A stretch of DNA of 64,000 nt from NCBI RefSeq assembly GCF_900186465.1, contig NZ_LT891957.1:60328-124327 (forward strand), given 5' to 3'. How positions within the stretch are numbered: the stretch's first letter is position 1; each line of letters opens with the position of its first letter. The notes under the pieces are model-generated. The model made no database searches, was not told the DNA's origin, and saw nothing but the letters and a program-made list of their open reading frames with translations. Both the position numbers and the translations under genes were made by a program. This DNA comes from Centipeda felix. Its GTDB lineage: Bacteria; Bacillota; Negativicutes; Selenomonadales; Selenomonadaceae. Positions 1 through 64,000 of this stretch are shown here, one piece after another.

Positions 1-1
1 A

Positions 2-205
2 TATTACGCGCATCCGTACAGCAGCTGGGAGCGTGGAAGCAACGAAAACGGAAATCGGATGCTGCGCAGGTTTCTTCCCAAGGGAACGGACTTCAGCAAA
101 TTGAAGCCGAAGGAACTGCAGCGGATCGAAGATTGGGTTAACAACTATCCGCGCAAGATTTTCGGATATAAGTCAGCAAATGATATGTATGCTGCGATGA
201 TATAA
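2..205 (+). pseudogene. IS30-family transposase, C-terminal part (cut by window edge)
   Basis: The frame is open from base 2 to a TAA at 203-205 and encodes the end of an IS30-type DDE transposase. The segment PYSSWERGSNENGN contains the conserved final glutamate of the IS30 catalytic triad (WERG.NEN), followed by the typical KGTDFSKL and a C-terminal NDMYAAMI. Only about 67 residues are inside the window, so whether the full element is intact is unknown. It runs opposite to the tadA gene that follows. Confidence 0.8.
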
Positions 206-279
206 CTCGCTAAAAGTTTAACGAGACCTTGCGACAATTAAACTTGCAATTTGCCTCAGCTTGTCTGCCAAGCACGCAA

Positions 280-741
280 TCAACCCCTTTTCCGCCGCTC
301 TCGAAAGAAGTTCTTGAGCAGAGCGGCACACTCCTCGGCCAATACCCCGGCACACACATCCGGTTGATGGTTCAGTCCCGGACATCCTGTGATATTGAAC
401 AGGGATTCACACGCCCCTGCTTTGCTGTCTGTGCTCCCGTAGACGACACGGCTGATGCGGCTCATCACGATTGCACCGGCACACATGGGACACGGCTCAA
501 TGGTGACATAGAGCGTCATCCCCGTCAGTCGCCAACGCCCTAGTGCCTTACAGGCACGGCGGATCGCAATCAGCTCTGCATGTGCTGTGGCATCGTGCTC
601 CGTCTCACGTAGATTGTATCCGCTCGAAATGACACTGCCTACATCATCGAGGATGACTGCACCGATGGGGACCTCTCCGCATTGATAGGCACGCCTCGCC
701 TCTTCCAAGGCGAGGCGCATGCCATGAAGATCATCCGGCAT
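280..741 (-). CDS. tadA: tRNA(adenosine-34) deaminase TadA
   Basis: Predicted zinc deaminase that converts A34 to inosine in the anticodon wobble position of tRNA-Arg(ACG), in the cytoplasm. The 153-residue protein has the family motifs in order: N-terminal helix with GEVPIGAV near residues 22-29, the HAE zinc/proton-shuttle motif at about 54-56, and the PCPMC motif at about 83-87. Length is normal for TadA. I chose the ATG at 741, which overlaps the end of the upstream gene by 11 bases; in-frame upstream ATGs at 762 and 807 have no better ribosome site. It is probably co-transcribed with the gene before it. Confidence 0.9.
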   Translation of the reverse strand: MPDDLHGMRLALEEARRAYQCGEVPIGAVILDDVGSVISSGYNLRETEHDATAHAELIAIRRACKALGRWRLTGMTLYVTIEPCPMCAGAIVMSRISRVVYGSTDSKAGACESLFNITGCPGLNHQPDVCAGVLAEECAALLKNFFRERRKRG

Positions 742-1009
742 GAGGCAGTTTTCTCTTTGCATCGGAAATGTCAGCCTTTCCCTGATAAAACAGGGACTGC
801 GTTGCACGCCCGATCTCCAGATGATATGCCGTCTCGGAATCCTCCTGCTTCATCTGTCTCTTTTTCTTCTTTTCTACCTCATCTTCAAAGATAGAGGAAA
901 AGGATTCATCCTTTTCTCGCTCTTCAAACCCTTTTCTGCGCTCAAAGAGCTCATCGTTATTGAAGCGGACGCGCTTAATGCGCATGACACGTTCAACTCG
1001 TTCTACCAT
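731..1009 (-). CDS. Small charged protein of unknown function upstream of tadA
   Basis: A 92-residue, strongly charged protein (runs of E, K and R, including EVEKKKKRQMK) without a signal peptide, membrane segment or domain I recognise. The start is set by an AAGGAGG site eight bases before the ATG at 1009; a longer GTG start at 1018 would overlap that site. It overlaps the tadA start, suggesting translational coupling. The composition suggests a mostly helical or disordered protein. A real gene is likely because of the clean ribosome site; function unknown. Confidence 0.6.
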   Translation of the reverse strand: MVERVERVMRIKRVRFNNDELFERRKGFEEREKDESFSSIFEDEVEKKKKRQMKQEDSETAYHLEIGRATQSLFYQGKADISDAKRKLPHAG

Positions 1010-1312
1010 TGCTGACACCTCCTTACATTCCAGAATGGATGTTATTTACGATCTCACCTTTAATATCGACATTTCGATGTAAACCTTAAACAGAAAAGGC
1101 ATTTCGTCCGTCCAAAGGAGTGATTCATCAAACACTGTAACGCTCCAGCAAGCCAACAATGACAAGATATCGCAAGAATAACACAGAGATTCTCACACAA
1201 AGACGAAATAGCAGTATAGAGGGCGAATTATGGTATTTTGTAGACAAGCTGTAGACAACAAAAAAGTAGAGTGACGGCACACGTTACGCTGTCCCTCTTG
1301 TCGTTTACGCCA
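1010..1312. other. Intergenic stretch without a recognisable gene
   Basis: About 300 bases between the small gene upstream of tadA and the holin-like gene, both on the minus strand. It holds the terminator at 1258-1298 and presumably the promoter for the 1009 gene. A short dyad (ATCGACATTTCGAT) lies near 1067-1080. I see no credible ORF. Confidence 0.5.
1258..1298 (-). terminator. Rho-independent terminator after the holin-like gene
   Basis: Read on the minus strand, an imperfect GC-rich hairpin with AGAG/CTCT ends and GACAGC opposite GCCGTC is followed by a run of six T. It lies immediately downstream of the stop at 1313, as expected for the end of that gene. Confidence 0.6.
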
Positions 1313-1684
1313 TTACCACTCCGCGACGTTATACATTACCGTCGCGCACAGCATAAAGTCAAGTACCACCGCTGAGATGACAATCCCGATATAGGTCAGG
1401 ATTTTACGCACGAACCCTTTTAACATGTCCTTGCTTGTGATATAGCCATCCTGTATCGCCCCACGAATCCCATACGCAGCCGCAAAAATCGTCGGCGTTG
1501 CAATTCCCTGTTCAATCAGACGCTTGCGTGAGAGAAACAGCCACTTCGTGAAGAGGTCAGCAAATACGAGGATACAGAATGCACCGAAAATCTGTGCGTG
1601 CTCCTCGTACGCAATAGACAGAGCGCAGGTAACAGACAGTTTGACACCCCATGCATCTTGCAATTTTTGAAGTACGTGTAACAT
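1313..1684 (-). CDS. Holin-like small membrane protein (stand-alone)
   Basis: A 123-residue protein with three hydrophobic segments: one around FGAFCILVFADL, a weaker one around TPTIFAAAYGIRGA, and one near the C-terminus (TYIGIVISAVVLDFMLCATVMY). Size, topology and the aspartate at the end of the first segment followed by a basic stretch resemble phage/toxin-secretion holins, which permeabilise the inner membrane. The start at 1684 has a GGAGG five bases upstream. It stands alone with its own terminator and no lysis partner; together with the recombinase remnant at 4652 it may be left over from a second prophage. Family assignment is by resemblance only. Confidence 0.5.
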   Translation of the reverse strand: MLHVLQKLQDAWGVKLSVTCALSIAYEEHAQIFGAFCILVFADLFTKWLFLSRKRLIEQGIATPTIFAAAYGIRGAIQDGYITSKDMLKGFVRKILTYIGIVISAVVLDFMLCATVMYNVAEW

Positions 1685-1806
1685 AAAAACCTCCACTTCA
1701 TATTACTCCCTTCCTGCATGGAAAGGGCGCACGTTCTTAGGCGCGCGCCTCCCCTTTTCTATCTTTCCCATATCTGCCCGATCTCTCCTTATCCCATAAT
1801 AAATAT

Positions 1807-1830
1807 CCACCCGCATAGCGGGTGGTTTTT
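1807..1830 (+). terminator. Strong hairpin with T tract near the IS200-type element
   Basis: Perfect 8-bp stem CCACCCGC / GCGGGTGG with a 3-base loop followed by TTTTT. It could end plus-strand transcription or be a subterminal hairpin of the adjacent IS200-type element. A second perfect hairpin (GGCGTAC-aa-GTACGCC) lies at 1862-1877, also typical of the structured ends of this IS class. Confidence 0.6.
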
Positions 1831-1905
1831 CATTTTCGGACATAGCCCTTATGTAATTGGCGGCGTACAAGTACGCCTTTTATTGGCCTGCCAGCTATGC
1901 ACAGG

Positions 1906-2379
1906 TTACTTGCCACCCATAAATGGGTCTCTCGGGTCAAACAAGCTCAGTTGATCCTGTTCCCGGTCCTTCTTCAGCTGATCAGCTATGTACTCCTTAA
2001 TCGCCTTGGTGTTCTTTCCTACGGTATCGACATAATACCCTTTGCACCAAAATTCTCGATTCCGGTAGGCAAATTTCATATTTCCATACTTCTGGAATAT
2101 CATTAGGCTGCTCTTGCCCTTTAGATACCCCATAAAGCTCGATATGCTGATCTTCGGCGGGATACTTAACAGCAAGTGGATATGATCCGGACAGATTTCT
2201 CCTTCTATGATTTCTACTCCTTTCCACGCGCACAGCTTTCTTAGGATCTCCCGGATTTCCAGCCGTTTCCCTTCGTAGAATACTTTTCGCCGATACTTCG
2301 GTGCAAACACAACGTGATACTTACAATTCCACTTTGTGTGTGCTAAACTATGCGTATCGGCATTTTGTTGTTTCGACAT
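1906..2379 (-). CDS. tnpA: IS200/IS605-type Y1 transposase TnpA
   Basis: A 157-residue HUH/Y1 single-strand transposase. It shows the core YHVVFAPKYRR, the HUH metal motif as HIHLLL, and the C-terminal catalytic tyrosine in the context EFWCKGYYVDTVG. Length is full for the family. It is predicted to cut and rejoin single-stranded IS ends at hairpins. A GGAGG site lies 5' of the ATG at 2379; that site and the start codon lie inside a long inverted repeat described separately, suggesting translational self-repression as known for IS200. Confidence 0.92.
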   Translation of the reverse strand: MSKQQNADTHSLAHTKWNCKYHVVFAPKYRRKVFYEGKRLEIREILRKLCAWKGVEIIEGEICPDHIHLLLSIPPKISISSFMGYLKGKSSLMIFQKYGNMKFAYRNREFWCKGYYVDTVGKNTKAIKEYIADQLKKDREQDQLSLFDPRDPFMGGK

Positions 2380-2446
2380 AATGCTGTTTCCTCCCTAGTG
2401 TCTTTACTATTTTTAGGCTGGCAGGCTTACGCATAGTTTAGCACAC
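2338..2446 (-). promoter_or_regulatory. 17-bp inverted repeat enclosing the tnpA ribosome site and start
   Basis: GTGTGCTAAACTATGCG at 2338-2354 and its exact complement at 2430-2446 enclose about 75 bases. On the tnpA transcript one arm lies in the 5' leader and the other in codons of the N-terminus (ADTHSLAHT). Pairing would place the ribosome site and AUG in a closed loop. IS200 is known to limit tnpA translation through leader structure; this arrangement is the same idea with a longer stem. Confidence 0.6.
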
Positions 2447-2529
2447 TGGGGATTTTCTGTTCACCGCTTAAGCTCTTTCCATGATATTGTCAAGAACAGT
2501 TGACAAATTTCTCACAAGGGAATGAACGC

Positions 2530-3438
2530 TTAAGTAGCTGCGGCAATAGAGTCATAGAACTGACGCCGCTTCACCATCGGAGGAAGCCCCCCGTTTGTTG
2601 AACAAATCCGACGGTTGTTCCAATAGCTCATGAAGTATCGCCAAACCAGTACCTTCAACTCTTCGATTGTCATCTTCTTTGTGTCATAGCGTCCATAGAG
2701 CAGCTCGGACTTCATGCGCGCCCACATACTCTCACAGCGCGCATTGTCATGACAGCGTCCACCGGCACTGTTCATGCTTTGACGAATCCCATAGGTATGA
2801 ATTGCCTCCCGATACAGCTGACTCGTATACTGGCTGCCGCGATCCGAGTGCAGGATTGCTCCCCTGAGCTTTGGGTAGGAGAGCATAGCGTTATCCAGCA
2901 TCCTTACGCATAGAGAAGCCTTCATGTTCGTGTCCATAGACAGTCCGAGCACGCTGGCATCATAACAGTCAAAGAGTGCTGAAATGTAGAGTTTTCCGTC
3001 ATACGCCGGAATCTTTGTCATGTCAGTGACACACTTGGAAAGAGGTGTGTCGGCAGTAAAATCGCGCCCCATGAGATCCTCTGACATCTGTGCCTTATGA
3101 TCTGTTTTGGTGATACCGTTCGGTCTATGATTGGGGCGATGACTTAAGCCAATCTCTTCCATAACACGGTAAACAGTTCGTTCACTCGGAATACGGACGC
3201 CTTCCGGCTGTTTGATCTTGAGTGCCTGATACATGCGGATTCTTCCGTAGGTGTCGTTGCATTCGTCCTCTGCATGAATCTGCATCATGGCGTCGGCAAG
3301 TTCCTGATATTTCCATGGGCGGTCTTTGCTCGTCAAATACTGATAAAATCCCTGTCTCGTGACATGGAGCATCTTGCAGCAGAAGCTGATATTTCCTTTG
3401 AGGGCGCCATCTGAGGTCTTGAACGCAATCAACTTCAT
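2530..3438 (-). CDS. IS3-family transposase OrfB (DDE integrase domain)
   Basis: A 302-residue protein with an N-terminal HTH_21-like region (RPWKYQELADAMMQIH...YGRIRMYQAL) and an rve-type catalytic core. The three acidic positions appear in TDMTKI, HSDRGSQYTS and ARCESMWARMKSE. It is normally made as an OrfAB fusion that cuts and joins the IS ends. Its start overlaps the end of orfA by four bases (ATGA), so coupling or a -1 frameshift can provide both products. Confidence 0.93.
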   Translation of the reverse strand: MKLIAFKTSDGALKGNISFCCKMLHVTRQGFYQYLTSKDRPWKYQELADAMMQIHAEDECNDTYGRIRMYQALKIKQPEGVRIPSERTVYRVMEEIGLSHRPNHRPNGITKTDHKAQMSEDLMGRDFTADTPLSKCVTDMTKIPAYDGKLYISALFDCYDASVLGLSMDTNMKASLCVRMLDNAMLSYPKLRGAILHSDRGSQYTSQLYREAIHTYGIRQSMNSAGGRCHDNARCESMWARMKSELLYGRYDTKKMTIEELKVLVWRYFMSYWNNRRICSTNGGLPPMVKRRQFYDSIAAAT

Positions 3439-3773
3439 GCGTTCGTTTTTGTTGACTTCAGACGGCTCGCGGCGAAAAAAGCGCTTGCTTCCTCCAGAAA
3501 GTCATTCTCTTTCTTTAGCCGTCGAATTTCCTTCTCCTGTGCTTTGAGTTGTGCACGAAGCTGTACGAGTTCCTCGTGCAGACTTAGGGCACTCTGCGGT
3601 GTTTGCGTGCCACACCCAAGATCCAAATATCCAAGCCGATGAGCACGCATCCATGTATACATTGTGTTCTTGGAAATTCCCAGCTCTTTGGCGGCTTTCG
3701 CCTGACCGATTTCCTGCGCCAGCTTGATTGCCTGCACCTTAAATTCGTGATCGTATTGTCTGTTTGTTGCCAT
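3435..3773 (-). CDS. IS3-family OrfA (HTH and leucine-zipper protein)
   Basis: A 112-residue HTH_Tnp_1 protein. The N-terminus (YDHEFKVQAIKLAQEIGQAKAAKELGISKNTMYTWM) is the DNA-binding helix-turn-helix that recognises IS ends. The C-terminal half (ELVQLRAQLKAQEKEIRRLKKENDFL) is a heptad coiled coil used for oligomerisation with OrfB. Length and order are standard for IS3. Confidence 0.92.
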   Translation of the reverse strand: MATNRQYDHEFKVQAIKLAQEIGQAKAAKELGISKNTMYTWMRAHRLGYLDLGCGTQTPQSALSLHEELVQLRAQLKAQEKEIRRLKKENDFLEEASAFFAASRLKSTKTNA

Positions 3774-3917
3774 TTTGATCTCTCCTTCTCCTCTTTGACT
3801 TTATCTAAAATCCTTGCAGAGAAGTTGTCAACTTTATTTATACAACATCATACCATAAATGTGATATAATGATAGACATCTATTCGTCTGACCTGCTATT
3901 TACGAGGAGATGTCATT

Positions 3918-4526
3918 ATGACACAGCGTCCTGCATTTGATGAGATTCGCTCATATGAGGAGTTTATAAAATATTATTGGTATCGAACAGAACTCGTAGA
4001 GATTTGCAAAAAGCTTGGAATTGCACACAGGGGGGTAAAAAAAGATCTCAATCACAACATTGCAGAATACTTTAAAGGGAACATAGTCAAAGCCACTCCC
4101 CAAAAAGAGCAGATGATGTCATCTGGAGCGATTTCCTTGGACACACCATTACTTGCTTGCAACTTTTCGTTCAACACAAAGTTTAGAACATATTTCTCAA
4201 ATCTGACGAGGGTTTCTCCCTTTAAATTTACAGCAGATATGGCGACCGCATGGCGAAAGGTGAAAGCGGATCACGACACATCGTTTACTATACAGGACAT
4301 GTTGAATGTATATAAGGGGATATCGACGTATGCAAAGTATGATTCTTCTGTATGCGAATGGAACCGCTTCTTAAAAGATTTCTGCGCTGATCCCATAAAT
4401 GACAAGTTCAAATCAAAATTAAAGGCAGCTGCTATCCTATGGCGAATTGTTCGTGATTCCGATCAACCTAAAATGTATTCACACACATTAGTGCAAGATC
4501 ATTTAAAACAACTCGAAAAGCTTTAA
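3918..4526 (+). CDS. SAP-like / DUF6434-like protein
   Basis: A 202-residue protein. Residues about 20-55 (ELVEICKKLGIAHRGVKKDLNHNIAEYF) resemble a SAP DNA-binding helix-extended loop-helix. Residues about 75-200 (FNTKFRTYFS...FTIQDMLNVYKGI) look like the DUF6434 domain that often accompanies it. Such two-domain proteins are accessory genes in Firmicutes with no established role. A TATAAT-like -10 lies near 3873 and GAGGAG precedes the start. It is AT-rich and sits directly beside an IS3 element, consistent with transferred DNA. Assignment by resemblance only. Confidence 0.65.
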   Translation: MTQRPAFDEIRSYEEFIKYYWYRTELVEICKKLGIAHRGVKKDLNHNIAEYFKGNIVKATPQKEQMMSSGAISLDTPLLACNFSFNTKFRTYFSNLTRVSPFKFTADMATAWRKVKADHDTSFTIQDMLNVYKGISTYAKYDSSVCEWNRFLKDFCADPINDKFKSKLKAAAILWRIVRDSDQPKMYSHTLVQDHLKQLEKL

Positions 4527-4651
4527 GGATAACACTTCTTAATTAATTTGTTGACTGTATTGTAAGAAACGCTGATAACTGTAGTCCAACTTCTCTCAGC
4601 GCATCTTTTCCCTGCCAATGTCCCCCTATAGAGTACCGATCTTCATCCGCT

Positions 4652-5167
4652 TTATTTCCTTAAATAGAACAAACCTCTACATCCATCAACGCCGCTCTCA
4701 ATCCCACCCTTGAAAACAACAACTGCCACACCATCCTCCTTGACCATAATGTGATCGAGCACCCCGCCCCATAGCTCCTCGTCAAACGCAACCTGCTCCT
4801 CGTTGATACCACATAGCACTTGAATCATGCTCTCCAAAGCGTTTCTCTTACTCTCCCTCTCGGTAATTTGCTCGTCCAACTGCTCCAAATGTCCCTGCTT
4901 TTCCACATAGAGTGCGCGAATCTCATTTTCCTGTTTCAGATATGCCGTCTGGTCCTGTGCCACCAGTGCATTCTCGCGAATCAGTTTTTCAATCCTTTCT
5001 GCCAAATTGCCTAAGTCTTGCTCTACCATACTGCGCTCCTCTATCAGCTCCTCCATCTGGCAAACGCTATCAATCAGGGAACGGAGTTCTGCGATCACGT
5101 TCTCTTTGACTTCCATCAAGGAGTTCAGTGCCTTGACGAAAATCTGTTTCATTTCCTCCTCGGTCAA
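4652..5167 (-). pseudogene. C-terminal remnant of a large serine recombinase
   Basis: The 171 residues match the last ~160 residues of the intact recombinase at 9867-11432 nearly line for line (TEEEMKQIFVKALNSL, LIRENALVAQDQTAYLKQENEIRALY, VVVFKGGIE). The catalytic, recombinase and zinc-ribbon domains are missing; upstream in frame there is a stop just before the region of homology. It is therefore the tail of a second, decayed integrase. The extra C-terminal residues after GGIE differ from the intact copy. Confidence 0.85.
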
Positions 5168-5202
5168 GTGGACAGCTCTCTAGAGAACGGACAGTAAAAA
5201 AG

Positions 5203-5242
5203 ATCCCTACTGTTGTAAAATAAAAATTACAACAGTAGGGAT
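5203..5242. terminator. 16-bp perfect inverted repeat (bidirectional hairpin)
   Basis: ATCCCTACTGTTGTAA at 5203-5218 and its exact complement at 5227-5242, loop of eight A/T bases. It sits between the recombinase remnant and the comM fragment. It could be a terminator or an end of a lost element; there is no long T tract on either side. Confidence 0.5.
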
Positions 5243-5280
5243 TCGTCATGTCTAGGAAGTATACAAAAATAGAAATGTTG

Positions 5281-5733
5281 TCAGATGAAATTCTCCACCG
5301 CAATGGACGGAGCAACGTAGAACTCCGTCAGCCCATGCTCCCGCGCCGTAATCGCCATTGGGAGAATACCACTGATCGGACGGCAGTTTCCATCGAGAGA
5401 AAGCTCTGCAGAGAAAAGTGCTCTCTGCACCGCCGCCTCGGGAACCATGCCGTAGGATGCAAGGAGTCCAACCGCAATCGGCAGATCAAGCCCCGAACTG
5501 TCCTTTCGCACATCGGCGGGTGCAAGATTCACCGTCACCCTCTCCTGCCGCAGCTGGATGCCCGAGTTGCGGATTGCAGTGCGTACACGCTCCTTCGACT
5601 CCTTCACCGACGTATCGGGAAGCCCCACCAGCTCAAACCCCGGCAGCCCCGGTGACACATCCACCTCAACGTCGATAATCCGTCCATCTATCCCGAGGGT
5701 CGTCGCACCATAAGTCTTTGCAAACAACGGCAT
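5281..5733 (-). pseudogene. comM: comM 5' fragment, copy L (truncated)
   Basis: Encodes [17 protein letters not shown] and onward for about 145 residues of the N-terminal domain of ComM/YifB, the Mg-chelatase-like AAA+ helicase that promotes branch migration during natural transformation. Homology stops after YVAPS, so the ATPase domain is missing. The intact start (ATG at 5733 with GGAGGGA) is present. The sequence is similar but clearly not identical to copy M at 57591, so this is not a recent duplication. Confidence 0.85.
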
Positions 5734-5744
5734 TCCCTCCTACG

Positions 5745-5791
5745 TTTCAAATATAAGAAAATTATAACACAAGAGAGGGTATGTTGCCTAA
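5745..5791 (-). promoter_or_regulatory. Promoter-bearing repeat (copy 1 of 4)
   Basis: On the minus strand it reads TTAGGCAACA, twelve variable bases, then TGTGTTATAAT and an AT-rich leader ending TTTGAAA. The TATAAT is a consensus -10. The same unit occurs upstream of comM copies M and R and of the UvrA-like gene. Confidence 0.6.
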
Positions 5792-5813
5792 TGATTCTTT
5801 GCAAAGAAAAAAG

Positions 5814-5847
5814 AGATTCCAAACGCTAAGTAGGGCGAATGGAATCT
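5814..5847 (-). terminator. Terminator hairpin AGATTCCA..TGGAATCT (copy 1 of 3)
   Basis: Read on the minus strand, an 8-bp stem with an inner GC stem is followed by TTTTTTC. It lies 17 bases after the stop of the cyclase-like gene at 5864. The same hairpin recurs at 57677 and 63163. Confidence 0.7.
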
Positions 5848-5863
5848 TCTCATTAATGAGGCA

Positions 5864-6874
5864 TTATTCACTCATGAAGATATATTTTTCTAGTTTTAAG
5901 CCAATATTTTCCATTTCTTTAAGTAGATTTTTTTCTACCTCTTTAATATTAGTCAAATTATTTTTTTTAGAATACTGCAGTATTCCATTCACGGTTAAAT
6001 ACATAAACTCCTTATAGTGTATAAAAACCTCCTCATCATAAAGCTTACGAGCCGCCTCACATAAGTTTTTTGCAGGTGGGAATAGATTATCCCTTATAGC
6101 TCTAGTAGCATTATCTTCAAGATTACTAATAGACGTTCCCCTCGTTGAACCAAAATTTGATTCACAAGCATCTATTGTCCAGACTAATTCACAGGACTCT
6201 TCATCCCCCTCTCCTACTCTACGAAGTATTTTCCGTAAATCTTCTGTCTCATGAGTTGGCAGCTTGTTTACCCATTCCGTTATGCTTTTATCACAAAACA
6301 GGCGTGGTCCCTTCCCTCTTGATTCCGCTTTAACAGCTTTAAGAAAAGTTTCGCCACTTATATTCCAAGCTCTTTCTAGTTTTTTGTCAATAATATTTCT
6401 TATCTCAGAAATACATATATTCTCGCGTTCACCTTGTGCAATGCCTCCTCGAAATAAAATAGGTTCAGCTTTATGCGGGTGAAAATCAATTCCATCATAA
6501 TCAATAAAACGCTCTGAATCCACGCACTCCATATCTAAAAATTTTTTTTGAAAAGACTTAGCGGATAACATAAATACTGTAGCCATAAAATATGAGAGAT
6601 TTCTCATGAACAAAGGAGTATCGTTTTTGGAAATAATCACAATCGAATCACTGGCGCTAATGAAATAGTCAAATGTACTAAATCTACTTCTTTCTGAAAG
6701 CGCCCAACTTTCTTTCGGATTATGTTTTTCAAACTCCTCTTGAGGATGGAGTTTATCGTCCATAAACGCTGTTTTCATTCTATCCTGAACTATACATAAT
6801 ACATCATTAACCTTAGCCATATCTTGCTTTATGAGTCTGGAAAATCCTAAAATATCTAAATACGCTATAAGCAT
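5864..6874 (-). CDS. Nucleotidyl-cyclase-fold protein of unknown role
   Basis: A 336-residue protein, markedly AT-rich compared with its neighbours. Three motifs suggest the class III nucleotidyl cyclase fold: AYLDILGFS at the N-terminus (first metal aspartate), SASDSIVII near residues 73-81 (second metal aspartate), and FRGGIAQGE near 140-148. The rest, including a C-terminal helical region, is unfamiliar. Proteins of this pattern are mostly uncharacterised, and it is not clear that they cyclise nucleotides. No membrane effector partner of the Pycsar type lies next to it. Start is the first ATG; transfer is likely from base composition. Confidence 0.55.
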   Translation of the reverse strand: MLIAYLDILGFSRLIKQDMAKVNDVLCIVQDRMKTAFMDDKLHPQEEFEKHNPKESWALSERSRFSTFDYFISASDSIVIISKNDTPLFMRNLSYFMATVFMLSAKSFQKKFLDMECVDSERFIDYDGIDFHPHKAEPILFRGGIAQGERENICISEIRNIIDKKLERAWNISGETFLKAVKAESRGKGPRLFCDKSITEWVNKLPTHETEDLRKILRRVGEGDEESCELVWTIDACESNFGSTRGTSISNLEDNATRAIRDNLFPPAKNLCEAARKLYDEEVFIHYKEFMYLTVNGILQYSKKNNLTNIKEVEKNLLKEMENIGLKLEKYIFMSE

Positions 6875-7025
6875 TTCGCTTCCCCCTCATGACTAACTTC
6901 CTTAAAAAGACATAACACAGAAAATATGTCTTTACCAAAGCTTTTTCAAAAACGTATTAGGCTAACCATGTATCACTGTAACATTTTTGGTACAGATTGT
7001 ATAACATAGATCACTCCGCATCAAA

Positions 7026-7397
7026 TCATCCTTTACCACGCTCCGCAATTTCCGCGCGATAAAATGCAATCTTATTATCGAGTGCCTCCATATGTGCGTG
7101 CAGCTTCTCCACCTCTGCCGCAAGATTGGCGCGATGCGCTGTGAGCATTTCCATCCGCACCGAAAGGGTGCCATCGCCCTCTGCCCGCAATGCGGCATAG
7201 CGCCGAATCTCCCGAATTGGCATCCCCGTCTCCTTGAGTCGCAGGATGAATGCTGCCCACGCAACATCTCGTTCAGAGTAGCACCGCCGATTCGCCACCG
7301 TACGCTCCGGCAGGAGCAGTCCCTCATGCTCATAGTAGCGCAGTGTATGAATGCCAAGACCCGTTTTCCGGGAGAATTCACCAATGCTATATTCCAT
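7026..7397 (-). CDS. MerR-family transcriptional regulator
   Basis: A 123-residue MerR protein starting MEYSIGEFSRKTGLGIHTLRYYEHEGLL, the family's winged HTH, followed by a C-terminal dimerisation coiled coil (EVEKLHAHMEALDNKIAFYRAEIAERGKG). There is no cysteine-rich metal loop, so it belongs to the small-molecule or stress group. AAGGAGG eight bases before 7397 fixes the start. It is divergent from the SDR gene at 7464 across a perfect dyad, so it probably controls that gene and itself. Confidence 0.9.
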   Translation of the reverse strand: MEYSIGEFSRKTGLGIHTLRYYEHEGLLLPERTVANRRCYSERDVAWAAFILRLKETGMPIREIRRYAALRAEGDGTLSVRMEMLTAHRANLAAEVEKLHAHMEALDNKIAFYRAEIAERGKG

Positions 7398-7409
7398 AAA
7401 ATCTCCTCC

Positions 7410-7438
7410 TTGACATAGAGTATACTCTACATTATAAA
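7410..7438. promoter_or_regulatory. MerR/SDR divergent promoter with a perfect 14-bp operator
   Basis: On the plus strand TTGACA (7410-7415) and TATAAA (7433-7438) are 17 bases apart. Most of the spacer is the perfect palindrome TAGAGTATACTCTA (7416-7429). MerR proteins bind dyads placed exactly there between the promoter elements. A TATAAT is also available on the minus strand for merR itself. Confidence 0.75.
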
Positions 7439-7463
7439 GTAGTGCCAGAAGGAGGATTTCATC

Positions 7464-8261
7464 ATGAGCAAACAAAACAACAGATACACCGTCATCACAG
7501 GAGCAAGCTCCGGCATCGGAGCGGCGACAGCAAAAGCATTCGCTGAGCGCGGACACAACCTCATCCTTATTGCACGGCGCACAGAGCGACTAAATGCCCT
7601 AAAGGAAGAGATTCTTGCCGCACATCCGGCACTGGACATCGTTATCAAAACTGCCGATCTCTCTTCTGTCGAGAACGTCACACAAGTCTATGATACAATA
7701 AAAGCCTTACCTATTGGGACATGGATCAACAATGCGGGCTTTGGAAGCTATGGCGCAGTCGACACATCCGACCTTGACAAAATCAGACAAATGCTTCATC
7801 TAAACATCGAGGCACTGACCGTCTTTTCCACACTCTTCGTACGAGACTTCGCTGAGATAGAAGATACGCAGCTGATCAACATTTCCTCCGTCGGCGGCTA
7901 CACCATTGTCCCAACTGCTGTCACCTACTGCGCGACAAAATTCTATGTCAGTGCATTCACCGAGGGACTCGCACATGAACTCATAGCACGCGGCGCGAAG
8001 CTCCGTGCAAAGCTCCTTGCCCCCGCTGCAACGCAGACCGAGTTCGGCGCAGTCGCGAACAACAACGCCGCCTATGACTATGACAAGGCGTTCGGCACCT
8101 ATCACACAAGCAACCAAATGGCAGAGTTCCTTCTCGCCCTATACGATAGCGACCAGACAATCGGTATCGTTGATCGCGAGACCTTCGCATTTCGTTTGTG
8201 CCTGCCACAGTTTCCCTATGCGGGAGGTTCTGCACATAATCAAAATGAAGTCGATGAGTAA
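7464..8261 (+). CDS. Short-chain dehydrogenase/reductase
   Basis: A 265-residue SDR. It has the nucleotide-binding TGASSGIG at residues ~12-19, an arginine pair after beta-2 (ARRTER) suggesting NADP(H) preference, NNAG at ~90, the catalytic serine in ISSVGG and the YxxxK pair in TYCATK. It resembles the YqjQ/DltE-like group of cytoplasmic reductases; the substrate is not evident. AGGAGG lies at normal spacing. It is under the divergent MerR operator. Confidence 0.9.
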   Translation: MSKQNNRYTVITGASSGIGAATAKAFAERGHNLILIARRTERLNALKEEILAAHPALDIVIKTADLSSVENVTQVYDTIKALPIGTWINNAGFGSYGAVDTSDLDKIRQMLHLNIEALTVFSTLFVRDFAEIEDTQLINISSVGGYTIVPTAVTYCATKFYVSAFTEGLAHELIARGAKLRAKLLAPAATQTEFGAVANNNAAYDYDKAFGTYHTSNQMAEFLLALYDSDQTIGIVDRETFAFRLCLPQFPYAGGSAHNQNEVDE

Positions 8262-9200
8262 TTAAGCCATCTCCTTATAATGCATCGTCAACGTACGTAG
8301 CCGTGTACGGATCACCTCTCTGAGTGCCATAGACTTGACCGTTTGAACTTCATCTCCATAGTGGATAAAGTAATCCGCGATAAACTCCTCCTCGCCCACA
8401 TTGTAAAATCCATGGATATAGTACCGCCCATTCTCCTCCACAAGTCGCATGGACGGATAGTGTTCTTTATAAAAAAAATCTCGTCCTTTTGCTGTAATTT
8501 CGACAACAAAGGAGAGAGCATCTGCACGGCGATAAAGTTCCTCTGAGGGGCGTGCAAAGGACGAGAGAGGCATCCCCGCCACATCCATACACTCCTCCAC
8601 CGCAGTGATGCGGTCACACCGAAAGACACGCGCCTGCCCCATCTCGAAATCGTGTGCCGTCCCATACCACTGCCCATACGCTGCGCGAATCTCGAAGAAC
8701 TGCACTGTATAGCGGCGCAGTTCTTTCTTTTGATAATAAATCACGCAGGGCTGCTCCTTTACAGCAAACTGTAAAATATCCCGCAAACATGCACTCTCAT
8801 TCGCGTGCTTCGTTACATCAAGGCGTAAAATATCCGCGATACGATGCAGGGATGTCCTGTGGAGAGGGGCGCACTCCTCAAATTTCTCCCGCAGACGCAC
8901 CACATCCAGATGAAACGGTGTGGTCTGATATGAGTCGAGCGTACGCATGGCAACGTAGAGCGCATACATTTCATCTACTGTAAAAAGGATCGGCGTAAGT
9001 AGATGATTCGGTAGAATCCCATATGACCCACCGCGTCCTACGCGTGTGAAAATTGGCAGTCCCAACTCCTCAAGTGCACGCACATCGCGCAGAGCGGAGC
9101 TGCGCGAAATACTGTATCGCTCCATCAGATCACGCAGTCGAAAAGAGTTCTTTCCCGAAAGATAACGTATCATATCGTTCAGACGCTCGGATTTATTCAT
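8262..9200 (-). CDS. WYL-domain transcriptional regulator (HTH_11 type)
   Basis: A 312-residue regulator with an N-terminal DeoR/HTH_11-like winged helix (RLNDMIRYLSGKNSFRLRDLMERYSISRSSALRDVRALEELG) and a WYL-type ligand domain (PCVIYYQKKELRRYTVQFFEIRAAYGQWYGTAHD), as in YafY-like proteins. The start at 9200 has GGAGG six bases upstream; the ATG at 9206 lies too close to it. It is divergent from the pyridoxamine-oxidase-like gene at 9283, its likely target. Confidence 0.9.
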   Translation of the reverse strand: MNKSERLNDMIRYLSGKNSFRLRDLMERYSISRSSALRDVRALEELGLPIFTRVGRGGSYGILPNHLLTPILFTVDEMYALYVAMRTLDSYQTTPFHLDVVRLREKFEECAPLHRTSLHRIADILRLDVTKHANESACLRDILQFAVKEQPCVIYYQKKELRRYTVQFFEIRAAYGQWYGTAHDFEMGQARVFRCDRITAVEECMDVAGMPLSSFARPSEELYRRADALSFVVEITAKGRDFFYKEHYPSMRLVEENGRYYIHGFYNVGEEEFIADYFIHYGDEVQTVKSMALREVIRTRLRTLTMHYKEMA

Positions 9201-9214
9201 ATACATCCTCCATA

Positions 9215-9237
9215 AAGGTGCCGCAAATTGACACCTT
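9215..9237. promoter_or_regulatory. Candidate operator AAGGTG-N11-CACCTT
   Basis: Inverted repeat AAGGTG / CACCTT separated by 11 bases, placed between the divergent WYL regulator and the gene at 9283. It overlaps a TTGACA (9228-9233). Position and symmetry suit the regulator's binding site; this is inferred. Confidence 0.5.
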
Positions 9238-9282
9238 TTTATACTATACTACAACTATTACACAAAGAAAAGGAGTATGAAT

Positions 9283-9702
9283 ATGAACCTGAGTAACGAA
9301 TTTCTGCGCCTGATGGCAGCACATCAAGACCTCGCACTTGCAACATCGGTGGACAATACACCCCATGTGCGCATTGTTAATTTTGTCTATGCAGAGGAGA
9401 AAAAGCTCGTCTACTTCGCAACCTTTCCAGACAATGCAAAGGTTGGTGAAATCGACGCAAACCATACAGTTTCGTTCACCACGATCCCTCATGACGGGGG
9501 AACGGCACACGTCCGTGCCGTTGGCACTGCCGCGAAGAGCAAGCGCAGTATCTTCGACCTCGCCGATACCTTCACAGCAAAGATTCCGGGCTACGACGAA
9601 ACAATTGCTGCGGTCGGTGACGCACTCATTGTCTACGAGATCACATTTCCCACTGCGACAGTGACCGTCGATATGGAACACAGTGGAACGGTGACGATTT
9701 GA
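9283..9702 (+). CDS. Pyridoxamine 5'-phosphate oxidase-like flavoprotein
   Basis: A 139-residue split-beta-barrel protein. LSNEFLRLMAAHQDLALATSVDNTPHVRIVNFVY and the AEEKKLVYFATFPDNAKVGEIDAN segment match the PNPOx-like/general-stress FMN-binding family. The substrate is unknown; members reduce or bind flavins, F420 or haem. The start at 9283 has GGAG seven bases upstream; the ATG at 9277 is too close. It is paired with the divergent WYL regulator and followed by a terminator at 9745. Confidence 0.85.
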   Translation: MNLSNEFLRLMAAHQDLALATSVDNTPHVRIVNFVYAEEKKLVYFATFPDNAKVGEIDANHTVSFTTIPHDGGTAHVRAVGTAAKSKRSIFDLADTFTAKIPGYDETIAAVGDALIVYEITFPTATVTVDMEHSGTVTI

Positions 9703-9744
9703 GTCTTGCTGCCCCATACTGATGATTGAAGGGCATCTTTCTTA

Positions 9745-9770
9745 GGGCGACTGAAAGGTCGTCCTTTTTG
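9745..9770 (+). terminator. Rho-independent terminator
   Basis: Stem GGGCGAC / GTCGTCC (one G-U pair) with a six-base loop followed by TTTTT. It ends the gene at 9283-9702 and marks the last clearly chromosomal feature before the prophage. Confidence 0.8.
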
Positions 9771-9866
9771 CTGCGTCTGTTGCGAGGCTGATTCTGGTAA
9801 ATAGAATCTTCTGCGTGATGGAATCTTTTGCGTGAAAGGTGATCTCTTGAATTTATATCTTCATCC

Positions 9867-11432
9867 CTAAACTGCAGTCTCAATCCCGCCCTTGAAAACA
9901 ACGACTGCCGCTCCGCCCTCCTTAACCACAATGTGATCGAGCAGTCCGCACCATAGCTCCTCATCGAACTCAACCTGCTCCCCACTAATACCACATACCG
10001 CTTGAATCATGCCCTCCAAGATGTTCCTCTTGCTCTCCCTCTCGGCAATTTGGTCATCCAACCTCTCCAAATACGCCTGCTTTTCCATGTAGCGTGCGCG
10101 AATCTCATTTTCCTGTTTCAGATACACTGTCTGATCCTGTGCCACCCGTGCATTCTCTCGAATCAGTGTTTCAAGGCGTTCTGCCAAAACAGCGAGTTCC
10201 TGCTCTACCCTACCACGCTCCTCTATCATCTCCTCTGTCTGCCAAACGCTGTCGATCAGGGCTTGAAGTTCCGCAATCACGTTCTCTTTGACTTCCACCA
10301 AGGAATTCAGTGCCTTGACGAAAATTCGTTTGATTTCCTCCTCCGTCAGATGCCTCGTACTGCATGGCTTCCCTTTGTGGGCATATTTCTTGTTGCAGCG
10401 ATAGATCACCCTGCGGTACTTGTCCGTGGAGTGCCAGACCTTCGCACCGTAGTACCCGCCGCAGCTGCCGCATTTGATTTTATTCGCGAAGATGCTCACG
10501 CCGCTATGTTTGCCGTTCTGCTCTCTACGCTTTATCTCCGACTGGACGAAATCAAACAAGTCCGGCGGAATAATCGCCTCGTGATGTTCCTCCACATAGT
10601 ACTGCGGAATCTCACCCGTATTCTTCCGTCGCGTCTTATCGAGGAAGTCCGCCGTATACTCTTTCTGGATCAGCGCATCGCCACGGTACTTCTCGTTGGT
10701 GAGGATGGAGCGCACTGTGGAAATGTACCACTTGTCCTTTCCCGATGGGGATTTGAGGCCGCGCTTCTCCAGTTCCTTGGTAATGGCGTAGAAGGAGCGT
10801 CCACCGACGAATAGCTTGTAGATGAGCTTCACCACTTGCGCCTGTTCCTCGTTGATTTTGAAATCCTTGTCATAGCCGAGAAAGGCACTGTAGCCCACAC
10901 TGGTCTTGCCCTCGGCGAACTGCTTGCGCTTGCCCCATGTGGTGTTTTCCGAGATGCTGCGGCTCTCCTCCTGCGCTAGGCTCGACATAATCGTGATAAG
11001 GAGTTCTCCACGCGAATCAAATGTCCATATGTTCTCTTTTTCAAAGTAAATCTCTACACCGTTTTCCTTGAGTTTGCGGACATTCTGCAGAGAATCCACG
11101 GTATTCCGCGCAAAGCGGCTGACGGACTTGGTGATGATGAGGTCAATCTTGCCGGCAAGGGCATCCTCGATCATCTGGTTGAAGCCGTCACGCTTCTTTG
11201 TGTTGGTTCCACTTATCCCCTCATCCGAATACATGCCGACGAAATCCCAGTCTGCACGGCTCTCGATGTAGTTCTTGTAGTGTGCCATCTGCATTTCATA
11301 ACTGGAAGCCTGTTCTTCATGGTCGGTCGAAACTCTGGCATACCCTGCTGTTCTGCGCCGCCTTGGTTCTGCCGTAACCTCCGACCGAAAGATTTTAGGA
11401 CTTGCAGGGATTACCCGCACTGTCTTTGCCAT
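9867..11432 (-). CDS. Large serine recombinase (integrase 1)
   Basis: A 521-residue recombinase. The resolvase/invertase domain holds the catalytic serine at ~35 in GYARVSTD; SVSRFARNTVD and LAQEESRSISENT are the expected arginine-containing motifs. Then follow a Recombinase domain (YSAFLGYDKDFKINEEQAQVVKLIYKLFVGG), a zinc ribbon (CGSCGGYYG... YRCNKKYAHKGKPC) and a coiled-coil C-terminus around residues 390-480 used for synapsis and direction control. It overlaps the upstream recombinase gene by 22 bases. It is the closest gene to the left prophage end, the expected place for an integrase. Confidence 0.95.
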   Translation of the reverse strand: MAKTVRVIPASPKIFRSEVTAEPRRRRTAGYARVSTDHEEQASSYEMQMAHYKNYIESRADWDFVGMYSDEGISGTNTKKRDGFNQMIEDALAGKIDLIITKSVSRFARNTVDSLQNVRKLKENGVEIYFEKENIWTFDSRGELLITIMSSLAQEESRSISENTTWGKRKQFAEGKTSVGYSAFLGYDKDFKINEEQAQVVKLIYKLFVGGRSFYAITKELEKRGLKSPSGKDKWYISTVRSILTNEKYRGDALIQKEYTADFLDKTRRKNTGEIPQYYVEEHHEAIIPPDLFDFVQSEIKRREQNGKHSGVSIFANKIKCGSCGGYYGAKVWHSTDKYRRVIYRCNKKYAHKGKPCSTRHLTEEEIKRIFVKALNSLVEVKENVIAELQALIDSVWQTEEMIEERGRVEQELAVLAERLETLIRENARVAQDQTVYLKQENEIRARYMEKQAYLERLDDQIAERESKRNILEGMIQAVCGISGEQVEFDEELWCGLLDHIVVKEGGAAVVVFKGGIETAV

Positions 11433-12910
11433 CGGTACGCGCCTCCTTCTTTGAGTTGAAATATGACCTCATCATCGGATATGACAATCCGCTCGACGTT
11501 CTGCACAATCTTGCCCTCGTAGCCATCGCCGAGCAAGGATTCTGCCGCTTCCTTTAGTTTGGATTCTGGCAATCTCCTCAGTTGGCATTTCGTGCGTGGC
11601 TGACTGCAAGACCATACTTTTGCTCCCTTCGTCCATGTATCGCGCTCACACTTGCTGCCGCAGGAAGCGCAGTACACTTTATTCGTGAATGGATTGCTGC
11701 CACGCTGCCCGTTGTAGATGCGAGCAGTCTTTTTTATGTGACCGTTGATTAGGTGAAATTCCACACAGTCATTGTGAATGACGATCTTAGAGACTTTGCG
11801 CCTGAGTTCAGCGGTATCGAAATCATCCTTCTCCATGACGGTTCTAACCGCAGCCACAAGCTCCTCTTCCTTGATCGGACGGCTATCGCAAGCAGTGCTA
11901 CCTTTCCGCTCTCTTGTGTTGCAGCCCCATCGTCTGTACTTCCCGGCGGTTCTTCTGCTGAAGCCGCCTCCGCAGCATCCGCATTTTACTATTCCCGAGA
12001 ATGGCATCCGTACAGGATTCCGATTCACAGCCCGTTCGGCTCTCCGTTTCCGTATCTCCTGCGCCTTATCGAAGTCTGTCTTTGACACCAGAGGCTCGAA
12101 CGTCCCCTCCACCAGATACATGGGAAGTTCCCCTTTATTCCGCTTGCGGATATGACCTTCTGTGATGTAGTTCTTCTGCAACGCCATCGTGCCCGTGTAG
12201 GAGCAATTTGAGAGGATGTCCTTTACCGTGGTCTGCTCGATGGGTCTCCCCTGCCGTCCCATAATTCCATGCTCTGCGAGACTATTTGCGATGGCATAGG
12301 CAGATTCCCCGGCAAGGTATCTTCGGTAAATCTCCTTGACGACCTTGCCCTCGGCAGGAACAATGCGAAACATCTCTCCGTCCCATGTGTAGCCGTACGG
12401 TGCTTTATGTCCGTTCGGAATCCCCTCTGCGAACCGTCGCCGCACGCCCCACCGAATGTTGTCACCAATGCTTCTGCTCTCTTCCTGCGCAAAAGATGCG
12501 AGCAGCGTCAAGAGGAGTTCTCCGTCCTCGGATGTGGAATCAATGTTCTCGCGCTCAAAGCGGACGGCAATCCCCTTCTCTTTCAGTCGTCGAACGGTAT
12601 GAAGGCAATCCACGGTATCTCTGGCAAAACGGCTGATGCTTTTGACGAGCACCAAATCAATCTTCCCGGCGTTGCAGTCGGCGATCAGTCGCTTGAACTC
12701 ATCTCGGTGTGTAGTGCTTGTCCCTGTGATTCCTTCGTCTGCGTACACGCCGGCATATTCCCACGCAGGATTGTTTTGGATGAGAGCACTGTAGTAACTG
12801 ACCTGCGCCGCAAGGGAGTGGTGAAGCGTATCCACAGAAACGCGCGCATAAGCAGCCACACGCAGCTTTTTCTGCAATACAGTGCTTGGTTGAACCCGTC
12901 GTATCTTCAT
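11411..12910 (-). CDS. Large serine recombinase (integrase 2) with two zinc ribbons
   Basis: A 499-residue recombinase with catalytic serine ~25 in AYARVSVD, SISRFARDTVD, LASFAQEESRSIGDN, a Recombinase domain, and not one but two zinc-ribbon-like Cys clusters: CGCCGGGFSRR... CNTRERKGSTAC and CASCGSKCER... CSQPRTKC. It lacks the long coiled coil of integrase 1. GGAGG upstream of 12910 decides the start. The two recombinases are translated from one transcript and overlap. They may act together, or one may serve excision or a different site. Confidence 0.93.
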   Translation of the reverse strand: MKIRRVQPSTVLQKKLRVAAYARVSVDTLHHSLAAQVSYYSALIQNNPAWEYAGVYADEGITGTSTTHRDEFKRLIADCNAGKIDLVLVKSISRFARDTVDCLHTVRRLKEKGIAVRFERENIDSTSEDGELLLTLLASFAQEESRSIGDNIRWGVRRRFAEGIPNGHKAPYGYTWDGEMFRIVPAEGKVVKEIYRRYLAGESAYAIANSLAEHGIMGRQGRPIEQTTVKDILSNCSYTGTMALQKNYITEGHIRKRNKGELPMYLVEGTFEPLVSKTDFDKAQEIRKRRAERAVNRNPVRMPFSGIVKCGCCGGGFSRRTAGKYRRWGCNTRERKGSTACDSRPIKEEELVAAVRTVMEKDDFDTAELRRKVSKIVIHNDCVEFHLINGHIKKTARIYNGQRGSNPFTNKVYCASCGSKCERDTWTKGAKVWSCSQPRTKCQLRRLPESKLKEAAESLLGDGYEGKIVQNVERIVISDDEVIFQLKEGGAYRWQRQCG

Positions 12911-12944
12911 GCTAGTCCCTCCTTTCCACTCCCATATTCCCGTA

Positions 12945-13130
12945 CTATCCGCACGATAGCAAGTCAATATCTGAAAATAGAAGCCCGATGACGGGACGAT
13001 ATTTCTCGCGCATTTTCGCTTCAAACGCAAGATACTCGTCCTCTGACAAAAGCCCGCTCTGCAGCATTTTCCATGAAGCACGCATCACCATCTGATACGT
13101 CATTTCCCGAAGTCCTTCTTCCTTGCTCAT
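12945..13130 (-). CDS. Small SHOCT-like protein preceding the recombinases
   Basis: A 61-residue protein. The C-terminal half, LLSEDEYLAFEAKMREKYRP, has the LxxeEf..kK pattern of SHOCT-like oligomerisation motifs. Such small genes often precede serine recombinases in Firmicutes prophages, and a role as recombination directionality factor or accessory factor is conceivable but unproven. GGGAG eight bases before 13130 sets the start. It lies directly downstream of copy A of the GGTGACC-N15-GTCC motif. Confidence 0.65.
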   Translation of the reverse strand: MSKEEGLREMTYQMVMRASWKMLQSGLLSEDEYLAFEAKMREKYRPVIGLLFSDIDLLSCG

Positions 13131-13153
13131 TTCAACATCTCCCTTCATGGAAC

Positions 13154-13182
13154 AGCGGACAAAAACGGCTCTTGTGGTCACC
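13154..13182 (-). promoter_or_regulatory. Bipartite leader motif GGTGACC-N15-GTCCGCT (copy A)
   Basis: GGTGACC at 13182-13176 and GTCCGCT at 13160-13154 on the minus strand, separated by 15 bases. It ends 23 bases before the start of the small gene at 13130. Three more copies with the same spacing exist at 40991, 45081 and 46014. Confidence 0.6.
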
Positions 13183-13238
13183 TTTTGGGGCATAAAAATA
13201 ACCCGACGATAAGCCGCCGGGCATTGAGGTTAAAGCAG

Positions 13239-13631
13239 TTATTTATCTCTGAGGCTGTGCATCATATCCTGCAATTTCTGTGGGACGGGAAGCCCCATCC
13301 GCGCTGCGTTCTCGATGATGGAGATTCCTTCATTCGAGATGTAGAAGAAGATCACGGCAGAGCGCAGGACGCATCCGCTGCCGATAATGTGGGTATCGAG
13401 GACATTCGCCACACCCACAAGAGTAAAGATGCAGACCTTCTTGCAGATCCCCTTAAAGCCGATGGCGCTCGACAGTTTCTTTTCCACAATCGCACGGAGA
13501 ACTCCCGTGATGTAGTCCGTCGCAACAAATGCGACGAGGGCATAGAGCAGATCGTCAAAGCTGCCGAGGAACTCCCCGACCACGATGCCAATGCCCGCCG
13601 CATACAGACGTATGGTTAAAATCTGATCCAT
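13239..13631 (-). CDS. Phage holin
   Basis: A 130-residue holin of the toxin-secretion/phage-lysis (phage_holin_4) type. It has hydrophobic segments near the N-terminus (LYAAGIGIVVGEFLG), in the middle (LLYALVAFVATDYITGVL, with the family's DYITG signature) and later (VCIFTLVGVANVLD). It permits endolysin access to the wall. The ATG at 13631 follows two bases after the stop of the upstream gene; a GTG at 13640 is possible. The likely lysin is encoded far away at 31235. Confidence 0.88.
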   Translation of the reverse strand: MDQILTIRLYAAGIGIVVGEFLGSFDDLLYALVAFVATDYITGVLRAIVEKKLSSAIGFKGICKKVCIFTLVGVANVLDTHIIGSGCVLRSAVIFFYISNEGISIIENAARMGLPVPQKLQDMMHSLRDK

Positions 13632-13632
13632 A

Positions 13633-14712
13633 TCAGACACCCCCTGCTTTCTTCCATTTATTGAGATTGCTCATCCTGCGCAGACGGTAGTTATAGCATC
13701 CGCGCAGAAGCTCTGTAAGCTGACCGTCTTTCCATAAATATAAGGGCGAGCCTGTGCTGACAAGATATTTCCCCTGTCCCAGTGGGCAGAGGCTTGTACG
13801 GGCAGTCGGATTCGTTTCCAGTTCCATGAGCAGCTCATCCTTTGCACTGTAAATCTTTGAAATGTACTTTTTCCCAAGGGTAAGATAATCAAGATTTGCA
13901 GGAAAGCGCATATACATTCCGTCATGGATTGGATAGCGGATGCTGTAATCCGGTGCGCTCCATCTGCTTTCCGAAGTATGGGATTCCCCTGTAACAGTGT
14001 CTCTTGACGTTGTTTTGGTTTTCTCCATCCAAGGTTCCATGTTCTGACCGTCGAAGAACACATAACGGTCTGTGCTGACACGGCTTCCGTCTCCCCCATG
14101 CTCTGATATAGAGTGCCATATCATCACTTTGAAGTTCCCAGCTTTATCCACCCGTCCGCCTACGGTTTGGCAGCTATAGAGGTCAGTGGGACCAGATACG
14201 GCGGGAGCACCAAACATCGGCACAAGATCGTATGCGGCGATGATCTCTCCGTTGCGTTTGACAGAAAGAACACTGTCACGCTGATCTGCCCCGATGAGCG
14301 GGAACACGAGAACATTCACTGCTTCGAGGGTATAGAGATTCCCTTGCTCATCCATTTCGGCATCAAGCATTCCATAGCCCGAGACATACGCGAAGTAGCG
14401 GCTGCTGTTGACCATCCATATGTCCTCTTGGGAAAAGCCGAGCGGATGAATCTTTCCTTTTGTGTAGTACAAATGGAGCATCTGGTTTTTATGATCCTTC
14501 CACTTTATTTGGAGGAGCGGTATGCCGGAAAGTGCATTCGTTGGAATGTAGCTGCTGCCACCCTCAGCTTCATGCCCGTAGACGCAGCGCCCGTCCGTCC
14601 AGATCCATTCTCCTTCCTGAACGGAGCGGTTCCCAATGCAGGTAAGCCATACGCCATCCGCAAGCACCCGATTCCCGCTCACAGCTTTCACCCTCGCCCT
14701 GTGCATATACAT
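13633..14712 (-). CDS. Phage tail/appendage protein of unknown function
   Basis: A 359-residue, tryptophan- and glycine-rich protein without a recognised domain. Several segments of alternating hydrophobic residues suggest beta structure (WLTCIGNRSVQEGEWIWTDGRCVYGHEAEGG; LYTLEAVNVLVFPLIGADQRDSVLSVKRNG). It is the last tail-region gene before holin, the usual position of tip, baseplate or receptor-binding proteins. The start at 14712 shares bases with the previous stop (TGATG). Confidence 0.65.
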   Translation of the reverse strand: MYMHRARVKAVSGNRVLADGVWLTCIGNRSVQEGEWIWTDGRCVYGHEAEGGSSYIPTNALSGIPLLQIKWKDHKNQMLHLYYTKGKIHPLGFSQEDIWMVNSSRYFAYVSGYGMLDAEMDEQGNLYTLEAVNVLVFPLIGADQRDSVLSVKRNGEIIAAYDLVPMFGAPAVSGPTDLYSCQTVGGRVDKAGNFKVMIWHSISEHGGDGSRVSTDRYVFFDGQNMEPWMEKTKTTSRDTVTGESHTSESRWSAPDYSIRYPIHDGMYMRFPANLDYLTLGKKYISKIYSAKDELLMELETNPTARTSLCPLGQGKYLVSTGSPLYLWKDGQLTELLRGCYNYRLRRMSNLNKWKKAGGV

Positions 14713-14933
14713 CACGCTCCCACGATTACAGCGGTACCACCCTTTGAAATCTGCACCCACACAAGACTGCCGTCACTGGTGTTACAGTCCACTACCGCAC
14801 GGAAAGGATACGACCGCTCCCCGATATGGACGCGCCCGTTACGGATAATTCCCCTTTGTGCCTGTGATTCAGCCACCTTCGAGTTCTTTATCCCTGCCCG
14901 TATCGCCGCTGCAAGCCCCAGAACACCGTTCAT
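14712..14933 (-). CDS. Small tail-module protein
   Basis: A 73-residue protein (NGVLGLAAAIRAG... VHIGERSYPFRAVVDCNTSDGSLVWVQISKGGTAVIVGA) with a beta-rich C-terminus. The start overlaps the previous gene (ATGA at 14933) and its stop overlaps the next start, so it is tightly coupled inside the tail operon. The VWVQISKG..AVIVG end resembles short OB-like domains in tail-tip proteins. No specific function can be given. Confidence 0.65.
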   Translation of the reverse strand: MNGVLGLAAAIRAGIKNSKVAESQAQRGIIRNGRVHIGERSYPFRAVVDCNTSDGSLVWVQISKGGTAVIVGA

Positions 14934-16621
14934 CCGTACCACCTCACCATCTTGATTGTCTGCCGCAAAAGACGCGGCGTGAGTTCCACCGTATTGGACT
15001 GAAGGAAATACTCGTATCCCTCAAAACGGATGCGCTCGGTGAAATCGACAATGTGGTCAATATCCGGAACGCCGCTACGAATCCGTGCGCGAATCTCCAC
15101 CGTGACCGTCTCCTGCGTCTTGCGATTGAGCCATTCGATCTCTCGTGTCAAGACACGCAGATAATCTGCGCCCACAACGGGAAACTCAGTGTCAATGAGC
15201 GAGGAGTACGGAAGCTCATCGTCACTGGCGTAATGAGCACCAAGGCTGAGATTCGACTGCTCGACGGTGAACTGACTTGCCTTGCCGCCGGGCTTCCCCT
15301 GCGACAAGTTGCTCCCCTCCAATGCGCCATCGACATAAACCGTGGTTGCATACCAGCCATAGCCGAGCGGCGCGTGGTAGGTAATGCGCTCCGTTCCCTT
15401 CTCGTTGCTCCAATCCTCCCAGTCATATTCCGTGTGCTTCTTTCCATCATTGACGGATTCTGTTGTACGCTCCCATTCCTTAAAGAGATACACGTCGCGC
15501 CCCGTGGAGGCGTATGCGTAATCCGTGCGGCTTGTCGAACCGTCCACGTTGTGCGTGCGCTTTTCGGCGAGATATTCCCCATCATAGGAATAGGTGCTGT
15601 AGCCGTTCTCATTCGTCTCGCGCATGAGAAAGCCGTTGGAGTAGGTTCGGCTGATCTCTTTGAAGGAAATCGTGCCGGTGAAAGGAACAGGCACGCTGTC
15701 CTCCTCGTTGTGCGCTCCGCTAGAATCGTTGTGAGAGCTGTGCCAGATAGAGCGCACGAGTTTCCGCTCGATGGTCGGCTGCGCGTGCGGCCAGTTCGTA
15801 ATATCCACCACGGATTCCTCCATGCCACGCTGAATGATATGGAGCGTGTCGCCCCGTATGAACACATTGATCTGACACTGCGGCAGTTTTGCCGTCCATC
15901 CGAAGAGTGCGGAGATAAAGTCATGATACGTCATTCCACTCCCCTCGAAGTTCTGCGACGGTGTGAAATCATCGGTCAGACGATGAAGCCGAAGCCCGAG
16001 TGCCGATGCAATTTCCGCCGCATAGCGCGAGACCTTCGCCCGCTCGACGTAGATATGGATGGGCGTGTAGAGGAGTGTGTCTTTACTGTACGTTCCCTTG
16101 ACAGACTGCACGATTCCGCGCTGACTCGTTTCCTCCACGAGAAAGCGAAAGGCATAGTCCATCACCCGCCCCTCTACAGTCGCGCCAATGGAGAGAGGAT
16201 TCACCGTTTCGAGTTGAATGTTATCCGAGAGACTGAGTTCGCCGAGCGTCACGGAGAAGGCGCGAATGCCGCGCTCTCTGAACTCTGCATAGGTCAGTGT
16301 ATGAGGAATCTCTATCCTCGTATCTGCAAGAATCCGCGACTGTTTGACAAGAGTTCGCTTCGTATCTACGAGAACCGTACCACAGCGACCAATGCGCCGC
16401 TCTGTGTCGCTCGTTACCGTAATTTTCTTGACGATCCGAATATCGCGCAGGGTATCTGCATGAACAGAACAGGATGACGTGACTTCACATGACGTATCTC
16501 CGCTGACCTGCACGGGCTGACGAAATACGGGAATCACCGTGGCATATATAACAGACTTGATGTGAATGCGCCCGAACGGCAGCCACGCAATACAAATGCC
16601 AGGTTTCAGCTTGATGCTCAT
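14930..16621 (-). CDS. Phage tail protein (tip/baseplate-hub-like)
   Basis: A 563-residue protein. The middle part (VDTKRTLVKQSRILADTRIEIPHTLTYAEFRERGI... FTPSQNFEGSGMTYHDFISALFGWTAKL) fits a hub-like fold binding the tail tube. Residues ~300-420 are beta-rich with repeated Tyr/Gly/Asn (NGYSTYSYDGEYLAEKRTHNVDGSTSRTDYAY), similar to YD-type repeats. The C-terminus again looks like a tail-tube attachment domain. It starts with an ATGA overlap of the previous gene. The role is assigned mainly by position and size. Confidence 0.65.
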   Translation of the reverse strand: MSIKLKPGICIAWLPFGRIHIKSVIYATVIPVFRQPVQVSGDTSCEVTSSCSVHADTLRDIRIVKKITVTSDTERRIGRCGTVLVDTKRTLVKQSRILADTRIEIPHTLTYAEFRERGIRAFSVTLGELSLSDNIQLETVNPLSIGATVEGRVMDYAFRFLVEETSQRGIVQSVKGTYSKDTLLYTPIHIYVERAKVSRYAAEIASALGLRLHRLTDDFTPSQNFEGSGMTYHDFISALFGWTAKLPQCQINVFIRGDTLHIIQRGMEESVVDITNWPHAQPTIERKLVRSIWHSSHNDSSGAHNEEDSVPVPFTGTISFKEISRTYSNGFLMRETNENGYSTYSYDGEYLAEKRTHNVDGSTSRTDYAYASTGRDVYLFKEWERTTESVNDGKKHTEYDWEDWSNEKGTERITYHAPLGYGWYATTVYVDGALEGSNLSQGKPGGKASQFTVEQSNLSLGAHYASDDELPYSSLIDTEFPVVGADYLRVLTREIEWLNRKTQETVTVEIRARIRSGVPDIDHIVDFTERIRFEGYEYFLQSNTVELTPRLLRQTIKMVRWYG

Positions 16622-17526
16622 GTTCCCGCTCTCCATCCGAACTGCCGCCCCGTGAGTTCTGCAATCGTCATGGAGACAGTGCGCGTGTCCATAACGGTGG
16701 AAGTTAGATTCTGCTCGACGATATGCCTTCCATATTCAGTGACCGTCCCACCGCTCTTTTCAATCGCCGTCAAAGCACACAGCCCTTCTGCCGTGCGGTA
16801 GGCAGGATTCCCGATGAGGGAAATCCCCGTCACACGCGAGTCTGCGCCATACTGCGTAATAAGTGATGCGGTATCCACAGATTGCAGAATCTCCTGATTC
16901 GTAGCCGTCGCCTCATAGCTTCCATCACCGCAATCGGTCATATCCGTCTGTGTCGCTTGGACGGGCAGCATGATAACCTGCTCCCGTGGGCTGATTTCCT
17001 CATCCGAGAGGATGAGGTTCGAGACGAGAATGTCCTCGGTTCTACTGTAAACCGTAATGGTCTTTTCACTGGAACTGTAGGCGTACCAAAAAGAGCAGTC
17101 CTGCTTGTTATAAACCTCGCGTTCGTTCAGGAGTGCCCGAAAGATACCGTCATTGTTCTGCCCCGGTTTGACGTGGAACCACAAGGTATTGACTGCATTT
17201 ACGCGAATGCTGTCGGAAGTGGCAATGGTATCGTTATTGTTGTCTCCCTTCATGCGCCACCTGCTCCAGGACGTTTCCGCACTAACGATGATGTAGCCAC
17301 CAATTGCAAGGGTAAGTTTGGCACGGTCTGCATTCTCCGGTGCTTTGAAGTACAGATCCAGTTTCCCGTAAAGCTCTGCAGGGAATTCTGAAATCGTCAG
17401 CCCTTTGTCACTGGTCGGCTGCCAGAAGGATATGCCTGTTTTGCTGTACTGCTCCCCTGTTACCGTCGTGCCGCCACGAACTGAGAGCAGCTCCGCATAG
17501 CCTGGATTGATGTATTTGAAAGCCAT
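16618..17526 (-). CDS. Phage tail protein (distal tail region)
   Basis: A 302-residue protein starting MAFKYINPGYAELL. The first half (KLDLYFKAPENADRAKLTLAIGGYIIVSAETSWSRWRMKGDN) reads like a jelly-roll or lectin-like beta sandwich, often used for carbohydrate contact. The second half is beta-rich. GGAGG before 17526 sets the start. The tail-operon position suggests a distal tail or fibre component. No named family recognised. Confidence 0.6.
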   Translation of the reverse strand: MAFKYINPGYAELLSVRGGTTVTGEQYSKTGISFWQPTSDKGLTISEFPAELYGKLDLYFKAPENADRAKLTLAIGGYIIVSAETSWSRWRMKGDNNNDTIATSDSIRVNAVNTLWFHVKPGQNNDGIFRALLNEREVYNKQDCSFWYAYSSSEKTITVYSRTEDILVSNLILSDEEISPREQVIMLPVQATQTDMTDCGDGSYEATATNQEILQSVDTASLITQYGADSRVTGISLIGNPAYRTAEGLCALTAIEKSGGTVTEYGRHIVEQNLTSTVMDTRTVSMTIAELTGRQFGWRAGT

Positions 17527-17536
17527 ACGAACCTCC

Positions 17537-17950
17537 TCAGTCCGACACAAGCAGCCCCTCTGCCTGAATGTCCACACTCGAATCCTGCTGTGGCGGCTCA
17601 TCTGTCGTACTCAGAGCCTTGACCCAGAAAATCGTATTCTTATCGGCAATATTGGATAATGAGATACTGTCTTTCCACTCGGCAGACTCCAATGCCGTTT
17701 CGGCAGTGTATTTGTTATCCGTCGCGGCTTTCCACTTGTCCGCATGATCACCGACGAACTTGACCGTAAGTGTTCCGTCGATATGGAAGCCGCTCTCGCA
17801 GCGTACTGCACATTTGACGGCTTTCTCTTCGCCCTTGCCCGCATCGAGCAAAACGGAGATCGGTGCAAGTTCCGTGCCTGAGCTCACCTCCGTCCCGTCC
17901 TTGCCGCCCTCAGTCGGATTGTTCATATAGATATGCAGCAGTTCTGCCAT
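17537..17950 (-). CDS. Phage tail protein, small
   Basis: A 137-residue protein, MAELLHIYMNNPTEGGKDGTEVSSG, followed by what looks like an immunoglobulin-like beta sandwich (PISVLLDAGKGEEKAVKCAVRCESGFHIDGTLTVKF). Such small Ig-like proteins decorate tails or tail tips. The start is fixed by GGAGGG upstream of 17950. Its neighbours on both sides are tail genes. Confidence 0.6.
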   Translation of the reverse strand: MAELLHIYMNNPTEGGKDGTEVSSGTELAPISVLLDAGKGEEKAVKCAVRCESGFHIDGTLTVKFVGDHADKWKAATDNKYTAETALESAEWKDSISLSNIADKNTIFWVKALSTTDEPPQQDSSVDIQAEGLLVSD

Positions 17951-17952
17951 TA

Positions 17953-18306
17953 TCACACCCTCCAAAATTCCAGAGACAGTTTATATACCTTCGGAAAATG
18001 AGCCATATACTCGTAGGATTTCACCACGACACGCATAGAGGGCAGGATGTTCCCGCCCTCATCGGTCACGGACACCCTTGCCCGGCTGTCCCAGTAGCTC
18101 TTGATCTTTTCCCAGTCGGCGGCAGTGATTGTGACCGTACAGGAAATACGGTCGCCCTCCGTGATGTGTCCGAAATCCTGCACGACCGCGCCGCCGACAA
18201 TTTCGATGATTTGCTGACGATCGTCGGGAACGGTCTGCCAGTTTTCAACGGATAATGTCCGTACCTCACCAATGTGAATATGAATTGGAATCACCTCCAA
18301 GGGCAT
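17953..18306 (-). CDS. Phage tail protein downstream of tape measure; unusual start
   Basis: Up to 117 residues, mainly beta (VRTLSVENWQTVPDDRQQIIEIVGGAVVQDFGHITEGDRISCTVTITAADW... VYKLSLEFWRV). It resembles short DUF6046/LysM-side tail proteins in position and layout, but I cannot name a family. The only upstream in-frame ATG (18306) has no ribosome site and lies inside the tape-measure gene. The strong TTGGAGGTGAT site lies about eight bases before an in-frame ATT codon, so the true start may be a rare ATT and the protein correspondingly shorter. Confidence 0.6.
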   Translation of the reverse strand: MPLEVIPIHIHIGEVRTLSVENWQTVPDDRQQIIEIVGGAVVQDFGHITEGDRISCTVTITAADWEKIKSYWDSRARVSVTDEGGNILPSMRVVVKSYEYMAHFPKVYKLSLEFWRV

Positions 18307-20806
18307 TTTCAACGGCGGGGCGAATGCGGTCGGCGACGTGATCGGCAAGCATACGCATTCCCTCGTTGTCCTCCGTGACGGCGTTCTCGATTTGCACCTG
18401 TATGTGAATCTGACGGTTGTCTGTCATGGATGGAGCAGTCTGACCGCTGTTCCGCGCGTCAGATGCGGAAGAAACGCCTTGCACCTGCCGCCCGAGTTCC
18501 GACATCATCCCCGCATAGGAGAACTCCTGCCCATTCACACGGATGCGGGAGCTGTCCTCACGCTTCTCGGGAGCGAAATTCGGCAGGAGATTCTCCATCG
18601 CCCATTTGCGCCCGGACTGAAACTGTTGGAGAAGCTCCGGTGTCAGCCCCAGATCCTCTGCCGTAAACTTGTTCTTCTTGCGAAGGTACTCCATCAACCC
18701 AACTTGCCCGGATTTCTTGAACACCTGCAGTTCCTCTTTCTGGGAGCGGAGGACTTCCAGAGCAGCGTTGCGTTTGGCATCGAGCTTCTGCTTCTCCGCC
18801 CAGCGTGTTGCCTCGACCTCGTCCAGTCCCTTCTGTACCCACGCATCCTTCTCGCGCTCTATCTCTGCAAGGCGGTTTTCAAGCTCGGTTTTCCAGATGG
18901 AGTCAATATTGGAAGCAACGTCTCGCTCCCACTGCTCCATGACACGCGCCTTGCTCTCACTGAGCCACGCCTGTGTTTGGAGTTCGTCCAAGCCCTTTTG
19001 GTGGAAGGCATCGGCTTCACGGGCGATGGAGTCCAGTTTGTTTTGCAAATCGGTCTTGTAGAGCGCATTCGCCTTGTCCACAACGTCGCGCTGAAAGTCG
19101 GAATATATCTTCGCTTCCTTCGCCAGACGGTATTCGTCGATCAGATGCGGATCTGCGCCTTTCTGGAAGAAATCGAAGGATTCGCGATCCAGACTGTGAA
19201 GGCTGTTCTGGATGTCCGTATGCGTCAGTGTATATAAACTGTCCGTCAGTTGTGCGGTCGCCTTTGCAGATTCGCTGACCGTTTTCACGGCATCTTTCTC
19301 TGCCGCCGCACGGATTTTTGCAGCTTTGGCATTCTGCTCCTGTGCCTTGGCATTCTTCTCCGCTTCGGCACGCGCCTTCTCCTCTGCCGCCGCTTTCTCT
19401 TTGGCGATTTTCTGCTGTTCTTGGTATTGCTTGTATTCGTCCCCGTAGAGAGCATCGAGAACGCTGCCGCCGAGGAACGGAACAGCAATCAGCGGAGATG
19501 CCACGGGGTGATTTTTCACAAGCCAGCTGTTTGCCTCGGCGTGTTTATTGACCTTGTGAATCTGTTCTCCGACAAAGCCCGCGAGCTCTGCGACGGTCTT
19601 GAGAGCTTCGCCCCATCCGAGCACGGCATCCTTGATCTCGTCCTTGTTGTCGCGGATCATTTCAACCAGAGATTCAAAGCCGTCATTGATCTCGGGCATG
19701 AGTTCCTCGGCGACAGGAAGCAGTGCCGCACCAAGCGCAAGTTTCAGCTGTCCCGCTTCCATCTCCATCGCACGCCACTTGAGATAGGTCTCATGCGCCT
19801 GCTCTGGGTCAAGCAGTCCCGTGGTCTTGACGCGAGAAGAAATAGTCATCAGATCGTCATACTGCTCTAGAATCGGGATGAGAGCCGCACCACGCGCACC
19901 GAGCACCTCGGCGGTATACGCTTCCTCCATTCCCGCTTCGCTTGCCGTCTTGTATCCCTTGGCAAGCTGCGCCAGCTGCTCGTTCAGAGGCAGGAGATTG
20001 CCCTGCTGGTCTTTGAGCTCAATTCCGAAACGTGAAAGGGCGCGGACGGTATCGTTGCCGCTCTCTCCCGCAGATCCCACCTGTTTGTCCAAACGAGCGA
20101 TCAGTGGAATAATGCTCTTGATGTCCGTATCCGCAAGCTGAAACACCCGATTGAGCGTCGCCGCCTCTCCCGCGGACACATGAAGCCGCTGTGTAAGTTT
20201 ATAGACGTTCTCGCCCGCAAGCATCGCATCTTTCGTGATGTTGAACAGTCCTGCACCTGTTGCCGCAACAGCCATAACAGCGGCCATCTTTGCAGAGAGG
20301 ACGTTGAATCCACTCGTGAGATTCCTGACTCCCGCCTGTGCCGCCGTCATTCCTGCGGAAATGTGCCCGCCAAGCGTGCCGGAGAGAACCGCACTCTCCT
20401 TGAGGCGCGTGTTGAGCTTTCGGACTTCCGCTTCTGTCTGGGCAACGGTTCTCTGCTGACGCAGGAGATTGTTCTCGGCACGCCGATAGGACGCACTATC
20501 CACGCCGTCATTCTTCTTTGCGGATTGGAGGACAGCGGCAAGAATCTGTTCCTTTTGCCGCTGAATGTCGAGTTCTCGGTTAATCGCCTGATGACGCACC
20601 TTGATCTTATCCAGTTCCGTCCCCACACCGTCGAGTTTGGCAAGATCGGCATCCAGTTTCAGATGGATGTTGTTTGCCTTGTTGTTCAGGCGTGCGATGG
20701 AATCTGAGACGGTCTTGCCCGCCGTGTCGAAATCTAGTTGCAGCTGTGCGATGTTGAGACCGATGTCGAGATAGAGTTCATCAATCTTCTGTCCGCGCTT
20801 TGCCAC
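18266..20806 (-). CDS. Tail tape measure protein
   Basis: An 846-residue protein that sets tail length and fills the tail tube. The N-terminal ~170 residues are a long coiled coil (LAKLDGVGTELDKIKVRHQAINRELDIQRQKEQIL). A hydrophobic stretch near residues 175-195 (SAKMAAVMAVAATGAGLFNI) is followed by TMP-core helices. Residues ~531-685 carry three tandem 55-residue repeats with the QKG.D landmark (19216-18748). The start is GTG at 20806 with GGGAGGGAG upstream. Length agrees with a medium siphovirus tail. Confidence 0.9.
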   Translation of the reverse strand: MAKRGQKIDELYLDIGLNIAQLQLDFDTAGKTVSDSIARLNNKANNIHLKLDADLAKLDGVGTELDKIKVRHQAINRELDIQRQKEQILAAVLQSAKKNDGVDSASYRRAENNLLRQQRTVAQTEAEVRKLNTRLKESAVLSGTLGGHISAGMTAAQAGVRNLTSGFNVLSAKMAAVMAVAATGAGLFNITKDAMLAGENVYKLTQRLHVSAGEAATLNRVFQLADTDIKSIIPLIARLDKQVGSAGESGNDTVRALSRFGIELKDQQGNLLPLNEQLAQLAKGYKTASEAGMEEAYTAEVLGARGAALIPILEQYDDLMTISSRVKTTGLLDPEQAHETYLKWRAMEMEAGQLKLALGAALLPVAEELMPEINDGFESLVEMIRDNKDEIKDAVLGWGEALKTVAELAGFVGEQIHKVNKHAEANSWLVKNHPVASPLIAVPFLGGSVLDALYGDEYKQYQEQQKIAKEKAAAEEKARAEAEKNAKAQEQNAKAAKIRAAAEKDAVKTVSESAKATAQLTDSLYTLTHTDIQNSLHSLDRESFDFFQKGADPHLIDEYRLAKEAKIYSDFQRDVVDKANALYKTDLQNKLDSIAREADAFHQKGLDELQTQAWLSESKARVMEQWERDVASNIDSIWKTELENRLAEIEREKDAWVQKGLDEVEATRWAEKQKLDAKRNAALEVLRSQKEELQVFKKSGQVGLMEYLRKKNKFTAEDLGLTPELLQQFQSGRKWAMENLLPNFAPEKREDSSRIRVNGQEFSYAGMMSELGRQVQGVSSASDARNSGQTAPSMTDNRQIHIQVQIENAVTEDNEGMRMLADHVADRIRPAVENALGGDSNSYSHW
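18748..19216 (-). repeat. Three tandem 55-residue repeats in the tape measure protein
   Basis: Units begin DIQNSLHSLDRES, DLQNKLDSIAREA and ELENRLAEIEREK. Each has FxQKG or an equivalent at position 16-20, and ends ALYKT or SIWKT. The spacing is exactly 55 residues for the first two; the third is shorter at its end. In-frame modular repeats in tape measure genes are a route to changing tail length. Confidence 0.75.
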
Positions 20807-20819
20807 TCCATCTCCCTCC

Positions 20820-21062
20820 CTACATCACGTCGTCAATAAATCGCTCGGACAATCTTTCTTCGCAGATCGCCTTTACAACAAGCTGATCGAGCAGAAATGC
20901 AATCTCGTGCCCGTCAATCTCCTGCATCGTCCACCCATAGGCGGACTGCAGCCGCTCGTAGTAACGCAGTAAGTTCCGGTACGGAGAAAGAACTACGCCT
21001 CTTTCCCCGTCTCCTCGTTTGGGAGGTTCACCAGTTTGGAAAACGTCAGCGACTGAATCCAT
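20820..21062 (-). CDS. Tail assembly chaperone, frameshifted T part
   Basis: Reading frame that overlaps the end of the G gene in the -1 frame and has no ribosome site of its own. It encodes RNLLRYYERLQSAYGWTMQEIDGHEIAFLLDQLVVKA, typical of the T domain that recruits the tape measure protein in lambda-like gpG-gpGT pairs. It is expected to be made only as a G-T fusion of about 162 residues through the CCCAAAC slip at 21017-21023. Confidence 0.8.
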   Translation of the reverse strand: MDSVADVFQTGEPPKRGDGERGVVLSPYRNLLRYYERLQSAYGWTMQEIDGHEIAFLLDQLVVKAICEERLSERFIDDVM

Positions 21063-21307
21063 CGGAAAAGCGCACGGGTGAGCGGCACAATGTCCGCAAC
21101 TTCTACGTTTTCGTCGATGACTTCCTTCGTCACTTCCTCCCGTCCGAAGCCGAGGACGATCAGTCGGACGTGCTCGTCCAAGAACGTCTCAAGATCCATG
21201 TCCTGTTTCTCTGCATCAAAAAAAGCAAGGAACTCGCGCCATACCTTCATCTTCGGAGGATGCGGCGTGATCTCCCTGCCCGCAATATGCAGTATTGGTG
21301 TTTTCAT
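20993..21307 (-). CDS. Tail assembly chaperone G
   Basis: A 104-residue acidic protein (MKTPILHIAGREITPHPPKMKVWREFLAFFDAEKQDMDLETFLDEHVRLIVLGFG) between major tail protein and tape measure, the invariant place of gpG-type chaperones. It binds tail tube and tape measure during tail assembly. The start at 21307 follows a GAGGTC site. Near its end the sequence C CCA AAC, in frame, allows a -1 slip to the T frame. Confidence 0.82.
   Translation of the reverse strand: MKTPILHIAGREITPHPPKMKVWREFLAFFDAEKQDMDLETFLDEHVRLIVLGFGREEVTKEVIDENVEVADIVPLTRALFRWIQSLTFSKLVNLPNEETGKEA
21017..21023 (-). promoter_or_regulatory. -1 ribosomal frameshift site CCCAAAC
   Basis: In the G frame the codons are CTC CCA AAC, giving the canonical X XXY YYZ heptamer. 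After the slip the reading is CCC AAA CGA and runs into the T frame with no stop until 20820. Slippery sites at this position are conserved in long-tailed phages. Confidence 0.8.
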
Positions 21308-21318
21308 TGTGACCTCCC

Positions 21319-21918
21319 TCAGACCTGCTCGTACCACTTCGTTCCAGTCTCAGCGGCAAAGCCCGCCGCCTCCTCATCTGCCTTGGCGTAGGACAGCCCG
21401 TCCGAGAGTCGGTAGATCGCCTTTGCCGTCAGCGTCGGCGTGTCGAACTGAATGCTCTCCTGCTTCGAGTTGCCGCTCTCCGAGGGTTCCGTGAATTGGA
21501 CTTTGTAGAATTTGGTGTATCTCTTCTTGCCGTTGCGCTTATCCGACTGAAAGAGCACGGCGAAGTACGGAGCGACATCGTCCTTGCCCGCCTTCATCAC
21601 GCCGTTCTCGATACTATGTCCCAAAAGATAGGCTGTGTATTCCAAAGGAAGCGCGGCAGTATCGAAGGTGAGGTCGTAGGATGCGGTATTCGATGCCGTA
21701 TCTACGGACTGCCCATCGGCGAAAAGCTCCGCCTGATTCGTCTGCGGCTTGATGTCCACCTTGCGGAGCAGTTTTCCGAGCGGAATCGGCTTCTCGTAGC
21801 TCGCCGTACCGTCCGCCTCATCGGTGAGCATCTTGGCGATATGAAGTTTCTGGATGTTGATGAACTGCCCGCTCGTAAGATTCCCTGCGGGCTTTGCTGC
21901 CGGTGTTGGACTTGGCAT
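21319..21918 (-). CDS. Major tail protein (phi13-like)
   Basis: A 199-residue tube protein of the phi13/TIGR01603 type. It opens with FINIQKLHIAKMLTDEADGTASYEKPIPLGKLLRKVDIKPQTNQAELFADGQSVDTAS and contains LEYTAYLLGHSIENGVMKAGKDDVAPYFAVLFQSDKRNGKKRYTKFYKVQF, the usual core of this family. Hexamers stack to form the tail tube. It sits between the tail completion gene and the assembly chaperones. Confidence 0.9.
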   Translation of the reverse strand: MPSPTPAAKPAGNLTSGQFINIQKLHIAKMLTDEADGTASYEKPIPLGKLLRKVDIKPQTNQAELFADGQSVDTASNTASYDLTFDTAALPLEYTAYLLGHSIENGVMKAGKDDVAPYFAVLFQSDKRNGKKRYTKFYKVQFTEPSESGNSKQESIQFDTPTLTAKAIYRLSDGLSYAKADEEAAGFAAETGTKWYEQV

Positions 21919-21919
21919 A

Positions 21920-22282
21920 TTATTCTCCCTCCATTGCTGTTTTATAGTCTGTGATTTCTACGAATATATCTTTCTCTGTCAGTTCCTGTGTCTGCACACG
22001 GACAAAGCCGAGCGGCAGAAGCACATTCTGCACTGCTCTGTGAATCTCTCGAAAACGTCCATCCTTCGTCAGAATATGGATACGCACCGTGATTCGGCGT
22101 TCCAGTTCCGCACCGTCTGCCGAGAGCGCAGGAACGTCGGAAATGACAGAGTAGACGAGAATGGGGTATGTCCCCGCATTGGGACTGCGCCCGTGGTAGA
22201 TGCCCTTTCTCCCATGTACGAGAAGCTGCGTCAGCTCCTTAGAGCATACAAGAGATTGGTACACCATCTTCGCAATACTCAT
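21920..22282 (-). CDS. Tail completion/terminator protein (DUF3168-like)
   Basis: A 120-residue protein (MSIAKMVYQSLVCSKELTQLLVHGRKGIYHGRSPNAGTYPILVYSVISDVP... VFVEITDY-like end) with the size and motif pattern of gp17/DUF3168 tail completion proteins that cap the tail tube at the head end. Its start overlaps the end of the HK97 gp10-like gene by four bases. Confidence 0.75.
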   Translation of the reverse strand: MSIAKMVYQSLVCSKELTQLLVHGRKGIYHGRSPNAGTYPILVYSVISDVPALSADGAELERRITVRIHILTKDGRFREIHRAVQNVLLPLGFVRVQTQELTEKDIFVEITDYKTAMEGE

Positions 22283-22677
22283 TTCCCTCTCCTCCGTATT
22301 GCCATACGGACGGCATCGACGATGGCAGAACGGATACTGTCCCTCCTGGCATCAAGGGCAGGATAGAGAAACGGACGGTTGATGCGTGGGCTGAACTCAA
22401 CGAGCACACCGTAGAATACGCCATCCTGCGATTCCGCATTTGCCGCAATCCTCCAAACAGAGCCGTCCTTTCTGCGCAGTCGCTTATGGATGGAGTCACG
22501 GAGTGCGCCCTTCACTACACGCTTATCTGTTCCCGTATAGACGGGACAGCGGTTCTTTGCCTCTGCGACCACATCGTCCGCACCGTGTGCGAGGGCTTCC
22601 TTTGCCACAGCCGTCGCCTCTGCACCAAGCTCCGAGAGGATCTTCTCGGCAGAGACGAATCCTCGATATCTAGCCAT
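22279..22677 (-). CDS. HK97 gp10-like head-tail protein
   Basis: A 132-residue protein with the HK97-gp10/tail-component pattern: AEKILSELGAEATAVAKEALAHGADDVVAEAKNRCPVYTGTDKRVVKGALRDSI and a C-terminal VEFSPRINRPFLYPALDARRDSI. It joins the head completion complex to the tail. The start at 22677 overlaps the end of the preceding gene by eight bases. Confidence 0.88.
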   Translation of the reverse strand: MARYRGFVSAEKILSELGAEATAVAKEALAHGADDVVAEAKNRCPVYTGTDKRVVKGALRDSIHKRLRRKDGSVWRIAANAESQDGVFYGVLVEFSPRINRPFLYPALDARRDSIRSAIVDAVRMAIRRRGK

Positions 22678-23008
22678 CTTCCACCAACTCCCTGCATTCC
22701 AGAACAAGCCACCGTTTCTTCCCGCCAAGCGGATACGGCGGCGCAATCGGCGTGAGCGTTTTATTGCCCCAACGGATACAATCCGTCACTTGTACATCTG
22801 TGCGGTAACGAACAACGATGCGGTAATCCACCTCCTGCACCTTCTCCGCATAGCCGTCGGAGATTTTCGCCGCAAAGGGCAGAACGAGGGCCCAGGCTTT
22901 ACCGACTTCCTGCGTTGTTTGTGCGAGGATATTCCCCTCATCGTCCGTATCCATCACGGGGCGCAGAATGGTGATTCGATGACGCAGTTCGCTCATAGAC
23001 ACCTGCAT
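22670..23008 (-). CDS. Phage head closure protein
   Basis: A 112-residue protein of the SPP1 gp16/HK97 head-closure family: LRHRITILRPVMDTDDEGN, then KAWALVLPFAAKI, and a central beta barrel segment YRIVVRYRTDVQVTDCIRW. It closes the portal channel after packaging. TAG of the upstream gene directly precedes the ATG at 23008, and GGAGG is eight bases upstream. Confidence 0.88.
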   Translation of the reverse strand: MQVSMSELRHRITILRPVMDTDDEGNILAQTTQEVGKAWALVLPFAAKISDGYAEKVQEVDYRIVVRYRTDVQVTDCIRWGNKTLTPIAPPYPLGGKKRWLVLECRELVEDG

Positions 23009-23284
23009 CTAAAAGACCTCCTTCCGAACGCCGAAGAGAAGCGACCGCAGTGTCAAGGCAAGCCCTCTGTGATCCGCTTCCTCCCGATGTTCATAGAGAT
23101 AGGACACGGCGTAGAGAATTGCAACGCGCACAATCGCCTGATCTTCGACCTTGGACAGCTTCTTCACGCGCAGTAACGCTGTACAGATTTGTTCTGCCGT
23201 TTCCGTAAAGTGCGTGAGGAGATCGTCCTCCTCATCGCCGTCAATCCTAAGATACTGCTTGACTGCTGCAAGCGGCACAAGCAT
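23009..23284 (-). CDS. Head-tail connector (gp6-like)
   Basis: A 91-residue protein: MLVPLAAVKQYLRIDGDEEDDLLTHFTETAEQICTALL is the signature of phage_connect_1/gp6-like adaptors that bind the portal ring. An AAAGAAGGGAGG site upstream sets the start at 23284. It is placed between capsid and head closure genes as usual. Confidence 0.9.
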   Translation of the reverse strand: MLVPLAAVKQYLRIDGDEEDDLLTHFTETAEQICTALLRVKKLSKVEDQAIVRVAILYAVSYLYEHREEADHRGLALTLRSLLFGVRKEVF

Positions 23285-23318
23285 AGAACCACCTCCCTTC
23301 TTTGCCGCATATACCAAA

Positions 23319-24494
23319 TCAGCCCTTCATCTTGAGCGTCTGCACAGCCTCTTCGAGTACGAGCTTGCCGTCCACGCGCTCCTTCATGACGTAGCCGACC
23401 ATGCCGTTGCCCGCGAAGAGTTCCTTGAGTTCCTGCAGGGAACGTGTCCCACGGTCGCCGATGTTGTAATAGGAGTAATCGCCGAATGCAATGACGATCT
23501 TTCCCGCCTCGACAGCGGGCATATACGTCGAGGAATAGACGGGATAGCCGAGCAGACGGTCGGGTTCGCCCATCTGGTAGGACGGCTGCCAGAAATACGC
23601 ACCGTTGGCATCCTTGAGCTTTCGGATGCTTGCAAGGGTCTGGTCATTGACGATGAATGCCGCATTCTTCCGGTATGGACGCTTGAGACTGTAGACGAGT
23701 GTCACGAGTTCATCCGCCTTGAGGTCTGCCGCCGCCGTGGTAACGGATGTCTTTGCGGAGGCAAGAAGTCCCTTGGGCTTATGAGTCCCGTCGCCGTTCA
23801 GGAATGCGTCCTCCTCTGCGTTGCCCAGTGCCTTGCCGAACTGCTCGATGAGATAGCTCTCAAGGTTGAAGGCGTTGTCGTAGAGGAGTTCCTCCGTCAC
23901 CTTGACCGCGACATGGAGTTTGTGCGCATCGAGAACGATCTGGGCAAAGGTCGCGTCCCCGAAGGTGAGCGGCGCGCCTTCCTCAATCCACGATGCCGCA
24001 GGCTTCGTGGCGGCGATGTTGATCTTGTGCTCCCCGCTCGTGGTGATTACCGTCGCAAGCGGGCGCAGGACGTTCTCCTCATTCAGAACGTCAATGAGAC
24101 GCTGATCGTATTCCTCGGGTACGAGATAGCCGCCGTTTGCATCCACGCCTTCCTGCAGGACGTTCTCCACCTGCCGGAAATTCGTACGCAGTGCCTTGAG
24201 CATTGCCGCACGGTATGCCTCGCTTGCACGTCCCGTCTTTTCAGAAGACAATCCTGCCCCCGGAGTGTTGGTGATCGCCGCTGTCACAGGCTTTGCGAGC
24301 TGCGCGTCGAGAATCGCCTGACGTTCCATGCGCTCGATGTCCTTCCCGAGCGCAAGCACCTCGTTCTCCATCTGCTCATACGCCTTGGCATCTTCGGCTG
24401 TGAGATGCCCGTCCTTTTCGTGAGAATCCAGAAACTGCTTTGCCTGTTCCCACATTTCTGCACGCTTCTCGCGCATTGCCATTATCTTATCCAT
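23319..24494 (-). CDS. Major capsid protein (HK97 fold)
   Basis: A 391-residue HK97-type capsid protein. Residues ~1-105 are a charged, coiled-coil scaffold (delta) domain (MREKRAEMWEQAKQFLDSHEKDGHLTAEDAKAYEQMENEVLALG) expected to be removed by the upstream protease. The rest holds the conserved GGYLVPEEYDQRLIDVLNEENVLRPLATVITTSGEHKINIA and ADELVTLVYSLKRPYRKNAAFIVND segments. Head protein forming the icosahedral shell. Confidence 0.95.
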   Translation of the reverse strand: MDKIMAMREKRAEMWEQAKQFLDSHEKDGHLTAEDAKAYEQMENEVLALGKDIERMERQAILDAQLAKPVTAAITNTPGAGLSSEKTGRASEAYRAAMLKALRTNFRQVENVLQEGVDANGGYLVPEEYDQRLIDVLNEENVLRPLATVITTSGEHKINIAATKPAASWIEEGAPLTFGDATFAQIVLDAHKLHVAVKVTEELLYDNAFNLESYLIEQFGKALGNAEEDAFLNGDGTHKPKGLLASAKTSVTTAAADLKADELVTLVYSLKRPYRKNAAFIVNDQTLASIRKLKDANGAYFWQPSYQMGEPDRLLGYPVYSSTYMPAVEAGKIVIAFGDYSYYNIGDRGTRSLQELKELFAGNGMVGYVMKERVDGKLVLEEAVQTLKMKG

Positions 24495-24510
24495 GATCTT
24501 TTTCCCTCCG

Positions 24511-25206
24511 TTAGTGTGAAATAGAAAAGAGCCGTCTTTTCAGAGGCTCTACATCGACATTGTTTGATGGTGTTCCCTGCCCGAATTTCGAGAGCAGAGA
24601 GTTCGTGACGGCGGCACGGGAGAAGATCAGCCCGTCTGCCGTATCGGTCACAGGGCGCTGTGCGTCCGCATAGAGAACGGCATCTGCAAATCCAAGTTCC
24701 ACTGCTTTCTTTGCATTCATCCACGTCTCGGCATCCATCAGCCGTGAAATCTTTGCACGGGAAAGTCCCGTCTTGAGTTCGTAGGCGTTGATGATACTCT
24801 CCTTGATTTCGGCAAGGAAGGTAATCGTCCGCTCCATCTCATGTGTGTCTCCGATGGAAACAGTCATCGGGTTGTGGATCATCAACATCCCCAAGGGAGA
24901 AATCTCCACGGTTGATCCTGCCATTGCGACGACAGATGCGGCAGAAGCGGCAATCCCATCAATCTTGACAGCGACATGCCCCTTATACTCCATGAGCATA
25001 TTGTAAATCTGCGCCGCCGCATAGCAGTCCCCGCCTGGTGAGTTGATCCAGAGGTCAATATCTCCCTCGGCGGCGTGAAGTTCGGAGCGGAACATCTGAG
25101 GTGTGATCTCATCGCCCCACCACGTTTCATCCGAGATTTCACCGTCCAGAAGCAGAGTTCGCTTCTCTCCCTCGTTCCGTACCCAGTTCCAAAATTTACG
25201 TTTCAT
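24511..25206 (-). CDS. ClpP-like prohead protease
   Basis: A 231-residue S14/ClpP-type protease. It has INSPGGDCYAAAQIYNML, the nucleophile in GIAASAASVVAMAG, and the catalytic histidine in MLMIHNP. It is expected to cleave scaffold domains from the capsid protein encoded next. The start at 25206 overlaps the end of the portal gene by 11 bases. Confidence 0.93.
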   Translation of the reverse strand: MKRKFWNWVRNEGEKRTLLLDGEISDETWWGDEITPQMFRSELHAAEGDIDLWINSPGGDCYAAAQIYNMLMEYKGHVAVKIDGIAASAASVVAMAGSTVEISPLGMLMIHNPMTVSIGDTHEMERTITFLAEIKESIINAYELKTGLSRAKISRLMDAETWMNAKKAVELGFADAVLYADAQRPVTDTADGLIFSRAAVTNSLLSKFGQGTPSNNVDVEPLKRRLFSISH

Positions 25207-26446
25207 CGCCGTCTCCTTTCTTGTTGGCGAATAAACCTGCATCCTTTAGCTTCGTCATATTCCCGTTGATGAGATAGAGATCGCCGCCCTCGATAGATTC
25301 AATCGGATTCATGTCCTCGAGACTGCGGATGTCGTTCGCCGATAGCCATCCGTTCTGTCGCCCGATGGCATATCCCTCCATGCGGCTCTTATAATCCCCA
25401 CGCAGAAGTCCGTCCACGTTGAAGCGGATGAAGTAATCCTTCCGCTCCTTGTCCGTCAGAAGTGCTTTCTGCAGCGACTGCTCCCATCGCATTACCCACG
25501 GATTTAGCGTGTACTTGACGAACTCCAAGGACTGCTGCTCGATATTCGAGAAACTCGACTTTTCCAGATCACCGACCATATGCGGCGGCACACGGTAGAG
25601 CCGTGCAATCTCGTCAATCTGGAACTTCCTCGTTTCAAGGAACTGCGCCTCCTCCGGCGGTATGGCAATCTGCTGATACTTCACCCCCTCCTCGAGGACG
25701 GCGATCCTGCCCGTGTTCATCGTACCACCGTAGACGGCGTGCCAGCTCTCACGGAGCTTCGACGGGTCTTTGAGCACACCGGGATGCTCCAAAACGCCGC
25801 CCGGACGCGCACCATTCTTGAAGAACGCCGCGCCGTATTCTTCCGTTGCAAGAGCAATACCGATAGCGTTCTTCGCCATAGCGATTGGGCTATAGCCGAC
25901 AAGTCCGTCAAATCCAAGCCCCGGAATATGCAGCACATCCTCACGTCGCAGACGAATCTGCCCCTTGTCCGCAAAATTCGGATTCTCCTCCGTGCTTCTC
26001 GTGTAGGTGTAATAGAGTTCGCCCGTGCGGCTGTCACGGCTGACCTCCATCTTGTCCGGGAGAAGCGGATAGAGTCCAAGGACACGCCCCCTGCCATCCC
26101 GCAAAATTTGTGCGTAAGCATTCCCCCACAGGAGGAGATGCGCCATAAGCGTCTCACGAAAGACGAAACTCGTCATTTCGGAATTCGGCGCATCGTGGAG
26201 CAGAAAATACAACGGGTGCTCCGGCACGCGCTCCTTGCCCTGCCCTTGGTAGACGTAGACGTGAAGCGGCAGCCCTGCGATAGATTCCGCGAGGATACGC
26301 ACACAGGCATAGACTGCCGTCGTCTGCATTGCAGTACGCTCATTGACCGGCTTGCCCGCTGCCGTCTGACCAAACAAAAAGGACAAGCCGCCGAGATGAT
26401 TCATGGGCTTGTCCCGCGAACGGAAGAGTTTGCTGAATAGGTTCAT
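25196..26446 (-). CDS. Portal protein (HK97 family)
   Basis: A 416-residue portal protein. NERTAMQTTAVYACVRILAESIAGLPLHVY, the LLHDAPNSEMTSFVFRETLMAHLLLWGNAYAQILRD segment and VPPHMVGDLEKSSFSNIEQQSLEFVKYTLNPWV are hallmark regions. Twelve copies form the DNA channel at one head vertex and dock the terminase. The start at 26446 is set by GGAGG with good spacing. Confidence 0.95.
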   Translation of the reverse strand: MNLFSKLFRSRDKPMNHLGGLSFLFGQTAAGKPVNERTAMQTTAVYACVRILAESIAGLPLHVYVYQGQGKERVPEHPLYFLLHDAPNSEMTSFVFRETLMAHLLLWGNAYAQILRDGRGRVLGLYPLLPDKMEVSRDSRTGELYYTYTRSTEENPNFADKGQIRLRREDVLHIPGLGFDGLVGYSPIAMAKNAIGIALATEEYGAAFFKNGARPGGVLEHPGVLKDPSKLRESWHAVYGGTMNTGRIAVLEEGVKYQQIAIPPEEAQFLETRKFQIDEIARLYRVPPHMVGDLEKSSFSNIEQQSLEFVKYTLNPWVMRWEQSLQKALLTDKERKDYFIRFNVDGLLRGDYKSRMEGYAIGRQNGWLSANDIRSLEDMNPIESIEGGDLYLINGNMTKLKDAGLFANKKGDGDET

Positions 26447-26544
26447 GGAAACCTCCATTTCCAAAACGGTATGAAAAAGCCTTACCACAGAAGATGATGA
26501 GAGCAAGAGCACCGCCCTTTCGAGCGGTGCTCCGTCGTTTCAGC

Positions 26545-26871
26545 TTAGAAAATTTCGATGCAGGAAAGCTCCATGCTGTTGATGTCGGCTGTGAATTTCG
26601 CGCCCCGCGCAATCTCGTCGGCGGCTTTCAAAAGTTCCTCCGGCGTTGGATCTCCGCCCATCTGGCAAATGCCGGCGTTGGCTTTGATGTCCCAGAAAAC
26701 CTTGCGGGCTTCCCAATCCGTCTTGTCATAATCCCTCTCTTTGCGAACCTCGATGCGGATGCAGGTGTCGTGGTTGCTCTCGTTTGCCCAGCCCATCGTG
26801 TTTTCCTGCAGCTTGAGTCCGTACTCGGCAGCCTTGCTCTCGATGATCTCGGCAATTTCCTTCTTCGTCAT
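26545..26871 (-). CDS. Small phage protein between portal and large terminase
   Basis: A 108-residue protein (MTKKEIAEIIESKAAEYGLKLQENTMGWANESNHDTCIRIEVRKERDYDKTDWEARKVFWDIKANAGICQMGGDPTPEELLKAADEI). No named family known to me. It is probably a small alpha/beta protein. Its leader carries a sequence shared with the leaders at 12940 and 29541 (CTTGCTAT...ATAGTACGGG). Confidence 0.6.
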   Translation of the reverse strand: MTKKEIAEIIESKAAEYGLKLQENTMGWANESNHDTCIRIEVRKERDYDKTDWEARKVFWDIKANAGICQMGGDPTPEELLKAADEIARGAKFTADINSMELSCIEIF

Positions 26872-26986
26872 TTTCTTTTCCTCCGTTTCTTGGTTCTTCG
26901 GTTTTCCCTTTCGGTATGTGTATATTCCCGTACTATCGGCAAAATAGCAAGGCCATATGTGAAGATAAAGAGTGTATACGATCGCC

Positions 26987-29095
26987 CTAAAACACCCACA
27001 CACCACGGCTCTCATACACCGATTCCGACGTATCATTCCCGCAACGGATCGCACGATCCAGTGCCATGATAAGTGCGATCACACCGTCGATCTTCTCCAT
27101 AGATTTCTCCTTATCTGCCTTGATGTTCCCCGCAGGGTCGGTGCGAATGAAGATGTTGTCTGCCATCCAGCGCATGACGGGATGCCCGCCGTGCGCTATT
27201 GTCTTTTCCAAGGTCAGCTTCATCAGTTCCTTGGTCGGCGGGCTCATATCCTTGAAGCCCTGCCCGAATGGAACAACGGTGAATCCCATGCCCTCAAGGT
27301 TCTGCACCATCTGCACCGCGCCCCATCGGTCGAAGGCAATCTCGCGGATATTGTACTTCTCACCCAGTTTCTCGATGAACATCTCGATGAATCCGTAGTG
27401 AACCACATTTCCCTCTGTCGTTTGCAGGAAACCTTGCCTCTCCCACACGTCATACGGCACATGATCACGCCGCACACGCAGGTCAATGTTCTCCTCGGGA
27501 ATCCAGAAATACGGAAGCACGGCAAACGGCTCATTTTCCTCCGTCGGAGGGAATACAAGAACAAATGCCGTAATATCCATCGTGGAGGAAAGGTCAAGAC
27601 CGCCGTAGCAGACGCGCCCCTCCAAGGACTCGGCATCCACAGGTGTGGCGCACGCATCCCACTTATCCATCGGCATCCACCGTACAGACTGCTTCACCCA
27701 CTGATTCAAACGCAGCTGACGGAAGCTGTTCTCCTCGGCGGGATTCTGCCGTGCAGAGTCACACGCCGCCTGTACCTTGTCGATGCCGACCGTGATGCCG
27801 AGGGACGGATTCGACCGTTTCCAGACCTCGGGATCTGTCCAATCCTCATCTTCCTTCGCTCCATAGATCACGGGATAGAAGGTCGGGTCAATCTTTCGAC
27901 CTTCCAGAATGTCTTTCGCTTTCTGGTGCGTCTCGTAGCAGATGGACTGTGTATCCGTCCCCGCCGTGGTGATGAGGAAGTAAAGCGGCTGCATTCGCGC
28001 ATCGCCGGAGCCTTTCGTCATAACGTCAAAGAGCTTGCGGTTCGGCTGCGTGTGCAGCTCATCAAACACAACGCCATGAATATTGAAGCCATGCTTTGAA
28101 TACGCCTCTGCCGAAAGCACCTGATAGAAGCTGTTCGTCGGCAGATACACCATCCGCTTCTGGGAGGCGAGGAGCTTCACTCGCTTGCTGAGTGCAGGAC
28201 ACATACGGACCATATCTGCTGCGACCTCGAATACGATGCTCGCTTGCTGACGGTCAGCGGCACAGCCATACACCTCGGCGCGTTCCTCCCCATCGCCGCA
28301 GCAAAGGAGGAGTGCAACAGCGGCGGCAAGTTCACTGTTGTGGGTTGGAATGAAGGATTCCCCTACCAGATAACAATGACTCCTGCTGTCCACTTGAATG
28401 CACTGCATGGGGACTCTCTCTGAGAGCAGCACGATGTCTGTCAGATAATGAAAACAGGAGCGAGCAACGGGCAGGTTCCTTCCCTCGATCTGCAGCGTCT
28501 TTGCCGCAGGGATACGAATGATGGAGCGGCGTGCCTCTTTATCGTTATCCCGATATTTTTCTCTGTACCTCATCGTTCGGCTGTAGATTTCACCCGTTGT
28601 CCAAAGCATGGATCGCGGCTCGCCGATGATGTGCTCCACATTCCAGAGATGCCGTTCCCCTGCGACGATGGACGAGCCGTCACGAAAAGTCAGCCGATAG
28701 GCTTGCTCGGTATCATCCACATCACTCTTGGCAACAACACGGCAGGGCTGCCCGTTTTCGTCAAAAACGGTATCTCCGACGCGAATATCGCCCATCGTAG
28801 TGAATCCGTTCGGTGTCGGGATTTTCGTATCGAGAGCAAGCTGTTTTCCCTGTTTCTTGGGAATCTCCACATATGCCGTGTTGAACTGACGATAGCCGTT
28901 CGGCTTCAGAATTCCGAAAATGTCTCGGATAATGCGCTCCTGCCAGTCGATCAGCTCGAAGGGCTTTCCTGCCCACGTCCCCTTCGTATGGCACAGGCAC
29001 TCAATAAATCCCACGGCATAGTCCGCAGCGGCTTTGTCATAATGCGCGTTCTCTGCCATAAACTTTGTCGGCTTGTAGTCCGTAAGTTTTCGCAA
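26987..29095 (-). CDS. terL: Terminase large subunit interrupted by an intein
   Basis: 702 residues as translated, about 533 after intein removal. The extein is a typical HNH-associated large terminase (Terminase_1): N-terminal PFELIDWQERIIRDIFG, P-loop KKQGK-SELAAAVALLL formed across the splice junction, Walker B VVFDELH, and a C-terminal RNase H-like nuclease with GGLDLSSTMD, DRWGA and KIDGVIALIMALDRA. It drives DNA packaging and cuts genome ends. The intein (residues 85-253) sits exactly between GK and S of the P-loop, so the ATPase is inactive until splicing. Confidence 0.95.
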   Translation of the reverse strand: MRKLTDYKPTKFMAENAHYDKAAADYAVGFIECLCHTKGTWAGKPFELIDWQERIIRDIFGILKPNGYRQFNTAYVEIPKKQGKQLALDTKIPTPNGFTTMGDIRVGDTVFDENGQPCRVVAKSDVDDTEQAYRLTFRDGSSIVAGERHLWNVEHIIGEPRSMLWTTGEIYSRTMRYREKYRDNDKEARRSIIRIPAAKTLQIEGRNLPVARSCFHYLTDIVLLSERVPMQCIQVDSRSHCYLVGESFIPTHNSELAAAVALLLCCGDGEERAEVYGCAADRQQASIVFEVAADMVRMCPALSKRVKLLASQKRMVYLPTNSFYQVLSAEAYSKHGFNIHGVVFDELHTQPNRKLFDVMTKGSGDARMQPLYFLITTAGTDTQSICYETHQKAKDILEGRKIDPTFYPVIYGAKEDEDWTDPEVWKRSNPSLGITVGIDKVQAACDSARQNPAEENSFRQLRLNQWVKQSVRWMPMDKWDACATPVDAESLEGRVCYGGLDLSSTMDITAFVLVFPPTEENEPFAVLPYFWIPEENIDLRVRRDHVPYDVWERQGFLQTTEGNVVHYGFIEMFIEKLGEKYNIREIAFDRWGAVQMVQNLEGMGFTVVPFGQGFKDMSPPTKELMKLTLEKTIAHGGHPVMRWMADNIFIRTDPAGNIKADKEKSMEKIDGVIALIMALDRAIRCGNDTSESVYESRGVWVF
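28337..28843 (-). other. Mini-intein, class 3 type, in the terminase P-loop
   Basis: 169 residues beginning QLALDTKIPTPNGFTTMGDI (block A) and ending FIPTHN before Ser+1. The first residue is Gln, not Cys or Ser. Block B has ERHLW (His149, Trp151), block F has PMQCIQVDS (Cys232) and block G has PTHN (Thr251, His252, Asn253). This Trp-Cys-Thr triplet is the signature of class 3 inteins, which use the block F cysteine as the first nucleophile. No homing endonuclease domain fits in the ~75 residues between blocks B and F. Confidence 0.85.
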
Positions 29096-29190
29096 GCAAT
29101 CCTCCCCATCAAAAAAGAGCCGCTGTCAGCGACTCGAAATATCTGTAACGAGAAGCAGCCCCGAAGGGCTGTTTTGTTGTTCGGCGTGGC

Positions 29191-29469
29191 TTAGATGCGC
29201 TTCATGCACCAAGCCATCGCGTGCCCGCCGTCCTCGAAAAGCTCGGTGGCGGCTTCGACAAGGTTCAAGCGGCATTCAATGTCCGCGAATCCCGTCTCCT
29301 CCGGCGTTTCGACCATCTCGTAGACGGCTGCGTGGAAGCCCCAACATTCCATCCCGACGACAAGGATCTGCTCGCCGTACCGCAGGATCGCGCCGCTCGT
29401 CCCGAACCGCATCTCATCAAGGTGCTCCATCGTGGTGGTCTTCGGCCATCTTGCTTCTACGCTTTTCAT
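29191..29469 (-). CDS. Small phage protein of unknown function
   Basis: A 92-residue protein (MKSVEARWPKTTTMEHLDEMRFGTSGAILRYGEQILVVGMECWGFHAAVYEMVETPEETGFADIECRLNLVEAATELFEDGGHAMAW) with an alpha/beta pattern. No family recognised. It lies directly upstream of terL and has a leader carrying the CTTGCTAT element. A cytoplasmic accessory role is likely. Confidence 0.6.
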   Translation of the reverse strand: MKSVEARWPKTTTMEHLDEMRFGTSGAILRYGEQILVVGMECWGFHAAVYEMVETPEETGFADIECRLNLVEAATELFEDGGHAMAWCMKRI

Positions 29470-29628
29470 TTTGTGTTCCTCGCTTTCTGTGTGTAGGTTG
29501 TTCCCTTCGTCATGTGTATATATGCCTCTAAACACAGAATATAGCAAGTCATATTTCGGATAAACTACACTTATTTTTCGAGAGAAACACAGCCCCGAAA
29601 GGCTGTGCTGAGTCGCTGAAACTATCGC

Positions 29629-29805
29629 CTATTGTTCACCCGTGAGGATGAAGCGCACATACGCTGCGCGGTCCTCCTCGATGTAACAGACCAGCTCGTA
29701 GAATCCCTTCTCAAACGCTATCCGCTGAACCGCAGGAACATCGAACATATTCACCTGCCCCGAATCACGGATATCCATGATTTGGGAAACAACCTTCTCG
29801 TTCAT
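29629..29805 (-). CDS. DUF5049-like small protein
   Basis: A 58-residue protein. VVSQIMDIRDSGQVNMFDVPAVQRIAFEKGFYELVCYIEEDRAAYVRFILTG matches the DUF5049 pattern (qI..IR.sG..NMFd...VQ.iA). Such proteins are common in Firmicutes prophages next to DUF4314 genes, as here, and their role is unknown. The start at 29805 overlaps the end of the DUF4314 gene by four bases. Confidence 0.75.
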   Translation of the reverse strand: MNEKVVSQIMDIRDSGQVNMFDVPAVQRIAFEKGFYELVCYIEEDRAAYVRFILTGEQ

Positions 29806-30038
29806 GATTGACCGCCTTTCTGCACGATGCGGAAGGAGTCCACGCCGGGGATCAAACTGAGCGAGGAGCCTGTCGCCCATCGGACGAGAAGCTGTCCCGC
29901 GTCATCAATGCCCAGGACCTCGCCCCTCGTTCCCACCGTTGGGGCTTGCGGATCGTCCATGCCGAGGAGTTCCACCTTTGTCCCGCGTTGGTACTGCCGC
30001 TGAAGTGCAGCGATCTGCTCCCTACTCGGAAAATGCAT
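29802..30038 (-). CDS. DUF4314-like small protein
   Basis: A 78-residue protein. MHFPSREQIAALQRQYQRGTKVELLGMDDPQAPTVGTRGEVLGIDDAGQLLVRWATGSSLSLIPGVDSFRIV matches DUF4314, a small SH3-like barrel found in phage and plasmid accessory regions. The start at 30038 has AAAGGAG nine bases upstream. Function unknown. Confidence 0.8.
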   Translation of the reverse strand: MHFPSREQIAALQRQYQRGTKVELLGMDDPQAPTVGTRGEVLGIDDAGQLLVRWATGSSLSLIPGVDSFRIVQKGGQS

Positions 30039-30831
30039 GACGCTCATCTCCTTTCCGATGTCCGCTCTTAAACGCGCTGCTGCCCGTGAGGTTCTGCAGG
30101 AGAATCTTGCGCGACTCTTTGTAGGCACTCCCGATCATGCCAAGGCGCAGGAGGAAGCAGCGGAATGCATATTTCTCGTTGTCCACGATCTTCTCCTTTG
30201 CCGTGACACGCTTTTGCGTCCGTGCCATCAGGCAGAGTTTGCTGATGAACTCGGCATATGCCTTTGCTGTCTCATCGGTGATCGTGCCGTGCAGCCATGC
30301 GAAGGTGATGCGGTCATCGGTCAGCGTGTAGGTCGCCTCGCGAATGTCAAAGGCGTGCCGAATGAGCCGCCCCTTGCTCAGGAGGAGCGCGTCCAGATTC
30401 TGCAGTGCCGTCTCGGTGAAAAGGCTGCGTGGGAGACTGATGGAAAGGGTATCTTCGGAGGAGTCAGCTTCTGCATCTGCCGTTTCCGTCGGGGTGGAAT
30501 CGTTCTGCGCCGTGTCCTCGCAAGGAGTCTCGCTCGTCGCGGATTCCGTTGTGCTCGGCTCCTTCGCCCCTGTGTCTGCGCAGATGCCCTCGTTCTCCCC
30601 GCCCTCGGACATGAAGCCCTCCTCGCGCAGTGCCGTGCGCACACGCGCAAGTGTCGCTTCGTCGGTGGCATCGTCGAAGCAAAGACCGCCGTCCTTCGTG
30701 ATCTCGAATGCTCCGATCTTGTAGGAAAAGCTCGGTGCGCCACAATAGACGGGCTTTTCGCCGACTGCCTTGCTGACTGCCGCGACCATCGCCTTGCGCT
30801 CTTCCTTTTGGATGTTGTAATTGACCTTCAT
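30022..30831 (-). CDS. Phage 'virulence-related' family protein
   Basis: A 269-residue protein in two parts: residues 1-75 (MKVNYNIQKEERKAMVAAVSKAVGEKPVYCGAPSFSYKIGAFEITKDGGLCF) and 125-265 (IRHAFDIREATYTLTDDRITFAWLHGTITDETAKAYAEFISKLCLMARTQKRVTAKEKIVDNEKYAFRCFLLRLGMIG). They are joined by an acidic Ser/Thr/Glu linker. Prophage proteins of this kind are usually labelled virulence-related without evidence. The second part looks like a compact alpha/beta domain. Function unknown. Confidence 0.7.
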   Translation of the reverse strand: MKVNYNIQKEERKAMVAAVSKAVGEKPVYCGAPSFSYKIGAFEITKDGGLCFDDATDEATLARVRTALREEGFMSEGGENEGICADTGAKEPSTTESATSETPCEDTAQNDSTPTETADAEADSSEDTLSISLPRSLFTETALQNLDALLLSKGRLIRHAFDIREATYTLTDDRITFAWLHGTITDETAKAYAEFISKLCLMARTQKRVTAKEKIVDNEKYAFRCFLLRLGMIGSAYKESRKILLQNLTGSSAFKSGHRKGDERHAFSE

Positions 30832-30950
30832 GGTGGTTTCCTCCTTCATGTACTTTGGTCATTACATTCATCACTCGTATGGGAAGAATTAGCAAGCAGA
30901 ATCTGTTGTATACACCATAGCCATCTAGAGAGATAAACCGCAGAGCGTCA

Positions 30951-31232
30951 TCATTTCACAGAATGAGGAGCAGTCATCCGCTCGAGCATCTTGCCCGTCA
31001 TCCAGATCGCCCCGTCAATGACAAGCGGCAGGAAGATGCGGTCACGGAATCTGCACCATCCTGACTCCTTCTCGGCACTCTCTTTCAGTGCCGCCGTATA
31101 CGCCGCCGACACTTCACGCGCCACAGGAAGCCCCTTCTCATGCAGCCAGAGAACGGTCGCTTCCTTCGCTTCCGTGCGCACAAAGTCCCCTACATGGTTC
31201 TTCAGCTCGTTTTGAATGTGTTCCAGTTTCAT
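30951..31232 (-). CDS. Small phage protein upstream partner of amidase
   Basis: A 93-residue protein, MKLEHIQNELKNHVGDFVRTEAKEATVLWLHEKGLPVAREVSAAYTAALKESAEKESGWCRFRDRIFLPLVIDGAIWMTGKMLERM. It is amphipathic with one hydrophobic segment near the C-terminus (FLPLVIDGAIWMTG). AAGGAG precedes the ATG at 31232. Coming three bases after the lysin gene, it could be a small membrane-associated lysis accessory, but that is a guess. Confidence 0.55.
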   Translation of the reverse strand: MKLEHIQNELKNHVGDFVRTEAKEATVLWLHEKGLPVAREVSAAYTAALKESAEKESGWCRFRDRIFLPLVIDGAIWMTGKMLERMTAPHSVK

Positions 31233-31234
31233 CT

Positions 31235-31774
31235 TCAACACGCTCCTTCATAATCCGTTACCCCACGCGCAATGGCGCGGGCAAATCCATCCTGCCGGCT
31301 GCGGAGCAATTCTGCATCGCCCGCATGGTCAATAAACGCAAGCTCCACGAGCACAGCGACCGCATCGGTGTTGCTCAGAACGTACAAACCGTTGACACCG
31401 GGCTTTGCGCCCTTTGTGCCGCGATCCACAGTTCCGAGCGCATCCACAATCTGATTCTGGATGCACTGTGCCAGCTTCTCCCCTGCGCCGCTTCCGTAGT
31501 AGTGCCAAACCTCCGTCCCCTGCGCCATGCCGTTGCACGCATTGCAGTGGATGGAGATAAACACATCGGCATCCGCAGAGTTGGAAGCTGAGACAACTTC
31601 ACGGAGACTGTCGGACTGCAATTTTCCGACCACCTCAACACCTGCGGCAGTGAGATAGCCTGCAACAAGGTCAGCGACATTCTTTGCCACATCACATTCT
31701 CGCAGCCCATAGCCGCACGCGCCGGGGTCGGGATTCCCGTCCGGGGCATGACCCGGATTCAAAAACACACGCAT
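31235..31774 (-). CDS. N-acetylmuramoyl-L-alanine amidase (Amidase_3), probable endolysin
   Basis: A 179-residue zinc amidase that cuts the MurNAc-L-Ala bond of peptidoglycan. Zinc ligands and catalytic residues appear as NPGH (His8), ECDV (Glu), SIHCNA (His) and LVELAF (Glu). There is no signal peptide or cell-wall-binding domain, so export would depend on the holin. It is encoded 18 kb from the holin, between the ParB-methyltransferase and small accessory genes, an unusual place. Start overlaps the previous stop by one base. Confidence 0.9.
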   Translation of the reverse strand: MRVFLNPGHAPDGNPDPGACGYGLRECDVAKNVADLVAGYLTAAGVEVVGKLQSDSLREVVSASNSADADVFISIHCNACNGMAQGTEVWHYYGSGAGEKLAQCIQNQIVDALGTVDRGTKGAKPGVNGLYVLSNTDAVAVLVELAFIDHAGDAELLRSRQDGFARAIARGVTDYEGAC

Positions 31775-33039
31775 TATGCTTCCTCCTTTGGTTTCGGTAC
31801 ATCCGCATACGGAATGCGCTCACCATCACGTTCCAAAAATACATCTTCTGCATTGCCGTCCTTGCTCTGGATGTACCGCTCAACAGCGACATCCACGAAC
31901 TTCGGCTCAAGTTCCACACCATAGCAGATACGCCCCAACTGGTCGCAGGCGATCAGCGTTGATGCCGAGCCAAGGAATCCGTCGAGAACGATACCATTCG
32001 TCTGCGTACACTGCTTGACGAGATACGCGATAAGCGGCACGGGCTTCGAGGACGGATGACCGCAGCCGTCCTTCTTCGAGTCCTTGATACGATCAAAAGA
32101 GAACACCGTAGTCTGCTTCTGATCGCCGTACCATCTGTGCCGCCCATCCTTTCTCCATCCCCAGATAATCGGCTCGTGGATGTACTTCCAGTCCGTCCGT
32201 GTGAGGACGAGGCGGTCTTTCTTCCACACCAGACCTGCGCCAACTTTAAAGCCCGCATCCTCATAAGCGTCATGAAAGATGCGGGCTTTTGCTGTTGCGT
32301 AGAAAATGTAGATGGAAGCGTCCGTTGCCATCGCCGAGTGGAAGGCGGTAAAGGCGGATTTCAGGAACTCGTAGGCATCCTTGTCATTCAGATCGTCGTT
32401 CTTGATTTTCCCCGATGTGCTTTCAAGCTGGATCATGTATGGGGGATCCGTGCATACGAGGTTGACCTTCTCGCCGCCAAGCAGACGCTCGTATGTCTCC
32501 GGCAGTGTGGAATCTCCGCAGATGACACGGTGCTTACCAAGATGCCATACATCGCCCGACCGTGCGACACAAGGCTTTACGAGTTCTGTATCCACATCAA
32601 AGTCATCTTCCTGCACCTCCCCATCATCCAGTGAGAGCAGGTCGGCAATCTCGAATTCGTCAAAGCCCGTGAGTGAGATGTCGAAGTCCATCCCCTGCAA
32701 CGCTTCCATCTCAACGCGCAGCATATCTTCATCCCATCCTGCATCTAGTGCAAAACGGTTGTCTGCGAGGATGTATGCCTTCTTCTGCGCCTCGGTCAGA
32801 TGGTCGACGAATACGCACGGAACTTGCTCGATGTTCTCTGCCCGTGCGGCCATAACGCGCCCATGTCCTGCGAGGATGCCGTAGTCCTTGTCAATGATGA
32901 CGGGACTGACGAATCCAAACTCACGCAGACTGCCGCGCAGCTTGTTGATCTGTTCGGGCGAATGCGTCCGTGCGTTGTTGGCATACGGAACGAGTCTCTC
33001 AATTGGAACGAGCTTCATCTCCGATGTTGTTTTGTTCAA
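31774..33039 (-). CDS. ParB-like domain fused to DNA (adenine/cytosine-N4) methyltransferase
   Basis: A 421-residue protein. The N-terminal ParB/Srx-like nuclease fold spans residues ~8-95 (IERLVPYANNARTHSPEQINKLRGSLREFGFVSPVIID... GILAGHGRVMAA). The C-terminal half is a beta-class methyltransferase with catalytic DPPY (CTDPPYMI), SKP motif (SSKPVPLIAYLV) and SAM site DGFLGSASTLIACDQLGR. Such phage genes modify phage DNA and help evade host restriction. The start is TTG at 33039 with GGAGGG seven bases upstream. It lies directly downstream of the small terminase. Confidence 0.92.
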   Translation of the reverse strand: MNKTTSEMKLVPIERLVPYANNARTHSPEQINKLRGSLREFGFVSPVIIDKDYGILAGHGRVMAARAENIEQVPCVFVDHLTEAQKKAYILADNRFALDAGWDEDMLRVEMEALQGMDFDISLTGFDEFEIADLLSLDDGEVQEDDFDVDTELVKPCVARSGDVWHLGKHRVICGDSTLPETYERLLGGEKVNLVCTDPPYMIQLESTSGKIKNDDLNDKDAYEFLKSAFTAFHSAMATDASIYIFYATAKARIFHDAYEDAGFKVGAGLVWKKDRLVLTRTDWKYIHEPIIWGWRKDGRHRWYGDQKQTTVFSFDRIKDSKKDGCGHPSSKPVPLIAYLVKQCTQTNGIVLDGFLGSASTLIACDQLGRICYGVELEPKFVDVAVERYIQSKDGNAEDVFLERDGERIPYADVPKPKEEA

Positions 33040-33052
33040 ATGACTTCCCTCC

Positions 33053-33613
33053 TTACTTCCTCGAGCGCAACAGCCGCTCCATCCGATCCTCCTGCGGCGA
33101 TCCGCTGAATGTGGTGGTGCAGTTCTGCTTTACGATGTCAAATATCTCATACCAGAGCAGATTGGACTGCTTCTGAAACGCCTGTCCCATTTGAACAAAG
33201 GGGCTTGCAATCGCTCCACCTGTCGTCGGATGCTTGCCAATGAGCCCGTATTGACTCATTGCTTCCTCACACTGGATGAAGCGGGCAAATGCCTGCGCGT
33301 AGCTTTCAATGAGGCGAGGATTCACGAGACGCTCACAGCCGCGCTCCTTGAGCCACAGCCACGTCTCGCGGAAAATCTCGTCTGCACCGAGCGGCTTTCC
33401 ATTCCGCTGACGCGCCGACAGGTACTCGCTCGGATTCGGCATCTCCTCGCCGTAGAGGTCGGCGGCATCCACAAGGTCTGTGCCGTCCAGTTCCATCATC
33501 GGGAACTCCATCATGTGTGCTGTGCGCCCGCCCGCGATTTTATCTGCGAGTGCTTCGGGTTTGTCTCCCGCCCGGATGCGCCGTCCGCCGCGATTTGTAC
33601 CGTCACGCGCCAT
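33053..33613 (-). CDS. terS: Terminase small subunit (P27 family)
   Basis: A 186-residue protein: MARDGTNRGGRRIRAGDKPEALADKIAGGR and PNPSEYLSARQRNGKPLGADEIFRETWLWLKERGCERLVNPRLIESYAQAFARFIQCEEAMSQYG match the P27/Terminase_4 family that recognises cos or pac DNA. The large subunit is not adjacent but about 4 kb downstream, separated by a methyltransferase, lysin and small genes. Confidence 0.88.
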   Translation of the reverse strand: MARDGTNRGGRRIRAGDKPEALADKIAGGRTAHMMEFPMMELDGTDLVDAADLYGEEMPNPSEYLSARQRNGKPLGADEIFRETWLWLKERGCERLVNPRLIESYAQAFARFIQCEEAMSQYGLIGKHPTTGGAIASPFVQMGQAFQKQSNLLWYEIFDIVKQNCTTTFSGSPQEDRMERLLRSRK

Positions 33614-33783
33614 CTTCCCGCCCCCTTCCTTTAATACCCCGTTTGAACCGACGTTTTTGTGCGTGCGCCCCCTCCCCGGTCCACTAACGGCGCGGTTTTA
33701 GAGATTTGACCGCCCCTAGGGGGTCTAGCGTATTGCATTTGCTTCACTTTCGCGTTACAATAACCAAAAGGAGGTTATGCATC

Positions 33784-34077
33784 ATGTCCAAGACCGCAAC
33801 AATCAATATGCGCATCGAACCGACAATCAAAGCGCAAGCTGAAACCGTTTTTTCCAGTTTCGGTATCTCCGTGACCGACGCCATTAACATCTTCCTGCAC
33901 GCATCCATCATGGAGGGAGGCTTTCCCTTCCAACCGAAACAGCCCCGTTATAATAGGGAAACACTTCTTGCCATGCAGGAAGCACGCGACATCATGGATG
34001 GTAAAATTGAGCCGAAGCGTTATCCGTCGCTGTCCGCACTGATGGATGATCTGGATGCGGAGGATGCCCATGCTTGA
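33784..34077 (+). CDS. dinJ: RelB/DinJ-family antitoxin
   Basis: A 97-residue antitoxin. MSKTATINMRIEPTIKAQAETVFSSFGISVTDAINIFLHASIMEGGFPF is the RHH DNA-binding and dimerisation part of RelB/DinJ; the acidic C-terminal tail wraps the toxin. AAAGGAGG precedes the start. It overlaps the toxin start by eight bases. Both genes run opposite to all surrounding phage genes, so the pair has its own promoter in the 33614-33783 gap. Confidence 0.92.
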   Translation: MSKTATINMRIEPTIKAQAETVFSSFGISVTDAINIFLHASIMEGGFPFQPKQPRYNRETLLAMQEARDIMDGKIEPKRYPSLSALMDDLDAEDAHA

Positions 34078-34342
34078 TCTCGTCACCACCACGCAGTTCC
34101 GCAAGGATTTAAAGAAACTGCGCAAACGTGGGGCAGATATACAAAAGCTGGATGATGTTCTGAAAATGCTCTGCGCGGAAAAACAACTGCCCGAAAGGTA
34201 TCGGGATCACGCACTCGTTGGTGATTACATTGGTTTTCGCGAATGCCACATCATGCCGGACTGGCTACTCGTATATGCCATCGACAAAGGAAAACTGATT
34301 CTGACCGCTTCCCGCACGGGTTCACATAGCGATCTCTTCTAG
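34070..34342 (+). CDS. yafQ: YafQ-family mRNA interferase toxin
   Basis: A 90-residue RelE-superfamily ribosome-dependent endoribonuclease. The YafQ-type residues are present: DHAL, ECHI, PDW and GSHSDLF, corresponding to the catalytic histidine/aspartate set and C-terminal H...F of E. coli YafQ. GGAGG six bases before the ATG at 34070 fixes the start. It forms a type II toxin-antitoxin operon with the gene before it. Confidence 0.92.
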   Translation: MLDLVTTTQFRKDLKKLRKRGADIQKLDDVLKMLCAEKQLPERYRDHALVGDYIGFRECHIMPDWLLVYAIDKGKLILTASRTGSHSDLF

Positions 34343-34364
34343 CCGATTCATTGGAGTCGGCTTT

Positions 34365-34718
34365 TTATTTTGGTGCTTTCCGTTGATGAATCCGCTCATG
34401 ACAAGACACGCAGAGCGACATCAAATTGCTCTCATCGTGCGTGCCGCCGTCGGCGAGAGGTCGAATATGATGCACAAGCGTCGCGAGAACGTATCTGCCT
34501 CGCTCCTTGCAACACTCACACAGCGGATGCGCTGACAAGTGACGGTCGCGAATCCTGCGCCACGCGCTGCCATACCTCTCGTGCTGATCATAGCCGCGCG
34601 TGAAGTGGTCGTAATGTCGCTGCATGACTTTCTCGTGCTCCTCACAGTAACAGCTTTTCCGGTCTGTAAGATTCGGACAGCCTGTCATTCGACAAGGGCG
34701 CTTTGGTTTTCTCGGCAT
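34365..34718 (-). CDS. HNH endonuclease (packaging type)
   Basis: A 117-residue nuclease with zinc-knuckle cysteines (GCPNL...CYCEEH, LCECC) and the HNH core LVHHIRPLADGGTHDESNLMSLCVSCHERIH. HNH proteins next to terminase genes, as in HK97 gp74-like systems, stimulate terminase cleavage at cos. It lies upstream of terS, separated only by the toxin-antitoxin pair on the other strand. Confidence 0.92.
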   Translation of the reverse strand: MPRKPKRPCRMTGCPNLTDRKSCYCEEHEKVMQRHYDHFTRGYDQHERYGSAWRRIRDRHLSAHPLCECCKERGRYVLATLVHHIRPLADGGTHDESNLMSLCVSCHERIHQRKAPK

Positions 34719-34825
34719 TGCGTTTCTCCATCAAAAAAGCCCTCACGGAGAATTGCTTCTCCAAGAAGGCTGATTCCATATCCTATTTTCGCTGAGTATA
34801 TCATATCACTGTCAATGTAGTGACA

Positions 34826-35266
34826 TCAAGACGACATCGACTGCCATTTAGTGACATTTAGTGACATCGGAGAAATATTTTTCAGTCCAACGCCATGCAG
34901 ACGGTAGATTTGACGAAGACCAAGTTTCATCTCCGTCGCAATCTCTGCCCACGAGCGGTAACCCATATAACGGAGATACAGGACACGCCGTGCCTCTTTG
35001 TCCTCCACCTGCTGTATCGTTTCGTAGATTTCGGAGCGCAGATCGACAAGCCGATCAATCTCAGCGTCGATCTTCTCTTCACGCTCGATGATTTTTGCAA
35101 TGGTGTCGGAAAGCTGCGACGTGTTCCTCGTTGCATTGCTCGGCATTCCCGTAATCACGGCGGTAGTCTTTTCTGCCATACTGCGAAGAACTGAGACCTC
35201 CTCCAACATACTCTGGATTTCATTGTCAATGTTCCATGCCTGACTGAGATATTCCTTTGCTGTCAC
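34826..35266 (-). CDS. DUF1492/sigma-like late regulator
   Basis: A 146-residue protein. A coiled-coil N-terminal half (IDNEIQSMLEEVSVLRSMAEKTTAVITG... EREEKIDAEIDRLVDLRSEIYETIQQVED) is followed by a sigma-70 region-4-like helix-turn-helix (RRVLYLRYMGYRSWAEIATEMKLGLRQIYRLHGVGLKNI). DUF1492/ArpU-like proteins of this sort control late phage transcription. The start is GTG at 35266, sharing bases with the upstream stop (GTGTGA), with a GAGGGGG site. It lies directly ahead of the packaging and structural genes. Confidence 0.8.
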   Translation of the reverse strand: MTAKEYLSQAWNIDNEIQSMLEEVSVLRSMAEKTTAVITGMPSNATRNTSQLSDTIAKIIEREEKIDAEIDRLVDLRSEIYETIQQVEDKEARRVLYLRYMGYRSWAEIATEMKLGLRQIYRLHGVGLKNISPMSLNVTKWQSMSS

Positions 35267-35475
35267 ACAAATTCCCCCTCTAACTGTTGGAGAAGCCACT
35301 CTCCGTTTATACTCGTCAACTGACCAAACCATGCGGAACGAAAGAACCGCTCAGTTTCGCTGCGCATCGCTGCCGCTGCAACATTCCCTGCGTCTTTGGC
35401 AAGAGTCGTTCGTGCCCACCGATAGTCTTTCGCCGCCTGTTCGACGATGGCGTTTGCCAGAATTTCATAGTTCAT
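35263..35475 (-). CDS. Small phage protein of unknown function
   Basis: A 70-residue protein, MNYEILANAIVEQAAKDYRWARTTLAKDAGNVAAAAMRSETERFFRSAWFGQLTSINGEWLLQQLEGEFV, predicted all-helical. Its start overlaps the helicase end and its stop overlaps the DUF1492 start, so it belongs to the early operon. Such short genes regularly sit between SNF2 helicase and sigma-like genes in related prophages. No function known. Confidence 0.7.
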   Translation of the reverse strand: MNYEILANAIVEQAAKDYRWARTTLAKDAGNVAAAAMRSETERFFRSAWFGQLTSINGEWLLQQLEGEFV

Positions 35476-36815
35476 GATGTTACCTCCGCTTTGACGGCAG
35501 CAATCAGAGCCGCCTGTGTCTTGTCCTTCTGCTTCAAAGCGCGAAGGATTCTCTCGTCAATCGTGCCCTCGGCGATGATGTGCTGCACCACCACAGTGTT
35601 TGAGTTCTGTCCCTGCCGATAGAGCCGCGCCACGGTCTGTTGATAGAATTCCAAACTCCATGTGATGCCAAACCACACCAAGCTCGAACCGCCGCTCTGA
35701 AGGTTCAGCCCGTGACCTGCGCTCGCCGGATGGATGAGAGCAACGGGGATCTCTCCGCGATTCCATCGGGCGATTGCGTCATCCGTATCCAGTCGGACGC
35801 ACGGCACGCGCTTTTCGATGCGCTCCGCATCATGCCGAAACCAATATGTCACGAGAAGAGGCTTGCCGTTCATGCTCTCGACGATGTCCTCCAAGGCATC
35901 AAGTTTGCGGTCATGGATATGCAGGGTAGTTCCATCGTCCGTATAGACTGCACCGTTTGCCATCTGCGCGAGTTTCCCGGACAGGACTCCGGCATTTGCC
36001 GCCGTCACCTCGTCGCCCTTCATCTGCAAAACCAACTGCTCGCACATCTCGGCATACATTTTCTTCTCTTCCTCATTCATGCGAACACTGTATTCGCTCT
36101 CGATCAGCTCCGGCATTCTCAGATGGTCGGCGGCTTTCATGGAGATGGTGATGTCGGCAATCTTCTCGTAAATCCGCTCCTCGGCTCCGGGCAAGGGAGC
36201 GTAGGAGAAGACCACCTGTCCGTTTCGCTTGTCCGGCACGAAGTAATCTTGCCGGTACGTCGTAATGAACCGCCCCAAACGCTGTCCCATGTCGAGCACC
36301 TTGAACTCTGCGAACAAGTCCATCAAGCCGTTGCCGGACGGCGTTCCCGTCAGCCCGATGACTCTCTTTGCCAGAGGGCGAATCTTCATGAGTGCCTTGA
36401 AGCGTTTACTGCTCCAATTCTTGAAGGACGAGAGTTCGTCAATCACGATGGCATCGTAGGAGAAGTCCGTTTTCTCCACGAGCCACGGCACGTTCTCGCG
36501 GTTGATGATGTAGAGGGAGGCTTGCTTGCGAAGCGCATCCCGACGCTCTTTCTCCGTTCCGACTGCAACGGAATAACGGATATGGTTCAGATGCTCCCAC
36601 TTACCGATCTCCTGCGGCCATGTGTTCCGTGCCACACGAAGCGGTGCGATAACGAGAACGCGAGAAATCTCAAAATGGTCAAAGAGCAAGTCATTGAGGG
36701 CTGTAAGCGTAATTACCGTCTTTCCAAGTCCCATATCGAGGAGTACGGCGGCAGTTTTATGGCTTGCGATAAAGTCGATGGCGTACTGCTGGTAATCATG
36801 CGGTATGAACTTCAT
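35472..36815 (-). CDS. SNF2-like DNA helicase/translocase
   Basis: A 447-residue superfamily 2 ATPase. It has an N-terminal Q-type motif (PHDYQQYAIDFI), Walker A MGLGKT, Walker B variant VIDELSSFKN, motif III GLTGTPSGNG, and C-terminal helicase motifs V (ASAGHGLNLQSGGSSLVWFG) and VI (QTVARLYRQGQ). Phage SNF2 proteins of this compact form act in replication or recombination. It is placed in the early operon beside VRR-NUC and the ORF6N protein. Confidence 0.93.
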   Translation of the reverse strand: MKFIPHDYQQYAIDFIASHKTAAVLLDMGLGKTVITLTALNDLLFDHFEISRVLVIAPLRVARNTWPQEIGKWEHLNHIRYSVAVGTEKERRDALRKQASLYIINRENVPWLVEKTDFSYDAIVIDELSSFKNWSSKRFKALMKIRPLAKRVIGLTGTPSGNGLMDLFAEFKVLDMGQRLGRFITTYRQDYFVPDKRNGQVVFSYAPLPGAEERIYEKIADITISMKAADHLRMPELIESEYSVRMNEEEKKMYAEMCEQLVLQMKGDEVTAANAGVLSGKLAQMANGAVYTDDGTTLHIHDRKLDALEDIVESMNGKPLLVTYWFRHDAERIEKRVPCVRLDTDDAIARWNRGEIPVALIHPASAGHGLNLQSGGSSLVWFGITWSLEFYQQTVARLYRQGQNSNTVVVQHIIAEGTIDERILRALKQKDKTQAALIAAVKAEVTS

Positions 36816-36846
36816 GGGGCATCACCTCCAATCTCAACGGAATTCA

Positions 36847-37524
36847 TTACCGAAACACTTCCTGCAGCACATCCACATGATAGGTATTCACCATGCCATA
36901 TTTGGCATCGTACTCCTTGCCGATGTGGTAGCCCTGCTTTCTGGACATTGCCGAGGCTTTGCGTCCGAGTCTTGCGGCGACATCCCGACCAACGCCACGA
37001 ACTCCCGTGAGGTTTGCATAGCCGATGATGGTGTAGTGGTGCTCATCGATGGTCATCTGCTTGGACTCGACCTCAAGAAGCCGCTCGTCCACCTTGTCAA
37101 TCCGTGCATTTGCCGCCTTGATTGCCTTCGCCTGTTCCACCATTCGCTGTGCACTGTAGAGCAGGAATTCCTCGGGGGTCATGTTCCTCATAGGGTTGAA
37201 GTAGCTTTCTTCCAGCTCATCGAAAACATCCCATGCCCGCTCGGTTCCCAGCATCTTGCTGTGGCGCGCCGCCCCTTGTTTCGTCCAAAGAATCAGAGAC
37301 GGTGCGCGACTCCCGACAACTGACTCGATATTTTCGAGTGAGTCCTTGAAAGCCTTGAGATCAGCACCTTCAAGTTTGAAGTAATGCTTCCCCTCAACGA
37401 ATCGCTCCCTGTTGTTCTTAAAATTCTGCTGGATATGAATTGCCCTGCATCCATACGCCTCGGCAAGCTGCTCCGTGGTCATGACACGGATGCTGTTGTG
37501 TTCCAATACCGTAAGTTCATTCAT
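36847..37524 (-). CDS. ORF6N-domain phage regulator/antirepressor-like protein
   Basis: A 225-residue protein. Residues ~8-100 are an ORF6N/KilA-N-like DNA-binding domain (VLEHNSIRVMTTEQLAEAYGCRAIHIQQNFKNNRERFVEGKHYFKLEG). This is followed by a coiled coil (MVEQAKAIKAANARIDKVDERLLEVESK) and a C-terminal ORF6C-like part (YANLTGVRGVGRDVAARLGRKASAMSRKQG). Such proteins act as antirepressors or early regulators. The start at 37524 overlaps the VRR-NUC gene. Confidence 0.85.
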   Translation of the reverse strand: MNELTVLEHNSIRVMTTEQLAEAYGCRAIHIQQNFKNNRERFVEGKHYFKLEGADLKAFKDSLENIESVVGSRAPSLILWTKQGAARHSKMLGTERAWDVFDELEESYFNPMRNMTPEEFLLYSAQRMVEQAKAIKAANARIDKVDERLLEVESKQMTIDEHHYTIIGYANLTGVRGVGRDVAARLGRKASAMSRKQGYHIGKEYDAKYGMVNTYHVDVLQEVFR

Positions 37525-37798
37525 GGTCGATTTCCTCCAATACGCCGTCAATCTGCTCGATGCCGTCAATCACATACACCTTGAATCCAAGCCGCTGAAG
37601 CAGCCTGTGCCGTGCCAGCTGCAAGGCTCTCGGCTTCTTCCCCGGTGCTTTCAGTTCCACAAAACCCATTCTGCCGCCGGGCAAAAGTACCAGTCGGTCG
37701 GGCATTCCATCGAATCCCGGTGAGGTAAACTTTGGTGCGATGCCGCCCATCGCTCTGGTTCTTGCTGCAAGTTCCTTCTCAATGTCCTTCTCCCGCAT
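37517..37798 (-). CDS. VRR-NUC domain nuclease
   Basis: A 93-residue stand-alone VRR-NUC (PD-(D/E)XK) protein: EKDIEKELAARTRAMGGIAPKFTSPGFDGMPDRLVLLPGGRMGFVELKAPGKKP contains the D...ExK signature (GMPDRL, FVELKA). Phage versions resolve branched DNA. The start at 37798 is chosen because AGGAG lies six bases upstream; longer in-frame starts lack a site and extend past the usual family N-terminus. Confidence 0.9.
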   Translation of the reverse strand: MREKDIEKELAARTRAMGGIAPKFTSPGFDGMPDRLVLLPGGRMGFVELKAPGKKPRALQLARHRLLQRLGFKVYVIDGIEQIDGVLEEIDHE

Positions 37799-37829
37799 CT
37801 TGTTCTCCTGTTCCGCACTCCGTTCCATG

Positions 37830-38039
37830 TGCTTGTTCCATCCTTTCATCCAGTCATAGCAAGGCTTCCGATAGTTTTCGGAACAACACTGCACAGGAAA
37901 TTTTGCTTTACGCGCGTATGTGTATACCCGCGCGCTCACTATTTATTTTTTATATATTTTATTTAATATATAAATATTGTTCCCTTGTACCGAAGCCTTA
38001 TACAGCAAAGCTTTGAACGTGGAACAACTGCGGCACAAG
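37830..38039. promoter_or_regulatory. AT-rich gap between VapE-type and VRR-NUC genes
   Basis: A stretch of almost only A and T at 37938-37980 lies inside a GC-moderate phage operon, followed on the minus strand by GTATACACA. It is the only such stretch in the early operon and probably carries a promoter for the VRR-NUC, ORF6N and helicase genes, possibly an origin element. I could not identify iterons. Confidence 0.35.
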
Positions 38040-40349
38040 TCACAAGCGGCTGTAAATTCTCTGCTTGCCATAGATCGGGATGCGTCTCGGCTCGGGCAGT
38101 TTCTGCCATTCGGGGATCTTTGCCATAATGGCAGCGATGGCATAGCTGTCGATGGGACGCAGATCCTCTTTCCGTCTGCCAAAACATTCACACCAGATCT
38201 CCATATTGCTGACGGTCTGCCGCTTTTCTGTCCCTCGTGCGGAAAGATCGTCGCCGCTCAGGAAGTCCCGCCGTTCATAAAGCCCCATCTGATTCCAGTT
38301 GGCAGGCAGAAGTTCATCCAGATAGAGCCGCACCAATCCTTCACGCTCATCCTGCTCCGTAACGGCATCCTGCTCGGCTTTCGCCACGGACTCCAACTCT
38401 GCGTCAAGGTAGAGGGATTCCCCGGCATCGTATCTTGCGACTGCCTCTGCCCAGATCTGCTTGATCTCCTCCAAAGAGAGATCCCACGGCTTCCTTTTCC
38501 CGCCCGGTGTCTTGACTGTCCAAAAGCGGCGATTTCCTGTACCGTCACGGAGATATGCACCCTCGCAGTTGGTCGTGCCAAAGAAGATGCACTGTCTCGG
38601 ATGCGGGGTAACACGCCGCCCGAAACTGGCTCTGTATTTATCATCCTGCCGCGAAATGAACGCCTTGACCTTGTCGATGTCGGCTTTCCGCATTCCCGCA
38701 AGTTCTCCGATTTCCATGATCCAGTAGCCTTGGAGTTTTTCGGCTGCGGTCTTGTCGTTCATGTCGGTCAGAGACAGGCTGTCGGAATACCACTCGCCGC
38801 CCAGAAGTGCCACAATCGTGGACTTTCCGATACCCTGCGGTCCGTTCAGAACGAGAATGTTGTCAAACTTGATGCCGGGTTTCCGCACTCTTGCAACAGC
38901 GGCGCAGAGTGTCTTTCTCGTGACTGCACGTACATAGGCATTATCCGGCGCTCCAAGATAATCAATGAGCAGGGTGTCCAGACGCGGGACTTTATCCCAC
39001 GGCGGCAGACTGTCTAAAAACTCACGGATGGGATGATAGGATCGGTCGTCGGCGACCTTGGTCACACCAATCTCATAGTTTCGTGCCGAGAACGTTCCAT
39101 AGTGATCGTCTACATAGCAGATGAGCTGCGCGTCATCTGCATCCCGCCAGAACCTCCCCGGATGCTTCCACGGGACTTCTCCCCGAATTTCCATATTGTC
39201 CGCCAGTTGGTTGAATACGATCCCCTTCAAGACCGAATCATGCTCCATGATGAGTTTCAAATTGCGCAGGGAGTTGACCAGTACGCCGTTCTTGTCACGA
39301 ACGAGTGCCGTCTCCCAATCACTGCCCTCAAAATCCTGTGCCGCCGTCTCCCTCCGCTCGGCGAGGAGCAAGGAGGAAACGAGTTCATCGCGACTGGCAA
39401 GTTCTGCCATCGCCGCAAAGGACTTCTTGGAGTCATCGTCACCGAACTTATGGATTCGAACGAGGTCAAATGCGTTCAGGAGTTTTTCGGAGGCAGGATC
39501 GGTTGCATGATGCGAGTATGCGAATTTGCCGTCATAGACGACCACACCCGCCGTTCCTTCGCCGGGGATGTAGTCATAACGCCCATCTACCGCCGACGGT
39601 GTATAGACATCGGAGAGATGTTTCTCAATGACTTCCTCGATGCTGTAGGCACGGCAGAAGGCTCCGACGATGCCACTTTTCTGAAGTGGATCTGCCTGTG
39701 TGCTGACACTGTGCTTTACGGCTTCGGACTGGCGGGAAGATACCGGCCATTGTGTCACATCCCGCCAGTCATCGTATTTTGCGAGATAGGCATCCACATC
39801 CAGCGGATCACCGTCCTGCTCCTCAAATATGAACTCGCCGTTGGACGGGCAGGAAGCCCAGTACATCATGCGGTTTGCCTGATAGGTGGAGTCATCGAAA
39901 TACTCCATGCCGATCTGTTTTGCGACCATACGCATGAATGGTGCATATTCTTCCTCACTGACTTCGCGGGAGAACGGCATCACGAGACGATACCGCTGAT
40001 GTTGTGGCGCATGACTGTGGGTGGAGTAGATGAAGAAACGTACGCCCGCGAGGACTTCTTTTGCTTTACCGAGAAAATCCTCCCCGTCGGGAATGTGATC
40101 AGCATCGAGCGCACCGCACTCCCTGCTGATGACATGACCTTTCTTCCGAATGCCGCCTCTCAGCCAGCCGCCGACAAAGCCACCCTGGTCTTTGGCAATA
40201 TCCCGCTGTGCCTTCGGCAGTTTCGGATACTCTTCCACGGTTTCCGAGGTACGGATGGGATGACGGTTGCGCTCTTTGATGTCCTCCCAGCTCATTTCTT
40301 TGTTTTTGTACCGCTTCTCGGTATTACGATTACAGACCGCGATTTTCAT
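38040..40349 (-). CDS. VapE-type primase-helicase
   Basis: A 769-residue replication protein. Residues ~85-200 resemble an archaeo-eukaryotic primase/Rep fold (GALDADHI, IYSTHSHAPQHQRYRLVMPFSR). The C-terminal part is the virulence-associated E / SF3-like ATPase: LNGPQGIGKST near residues 500-508, IMEIGELAGM, and the FGTTNCEGAYLRDGTGNRRFWTV motif. It primes and unwinds phage DNA. GGAGG before 40349 fixes the start, which overlaps the upstream gene by four bases. Confidence 0.92.
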   Translation of the reverse strand: MKIAVCNRNTEKRYKNKEMSWEDIKERNRHPIRTSETVEEYPKLPKAQRDIAKDQGGFVGGWLRGGIRKKGHVISRECGALDADHIPDGEDFLGKAKEVLAGVRFFIYSTHSHAPQHQRYRLVMPFSREVSEEEYAPFMRMVAKQIGMEYFDDSTYQANRMMYWASCPSNGEFIFEEQDGDPLDVDAYLAKYDDWRDVTQWPVSSRQSEAVKHSVSTQADPLQKSGIVGAFCRAYSIEEVIEKHLSDVYTPSAVDGRYDYIPGEGTAGVVVYDGKFAYSHHATDPASEKLLNAFDLVRIHKFGDDDSKKSFAAMAELASRDELVSSLLLAERRETAAQDFEGSDWETALVRDKNGVLVNSLRNLKLIMEHDSVLKGIVFNQLADNMEIRGEVPWKHPGRFWRDADDAQLICYVDDHYGTFSARNYEIGVTKVADDRSYHPIREFLDSLPPWDKVPRLDTLLIDYLGAPDNAYVRAVTRKTLCAAVARVRKPGIKFDNILVLNGPQGIGKSTIVALLGGEWYSDSLSLTDMNDKTAAEKLQGYWIMEIGELAGMRKADIDKVKAFISRQDDKYRASFGRRVTPHPRQCIFFGTTNCEGAYLRDGTGNRRFWTVKTPGGKRKPWDLSLEEIKQIWAEAVARYDAGESLYLDAELESVAKAEQDAVTEQDEREGLVRLYLDELLPANWNQMGLYERRDFLSGDDLSARGTEKRQTVSNMEIWCECFGRRKEDLRPIDSYAIAAIMAKIPEWQKLPEPRRIPIYGKQRIYSRL

Positions 40350-40741
40350 GGAGCAAGCACCTCCTCGCATTTGGTTGTGAAATAACGGATGTTCTTCCGC
40401 AGTCTCCCGGCATGAGCAATCTCCGTTTCCATGCCCTCGGTGATCTTCTCGCCGAACACCCAGACCTCGCCGCACAGCCTCAGAAGCTCGAAATTCATAT
40501 CCATCGCTTTCTCCCGCTCATCTACCTCCGACAGAAACTGAGGAAAGTACAGATGCGGCGCGAGTGGTATCCGCCCCCTGCCCACAGCAAACTTGCAGTA
40601 CTGCCGCGCCCGCATGACGTTGACGCGCGGATTGTCCCGATAGGGAGAGCAGATATAGGTAAACTGATTTTGTCGGAATACCCTGGTAAGAGCGGCATAC
40701 GCCGTTGGGTCGGCGTAGCCCTCGTGGTTTCTTCTCTCAAT
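40346..40741 (-). CDS. DUF4406-like protein (nucleoside deoxyribosyltransferase fold)
   Basis: A 131-residue protein. FTYICSPYRDNPRVNVMRARQYCKFAVGRGRIPLAPHLYFPQFLSEVDEREKAMDMNFELLRLCGEVWVFGEKITEGMETEIAHAGRL matches DUF4406, related to nucleoside 2-deoxyribosyltransferases (YICSPYR... H..fp.fl...E...G...EI). A nucleotide-metabolism role in the phage is likely, unproven. Its start shares a base with the stop of the gene before it (40741). Confidence 0.8.
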   Translation of the reverse strand: MERRNHEGYADPTAYAALTRVFRQNQFTYICSPYRDNPRVNVMRARQYCKFAVGRGRIPLAPHLYFPQFLSEVDEREKAMDMNFELLRLCGEVWVFGEKITEGMETEIAHAGRLRKNIRYFTTKCEEVLAP

Positions 40742-40944
40742 CATTTCTCGCACCTCATCTTCCTGCTGCATTCCGTGCAGCAGATCGCCGTACCAAAGAG
40801 GTCAAACTCCGCATCGCCGAAGAACTCGTTGAAATCGACGGGCACTTCCGCTCCGCAGCGCGGACAGCGGCAGAAGACATTCTCGTCATTGATTTCCACC
40901 GTGACCTCCAGAGTGTCATTGATGTTTTCCTTAACATAGAACAT
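40741..40944 (-). CDS. Small zinc-ribbon protein
   Basis: A 67-residue protein. MFYVKENINDTLEVTVEINDENVFCRCPRCGAEVPVDFNEFFGDAEFDLFGTAICCTECSRKMRCEK carries CxxC pairs (CPRC, CCTEC) and is a probable zinc ribbon. GGAGG precedes the ATG at 40944. It starts the replication part of the early operon, directly after motif copy B, and could be a regulator or polymerase accessory. No family recognised. Confidence 0.7.
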   Translation of the reverse strand: MFYVKENINDTLEVTVEINDENVFCRCPRCGAEVPVDFNEFFGDAEFDLFGTAICCTECSRKMRCEK

Positions 40945-40990
40945 AAGATTTCCTCCCTTTGAAAACTGATTAGTTCCTCTCATCAGTAAG

Positions 40991-41017
40991 AGGACGAACA
41001 GGGAGGTTTTGGTCACC
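40991..41017 (-). promoter_or_regulatory. Bipartite leader motif GGTGACC-N15-GTCCTCT (copy B)
   Basis: GGTGACC at 41017-41011, then 15 bases, then GTCC at 40995, on the minus strand, in the leader of the zinc-ribbon gene. It directly follows the hairpin at 41022-41045. Confidence 0.6.
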
Positions 41018-41021
41018 AAAA

Positions 41022-41045
41022 ATCCTCCCAATTTTCTGGGAGGAT
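41022..41045 (-). terminator. Hairpin terminator after the DNA polymerase gene
   Basis: Minus-strand stem ATCCTCCCA / TGGGAGGAT with a six-base loop, followed by TTTT. It lies six bases after the polymerase stop and just before motif copy B, so it separates two transcription segments of the early region. Confidence 0.65.
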
Positions 41046-41050
41046 GGAAA

Positions 41051-42976
41051 TTACTCTTTCTGATAGAATTGGCACTCGAAACCGTCGGCGTGGAGCAGAA
41101 GCCCCTCTGCCCAAGGCGGAGTTCGCGCCATCTGCTCACACACGGCAACAAGAGAGACTCGCTCGTCGCATTCGATGATGAGTTCGTCATGGACGTGCGC
41201 GACAATGTCCATCGTTCGCAGCGTCTGCATGGCATAACAGAGAATGTCACGGCTGATTGCCTGCGTGATGTTTTCCACGAGCTTCGGGCCGTAGGATTCG
41301 ATCCGCGCCCACTTTTTCGATAGGTCGAGTCCCATATAGGTGATGGATTCGCCGCCAAACCGATTCTCCCCGATGCGCGGCTTCACATAGGCGAGCCTGC
41401 GACTGCTCGGAAGCTCGATGAACATCATGCTGCCCCGATAGATGAACCGGATGCCGTGTGTGACCTTTGTGCTGCGCTCCTTGATACAGTCCTTCGCGGC
41501 GCGATCCACCGCCCACCAGAAGTCCACGATGTTCGGATTTGCTGCACGCCATGCATCCACGAGCGGTTTCAGCTCCTCTTCCTTCATCCCGGACTCCAAT
41601 GCACCGAATGCTTTCAGCGCACCAACGGAGCCGCCGTATCCACTCGACAATTCTGCTAATTTACCGTACTGCCTGAGATGCCCGTTCTCTCCATGCTTGA
41701 CCACATTGCAATGGAACATCCTGCCCGCTGTAGCGCAGTAGATGTCGCCATCATTTGCAAAAACGTCCATACGCCATCGTTCCTTGGCAAGCCATGACAG
41801 TACCCGTGCTTCAATGGCAGAGAAGTCCGCGACAATGAATTTTCTGCCCTCCTTGGGGATAAAAGCAGTACGGATAAGCTGTGACAGGACATCCGACACG
41901 GATTCATAGAGCATTTCGAGTGCCGCATAATTCCCTTGGCGCACGAGGTCACGGGCACACTCAAGGTCGATGAGATAATTTCTTGGAAGATTTTGCAATT
42001 GAATGTGCCGTCCCGAAAATCTCCCGGTGCGGTTCGCACCGTAAAACTGAAACATCCCGCGCGCTCTATCATCCGAGCAAACGGTATTCTGCATTGCCTG
42101 ATATTTCTTCACCGAGGACTTTGCAAGCTGCTGCCGAAGTTCCAGCACTTCCCTCAGCGGAGTGGGAACATTGGCAAGGAGGGCAGTCACGGACTTCTTG
42201 TCGAGCGACTCGGTTTCAACGCCCTGCTCCTTGAGCCATGCCTTCATCTGCATCACGCTATTCGGATTCTCAAGCCCCGTCAGAGACTTCATCCTGTCCA
42301 ACAGTTGATTTTTCGTAATCTCGTCAATCTGGACGGCATTCTCCACCAAGGGCATATCCAGACGTATCCCACGGTCATTGATCTCCTGGTCTAGCACATA
42401 CTCCTCCCATACCGACGGAGGCACAGGATATTTGGACAGACGCTGTTGAATTGCCATCTCCACTTCGACATCACGGCGATTGTAGGACTTGAAGAGTTCC
42501 CACTTCGCTCCCGTGGGTTCGTGGAACGGAGGCGTTGAAAAATAGCGGATGAGTGCCTTGCCCTCGTTCATTTTCTGCTCTTCCAATCCCAACACCCGTC
42601 CGACGGCGGCAAGTGAGAGCGGAAGTCCCATGTAGGCAGACCAGACCATCGTGCATCGCCAGCTGTGGGGACTGAGGAAACAAGCGCGCTCGGTAGTGTG
42701 AAGCATCCCCAAGTCCGACAAGTATCGCGACAAGCACACACGCTCAAAGTTGGCGTTGAATGCCCACTTGATGACGCTATCATCCGCCAGCGCATCCAGA
42801 ATTTCCTGCGGAATCCGCTCACCACGCACGAGGTCAATGACCTGCACCGCGCCTCCGTCCACGGAATATCCAAAGAGCAGGATCGCGAAATCCTCTGCCT
42901 CGGTGTAACGATATACGCCGCTTTTCCCAATATCCACACTGCTCCGCGTTTCGAGATCAACGGACAATGATTTCAT
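41051..42976 (-). CDS. Phage DNA polymerase, family A
   Basis: A 641-residue DnaE-independent phage polymerase of the Pol I family. The N-terminal 3'-5' exonuclease starts with SVDLETRSSVDIG (ExoI) and YNRRDVEVEMAIQ (ExoIII-like). Polymerase motifs are RTGRFSGRHIQLQNLPR, DFSAIEARVLSWLAKE (motif A), the O-helix region YGKLAELSSGYGGSVGALKAF, and HDELIIEC (motif C). It copies phage DNA with the DUF2815 protein and VapE helicase. GGAGAAG before 42976 sets the start. Confidence 0.94.
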   Translation of the reverse strand: MKSLSVDLETRSSVDIGKSGVYRYTEAEDFAILLFGYSVDGGAVQVIDLVRGERIPQEILDALADDSVIKWAFNANFERVCLSRYLSDLGMLHTTERACFLSPHSWRCTMVWSAYMGLPLSLAAVGRVLGLEEQKMNEGKALIRYFSTPPFHEPTGAKWELFKSYNRRDVEVEMAIQQRLSKYPVPPSVWEEYVLDQEINDRGIRLDMPLVENAVQIDEITKNQLLDRMKSLTGLENPNSVMQMKAWLKEQGVETESLDKKSVTALLANVPTPLREVLELRQQLAKSSVKKYQAMQNTVCSDDRARGMFQFYGANRTGRFSGRHIQLQNLPRNYLIDLECARDLVRQGNYAALEMLYESVSDVLSQLIRTAFIPKEGRKFIVADFSAIEARVLSWLAKERWRMDVFANDGDIYCATAGRMFHCNVVKHGENGHLRQYGKLAELSSGYGGSVGALKAFGALESGMKEEELKPLVDAWRAANPNIVDFWWAVDRAAKDCIKERSTKVTHGIRFIYRGSMMFIELPSSRRLAYVKPRIGENRFGGESITYMGLDLSKKWARIESYGPKLVENITQAISRDILCYAMQTLRTMDIVAHVHDELIIECDERVSLVAVCEQMARTPPWAEGLLLHADGFECQFYQKE

Positions 42977-43044
42977 GTCACTTCTCCTTCCGTGACAAAA
43001 GCAGCGAGGAAGAATCCCCACTGCCCATGTCTGTCAGCCGTTAT

Positions 43045-43605
43045 TTAGCTGAGAAAGTCCTCGTCCTCATCCGCGAAGTCATCCTCGGCACGGGTCTTGC
43101 CGCCGAGCGGCTCACCGTCGGAAATCTTCTGCAGGTTGTTCAGCCCGCAAGCTATGCCCTTGTTGCCGTTCGAGTTGAATGCGTAGAAGTTGATGCTTGC
43201 GCGTCCGTAAACGCCGGAGTAGACCTCCGAGTGCTCGATGATCGGATTGCGGGCAGCATCCACGATGCCGGGAGCCGTCGCAGAGTTTGCATTGATAAAG
43301 TAACTGTCCTGATACGCCGCATCGTCCGGGCGTTCCACGTCTCCGTCACGGAGCGGGTTCTTAATCGCCGAGAGTGCGGGCACGGACTTGCTGCTGCCCT
43401 TGAGCTTCGACTGCCCTTCCTCGTATGCCGTCTGAATGGCGTTCTTGACTGCGGTCACGGTCTTGGTGTCGGACTTCGGGATGATGAGCGAGACGCTGAA
43501 CTTCGGCGTACCGCCGTTGATGGACTTTGGCTGCCAGACGTTGGCGTAGCTCCAACGTGTCTTGACACCCGTGATCACTTTTGTCGGATTGATAACTTTT
43601 GCCAT
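43045..43605 (-). CDS. DUF2815 protein, probable phage ssDNA-binding protein
   Basis: A 186-residue protein with KVINPTKVITGVKTRWSYANVWQPKSINGGTPKFSVSLIIPKSDTKTVTAVKNAIQTAYEEG and a C-terminal YSGVYGRASINFYAFNSNGNKGIACGLNNLQKISDGE followed by an acidic tail (EDDFADEDEDFL). It matches DUF2815, a single-strand-binding OB-fold family of T7 gp2.5-like type. The acidic tail is the usual protein-interaction arm. It lies between the polymerase and DUF2800 genes, as in many Firmicutes prophages. Confidence 0.9.
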   Translation of the reverse strand: MAKVINPTKVITGVKTRWSYANVWQPKSINGGTPKFSVSLIIPKSDTKTVTAVKNAIQTAYEEGQSKLKGSSKSVPALSAIKNPLRDGDVERPDDAAYQDSYFINANSATAPGIVDAARNPIIEHSEVYSGVYGRASINFYAFNSNGNKGIACGLNNLQKISDGEPLGGKTRAEDDFADEDEDFLS

Positions 43606-43617
43606 GATGTGTTTTCC

Positions 43618-44742
43618 TCAACTTTCTTCAAAATCTTCTGCTGCGGTATTCATCGCAGGCCGCTTGTCGCTCATGGGAGCGAGGGTTGGTTTCCCCTGCG
43701 GTTTTACGATGAAGCCTCCGAGCAGTTCCTCAAGCTTATTTTTTCCGAGCAGACTGGTCATTGCCGTAATCCCGAGCAGTTTCTGCTCATATGGCTCATA
43801 GCCCGCTTCTTTGACTGTTTTGGCGACCGCCGCCTCGTCGGTGTATTTCCGATTCGAGCGGCCTTCCACCAGTTTCCAGTCCGTCCACTGTTTTCCTTGG
43901 ATTGCCCGCTGCAGGGCGTATTCCTTGATGTCGCTGACCCATGCGGCGAGCATATCGGCTTTTGCAAGCACCGCTTCCACCTCGGCATCTTCCAATGTCG
44001 GAGGCATCTCAAAGTCATACCGAGCCAGTTCCAGATTGTACTCTGCCCGCTTGCGGCACGTTGCCTTAATCCTGCAGAACTGGCAGTGTGCTCCGGCGCA
44101 GAACTCTCCTTCTCCTTCGTGTGCCAGTTTTGCTGCGGGTACAAGCGTGTCTTGCGCCCACGCCAGAAGGTCAGTTTTCGAGATGGTATACTCCGAGATA
44201 TTGCTGAGTCTCGGCTGGAAGATAATCATCCAGATCGACTCGATGTCGTACAGTCCGTCGAACATCTGGATGCAGCCGAGCGCGTAGCACATCATCTGCG
44301 GATTGCGCTCAGCACTGACCTCAATGCCCTTTCCGTGCTTGTAGTCCACGATGCAGACAGTCTTGCCGGAGATGATGAGCGTGTCGGCTGTGCCGAACCC
44401 ATCGGGTACAAAGTCCGAGAAGTCCACACGCTGCTCCACGGACACCATCGTATCCTTCGACTCCTCGCGGAACTGCGACACAAGCCCCATAACGAACTGG
44501 GCATAAAAGTCTGCACACTCTTCCATCTCACTGTCATAGGAGGACAGCTTCTTGGTCGGATCGCGCACTCGCTCACCAAGTGCCTTGCGGAGTTTGTACT
44601 CACAGAGCGTGTGCGCATCTGTCCCTTGGGCGGCATACTCGCTTGGCGCATCAGACTTTTCCGCATTGAGGCGAGCTGACGGCGGGCAGGCGATCCAACG
44701 TGCAGCAGAGGATGCCGAGAGGATGGCGTGTTTACGAGCCAA
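43618..44742 (-). CDS. DUF2800 protein, PD-(D/E)XK exonuclease
   Basis: A 374-residue RecB/Cas4-like nuclease. SSAARWIACPPSARL is the N-terminal motif, DTLIISGKTVCIVDYKHGKG holds the D...DxK active site, and the cysteines CAGAHCQFCRIKATCRKRAEY form the Fe-S-like Cys patch of this family. It is believed to process ends for phage recombination. It overlaps the preceding gene's end by 11 bases. Confidence 0.9.
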   Translation of the reverse strand: MARKHAILSASSAARWIACPPSARLNAEKSDAPSEYAAQGTDAHTLCEYKLRKALGERVRDPTKKLSSYDSEMEECADFYAQFVMGLVSQFREESKDTMVSVEQRVDFSDFVPDGFGTADTLIISGKTVCIVDYKHGKGIEVSAERNPQMMCYALGCIQMFDGLYDIESIWMIIFQPRLSNISEYTISKTDLLAWAQDTLVPAAKLAHEGEGEFCAGAHCQFCRIKATCRKRAEYNLELARYDFEMPPTLEDAEVEAVLAKADMLAAWVSDIKEYALQRAIQGKQWTDWKLVEGRSNRKYTDEAAVAKTVKEAGYEPYEQKLLGITAMTSLLGKNKLEELLGGFIVKPQGKPTLAPMSDKRPAMNTAAEDFEES

Positions 44743-45028
44743 TCTTCTCAGCCTCCTTCAGGAGTGTCGCATAGTGCTCCGGCGCAAGCTCGCTGAGTTT
44801 GTCTACGCCGAACTTGGAGATCAGAGACTTGACTGCTGCGCTGTGCCCTTCGACAGAGAGTCGTGCAAGCACGGTGCGTACTTCTTCAAGTGTCGGTGAG
44901 GCTTCCTCCGATTCCGACACCTTCGACTGCTCATCGCTTGGAGTGCTCTGCACGAATTCCTCCAAGACATCGACCAATCGGTGAAGAACGCCGATAAGCT
45001 CGGCTATTGCTTCGTTTTCCTCCCGCAT
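44732..45028 (-). CDS. Small early phage protein
   Basis: A 98-residue acidic protein (MREENEAIAELIGVLHRLVDVLEEFVQSTPSDEQSKVSESEEASPTLEEVRTVLARLSVEGHSAAVKSLISKFGVDKLSELAPEHYATLLKEAEKIG). The C-terminal 50 residues resemble the conserved helical end seen in phage rRNA-biogenesis/PcfK-like proteins (RtvLA.ls..G....V..Li.kFGa.kLs.l.pe.Y..Ll..ae). GGAAG eight bases before 45028 marks the start. It follows motif copy C. No known activity. Confidence 0.7.
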   Translation of the reverse strand: MREENEAIAELIGVLHRLVDVLEEFVQSTPSDEQSKVSESEEASPTLEEVRTVLARLSVEGHSAAVKSLISKFGVDKLSELAPEHYATLLKEAEKIGS

Positions 45029-45080
45029 GGAGATCACTTCCTTTCAATTGACTGCGGGGATTTTCACCTTCCTATAAAGA

Positions 45081-45109
45081 AGAGGACACCGCCGTATGTT
45101 TTGGTCACC
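45081..45109 (-). promoter_or_regulatory. Bipartite leader motif GGTGACC-N15-GTCCTCT (copy C)
   Basis: GGTGACC at 45109-45103 and GTCCTCT at 45087-45081 on the minus strand, with a 15-base spacer, in the leader of the 45028 gene. Confidence 0.6.
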
Positions 45110-45114
45110 AATTT

Positions 45115-45771
45115 TTACATAAAATCTTTGAGCTGTGCTTGAAGCCCGGGCATGAACTTATTCATGCGCTTGCGGATGCTTTCCTTAGATTTGAAACCGA
45201 CAGCGGCGGCAATGGCACGCTCCGACTGTCCCGAAGCCCTGCGGATAAGAATTTCATGGTCGATGGGATCGAGTTTGGAGAGAGCCTCGTACAGCCTGCG
45301 ATTACGCTCCTCGCGTGCTGCAGTGTCGGCAACATCCTCGTGGACGGGAAGTGCCGGGTCATTGACATCCACCGCACGTTCCAAAGAGATTGTCCGATAC
45401 ACGGGATGTGAGCATCCATCACAGCTGCGGTTGGCGCAGCAGGGCTTTCCTTCATACATACAGTGCTGCTCGCGCTTTTCCCGCTTATCCTCCCGCCAGA
45501 TTGGGCACATGACGACGGAGTATTGATTAGCATCGACAGGTGCATAAATTGCCCGCCCCGACGCCTTGAGGAACTTTTCTCCGGCAGTTTTCCGCCGGAC
45601 GAGTTCATCCATGCCCGTATCCCGGATTCTTCCGTTTTCGTGGATCTGAATCGGGACGGGGACATACACGCCCAGCTTCTTACTGAGCTGAAAACGATGC
45701 CCTTGCTGTTGGAGAGCCTTGACCTCCTGCGCAGAGTAGTCTTTGATGATACCGTTAAGCTGGATTTTCAT
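45115..45771 (-). CDS. Sigma-70 region-4-like early phage protein
   Basis: A 218-residue protein. Residues ~85-130 carry cysteines (CPIWREDKREKREQHCMYEGKPCCANRSCDGCSHP) that may bind metal. The C-terminus (NRRLYEALSKLDPIDHEILIRRASGQSERAIAAAVGFKSKESIRKRMNKFMPGLQAQL) is a sigma-70 region-4-like HTH. It may be an early transcription factor for this phage, possibly acting on the repeated leader motif. GGAACG before 45771 gives the start. It is the first gene of the minus-strand early region. Confidence 0.75.
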   Translation of the reverse strand: MKIQLNGIIKDYSAQEVKALQQQGHRFQLSKKLGVYVPVPIQIHENGRIRDTGMDELVRRKTAGEKFLKASGRAIYAPVDANQYSVVMCPIWREDKREKREQHCMYEGKPCCANRSCDGCSHPVYRTISLERAVDVNDPALPVHEDVADTAAREERNRRLYEALSKLDPIDHEILIRRASGQSERAIAAAVGFKSKESIRKRMNKFMPGLQAQLKDFM

Positions 45772-46215
45772 AGTTTTGCGTTCCTTTCGTTCTTGCCGAA
45801 CGGCGGGATGCAAAACTACGCACGGGCTTCAGTCCGAAAATGGGCATAAAGAAGCACGGTGGGAGCATAGAGATACTGACAAGCTCGTTACCTGTCAGTA
45901 TCCCTATTCGCATCCCGCCGTCCTATGGCCATCTTGGACAACAGATTGACTTACCTAGGGAAACCGAATTTGTCTCTTCCTACCACCACCTTAAAAATCT
46001 TTCTCTACATCGAAGCGGACACATACATCCGATTTGGTCACCGAATTTCTTGCTTGATTAGAAATTTTTCTGGTTTTTTCTCACAAAAGCGAGAAAAGAA
46101 ACTCTTGCTCGTGTTATAATTTAGACATCAACTGCTCTTGAGTTGCCTCAAGTATAAACAATGCGCTCGGTACAAGCGGGGACGCTATGGTACGCTTCGG
46201 CAGAAAGGCTCGAAT
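45772..46215. other. Intergenic divergence region between early phage genes and cargo
   Basis: About 440 bases without a credible gene. It contains motif copy D (46014-46042, minus) upstream of the early genes and a TATAAT at 46115-46120 that may start plus-strand cargo transcription. In many prophages this place holds the repressor/lysogeny switch; none is seen here. Confidence 0.5.
46014..46042 (-). promoter_or_regulatory. Bipartite leader motif GGTGACC-N15-GTCCGCT (copy D)
   Basis: GGTGACC at 46042-46036 and GTCCGCT at 46020-46014 on the minus strand, with a 15-base spacer. It is the most upstream copy, about 240 bases before the sigma-like early gene. Confidence 0.6.
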
Positions 46216-46773
46216 ATGACGTTTTCAGAATTCGTAAATCGCCTTCATGGCATTATTGGAGGAGGCGAGAACACTGTTGCATTTACAAGATCCATACTTG
46301 ATGCCATCACTACAGAGGAGGCTGATGAGCTCCTCAAAAAATATAAAAATGATGCCTATAAGTCGTATTTCAACGGAAATAGATCCATCGGCAATTTTGC
46401 GAAGGAGCTCGCACCTTACATTGAACCGGAGGTATTTGCCAGCTTCATCGCAGATCTTCCCTCGGATGCATTGAGAGAGACTTTGTGCAAAGAGTTCTTG
46501 GATATACTCCCCGATGCAACCCCCTTCACTATTGACAAAGAACTTTCTTCCCTGTTTGCCGATATTCTCCGAGTAGAAGCCTCAACAAAAAGAAAAGCCC
46601 CTCGGAGACAAATCTCTGAAGAGCAGAAAGAAACTTCGAATAACGGAAAGACAACTATTCTGGATGATTGGGACAATAAAATAACCGTCATTCATCATCA
46701 GACAAATGTGGTTCAAAGCGGAACCAACAATATCAATCTGACAAATAACGGTACGATGACTTTTAATCTGTGA
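46216..46773 (+). CDS. Small helical protein with a C-terminal NVxQxG tail (gene 1 of AAA module)
   Basis: A 185-residue protein. Residues ~1-125 are helical (SEFVNRLHGIIGGGENTVAFTRSILDAITTEE... YKSYFNGNRSIGNFAKELAPYIEPEVFASFIADLPSDALRETLCKEFL), then a basic linker (KRKAPRR), then a polar C-terminal tail (NVVQSGTNNINLTNNGTM) likely to form beta turns. It forms an operon with the next two genes. The tail motif recurs at the N-terminus of the next protein, so the two may assemble. Presumed sensor or regulator of the ATPase; no named family. Confidence 0.7.
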   Translation: MTFSEFVNRLHGIIGGGENTVAFTRSILDAITTEEADELLKKYKNDAYKSYFNGNRSIGNFAKELAPYIEPEVFASFIADLPSDALRETLCKEFLDILPDATPFTIDKELSSLFADILRVEASTKRKAPRRQISEEQKETSNNGKTTILDDWDNKITVIHHQTNVVQSGTNNINLTNNGTMTFNL

Positions 46774-46781
46774 GGTTGTCT

Positions 46782-47426
46782 ATGAACGAACTGTCACGCA
46801 TTTCTCCCGTGCAACAGATTTCCTATAACGTGAACCAACCCGGTGATAAAAACATCAATATATTCAATCATGCCGATGGTGTGATTAATCTTGTATCCCC
46901 AGCTCCGTTACAGCTTCCAGAGCATAATACGGAGCAGCTCATTGCCATACAAAACTTCAGCAAAGATTACTATCAGTTGATTGTCACAGTGGCAGAAGAT
47001 ATTTTTACGAGCAACGAAGTCATCATTCCCATCGACCAAGCTTTGACACAAAACCACGCTCCTTCAGAAATATATGACCGCTGTTCATCCTTATCCGAGA
47101 CTGGCATTGATGAATTAAAAACATTCCCGGCTCTGATATGCAACCAAAACACAGACTACCACGGTCTGACAGATGACAAACAACATGCCATATACAGCTA
47201 TATCAAACGAATAAAAAAAGAAGGCAGAAATATCAAAATATCATTTTGTCCCATAGCTGTATTTCCCCAACATAAGCTCTGCAAAAAGAGTACATCTGTT
47301 TACTTTGATCTTAATATGGAATGTGCCATTACAGATCTGAATCACAGTGCGTGGTCAGTCCACAAGGTCAATCTTTTTGAAGCATTTGCTATCGCCAATC
47401 TTTCAAATATGCCGAGACCGTATTGA
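46782..47426 (+). CDS. Middle protein of AAA module with an N-terminal NVxQxG motif
   Basis: A 214-residue protein. Residues ~10-35 (ISYNVNQPGDKNINIFNHAD) mirror the C-terminal tail of gene 1. The body (ALTQNHAPSEIYDRCSSLSETGIDELKTFPALICNQNTDYHGLTDDKQHAIYSYIKRIKKEGRNIKISFCPIAVFPQHKLC) has no recognised domain and seems alpha/beta. The ATG at 46782 has GAGG six bases upstream; a GTG at 46770 overlapping the previous stop is the alternative. Position between gene 1 and the ATPase recalls the middle component of three-gene ABC-type conflict systems. Confidence 0.65.
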   Translation: MNELSRISPVQQISYNVNQPGDKNINIFNHADGVINLVSPAPLQLPEHNTEQLIAIQNFSKDYYQLIVTVAEDIFTSNEVIIPIDQALTQNHAPSEIYDRCSSLSETGIDELKTFPALICNQNTDYHGLTDDKQHAIYSYIKRIKKEGRNIKISFCPIAVFPQHKLCKKSTSVYFDLNMECAITDLNHSAWSVHKVNLFEAFAIANLSNMPRPY

Positions 47427-47442
47427 TGAGGGAGGAAGAGTT

Positions 47443-49725
47443 ATGTCAACGAAACTTCCATGTGAGATTACCAAAATAGTGTTGGATGATGCGAGCTACA
47501 AAGGGACAAAGGTAGAGGTTGTTCCCACATATATCAACTACTTTTTTGGCAACAACGGAACGGGAAAATCTACGCTTGCGGATGTAATCGGAAAAGGACG
47601 CGGTCTCTCTTACAGAGCCGGAAGGGATTCCTCTGATTATACGACCTATGTGTTTGACCAGAACTTCATCAACAAAAATATGAATCTCTACCATAACCTT
47701 CCGGGCGTTTTCACGATCAATGAAATCAATGTTGAAATACAACAGCAGCTCGATCAAAATACAAAAAAACAAACTGCCGCAAACGATCTCATTTCTACTG
47801 CTGCAAAAAAGAAAGAGGAATATACCAAGCAAAAAGATGAGCTAATCACTCGGCTGCATAAGGATTGTTGGAAAAAAACAGCAGAGCTTCGAACCTCTTT
47901 TGAAAAGACACAGGAAGGAAAGAAAAAAGCAAAACTGTTCACCGATGCCGTAAAAACACATTCTCCAGTCGAGCATGATATTGATGAGATGAGGCGAATG
48001 TATAAATCTGTGTTTTCGGCATCCGCAAAGAAATATGAACGCTTCAAAGAGGTCAATGATCCTGCTGTCCTCGATTCTGTAACGGGATGTGAAATTCTCA
48101 GCCAAGCCATTGTAAACACATCAAATACAAAATTTGCAGAGTTTCTGAAAAAGGTAGGTTCCATACAGTGGGTTCGTCAGGGACATGATGAATATCATGC
48201 GGCAGCCGAGGGATGTTGCCCCTATTGTATGCAGGAACTTCCCGCAAATTTTGAAGAGCTGCTGTCCGCAAGTTTTGATGACCAATACAACGAAAGCCTC
48301 TCAAAGCTGAGCACCTTCTTATCGGCATACAGGGAGTCCGCAAAGGAACTCTTCGTACCATTAAGTTCGTTGCCGACCGAAGTATATCCTTCGATTGATA
48401 TAAAGCCCTATAATGAGAAGCTCTCAGTTATACAAGCGAGGATTCAATCAAACATTGACAAGATCAAAGAGAAAATAGAATCCCCCTCCTTGATCGTTAC
48501 TCTTGAAGAAACAGCTCCCCTGCTCCGTGAATTATCGGAAATCATTCAAGGCTACAACAAACTCATAGATGCAAATAATGAACTTGTTGCTGCAGGTCCC
48601 CAAAAGAAGGCAGACTGCACAAAAGCCGTCTTTGAGCATATTTCCTTTATCCTCAAAGATGTCCTTGAAGCATATGTCAGAAGCGAGAAAAACCTTGATC
48701 TTGAGCTGAAAAAACAGGAAAAAATTATTGACGAACAGCAAGCCGTTCTGCGAGACCTGCGAACAGAATATCGAACGCTCAGCAGCAAGACCGTGGAAAC
48801 CGAAACCGCCATGAACACCATCAATATGATGCTCCGTGATACCGGCTTCCAAGGATTTGAAGTGCGCCCCCATAAGGAAGCCAATAAGGCAACCATCAAT
48901 TATGAGGTCATCCGCACCGATACTGGCGAAATTGCAGAGAGTCTCAGTGAAGGAGAGAAGAACTTCATTGCCTTCCTGTATTTTCAGCAACTCGTATTCG
49001 GTAGTTCCAATGCGGACGGAGAGTTCAAGGATAAGATCGTTGTTATTGATGATCCCGTTTCCAGTATGGACAGCAAGGCTCTGTTTGTCGTGGGCGCACT
49101 GGTCAGAAAGATGATCGAGATTTGCCGAAACAATGCGGATAACAGGAATGCCCTTGTTACGGGTAATTTCATCAAACAAATCTTTATACTCACGCATAAT
49201 GCCTATTTTCACAGGGAGGTCTCCTACTCTCATGTGAAGCATTATGCCTTCGTATCCTTCTATCTCATTCAGAAGCGGGACGGAAAATCAGCCATCCGTC
49301 TGTGTGAATGCCAAAATCCCAACTGCCCTTCAGAGCAGATGAATGTAAACCCGGTCAAAAATTCCTATGCAGCATTGTGGGACGAATACAAAGAGGTCTC
49401 CTCCCCCATCCCGTTGATGAATATCATCCGTCGAATTTTGGAGTATTACTTCCTTCAGCTTTGCGGATATGAAGGAGAATCTCTGCGAAAGCGCATTCTC
49501 GAGGATCATAAGGAAGATTTCATATGCGATGATGATTACACGAAATTCGATATGGCTTCTTCCATGCTGTCCTATATTTCAAGCACAGCACGTGGCATCA
49601 ATGATGATATGCATTATGTGGATGATTGCTCTGACACCGATATGTGTCGCGATACATTCAGAATGATCTTCCGGCACATGGGACAGGAGCAACATTTTGA
49701 GATGATGACAGGAGTTGGTAATTAA
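47443..49725 (+). CDS. RloC/PrrC-like AAA ATPase, probable anticodon-nuclease-type effector
   Basis: A 760-residue SMC/Rad50-like ATPase of the AAA_13 type. Walker A FFGNNGTGKST lies at ~36-46. Long coiled coils flank a zinc-hook-like GCCPYCMQELP near residue 258. The ABC signature LSEGEKNF is at ~500 and Walker B IVVIDDPVSSMDS at ~530. The C-terminal ~110 residues are helical with RRILEYYF (R-x3-E) and RGINDDMH (R-x6-H), fitting the HEPN/anticodon nuclease end of PrrC/RloC. Such enzymes cut tRNA during phage infection. GGAGG before 47443 fixes the start. The nuclease assignment is inferred. Confidence 0.8.
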   Translation: MSTKLPCEITKIVLDDASYKGTKVEVVPTYINYFFGNNGTGKSTLADVIGKGRGLSYRAGRDSSDYTTYVFDQNFINKNMNLYHNLPGVFTINEINVEIQQQLDQNTKKQTAANDLISTAAKKKEEYTKQKDELITRLHKDCWKKTAELRTSFEKTQEGKKKAKLFTDAVKTHSPVEHDIDEMRRMYKSVFSASAKKYERFKEVNDPAVLDSVTGCEILSQAIVNTSNTKFAEFLKKVGSIQWVRQGHDEYHAAAEGCCPYCMQELPANFEELLSASFDDQYNESLSKLSTFLSAYRESAKELFVPLSSLPTEVYPSIDIKPYNEKLSVIQARIQSNIDKIKEKIESPSLIVTLEETAPLLRELSEIIQGYNKLIDANNELVAAGPQKKADCTKAVFEHISFILKDVLEAYVRSEKNLDLELKKQEKIIDEQQAVLRDLRTEYRTLSSKTVETETAMNTINMMLRDTGFQGFEVRPHKEANKATINYEVIRTDTGEIAESLSEGEKNFIAFLYFQQLVFGSSNADGEFKDKIVVIDDPVSSMDSKALFVVGALVRKMIEICRNNADNRNALVTGNFIKQIFILTHNAYFHREVSYSHVKHYAFVSFYLIQKRDGKSAIRLCECQNPNCPSEQMNVNPVKNSYAALWDEYKEVSSPIPLMNIIRRILEYYFLQLCGYEGESLRKRILEDHKEDFICDDDYTKFDMASSMLSYISSTARGINDDMHYVDDCSDTDMCRDTFRMIFRHMGQEQHFEMMTGVGN

Positions 49726-49790
49726 GAAATCCGCAAAAAAGGCATCCAAATAATTGTTGGTATATCTTTTTCGACCATTTATCGACGACA

Positions 49791-49840
49791 GAACAAAAAT
49801 CTGTATCAATCTAATGGACTTCATTTTATCAGTGATCCCC
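49791..49840. repeat. MITE remnant (right half)
   Basis: Matches the right half of the 170-bp element at 59281-59450 (ACAAAAATCTG, then CAATCT, GGACTTCATTTTATCAG and TGATCC). It lies between the AAA module and the restriction operon and may mark a past insertion border of one of them. Confidence 0.6.
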
Positions 49841-49871
49841 AAATTGAACCACATAGAAAAAGGAGCTTATC

Positions 49872-51587
49872 ATGATAAGATTTAGAAATCCTGGAACACA
49901 GTATACAACACAAATTCAAGTTATCAGACAACTATATAAAGCTCTACACCATCAAACTTATTTCACCCTTGAAGATATGGCTGTCGTAATTGCACAAGGT
50001 CGATTAATGACAGCTTATGGATACGCAGGCGATGATGCTCTCCGCTTAAGCAATACAGATCAAGAAAGTATGAATTCAGCTTTAATGAACGCAAAGATGT
50101 ATGCCGAAGTTTTTCGTATGCTTGGCTGGGTAACACCTTACAGCGAAAAATCGTCATATCCTCTAGTATTTACCTACATTGGTATTCACATAGCCCTATC
50201 AAAAGGAGAATGCTCTAGGCTCTACGAGCAATGTGTTCTTGGTATAAACACCCCAACACAGTTAAGTGGAAAAATGCGATACAGTGAAAAGCTGCGTTTT
50301 TTTAAATGTGCATTACGTTCTTTTATCGACTTAGATGGTATTATGTATAAGCATGAACTCTGTCTTGGCCCTATGAGCATCAATGATGAGGACGAACGAG
50401 AATATCAAAGCATGATTCAGTGTATAAAATCCTTGAGAGGTGATCATAAAAGATTAAAGAAAGCCTTTGAAGATTTAGCTTCAACTCTTGGTATGAAGCC
50501 AACACCCGTTGACAATTGCACAAGGCTCCCTATTGCCTTCATGAAAAGCTGTAGTTGGATTGAATCCATTCGAGATAAATCTTTATACGGAAAATCCTTG
50601 GATTGTTTAAAAATAACAAACCACGGAATTGAAACTTATGAACACATAAAAGATATGTATGATCTACGACTTGATCAGTACATAGATTTGGATCCCCATA
50701 CACAACACTCCATGATTCGTCTGGGGACATACTCCATGTTAATGCGGTCAGGCTATGATATGTCAGACGTTCTACACTTAATGGAATCTGACAAAGTTCA
50801 ATGCCAAGAAATAATAGGCGATAAAGAACTCCTTTTCTCTCCTGCCCAAACGATTCGACGCAGTCAGATTGAGGAGGCCCTTGATTTAAAGCTTGGACTA
50901 GGTATTGATTCTCAGTACCATATTGATGCATTTGAAAGTACCGTCAAAGAACGTGAGCGCCTAAATAACACACAAGTTTGGAAGCTTAGCATTCCAGATA
51001 GTGCAGCCAAGTATCTACTTAAGGCATCCGAGGATCGAGATTTCTTACAGCGAATTAATCAGATGCTTGGAGCAGGAAAAAACAGTCGCATGATTGTAAA
51101 CATTCTTTTTGATGATTACCTCAATGCTACACAGGAGACTTTTTATCCTTTAGTAGCTACATTATTTAAAATTATGGGATTTAATTGCTCTTCCTCCAGA
51201 CAAGGTGACAACGGCGCTCGCTGGGATGCAATTATTGACGATCCTACGAGAAGCATTCCCATTGAAATAAAATCACCAACCGAAGAACAACACCTCTCCA
51301 TCAAAGCAGTGAGACAGGCACTCGAAAATAAAATTATCCTTTTGTCCCGCAAGACGCACATAACCACACCTGATGTTTCCACTTTAGCTGTAGGATATTA
51401 TATGCCCAACGAGCGTGCTGAGGTGGTTAGATTGATTTCGTACTTTAAGGATACGTATGGATTTAACGTCGGAATAATTGACTTAAAGACCTTACTCTCA
51501 CTTGCAATAAGCATTCTCGTAGATAAAAAGGGATTTGATAAAGAAAAACTATATAAATTGGAGGGATTAGCAAGTGCAAATATTTAA
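49872..51587 (+). CDS. Putative restriction endonuclease, PD-(D/E)XK C-terminal domain
   Basis: A 571-residue AT-rich protein. The N-terminal ~400 residues are unfamiliar and probably contact DNA. The C-terminal ~150 residues have a PD-(D/E)XK layout: conserved helix (LVATLFKIMGFNCSSSRQGDNGARWDAII), Asp452, then IPIEIKS with Glu465-x-Lys467, and a following helix (LSIKAVRQALENKIIL). It starts an operon of four genes with two methyltransferases, so it is most likely the cutting subunit of a restriction-modification system. No HNH, GIY-YIG or helicase domain. The specificity is unknown. Confidence 0.75.
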   Translation: MIRFRNPGTQYTTQIQVIRQLYKALHHQTYFTLEDMAVVIAQGRLMTAYGYAGDDALRLSNTDQESMNSALMNAKMYAEVFRMLGWVTPYSEKSSYPLVFTYIGIHIALSKGECSRLYEQCVLGINTPTQLSGKMRYSEKLRFFKCALRSFIDLDGIMYKHELCLGPMSINDEDEREYQSMIQCIKSLRGDHKRLKKAFEDLASTLGMKPTPVDNCTRLPIAFMKSCSWIESIRDKSLYGKSLDCLKITNHGIETYEHIKDMYDLRLDQYIDLDPHTQHSMIRLGTYSMLMRSGYDMSDVLHLMESDKVQCQEIIGDKELLFSPAQTIRRSQIEEALDLKLGLGIDSQYHIDAFESTVKERERLNNTQVWKLSIPDSAAKYLLKASEDRDFLQRINQMLGAGKNSRMIVNILFDDYLNATQETFYPLVATLFKIMGFNCSSSRQGDNGARWDAIIDDPTRSIPIEIKSPTEEQHLSIKAVRQALENKIILLSRKTHITTPDVSTLAVGYYMPNERAEVVRLISYFKDTYGFNVGIIDLKTLLSLAISILVDKKGFDKEKLYKLEGLASANI

Positions 51588-52626
51588 AGAAAAAGTGAAC
51601 AGACAGAGTGTTCTCATCCTCGAAGAAATACCTACTGCATTTGAAATAGATCATGGAACCTCCGCTACTGCTCATTTCAAAAATGAAAAAAAAGATCATA
51701 TTGGTTGTATTGGATGTCTAAATCCAAGATGTATGTATTTTTTTGAGGATGAAACAGAGTGTAATTGCAATGGAACATTTGCAAACGATAAGTCAGTTAA
51801 TGTTTGTCCTGTGGAAGCTATCACATGGGATGATTTAAGCCATACTCCTATAATTGATTCAAAAAAATGTATCCTATGCGGAATCTGTGTTAGCCGTTGC
51901 CCCGTTGGTGCGCTCTACTTTTCAAGTCATGAGAGTTTGATGGTCGATACCACGCAAAGCGATATTGTTGAATATAAAAAACTTAACGACTTGATACAGA
52001 TTAAGCACGCTCATCAAATCGAGCAGTTGTTAAAGGTTCAACGATTCGGAGTATCACAAAAAATATCTGATGAGCTATTCAAAATTATCTATAAAAAACT
52101 TCGGCATATCAAAAGTAATTATCATAATATTATTGGAAGAAACTTACTTATTGCATTGGGCTGCAAATGTTCAATGCCAAGAATGGGTGACGTATATACA
52201 CGCATGGATGCTATATACTGTTCTCCGTCCGGTTCATTTGGTGTCGTAGAAATAGAGTTTGGAAAAGATACCTTGGATGCATCCAGAGGGATTCTTGATG
52301 ATATAGCCGTACTCAACAGTAGATATGGAGTAAATAAGCACAATAATAAGCCTATCGTGATTTGTCTACAATTGCCAAATATACGACAGGGATATTGGCA
52401 AGTCGTAAAAGATATAAAAAATGTAGTCGGAATCAAGATCGGAACTATTACCATCGGCGCTTTGATGTATCTTTTGTGGAATGGCTGCAAATTTGAGCCT
52501 GAAAATGATCGATACTACATAGACTACGACAATAGAAATTTACGGGAAATTCTATGTGTTCAAAGTTATTGTGATGGTATTCCATTGAGTGACAAAGCAC
52601 TGGGAATTATGGAGCCCATGAAATAA
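51574..52626 (+). CDS. Dicluster 4Fe-4S ferredoxin domain fused to a BamHI-like nuclease fold
   Basis: A 350-residue protein. Residues 45-110 hold a ferredoxin-type arrangement: Cys45, 48, 53 with Cys78-Pro, and Cys99, 102, 105, 109-Pro, plus Cys63 and 65. After a helical linker, residues ~185-245 (GRNLLIALGCKCSMPRMGDVYTRMDAIYCSP... GVVEIEFGKDTLDASRGILDDI) show a nuclease-like core with Asp212 and Glu226-x-Glu228. BamHI also uses D...ExE in place of ExK. It overlaps the endonuclease gene by 14 bases, with GTG start and GGAGGG. It could be the second subunit of a heterodimeric enzyme with the Fe-S clusters structural or redox-sensing. I know no described family. Confidence 0.65.
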   Translation: MQIFKEKVNRQSVLILEEIPTAFEIDHGTSATAHFKNEKKDHIGCIGCLNPRCMYFFEDETECNCNGTFANDKSVNVCPVEAITWDDLSHTPIIDSKKCILCGICVSRCPVGALYFSSHESLMVDTTQSDIVEYKKLNDLIQIKHAHQIEQLLKVQRFGVSQKISDELFKIIYKKLRHIKSNYHNIIGRNLLIALGCKCSMPRMGDVYTRMDAIYCSPSGSFGVVEIEFGKDTLDASRGILDDIAVLNSRYGVNKHNNKPIVICLQLPNIRQGYWQVVKDIKNVVGIKIGTITIGALMYLLWNGCKFEPENDRYYIDYDNRNLREILCVQSYCDGIPLSDKALGIMEPMK

Positions 52627-52712
52627 AGTTCAAGTGTTGAATAGTCTTGATAAGTATTGCCTTTTAGAGTATCATGTGGAATAGTTATTATTACGCAGAA
52701 AGGCGAAACTGT

Positions 52713-53870
52713 ATGTCTAAAAACATAGTAGGAACAAAACAGGCAGCAGAACTGCTTGGGATCAGCACTTCAACTATTTATAGAATGGTGGATCAAGGAA
52801 TTCTTCAACCTTCAAAAACACCTGGAGGACAGCGAAGATTCTCTGTAAAACAACTGGAGGAGTATAGAGAAAAAAGTCGTGGTATTATTGCTCCGCAAAA
52901 TCCATATCAGATGCGATTCAGTACGGAATCAGAAGAAATAGTGGAGCCCCCGCCCTCCGGGGCTACGCTTAGAAAAACTGATGTTGCCGAAATAACTGAC
53001 TCTCTTTTTGATAATAAACCAGTAGATCCAAGAAATACATTAAATGATTTAAATGGTTCACAATGGCTTCCTGAAACAAAAAGTTTCTTTTATCAGAAAG
53101 GACTTGGTGCTAAACATCCACATGCACAAATTGAACGCCAGCATCCTGCCCCCTTCTCATTTCAAGATATTACACACCTTATTTCCTTCTTTACAAAAAA
53201 AGGAATGAAGGTACTTGATCCCTTTGGTGGAGTTGGTTCGACCGCAAAAGCTTGTGCGCTAGAAGGACGTATATGCACAAGTATTGAACTACAAAAGAAA
53301 TGGCATAAATTAGCACTTGAGCGTCTTGAAGTAGAAATAGGTACAAGTACATCTAAAAATCATACTTTTATTCTTGGAGATACTCGAGCAGAGCTAAAAA
53401 AACTAGATGCCTGTTCGTTCGATTTTATGGTAACTAGCCCGCCTTATTGGTCAATACTAAATAAAAAAGCCGACTACAAAGTAAAAAAAGAGCGCTTAGC
53501 GAACAACTTAGCTACTAATTATTCTAATGATGATAAAAACGACCTTGCGAATATAGAAAACTACGAAGATTTTCTTCACATTCTTGTCAATGATGTATTC
53601 TTAGAATGTGGTAGGCTCCTTCGCCCAAAAAAATATATGTGCTTAGTAGTTTCTGATTTCAGAAATAAATCTGAGTTTATTAGTTTCCATAGTGATTTAA
53701 TTCAGCAACTAAATGGTAGAACAACTCAAGATAATTACAAGATTACGCTGCAAGGTGTTAAAGTTCTACTTCAAAATCATAAAACACTCTTGCCGTATGG
53801 ATATCCTTTTGCTTATGTCGAAAATATTCATCACCAATACATACTGATTTTTAGAAAGGAAAAAAAATAA
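52713..53870 (+). CDS. DNA methyltransferase with N-terminal MerR/excisionase HTH
   Basis: A 385-residue protein. Residues ~5-50 are an excisionase/MerR-like HTH (GTKQAAELLGISTSTIYRMVDQGILQPSKTPGGQRRFSVKQLEEY). The SAM-binding motif VLDPFGGVGSTAKACALEGR comes before the catalytic TSPPYW, so motif I precedes IV. SPPY suggests N4-cytosine or N6-adenine transfer. The HTH could let the enzyme repress its own operon, as in M.EcoRII/M.SsoII types. The ATG at 52713 has AAAGG upstream. It overlaps the next gene as TAATG. Confidence 0.85.
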   Translation: MSKNIVGTKQAAELLGISTSTIYRMVDQGILQPSKTPGGQRRFSVKQLEEYREKSRGIIAPQNPYQMRFSTESEEIVEPPPSGATLRKTDVAEITDSLFDNKPVDPRNTLNDLNGSQWLPETKSFFYQKGLGAKHPHAQIERQHPAPFSFQDITHLISFFTKKGMKVLDPFGGVGSTAKACALEGRICTSIELQKKWHKLALERLEVEIGTSTSKNHTFILGDTRAELKKLDACSFDFMVTSPPYWSILNKKADYKVKKERLANNLATNYSNDDKNDLANIENYEDFLHILVNDVFLECGRLLRPKKYMCLVVSDFRNKSEFISFHSDLIQQLNGRTTQDNYKITLQGVKVLLQNHKTLLPYGYPFAYVENIHHQYILIFRKEKK

Positions 53871-54703
53871 TGCAGGAGCATTATACTGGGATAGTTTGTG
53901 GAAATTCAGATATTCTCCTTCAAGAAATGCTAAATTCTAATCTCAAAGTCGACCTTATATTGACGGATCCGCCTTATAACCTCAATAAGAATTTTGGAAA
54001 TGACAGCGATAAACTCTCACTAGAGGCCTTCTTGAAAATTTCTAAAAAACGTATTGAACTATGTCGCGATCTACTCGTACCAAAGGGAAGTATAATATGG
54101 TTTGGCATCCATCACTATATTGGATTCATTCAATCCATCATGTATGAAGTTGGACTGAATTATCGACGCATGAATATTTGGTACTACGAAAACGGTTTTA
54201 GTAGGTTGACCACGGCTCCCCTTACCCAATATGAGCCATTTCTGTGGTTTTCAAAGTCTCCTAAAGACTGGATTTATAACGTTGATGATGTTCGTATTCC
54301 ATATAAAAGCACCGAACGCCTAAAAAGCCCTGTTTATTACAAGAACTCTAAAGGCGAGCGAGTAAAGTGGACTCCCCACCCTCTTGGTGCAATGCGTGGT
54401 GACGTATGGGCATTCCCTACTCTCGCGGGAAAACTTTTTAAACATGAAAAAACACCTCATCCGACCCAGAAGCCTGAATCCCTCATTACTGAAATTATAA
54501 AGGCCTTTTGCCCCAAGGATTCAAATGGATTTTATAGAGGCACCATCTTAGATCCATTTCATGGTTCTGGTACATTAGGCGTATGCTGCGAGAAGCTAAA
54601 TAGAGAAGGTCACAAAATCGAGTGGATAGGAATCGAACTTGAGCAAAGATGGTGTGATATTGCTACAGAACGCCTAAGCACCCTGAACTGTTCTCCTACA
54701 TAA
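53870..54703 (+). CDS. DNA methyltransferase, beta class
   Basis: A 277-residue methyltransferase. The catalytic LILTDPPYNLNKNF comes early, then a target-recognition part, then HPTQKPESLITEIIKAFCP and the SAM motif ILDPFHGSGTLGVCC followed by IEWIGIELEQRWCDIATERL. Motif order IV-TRD-I marks a beta-class enzyme, DPPY suggesting N6-adenine. With the preceding methyltransferase it could modify the two strands of an asymmetric site. Start codon overlaps the stop of the gene before. Confidence 0.92.
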   Translation: MQEHYTGIVCGNSDILLQEMLNSNLKVDLILTDPPYNLNKNFGNDSDKLSLEAFLKISKKRIELCRDLLVPKGSIIWFGIHHYIGFIQSIMYEVGLNYRRMNIWYYENGFSRLTTAPLTQYEPFLWFSKSPKDWIYNVDDVRIPYKSTERLKSPVYYKNSKGERVKWTPHPLGAMRGDVWAFPTLAGKLFKHEKTPHPTQKPESLITEIIKAFCPKDSNGFYRGTILDPFHGSGTLGVCCEKLNREGHKIEWIGIELEQRWCDIATERLSTLNCSPT

Positions 54704-54712
54704 ACAAACAGT

Positions 54713-55093
54713 ATGACAGTTATGAAAGAAATTCAGTCTGTCTCCATCTCGGCGACCACGGACACTACAAATATCAACCGACTTATTTACACCACGCGCA
54801 GTCAACAGGTAATCCTTGCCAGCGACCTTGCTATGCTCTACCAAGTGGAGACACGAGTCCTGAATCAGGCTGTGAAGCGGAATCAGAAAAGATTTCCCGG
54901 AAGATATTGCTTCCAGTTAACCAAGGAGGAGGCAAACTTGACATCACAAATTGTGATGTCAAGTTCCGCATATGGCGGGCAGCGAAGCCCTCCTTACGCG
55001 TTTACCGAACAGAGTATAGCTATGTTGTCAGCAATTCTCCGCAGGAATATTTCTGTGGAATTAGTAAAGACTACCTCAAGAAAATTTGGTTAA
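54713..55093 (+). pseudogene. ORF6N-domain protein, truncated
   Basis: A 126-residue protein with a clear ORF6N domain (LIYTTRSQQVILASDLAMLYQVETRVLNQAVKRNQKRFPGRYCFQLTKEEANLTSQIVMSSSAYGGQRSPPYAFTEQSIAMLSAIL). The usual continuation is replaced by NISVELVKTTSRKFG and a stop. About 20 bases further, NLRSQFGTS reads like a piece of another ORF6N gene. It is therefore a shortened or recombined copy of the neighbouring gene at 55155. Confidence 0.75.
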
Positions 55094-55154
55094 TTGCTAT
55101 TCACCAGCAAAATTTGAGATCCCAATTTGGCACCTCAAAAGGAAAGGAGCTTTT

Positions 55155-56066
55155 ATGAGTGAGAAAGCCCCTGATCAGACATCCATAGCGCCGATAGACA
55201 CAAGCCACATACGGAATTTGGTATACACCGTTCGTGGCATTCAAGTCATGCTAGACTCAGATTTGGCGTGGCTTTATCAGGTAGAAACAAGGATACTGAA
55301 CCGTAATGTAGCCCGCAACGCCCGTCGCTTTCCAGAGGATTTTCGCTTTCAACTCACAGAAGATGAGTTTGAAATCTTGAAATCCCAAATTGGGATTTCA
55401 AGTGACACTGTGCATGGCGGCAGACGCTATCTCCCCTACGTCTACACCGAGCAAGGGATTTCCATGCTGTCCGGAGTACTGCGAAGTGATGTCGCCATAG
55501 AGGTCAGCATCGGCATTATGCGGGCTTTTGTTGAGATGCGACATTTCATCGCCAGCAATGCCCATCTTTTCGAGCGCATAGAACGAATGGAGCTAAAGCA
55601 ACTCGTCTCTCAAAAAGAAACCGATGAAAAATTCGAGCAAGTCTTTGACTTTATCCACGCCCACACGGAGTCCAGTCAAAAGATATTCTTCAACGGGCAA
55701 ATCTACGATGCATTCAGCTTATTGGCGAGCTTGATTCAAAAGGCAACCAAGGACATCATTCTCATTGACGGCTATGTAGATATAGGAACGCTCAATCTGC
55801 TGGCAAAAAAACAAGCTAATGTTTCCGTGGAAATCCACACATTCAACAATACGAGATTGACGGCAGCAGATGTTGCGACCTTCAACAGTCAATATCCAAC
55901 GCTTACCATTAATCACACCAATGCCTTTCACGATCGTTTCCTTATTCTTGACCACCAAGAGGCATATCACATCGGCGCATCGCTCAAAGATGCCGGAAAG
56001 AAATGTTTTGCCATCACGCTTTTGCAAGATGAGGCTCTCCTACAGGAACTTCTGACACATTTGTGA
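55155..56066 (+). CDS. ORF6N-domain protein with PLD-like C-terminus
   Basis: A 303-residue protein. Residues ~20-120 are an ORF6N domain (LVYTVRGIQVMLDSDLAWLYQVETRILNRNVARNARRFPEDFRFQLTEDEFEILKSQIG... YTEQGISMLSGVLRSDVAIEVSIGIMRAFVEMR). The C-terminal half has a phospholipase-D-like layout (KDIILIDGYVDIGTLNLLAKK; HDRFLILDHQEAYHIGASLKDAGKK). Families with this pair occur on mobile elements and in bacterial genomes with unclear role. GGAAAGGAG gives the start at 55155. Confidence 0.85.
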   Translation: MSEKAPDQTSIAPIDTSHIRNLVYTVRGIQVMLDSDLAWLYQVETRILNRNVARNARRFPEDFRFQLTEDEFEILKSQIGISSDTVHGGRRYLPYVYTEQGISMLSGVLRSDVAIEVSIGIMRAFVEMRHFIASNAHLFERIERMELKQLVSQKETDEKFEQVFDFIHAHTESSQKIFFNGQIYDAFSLLASLIQKATKDIILIDGYVDIGTLNLLAKKQANVSVEIHTFNNTRLTAADVATFNSQYPTLTINHTNAFHDRFLILDHQEAYHIGASLKDAGKKCFAITLLQDEALLQELLTHL

Positions 56067-56410
56067 AAAGACATTCACAGCTCTGCGAGGCCTGCAAGGA
56101 GTTGGGGGCAGACCTTCCGTTTTATGAATTACGAAGAAATGGACTTCGAGTTCATTTTAAGGCTCCCCATAGTCCACTTGTCTCTCATCCTAAATCCCCA
56201 AACCGACATAATGTCGGTTTGGATGTCGGTATAGCGTATAAAATTCTGGAACTGGTCGTAGCTAATCCTAAAATAACAATGGTTGAAATGGCAGAAAGGC
56301 TAGGTGTCACAAAAAGAACAATTGAGCACGAGGTAAAACTGCTTCGTGAAACAGGCAGCATCGAGCGCATCGGCAACAAGCGATTCGGACACTGGAAAAT
56401 CAACAATTGA
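56063..56410 (+). pseudogene. Winged-helix C-terminal remnant (AlbA/ATP-binding regulator type)
   Basis: A 115-residue protein starting at a GTG that overlaps the previous stop (GTGA). Residues ~50-112 form a winged HTH (IAYKILELVVANPKITMVEMAERLGVTKRTIEHEVKLLRETGSIERIGNKRFGHWKI). The part before (FYELRRNGLRVHFKAP) resembles the end of the ATP-binding region of AlbA_2/HATPase_c_4 regulators. The N-terminal domains are missing, so it is probably a remnant, though it may still be translated. Confidence 0.65.
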
Positions 56411-56460
56411 AACTATAGGGTCGAGGCATAAGAAACTCCCATGCACTCGACCCTATAGTT
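56411..56460. terminator. 15-bp perfect inverted repeat at the cargo/comM border
   Basis: AACTATAGGGTCGAG at 56411-56425 and its exact complement at 56446-56460, loop of 20 bases. It begins one base after the stop of the winged-helix remnant and about 90 bases before the comM break, so it may be a terminator and the last phage-side feature. Confidence 0.55.
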
Positions 56461-56493
56461 TTATGGAATTGATTTGTGTGATTCAATAAAGCA

Positions 56494-57591
56494 TTAAGCA
56501 GAATCTCGTTCGTCGTTGCATTGTATCGTTATCGACGTTACTTCGTTCATCGCGGCTACCAAAATGATACTAGAGGGAAACGTCAGTGTTGCGTTCGCAC
56601 GCGACACCGTAATCTGACGATCCTCAATTGGCTCTCGCAGTACCTCAAGCGTCTTCTTGCTGAACTCCGGCAGCTCGTCGAGAAAGAGCACGCCGTGATG
56701 CGCGAGTGTCACCTCGCCCGGACGTGGGATGCTCCCACCGCCGATCATCGCTACCGTCGAGGAGGTGTGGTGCGGGCTGCGAAATGGACGCGTCGTCACA
56801 AGTCCCGTATCCTTGCCGAGCAGTCCCGAGATACTGTAAATCTTCGTGATCTCGATGGCCTCTTCCTTCGTCAGCTCCGGCAGGATCGAAGACATCCGAC
56901 GTGCCAGCATCGTCTTGCCTGAACCGGGCACGCCGACCATCAGGACATTATGCCCTCCTGCCGCTGCGATCTCAAGCGCACGCTTCGCCTGATACTGTCC
57001 CTGCACATCTGCAAAGTCATCGGTAAATGCAGCGTCCTTTTTCTGTTCTGTTGGGTGTGGCTCAGCAGGAGTCAGCGTTTCCGTTCCCGTCAGATGGCGC
57101 ACAAGCTGCGCCAGATTCTCGACCGCATAGACCTTCAGTCCATCAATGAGGAGTGCCTCGTCTGCATTGGAGGGAGCAACGTAAAGCTCTGTGAGACCAT
57201 GTTCACGTGCCGTAATCGCCATTGGGAGAATGCCGCTGATCGGACGACAGTTTCCATCGAGGGAGAGTTCCGCAGAGAAGAGTGCACTCTGCACCGCTGT
57301 CTCGGGAACCATACCGTAGGATGCAAGGAGGCCAACGGCAATCGGCAGATCAAGCCCCGAACTGTCCTTTCGCACATCGGCGGGCGCAAGATTCACCGTC
57401 ACCCGTTCCTGCCGCAGCTGGATGCCAGAGTTGCGAATCGCCGTCCGTACCCGCTCCTTCGACTCCTTCACCGACGTATCGGGAAGTCCCACCAGCTCAA
57501 AGCCCGGCAGCCCCGGCGATACATCCACCTCCACGTCGATAATCCGTCCGTCAATCCCGAGGGTCGTCGCACCATAGGTCTTTGCAAACAA
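56494..57591 (-). pseudogene. comM: comM, copy M, truncated at the attachment site
   Basis: N-terminal ~350 of about 510 residues of ComM/YifB, including Walker [16 protein letters not shown], Walker [11 protein letters not shown] and the sensor region up to [10 protein letters not shown]. In intact ComM this is followed by PCPCG; here the sequence turns to [16 protein letters not shown] and stops. The gene is thus cut in its most conserved motif, a good attB for a serine integrase. The usual ATG is lost (GGAATG became GGAAGG in comparison with copies L and R), leaving TTG at 57591 as possible start. Confidence 0.88.
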
Positions 57592-57608
57592 CTGCCTTCC
57601 CTCCCACG

Positions 57609-57655
57609 TTTCAAATATAAGAAAATTATAACACAAGAGAGGGTATGTTGCCTAA
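57609..57655 (-). promoter_or_regulatory. Promoter-bearing repeat (copy 2 of 4)
   Basis: Same unit as at 5745: TTAGGCAACA, 12-base spacer, TGTGTTATAAT, with TATAAT at 57630-57625 on the minus strand. It is the natural comM promoter region. Confidence 0.65.
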
Positions 57656-57676
57656 TGATTCTTTGCAAAGAAAAAA

Positions 57677-57712
57677 GAGATTCCAAACGCTAAGTAGGGC
57701 GAATGGAATCTC
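57677..57712 (-). terminator. Terminator hairpin GAGATTCCA..TGGAATCTC (copy 2 of 3)
   Basis: Minus-strand 9-bp stem with inner GC pairing followed by TTTTTTC. It lies about 120 bases after the DUF389 stop and before the comM promoter, so it separates these two genes. Confidence 0.75.
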
Positions 57713-57833
57713 TCTTGTGTGTTATAAACTTTGGAGCTTATCTGGAAAAAGATGGGCTCCTTCTCCATGAAGAGCCTCAATGAAAAACGCACAGAATTAC
57801 ACAATCTGAATGATTATGTAGTTTCATGTTTTT

Positions 57834-59261
57834 TCACGATATGTGGACTCCGTCCTCAGATACAGTTCCTCCTTTGTTTTCATTTGTTGCCGGGACTTCA
57901 GGAAGGAAGTGCACCTCTACACGGTTCTTTGCTTTGTCCGAAATCCATTCGGTCAAGCGAGCACGCGACGCTTCGTCCATATCCGATTGCAGATATATGA
58001 ACGCAATTTGCGTTTCACTCAGAGCAGCCGATTTATCCCCAGTCCCGGCGGGTACGCGTACACTCCCGACAGCGATGCGGGAGATTTGCGGAAATACGAT
58101 GCGTGCCTCACGGTTCCAGTCCAAGATGTAAGTCCCCTTCTTCTCACTTTCCTCGCGGGCAGACTTGAGTGCGGTCACGGTCTGCTGCTCCTGCATAGAG
58201 GGAATGGCACTTTTTTCGACCTCGCCGAGTCTTTGATCGATCATTGCCTCCATCTTTTCTCTCTCTTCCACCGTTTCCGCAGAAAACACCTCCAACCGGA
58301 ACGGCCTGAGGTATTTCTTTTCATGCAGCTTCTCCGTCAATGCCGCCAAGTCGTCCTCCGCTATTCCTGCAACCGTAAATACCGTCAGCATTTTCTTCTC
58401 GTTGTCCAACGTATAGGAGATTGCCAGACGGGGCGGTGCTTTGAAATTCTCCTCGATATAAATCTTCGCCTGCTCGTTCTCCAGATTTTCCTGCACGCTT
58501 TGATACGCAAAGAAACAGCTGGGCAGCGTGACAAGCACTGCAAAGGCCATCAGGTAGCGTTTCTGTCTTGAAAATTCCACGGAGTTGCGCTCTATCTTGG
58601 AGGGAATGTCAATGATTTTCAGGACGATGAACGCCGTCAGACAGATAAAGAAGCTGTTGATAAAGAACAGGTAGAGTGCACCCACGGTGTACGCCATAAC
58701 GCCCGTAGCAATGCCATATCCTGCGGTGCAGAGAGGAGGCATCAGAGCTGTTGCAATCGCAACACCGGGGATGACATTCCCGCCCTCTTTGCGTGTTACG
58801 CCGATGATGCCTGCGAGGCCGCCAAAGACAGCAATCAAAACGTCCCAGATGGTCGGCGATGTTCGTGCAAGCAGTTCCGACGAAGGGCCATCGATCGGTG
58901 TGAGGAAAAAATAAAGCGTCGATGCAGCAACCGAAATGATCACCTGGGCGAGCAGACTTCCTGCACTGGAACGAATGTATGTGCTGTCATAACGGGCAAG
59001 CCCATAGCCAATTCCAAGGATCGACCCCATCAGCGGAGAGATCAGCATCGCACCGATGATGACCGCCGTGCTGTTCATATTGAGCCCAATGGAGGCGATA
59101 AAGATCGCCAGCATCAGGACACTGAGATTCGTCCCCCGAAACTGCACGCCGGCATTGATCCGCTCTGTAATCTCCTGTATTGACGCAATGTCACCATGCA
59201 AGTCAAAAAAATCTTTTAGTTTCTCCCAAATCAAACAAACAGCTCCTTCGGTCTCTATCAT
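57834..59261 (-). CDS. DUF389 (TIGR00341) integral membrane protein
   Basis: A 475-residue protein. About six transmembrane helices lie in residues 45-275 (LSVLMLAIFIASIGLNMNS, IIGAMLISPLMGSILGIGYG, LLAQVIISVAASTLYFFL, VLIAVFGGLAGIIGV, LYLFFINSFFICLTAFIVL, LMAFAVLVTLPSCFFAY). NSTAVIIGAMLISPLMGSI is the hallmark of the DUF389/TIGR00341 family. A soluble C-terminal domain (~200 residues) faces the cytoplasm or periplasm. Function unknown. It is followed by the hairpin terminator. Confidence 0.9.
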   Translation of the reverse strand: MIETEGAVCLIWEKLKDFFDLHGDIASIQEITERINAGVQFRGTNLSVLMLAIFIASIGLNMNSTAVIIGAMLISPLMGSILGIGYGLARYDSTYIRSSAGSLLAQVIISVAASTLYFFLTPIDGPSSELLARTSPTIWDVLIAVFGGLAGIIGVTRKEGGNVIPGVAIATALMPPLCTAGYGIATGVMAYTVGALYLFFINSFFICLTAFIVLKIIDIPSKIERNSVEFSRQKRYLMAFAVLVTLPSCFFAYQSVQENLENEQAKIYIEENFKAPPRLAISYTLDNEKKMLTVFTVAGIAEDDLAALTEKLHEKKYLRPFRLEVFSAETVEEREKMEAMIDQRLGEVEKSAIPSMQEQQTVTALKSAREESEKKGTYILDWNREARIVFPQISRIAVGSVRVPAGTGDKSAALSETQIAFIYLQSDMDEASRARLTEWISDKAKNRVEVHFLPEVPATNENKGGTVSEDGVHIS

Positions 59262-59280
59262 TACGCTCTTACAAGCATCG

Positions 59281-59450
59281 TTAAGGAAGCACTGATAAAT
59301 TCAGTACTGCCATCTTGATTCATCTGTTTTCGCCCTGCCTGTGTCGACAAATCCTCCACATAGCCTTTGCTATGCGTCCGGTTTGTCTCCTTGGTAGGAC
59401 AAAAAATCTGCACCAATCTGACAGACTTCATTTTATCAGCGATTCCTTAA
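59281..59450. mobile_element. MITE-like element, 170 bp, complete
   Basis: Ends are inverted repeats: TTAAGGAAGCACTGATAAA on the left and, read inward from the right, TTAAGGAATCGCTGATAAA. There is no coding capacity. Outer TTAA may be the target sequence. Partial copies lie at 49791, 59795 and 62802. Confidence 0.7.
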
Positions 59451-59585
59451 TTCCTTCACTGACGTATCGGGAAGCCCCACCAGTTCAAACCCCGGCAGCC
59501 CGGGCGACACATCCACTTCAACGTCGATAATCCGTCCATCGATCCCGAGGGTCGTCGCACCATAGGTCTTTGCAAACAACGGCAT
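59451..59585 (-). pseudogene. comM: comM 5' fragment, copy R
   Basis: Encodes [17 protein letters not shown] and about 28 more residues, in the same orientation as copies L and M, and then ends abruptly at the MITE. Its start region (ATG preceded by AGGGA) agrees with copy L rather than with copy M. Confidence 0.85.
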
Positions 59586-59596
59586 TCCCTCCTACG

Positions 59597-59643
59597 TTTC
59601 AAATATAAGAAAATTATAACACAAGAAAGGGCAAGATGGCTAA
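59597..59643 (-). promoter_or_regulatory. Promoter-bearing repeat (copy 3 of 4)
   Basis: The leader TTTGAAA... and TGTGTTATAAT part are identical to copies 1 and 2; the outer TTAGCCATCTT end has diverged. Confidence 0.55.
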
Positions 59644-59679
59644 TGATTCTTTGCAAAAGAAAACGTGATCAAAATACCG

Positions 59680-59766
59680 AATGGGACAGTGAAATATCGA
59701 TGAATTTCTCCTTCAGATTGTACACGTGCGCTCTGCACACTTAGATTGCAATCGGCTGCTTTTCCC
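59680..59766 (-). pseudogene. Degraded N-terminus of a second UvrA-like gene
   Basis: Read on the minus strand it gives KQPIAI, a stop, then RAHVYNLKEKFIDIS, which lines up with KQPMAIEVRGARVHNLKNISVDIP at the start of the UvrA-like protein encoded at 62594. It has an in-frame stop and ends before the P-loop. Confidence 0.6.
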
Positions 59767-59794
59767 TCGCTAGACTTCCCTCTTTCCGATCTAT

Positions 59795-59828
59795 AGGAAG
59801 CACTGACAAATTCAGCGCTGTCATCTTG
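59795..59828. repeat. MITE remnant (left half)
   Basis: AGGAAGCACTGACAAATTCAG followed by CTGTCATCTTG, matching the left part of the MITE at 59281. Confidence 0.6.
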
Positions 59829-59838
59829 CCATCGATTC

Positions 59839-60009
59839 CTACACAACATTCTTGACATACCCAAAGTCCATGTCCATAGGGCGGATAAATGACCGTGTGG
59901 AATGGATCACGCGCCATTCATTGCCCTCTTTCTGAAAGACCTCGACGCAGTTGTAGCGTATATTGATTAAATTGGTATCCGCATAGAGTTCGTAAGTCAA
60001 TACCACCAT
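59839..60009 (-). pseudogene. C-terminal fragment of a SnoaL/NTF2-like protein
   Basis: MVVLTYELYADTNLINIRYNCVEVFQKEGNEWRVIHSTRSFIRPMDMDF reads like the last strands of a SnoaL/DUF4440-type cone-shaped protein (EVF.keg.eWrvihst.S). It is joined at its N-side to a GH3 fragment (GFVI|MVVL), so it is the second joint in a three-part chimera. Confidence 0.5.
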
Positions 60010-60299
60010 AATGACAAAGCCGTCAAATCCCCATTCATTGCGCAGCACATCGGTCAGAAGTTCTCTGCTGCTCGATGCGTGCTCCCGTTGATAAGATTGT
60101 ACGCCATCATTACGGTGCGCGGCTTTGCCTCCCGCACGCAGATCTCAAACGGTTTCAGATAGATCTCACGCAGACCCAGAACACTATTCGAGGTATAGCG
60201 GTTCGTTTCCTGATTGTTGCAGGCAAAATGCTTGATTGTTGCGGCGCAGTTCGGTCGACTCTGAACACCGCACACGAATGCCGATCCCATGCGCCCACT
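60010..60299 (-). pseudogene. Internal fragment of a GH3 family glycosidase
   Basis: SGRMGSAFVCGVQSRPNCAATIKHFACNNQETNRYTSNSVLGLREIYLKPFEICVREAKPRTVMMAYNLING and, after a frameshift near 60057-60080, RELLTDVLRNEWGFDGFVI. This is the KHF.cNNqE... LREiYLkPFe... MmaYNliNG... LRnEWGFdGfV core of GH3 beta-glucosidases. Both ends are fused to unrelated genes. Confidence 0.85.
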
Positions 60300-62594
60300 G
60301 AGCAGCGTCTCTACATCGAGCGGATGCAGACCGATTGTCGGCTCATCGAAGACGAATACAGAGCCCTCCTGCCCCCTGCCCATATCGCTCGCGAGCTTCA
60401 GACGCTGCGCCTCGCCGCCCGAGAGCCCGGGCGTCGCCTCACCGAGCGTCAGATATCCGAGTCCGAGATCGTGCAGGATCTGAAGGCGCCGCTGCACCGT
60501 TTTCAAATCACTGCAAACCGCCAGTGCCTCGTCAACGCTCAGGGACATCAACGCGGGGAGCGAGCACGGCTGCTTCCCCTTGCGCGGCACACGAAGAATC
60601 TCGGCAGCTTCCTTGCGGTATCGGGATCCGCCGCAGTCGGGGCAGTCGATCGTGACGTCGGGCAGAAATTGGACATCGAGGCTGATCGAGCCGGTTCCGT
60701 CGCAGGTCGGACAGCGAAGTTTTCCCGTATTATAGGAAAAATCCCCGGCCTTATACCCCTTCTCCTTTGCTGCCGGCGTGCGCGCATAAAGTTTTCGCAG
60801 CTCATCGTGCACGTTCGCGTAGGTAGCAACGGTCGAGCGCACGTTGGCGCCAATCGGTACAGCGTCGATCAACCGCACCTGCCGCACACCGTCGGCGGCA
60901 ATCGACTGGACATGCGCGGGCAGCGATGTCCTGCCGAGCTGTGCTTCCAGTGCCGGAATCAGGCTTTCCAGAATGAGCGTCGTCTTGCCCGAGCCAGAAA
61001 CACCGGTCACAACACTCAGCCGTCCCTGCGGAAACACGGCGGAGAGCGGCTTCACCGTATGAATCTGCTCTGTCTTGAGCACAATCCGCCCATGCTTGAA
61101 CATGTCCTCGGCCGCCGCAGGTGTATGAACCTGCACCTTTTTCCTGCCGTCAAGAAAACCACCGATGCGTGAGTTCGCACTTTTTTTCATCTCTGCAAGT
61201 GTTCCCTGCGCGATGATCGTACCGCCGCCTGCGCCCGCCTCCGGCCCGAGCTCGATGAAATGATCTGCGCTGCGCAGAATCTGCACATCGTGATCGACGA
61301 GGACGATGGAGTTCCCGTCGGACATAAGCTCCCGCATGACGTTCAGCAGTCCGTCAATGTTCGAGGGATGGAGTCCGATGGACGGCTCGTCAAGAACGTA
61401 GAGCACGCCCGTTGTCCGATTGCGCACGGCACGCGCGAGCTGCATACGCTGCCGCTCCCCCGTCGAGAGCGTCGAGGCCGCGCGGTCGAGCGTGAGGTAG
61501 CCGAGTCCAAGCTCCATGAGGCGCGCCGCCGTATGCCGGAAACTCTCACAGATGCTTTCCGCCATCGGAATCATATCCCGCGGCATAGCCTTTGGAACAT
61601 CTGCGATCCACGCCGCAAGTTCCGTCAGCGTCATCCTGCAGACATCCGGCAGAGAGTGCTCGGCGAGGCGCGGCGCACGTGCGGCATCCGAGAGGCGCGT
61701 GCCATGGCAGGACGGACAGATTTCTTGGCGCAGGAATTTTTCCACACGCTTCATGCCCTTTTCATCCTTGACTTTCGCAAGTGCATTTTCTACGGTATAA
61801 ATCGCATTGAAGTAGGTGAAGTCCATCTCCCCCGCCGCACCGGTCTTTTGGATCTGATAGATCATATGCACCTTGTCGGGCGATCCGTGAAAGACAATAT
61901 CCTTTTCCCGTGCAGTCAGCTCACGAAACGGTACATCCGTCCGTACGCCCAATTTTTGTGCAATTTCCTTCATCAAAGACCACATGAGCGTCTGCCACGG
62001 CAGCACCGCCCCCTCGTCGATCGAGAGGGAGTCATCGGGCACGAGCGTCGATTCGTCAACGACGCGCACAATACCTGTCCCTCCGCACGTCTCACAGGCA
62101 CCGCCGCTGTTGAACGCGAGTTCCTCCGCACCCGGCGCATAGAAATGTGCGCCGCACGTCGGGCAGACGATTTCCTGCTCCGCCGCCACCTTGCGCGTCG
62201 GCGGTACATAGTGGCCATTCGGGCAGCGATGGCTTGCCAAACGAGAGAACATCAGCCGCACAATGTTCAGCAGCTCCGTGGAGGTTCCAAACGTGCTGCG
62301 CATCCCGGGCACGCCGGGGCGCTGATGCAGCGCAAGCGCCGCAGGGATATAGCGCACCTCATCGACACATGCCTTCTCTGCCTGTGTCATGCGCCGCCTC
62401 GTATACGTTGACAATGCCTCAAGGTAGCGGCGTGAACCCTCGGCGTAAAGCACGCCAAGTGCGAGCGAGGACTTTCCCGAGCCGGAGACGCCCGCAATAC
62501 CTACAATCCGATGCAGCGGAATATCGACAGATATATTTTTCAAATTGTGGACGCGCGCCCCGCGGACTTCAATCGCCATCGGCTGCTTTTCCAT
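60054..62594 (-). pseudogene. UvrA-like ABC ATPase fused in frame to a GH3 fragment
   Basis: 846 residues. The first ~765 form a UvrA paralogue (class II/UvrA2 type): P-loop GVSGSGKSS, zinc modules CPNGH...CPTCGAHF, CETCGGTG, CPSCHGTRL, signature LSTGERQRMQLARA, second P-loop GVSGSGKTT, CPTCDGTG..CPDCGGSRY, LSGGEAQRLKLA and FVFDEPTIGLHPLDVETLL. The last ~100 residues of UvrA (D-loop, IEHN) are gone and replaced by GH3 sequence without a stop. UvrA2 proteins relate to DNA lesion recognition or drug tolerance. GAGGAGG upstream sets 62594. A working protein is doubtful without the second H-loop. Confidence 0.85.
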
Positions 62595-62677
62595 TACCAC
62601 ATGCCTCCTCGCTTTCTTTGTGCTGCCGAAATCATCATACCGCCTTGCCGCACATATTCAAACAGCAGCCACCTGCA

Positions 62678-62722
62678 TTTCAAATAAAAAAATCATAACA
62701 CAGAACACGCTGTGTTGCCTAA
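62678..62722 (-). promoter_or_regulatory. Promoter-bearing repeat (copy 4 of 4)
   Basis: TTAGGCAACA, 12 bases, TGTGTTATGAT, AT-rich leader and TTTGAAA, upstream of the UvrA-like gene. One base differs in the -10 from the other copies (TATGAT). Confidence 0.55.
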
Positions 62723-62794
62723 ACGCTCGATTGCCTCCACAGGACAGCTCTCATGGCACAGGTCGCAGTGCAGACAATGCGCTGCGGCGATGAC
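62693..62794 (-). pseudogene. C-terminal fragment of a 4Fe-4S ferredoxin
   Basis: Encodes DVIAAAHCLHCDLCHESCPVEAIERLG and a few more residues to a TGA. The C-x2-C-x2-C-x3-CP cluster motif is complete, but nothing upstream continues it; the left MITE remnant begins there. Its last codons overlap promoter repeat copy 4. Confidence 0.65.
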
Positions 62795-62801
62795 ATCCAA
62801 G

Positions 62802-62830
62802 TCTAATAGACTTTATTTTATCCGTGAACC
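62802..62830. repeat. MITE remnant (right end)
   Basis: TCTAATAGACTTTATTTTAT followed by CCGTGAACC, similar to the right end of the MITE at 59450. It separates the ferredoxin and MATE fragments. Confidence 0.5.
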
Positions 62831-62832
62831 TC

Positions 62833-63153
62833 CTAAGTAGGAACATCTTGCTCCATATGTATCAACTCCTGCCAATGCCGATACATTGTCGACATTGCAA
62901 GGATAAATGCAAGAATTTCCGCGATGGATCCCGCGTAGAACACGCCATCCAAACCAAAGAGACAAGGAAGCAAGATGAGAAACGATATAATTTGGATGAC
63001 GACTGTGGCGAGTGCCGCACCCTCAATCTCCCACCCAAATCCGATCATAAAGAGGTTTTCTGAATCAGTCCCCCGACAGGTGCGACACCAAGCGGATTCT
63101 CCTTTGGTGTCATGGCGACTTTGGGCATACAAGCTCCTATCAAATAGAATCAC
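62833..63153 (-). pseudogene. MATE-family efflux pump remnant with internal deletion
   Basis: The central part FMIGFGWEIEGAALATVVIQIISFLILLP fits the mid-protein helices of MATE pumps (GwgieGAAlATvi.q). It runs directly into LFGLDGVFYAGSIAEILAFILAMSTMYRHWQEL, the C-terminal helices of the same family (GldGv..a.piAe). About 150 residues between the two are missing. The first ~40 residues do not look like MATE. Confidence 0.7.
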
Positions 63154-63162
63154 GGAATTAAA

Positions 63163-63198
63163 GAGATTCCAAACGCTAAGTGGAGCGATTGGAATCTC
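63163..63198 (-). terminator. Terminator hairpin GAGATTCCA..TGGAATCTC (copy 3 of 3)
   Basis: Same hairpin as at 5814 and 57677 with two changes in the loop region, placed 32 bases after the stop of the MBL-fold gene on the minus strand and followed by TTTAATT. Confidence 0.65.
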
Positions 63199-63230
63199 TG
63201 TTGTGTGCGGAATTTACCGTATGACAGGAA

Positions 63231-63998
63231 TTAAGCTCTGGCTGTTGCGGCTTTATATTCAACCGACGCACCATCGGACGGCATATCATAATTCACCACG
63301 CCGCGACGTGCCAAACATCCTCGCAGTGTATGCCTCGTAAGCGCAGCATGTGCGACATTGTCCAAGTGCGTCAGATAAAGACGGGCGTTAGGCGCAGTCA
63401 TTGCAACGCAGTGAACATCTTCATCGTTCATGATGAGGCGTCCATTTTCCACGGTCTCTGCGGCACAACAGTTCAGGGCAATCACCTCAGGCTGATAGTT
63501 CCGCAGTGTCTCAGCTATGCCGGAATACCAGACCGTATCCCCTGCCAAATAGAAGGTGTTCTCCTCCGATGCCTCAAACACAATCCCCATCGCGTCACCG
63601 CACGGAACAACGGTGCCGTGCAGGGCAGGGACGCGGGTCAGTCTCGCCGCACCGAACTCCATACCGCTTGTCGGCAGGACGATTACCTCTGAAAACCCGG
63701 AACTCCGCAGAACAGAGGCATCCTCCTCCGACTGACAGATGACTGGAACCGCCTTATCAAGCGGCGCACCGACCGTCCCGTCCGGTGCCATATCAATATG
63801 ATCGGGATGCAGATGCGTAACGATGTAGTAGTCGACACCGCTCAAAATCTGCCCCATATCCATCGGCAAATTGTAGAACGGCATCGGAAGATGCTCCTTC
63901 ATCGGATCGGGGATGTGGAACGGCATGTCCGGAATATCGACAAATGACATCTGGTGTTTCGGTGCAAGCCACGGATCAATCAGAAAGACTTTCCCTGC
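63231..63998 (-). CDS. MBL-fold metallo-hydrolase (partial, start outside window)
   Basis: At least 255 residues of a UlaG-like metallo-beta-lactamase-fold protein. The frame stays open to the window edge (GKVFLIDPWLAP), so the N-terminus is missing. Motif THLHPDHID is the HxHxDH metal site, LAGDTVWY the second metal aspartate, and THLDNVAHA lies near the C-terminus. Such enzymes hydrolyse phosphoesters, lactones or thioesters; the substrate is not evident. Confidence 0.88.
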   Translation of the reverse strand, partial: AGKVFLIDPWLAPKHQMSFVDIPDMPFHIPDPMKEHLPMPFYNLPMDMGQILSGVDYYIVTHLHPDHIDMAPDGTVGAPLDKAVPVICQSEEDASVLRSSGFSEVIVLPTSGMEFGAARLTRVPALHGTVVPCGDAMGIVFEASEENTFYLAGDTVWYSGIAETLRNYQPEVIALNCCAAETVENGRLIMNDEDVHCVAMTAPNARLYLTHLDNVAHAALTRHTLRGCLARRGVVNYDMPSDGASVEYKAATARA

Positions 63999-64000
63999 AT

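What the first reader, a model, noticed from the sequence alone, without database searches (positions are those of the whole stretch)
51574..52626. Ferredoxin-type Fe-S domain fused to a nuclease-like domain inside a restriction-modification operon
Eight cysteines in dicluster ferredoxin spacing (45, 48, 53, 78; 99, 102, 105, 109) precede a region with Asp212 and Glu226-x-Glu228 in a GVVEIEF strand. D...ExE is the BamHI form of the PD-(D/E)XK site. The gene overlaps the putative endonuclease gene and is followed by two methyltransferases. I know of Fe-S clusters in Cas4 and AddB nucleases but of no restriction subunit with a bacterial dicluster ferredoxin domain. It could be a redox-gated restriction enzyme or use the clusters for structure.
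Basis: partly seen in the sequence, partly recalled or inferred. Interest (0 to 1): 0.85.

Follow-up and report, generated by a model that had tools for sequence, protein, structure and literature searches.

The report
Restriction enzyme subunit with iron-sulfur domain
This gene appears to encode one of two subunits of a bacterial DNA-cutting defence enzyme, and unusually it carries a ferredoxin-like part built to hold two iron-sulfur clusters, so DNA restriction in these anaerobes may depend on iron and on the absence of oxygen.

Summary
Window 51574-52626 (+) encodes a 350-aa protein with an N-terminal ferredoxin-type domain and a C-terminal PD-(D/E)XK-like domain. The predicted structure (pLDDT 83.8, pTM 0.88) matches FokI, N.BspD6I and HindIII best; its N-terminus aligns with ferredoxin subunits.

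The overlapping upstream gene has the fold layout of N.BspD6I, FokI and BpuJI: recognition domain plus C-terminal nuclease. The two nuclease domains are paralogous (D..EIK and D..EIE). A four-gene cassette (large subunit, Fe-S subunit, two methyltransferases) recurs. Two genomes keep both methyltransferases but only a fragment of the Fe-S subunit.

Best reading: a BspD6I-like Type IIT restriction-modification system whose smaller cleavage subunit carries a dicluster ferredoxin domain, most likely needed for folding or subunit assembly. Redox gating is possible but unsupported. My literature searches listed no Fe-S Type II restriction enzyme. This is a new variant of a known kind.

The parts
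49872..51587 (+). Large subunit gene (UP), 571 aa: N-terminal recognition-type domains and C-terminal PD-(D/E)XK nuclease domain with D452 and E465-I-K467
   Evidence: N.BspD6I (Z 13.5, rmsd 15.2, 377 aligned), FokI (Z 12.2, rmsd 21.8), BpuJI binding domain (residues 4-333, Z 11.4, rmsd 5.4) and R.BspD6I small subunit 2p14 (residues 388-570, Z 10.1, rmsd 3.5); D452, E465 and K467 invariant in 16 of 16
51574..52626 (+). Fe-S nuclease subunit gene (FD), 350 aa, GTG start, overlapping UP by 14 nt
51595..51993 (+). Ferredoxin-type domain of FD (about residues 8-140): C45-x2-C48-x4-C53-x24-C78-P and C99-x2-C102-x2-C105-x3-C109-P
   Evidence: Pfam Fer4 and Fer4_7 above cut-off, matched by 16 of 16 at E <= 0.01; 8 Cys invariant in 16 of 16; alignment to WOR5 ferredoxin subunit, residues 11-157, Z 5.9, a modest score
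52051..52566 (+). PD-(D/E)XK-type domain of FD (about residues 160-331), D206, D212, E226, E228
   Evidence: FokI, N.BspD6I and HindIII fill the top nine rows, Z 8.7-9.5; paralogous to UP C-terminus, hhalign probability 95.3, E 2.2e-8; invariant in 18 of 18
52674..53870 (+). Methyltransferase 1 (MT1): N-terminal HTH_17/MerR-type domain, then DPFGG and TSPPYW motifs
   Evidence: Pfam HTH_17 5.6e-14, N6_N4_Mtase 1.1e-18; both motifs in 16 of 16 MT1 sequences examined
53870..54703 (+). Methyltransferase 2 (MT2): TDPPYN and DPFxGSGT motifs
   Evidence: Pfam N6_N4_Mtase 4.9e-46; both motifs in 16 of 16 MT2 sequences examined

Best explanation
The four genes form a Type IIT-like restriction-modification system of the BspD6I kind. 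The large subunit (UP) recognises an asymmetric DNA site with its N-terminal domains and cuts one strand with its D..EIK site. The smaller subunit (FD) docks on it and cuts the other strand with its paralogous D..EIE site. The two methyltransferases protect the host, one per strand. What is new is that FD carries a ferredoxin-type domain for two 4Fe-4S clusters fused in front of its cleavage domain. I think the clusters most likely act as a structural staple: they hold FD in the fold needed to bind UP and DNA, which makes double-strand restriction dependent on intact clusters. Shown: gene content and linkage, homology between the two nuclease domains, conservation of the ligand and active-site residues, predicted folds. 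Inferred: heterodimer formation, strand assignment, cluster loading and the role of the clusters.
For: UP and FD are adjacent and both present in 16 of 16 loci with full-length FD. Both methyltransferases are linked in 14 of 16 (in the other two the contig ends), even where their order or strand differs. Two further genomes keep both methyltransferases, give no UP match at E <= 0.001, and hold only an FD fragment: a usual way for restriction-modification systems to decay. The predicted folds of UP and FD match two-part Type IIS/IIT enzymes and FokI best. The nuclease domains are paralogous, with active sites aligned. Pairwise distances of the Fe-S part, FD nuclease part, UP and both methyltransferases correlate over 14 loci (r 0.76-0.94, at most 6 of 2000 permutations as high), as expected of a unit inherited together. 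Among 348 other ORFs of at least 90 codons in 17 loci (window not included), no family recurs in more than 3 loci, so no dedicated redox partner is in view. The Type II review defines Type IIT by two different catalytic sites, in some cases with a small subunit lacking specificity, and generally two methyltransferases (PMC4081073, passages seen).
Against: No activity, complex or cluster is demonstrated. The Foldseek hits for FD are weak (none at E <= 0.001; best 4e-3), and VIA Z of 8.7-9.5 is only somewhat above the typical best of 7 to 8 stated by the tool; the ferredoxin rows are at Z 5.9 or less. The UP model has pTM 0.59, and its full-length matches have rmsd above 15, so they rest on separate domains. 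Pfam matches cover C78-C109, not the first Cys motif, which has a 24-residue gap before its fourth Cys, unlike a standard ferredoxin. E228 replaces the usual Lys; this is the BamHI form (recalled), but could mean a weaker or inactive site. Correlated distances also arise from plain co-inheritance.
Confidence: 0.72

Rival explanations
1. Redox- or oxygen-gated restriction: the clusters are a sensor, and their oxidation or loss stops FD from cutting the second strand, turning the enzyme into a nickase (UP alone) or switching it off.
For: All eight ligands of both clusters are kept in 16 of 16 members while the rest of the domain changes fast (mean pairwise distance 0.60 against 0.43 for the nuclease part). 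Most record titles name lineages known as anaerobic (the habit is general knowledge). In BspD6I the small subunit acts only with the active large one, and the large one alone nicks (PMC6261011 and PMC4081073, passages seen).
Against: No sequence feature separates a sensor from a structural staple. No redox partner gene recurs in the flanks examined. The Cas4 paper reports that the cluster matters for protein stability there, and that a zinc ion replaces it in a related nuclease (PMC3466216, passages seen).
Confidence: 0.25
2. FD is a catalytically inactive regulatory or DNA-binding partner; UP alone is the nuclease and cuts both strands by dimerising like FokI.
For: The Lys of the canonical site is replaced by E228 in all 18 sequences. 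UP has a complete D..EIK site in all 16.
Against: D206, D212, E226 and E228 never vary in 18 sequences, including two fragments. ExE is the active BamHI form (recalled). FD was not found intact without UP (16 of 16 have it), and the distances agree.
Confidence: 0.15
3. The cysteine domain binds zinc or is a degenerate ferredoxin used only as a DNA-recognition or subunit-contact module.
For: Only the second Cys motif and C78 match Fer4 profiles directly. Zinc replaces the cluster in a nuclease related to AddB (PMC3466216, passages).
Against: Two CP-type motifs and all eight ligands are invariant. All 16 members match Fer4 and Fer4_7. The N-terminus aligns with ferredoxin subunits of WOR5, an aldehyde oxidoreductase and polysulfide reductase, at modest Z 4.7-5.9. 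The net charge of the domain is negative in 13 of 16, zero in 1 and positive in 2, which does not suggest DNA binding.
Confidence: 0.1
4. The gene belongs to a redox operon and its place beside methyltransferases is accidental.
For: Ferredoxin profiles are the only significant family matches of the protein.
Against: At least one of the two methyltransferases is linked in 16 of 16 full-length loci, and both in 2 of 2 fragment loci; no redox gene recurs in the flanks examined.
Confidence: 0.01

Closest known systems
R.BspD6I / BstNBI (heterodimeric Type IIS/IIT restriction endonuclease)
   Same: Large subunit of similar size (604 aa against 571 aa) with N-terminal recognition and C-terminal nuclease domains; a separate smaller nuclease subunit; best or near-best fold match for both proteins; sizes from PMC4081073 (passages)
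   Different: The BspD6I small subunit is 186 aa, too short for an extra Fe-S domain; FD has an added domain of about 140 residues and an E in place of the site Lys
BbvCI and Bpu10I (Type IIT heterodimers)
   Same: Two subunits with different catalytic sites, and an asymmetric site (PMC4081073, passages; PMC6326814, start of abstract in search listing and passages)
   Different: BbvCI subunits are of similar size and share recognition; no occurrence of iron or ferredoxin in the BbvCI paper's text
FokI
   Same: Fold of UP over recognition and cleavage domains (Z 12.2) and of the FD nuclease domain (Z 9.5)
   Different: FokI is a single chain whose cleavage domains dimerise; no second subunit, no Fe-S (recalled)
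Cas4 / AddB Fe-S nucleases
   Same: Nuclease of the PD-(D/E)XK superfamily carrying an Fe-S cluster in a DNA-processing enzyme
   Different: One cluster held by four Cys, in RecB-type exonucleases (PMC3466216, passages; that the Cys flank the nuclease domain is partly recalled); FD has eight Cys in a separate N-terminal ferredoxin-type domain
Ferredoxin subunits of the WOR5 / PsrB kind
   Same: Fold alignment of the FD N-terminus (Z 4.7-5.9); CxxCxxPxC-type first motif (comparison recalled)
   Different: They are electron carriers for oxidoreductases with more clusters (recalled); FD is fused to a nuclease and has a long insertion between the third and fourth Cys of the first motif

Membership tests
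Type IIT restriction endonuclease | Two different catalytic sites on two subunits | tested here: met
   D452/E465/K467 in UP, 16 of 16; D212/E226/E228 in FD, 18 of 18; paralogous domains. By sequence and predicted fold, not by activity
Type IIT restriction endonuclease | Accompanied by two methyltransferases | tested here: met
   Both in 14 of 16 loci with full FD, one in the other 2 whose contigs end there; both in 2 of 2 loci with an FD fragment
Type IIT restriction endonuclease | Large subunit carries the recognition domain (BspD6I, BsrDI, BtsI sort) | tested here: met
   UP residues 4-333 match the BpuJI DNA-binding domain, Z 11.4, rmsd 5.4; predicted fold only, and winged-helix proteins in general follow at Z 7-9
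Type IIT restriction endonuclease | Asymmetric recognition site, cleavage at one side, heterodimer in solution | not testable with these tools
   Needs purified proteins and methylome data
PD-(D/E)XK nuclease superfamily | alpha-beta core with D...(D/E)xK-type site | tested here: met
   Model of FD with restriction-enzyme matches; site is D...ExE, a variant, in 18 of 18
Dicluster (2x4Fe-4S) ferredoxin | Eight Cys ligands in two motifs | tested here: met
   Invariant in 16 of 16; first motif is C-x2-C-x4-C-x24-CP, not the standard CxxCxxCxxxCP
Dicluster (2x4Fe-4S) ferredoxin | Full-length match to the dicluster profile | tested here: inconclusive
   Fer4_7 30.7 bits against cut-off 27, but the match is residues 75-113 on profile 9-52 of 52, so the first Cys motif is not covered
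Dicluster (2x4Fe-4S) ferredoxin | Binds two 4Fe-4S clusters | not testable with these tools
   Needs iron assay, UV-visible and EPR spectra
Cas4/AddB Fe-S nucleases | Single cluster held by four conserved Cys within a RecB-type nuclease | tested here: not met
   Eight conserved ligand Cys, all N-terminal of the nuclease domain

The most novel reading that the evidence does not exclude
A redox-gated restriction enzyme: the ferredoxin-type clusters of FD sense redox state or oxygen, and control whether the second DNA strand is cut, so the same complex works as a full restriction enzyme under anaerobic, iron-replete conditions and as a harmless nickase otherwise.
Probability: 0.22. Interest if true: 0.92.

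Novelty: new variant of a known kind. Interest (0 to 1): 0.74.

Why it matters
Type II restriction enzymes are among the best studied enzymes. The long 2014 review of them has no occurrence of iron, sulfur or ferredoxin in its held text. A conserved family whose cleavage subunit carries a two-cluster ferredoxin domain would join DNA restriction to iron-sulfur metabolism. It offers a clean system for the open question of why DNA enzymes carry Fe-S clusters (staple or redox switch), because the partner without cluster motifs, UP, is expected to keep nicking on its own and so serves as an internal control. It also predicts that aerobic screens could miss this activity.

Tried and rejected
Redox-operon reading: rejected because the methyltransferase linkage is conserved and no redox gene recurs in the flanks examined. 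Single-subunit reading (FD as the whole endonuclease): rejected because UP is present in 16 of 16 loci with full FD.

Searches that gave nothing useful: FD in plasmids and phages (none), UP in plasmids (none; UP was not searched in phages), FD and UP profiles in viral contigs (no relatives). FD alone in viral contigs gave 2 short matches; the one I looked at lies in a gene that looks like ribonucleotide reductase (judged by eye), and I took both for chance. FD alone in genome contigs gave none; the three-sequence profile then gave 16. Two matches (G020, G043) are hydrogenase-type proteins by eye. In one search, 116 of 398 genomes matched, but apart from G000 and G612 the listed rows cover only residues 21-160 (the ferredoxin part); I kept only those two. 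UP profile in 63 genomes of G612's class found only G612. UP profile against PDB sequences gave no convincing match. MT1 in plasmids and phages gave 3 and 4 distant matches below 37% identity, not followed. PADLOC has no match to UP or FD, NCBIfam none to UP and only ferredoxin-type matches below cut-off among the 25 shown for FD, Pfam nothing significant for UP or the FD nuclease half.

Fe-S-free relatives of FD: the nuclease-half profile was run on 82, 394, 286 and 58 genomes. 5 genomes matched: G881, G883, G879 and G1541 carry full FD (G1541 taken as the L020 genome from its coordinates), and G882 is the L018 fragment. No Fe-S-free intact relative was seen, but these are narrow samples. Pattern scans for promoters and terminators were at chance level.

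Absence from the VIA lists of BamHI or other families means nothing here.

Literature: seven searches joined Fe-S or ferredoxin words with restriction or defence words and two sought heterodimeric enzymes. None of the listed titles or abstract starts describes an Fe-S Type II restriction endonuclease; several lists were cut (for example 15 of 30 papers, 12 of 50, 10 of 35). REBASE and most subscription journals could not be searched.

Structure-prediction rows: I left out L025 because it came from the genome search, which that tool does not list as a permitted source; L018 and L023 (fragments) were included in A5. For A6 I trimmed the N-termini of the partner ORFs in frame. Distances use 14 loci with all four genes; L018, L020, L021 and L023 were left out. 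The window's own flanks were not in the clustering.
Full report
Observation. It starts with GTG behind a GGAGG sequence that lies inside the end of the upstream gene, and it overlaps that gene by 14 nt. I call it FD, the upstream gene (49872-51587, 571 aa) UP, and the two downstream methyltransferase genes MT1 (52674-53870) and MT2 (53870-54703). Pfam finds Fer4 (E 6.6e-8) and Fer4_7 (E 4.6e-7), both above cut-off, in residues 75-115 of FD. It finds nothing significant in the second half of FD or in UP. NCBIfam gives only ferredoxin-type matches below cut-off among the 25 shown for FD and none for UP; PADLOC gives none for either.

Homologues. A search of 380 genomes of the same class gave three FD-like proteins (the window's own, 57% and 41% identical) besides two ordinary ferredoxin-like matches. 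In all there are 18 distinct loci: 16 with a full-length FD and 2 with a fragment (L018, residues 142-350; L023, residues 179-350). Record titles name Oscillospiraceae, Ruminococcaceae, Selenomonadaceae, Clostridia, Ruminiclostridium, Clostridium, Acutalibacter, Lacrimispora, Eubacterium and Gastranaerophilales, anaerobic lineages by general knowledge; two titles say only 'Bacillota bacterium' and 'uncultured bacterium', and G612 is unnamed. The scan used two peptide patterns and favours close relatives, so I do not claim that the family is absent from aerobes.

Conservation. In the 16 full-length proteins, C45, C48, C53, C78, C99, C102, C105 and C109 are invariant. Only 16 of 133 columns in residues 8-140 are invariant, so all eight falling among them by chance has probability 6.6e-9. 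The domain is otherwise the fastest-changing part of the cassette (mean pairwise distance over 14 loci 0.60; FD nuclease 0.43, UP 0.38, MT1 0.30, MT2 0.23). C63 is kept in 13 of 16. D206, D212, E226 and E228 are invariant in all 18 sequences, fragments included. All 16 full-length members match Fer4 and Fer4_7 at E <= 0.01.

Gene linkage. UP stands directly before FD in 16 of 16 loci with full FD. MT1 and MT2 are both nearby in 14 of 16; L020 ends inside MT1 and L021 begins inside MT2. The order varies (methyltransferases on the opposite strand in L017, L023 and L024, before UP on the same strand in L022 and L055), so the linkage is kept through rearrangement. L018 and L023 keep intact MT1 and MT2 reading frames but hold only an FD fragment, and the UP profile finds nothing in those two genomes while it finds UP in the other 4 of 6 searched. 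Each fragment has also lost a residue that is invariant in the 16 full-length proteins (R271 in L018, C264 in L023), although both keep the four acidic site residues. Loss of the cutting subunits with retention of methylation is the expected decay path of a restriction-modification system. Clustering 348 other ORFs (at least 90 codons) around 17 loci, the window not included, found no family shared by more than 3 loci, so no fifth gene and no redox partner belongs to the unit within the flanks held. The window and L012 do share an upstream Lamassu-like module.

Structure. AlphaFold2 on 17 aligned sequences gave a good FD model (pLDDT 83.8, pTM 0.88). VIA-align's top nine rows are all FokI, N.BspD6I or HindIII (Z 8.7-9.5, 149-169 residues aligned; some of these alignments reach back into the Fe-S part), and the N-terminal residues align with ferredoxin subunits of WOR5 (Z 5.9), aldehyde oxidoreductases (Z 5.6 and 4.7) and polysulfide reductase (Z 4.7). 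Z under 8 is weak by the tool's own note. Foldseek alone was weak (best E 4e-3, EcoO109I). UP (pLDDT 77.5, pTM 0.59) gave 11 Foldseek matches at E <= 0.001, all FokI or N.BspD6I. VIA-align gives N.BspD6I Z 13.5 and FokI Z 12.2, both with rmsd above 15 (domains placed differently), the BpuJI binding domain over residues 4-333 (Z 11.4, rmsd 5.4) and the small subunit of R.BspD6I over residues 388-570 (Z 10.1, rmsd 3.5). A profile comparison of the FD nuclease half with UP gives probability 95.3 and E 2.2e-8, aligning D212 with D452, E226 with E465 and E228 with K467 (read from its alignment).

Mechanism. The Type II review describes Type IIT enzymes as having two different catalytic sites, some with a large subunit that recognises the site and cuts one strand and a small subunit that only cuts the other, generally with two methyltransferases (PMC4081073, passages seen). 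UP, FD, MT1 and MT2 fit this as far as sequence can tell. In BspD6I the small subunit works only with an active large subunit (PMC6261011, passages seen). I therefore infer that UP recognises and nicks, FD cuts the second strand, and the methyltransferases protect the two strands. MT1 carries an HTH domain and may also regulate the operon; this is inference. For the clusters I favour a structural role: ligands are kept while the rest of the domain drifts, no partner gene is linked, and the cluster is important for stability in Cas4 (PMC3466216, passages seen). None of these excludes a redox switch.

Novelty. None of the titles or abstract starts listed by nine literature searches (several lists cut), and none of the passages read, describes a restriction endonuclease subunit with a ferredoxin-type domain. 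The held text of the Type II review has no occurrence of iron, sulfur or ferredoxin, nor that of the BbvCI structure paper of iron or ferredoxin. Fe-S proteins do occur elsewhere in DNA defence: Cas4, DndC (PMC10853773, passage), and a cysteine-rich ferredoxin-like region in a Type-4 BREX PAPS reductase (PMC12839542, passages). REBASE could not be searched. I file this as a new variant of a known kind: a Type IIT-like system with an Fe-S cleavage subunit. It works like BspD6I by fold and gene content; membership in Type IIT still needs the recognition site and the cleavage pattern.

Noticed in passing
46138-49725: Three genes directly upstream: one matching PADLOC LmuA (E 4e-15), one without a match, and an AAA_13 ATPase matching PDC-S06 (1e-198) and more weakly LmuB (7e-17): a Lamassu-like defence module. 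The same three genes stand beside the restriction cassette in L012.
   Followed up: partly
54713-56066: Two ORF6N-domain genes follow MT2; the second matches PADLOC PDC-S05 at 4e-128.
   Followed up: no
L017, L022, L024 (flanks): These three loci share a flanking ORF family, and L017 and L024 two more, that look like phage replication genes (judged by eye, not searched), so the cassette may travel in prophages.
   Followed up: no
52674-53870: MT1 carries an N-terminal HTH_17/MerR-type domain before its methyltransferase domain, which could let it regulate its own operon.
   Followed up: no
L013 3844-5004, L015 5427-5855 and 11640-12026, L021 1090-1671: A transposase-like family occurs near three of the cassettes (family judged by eye).
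   Followed up: no
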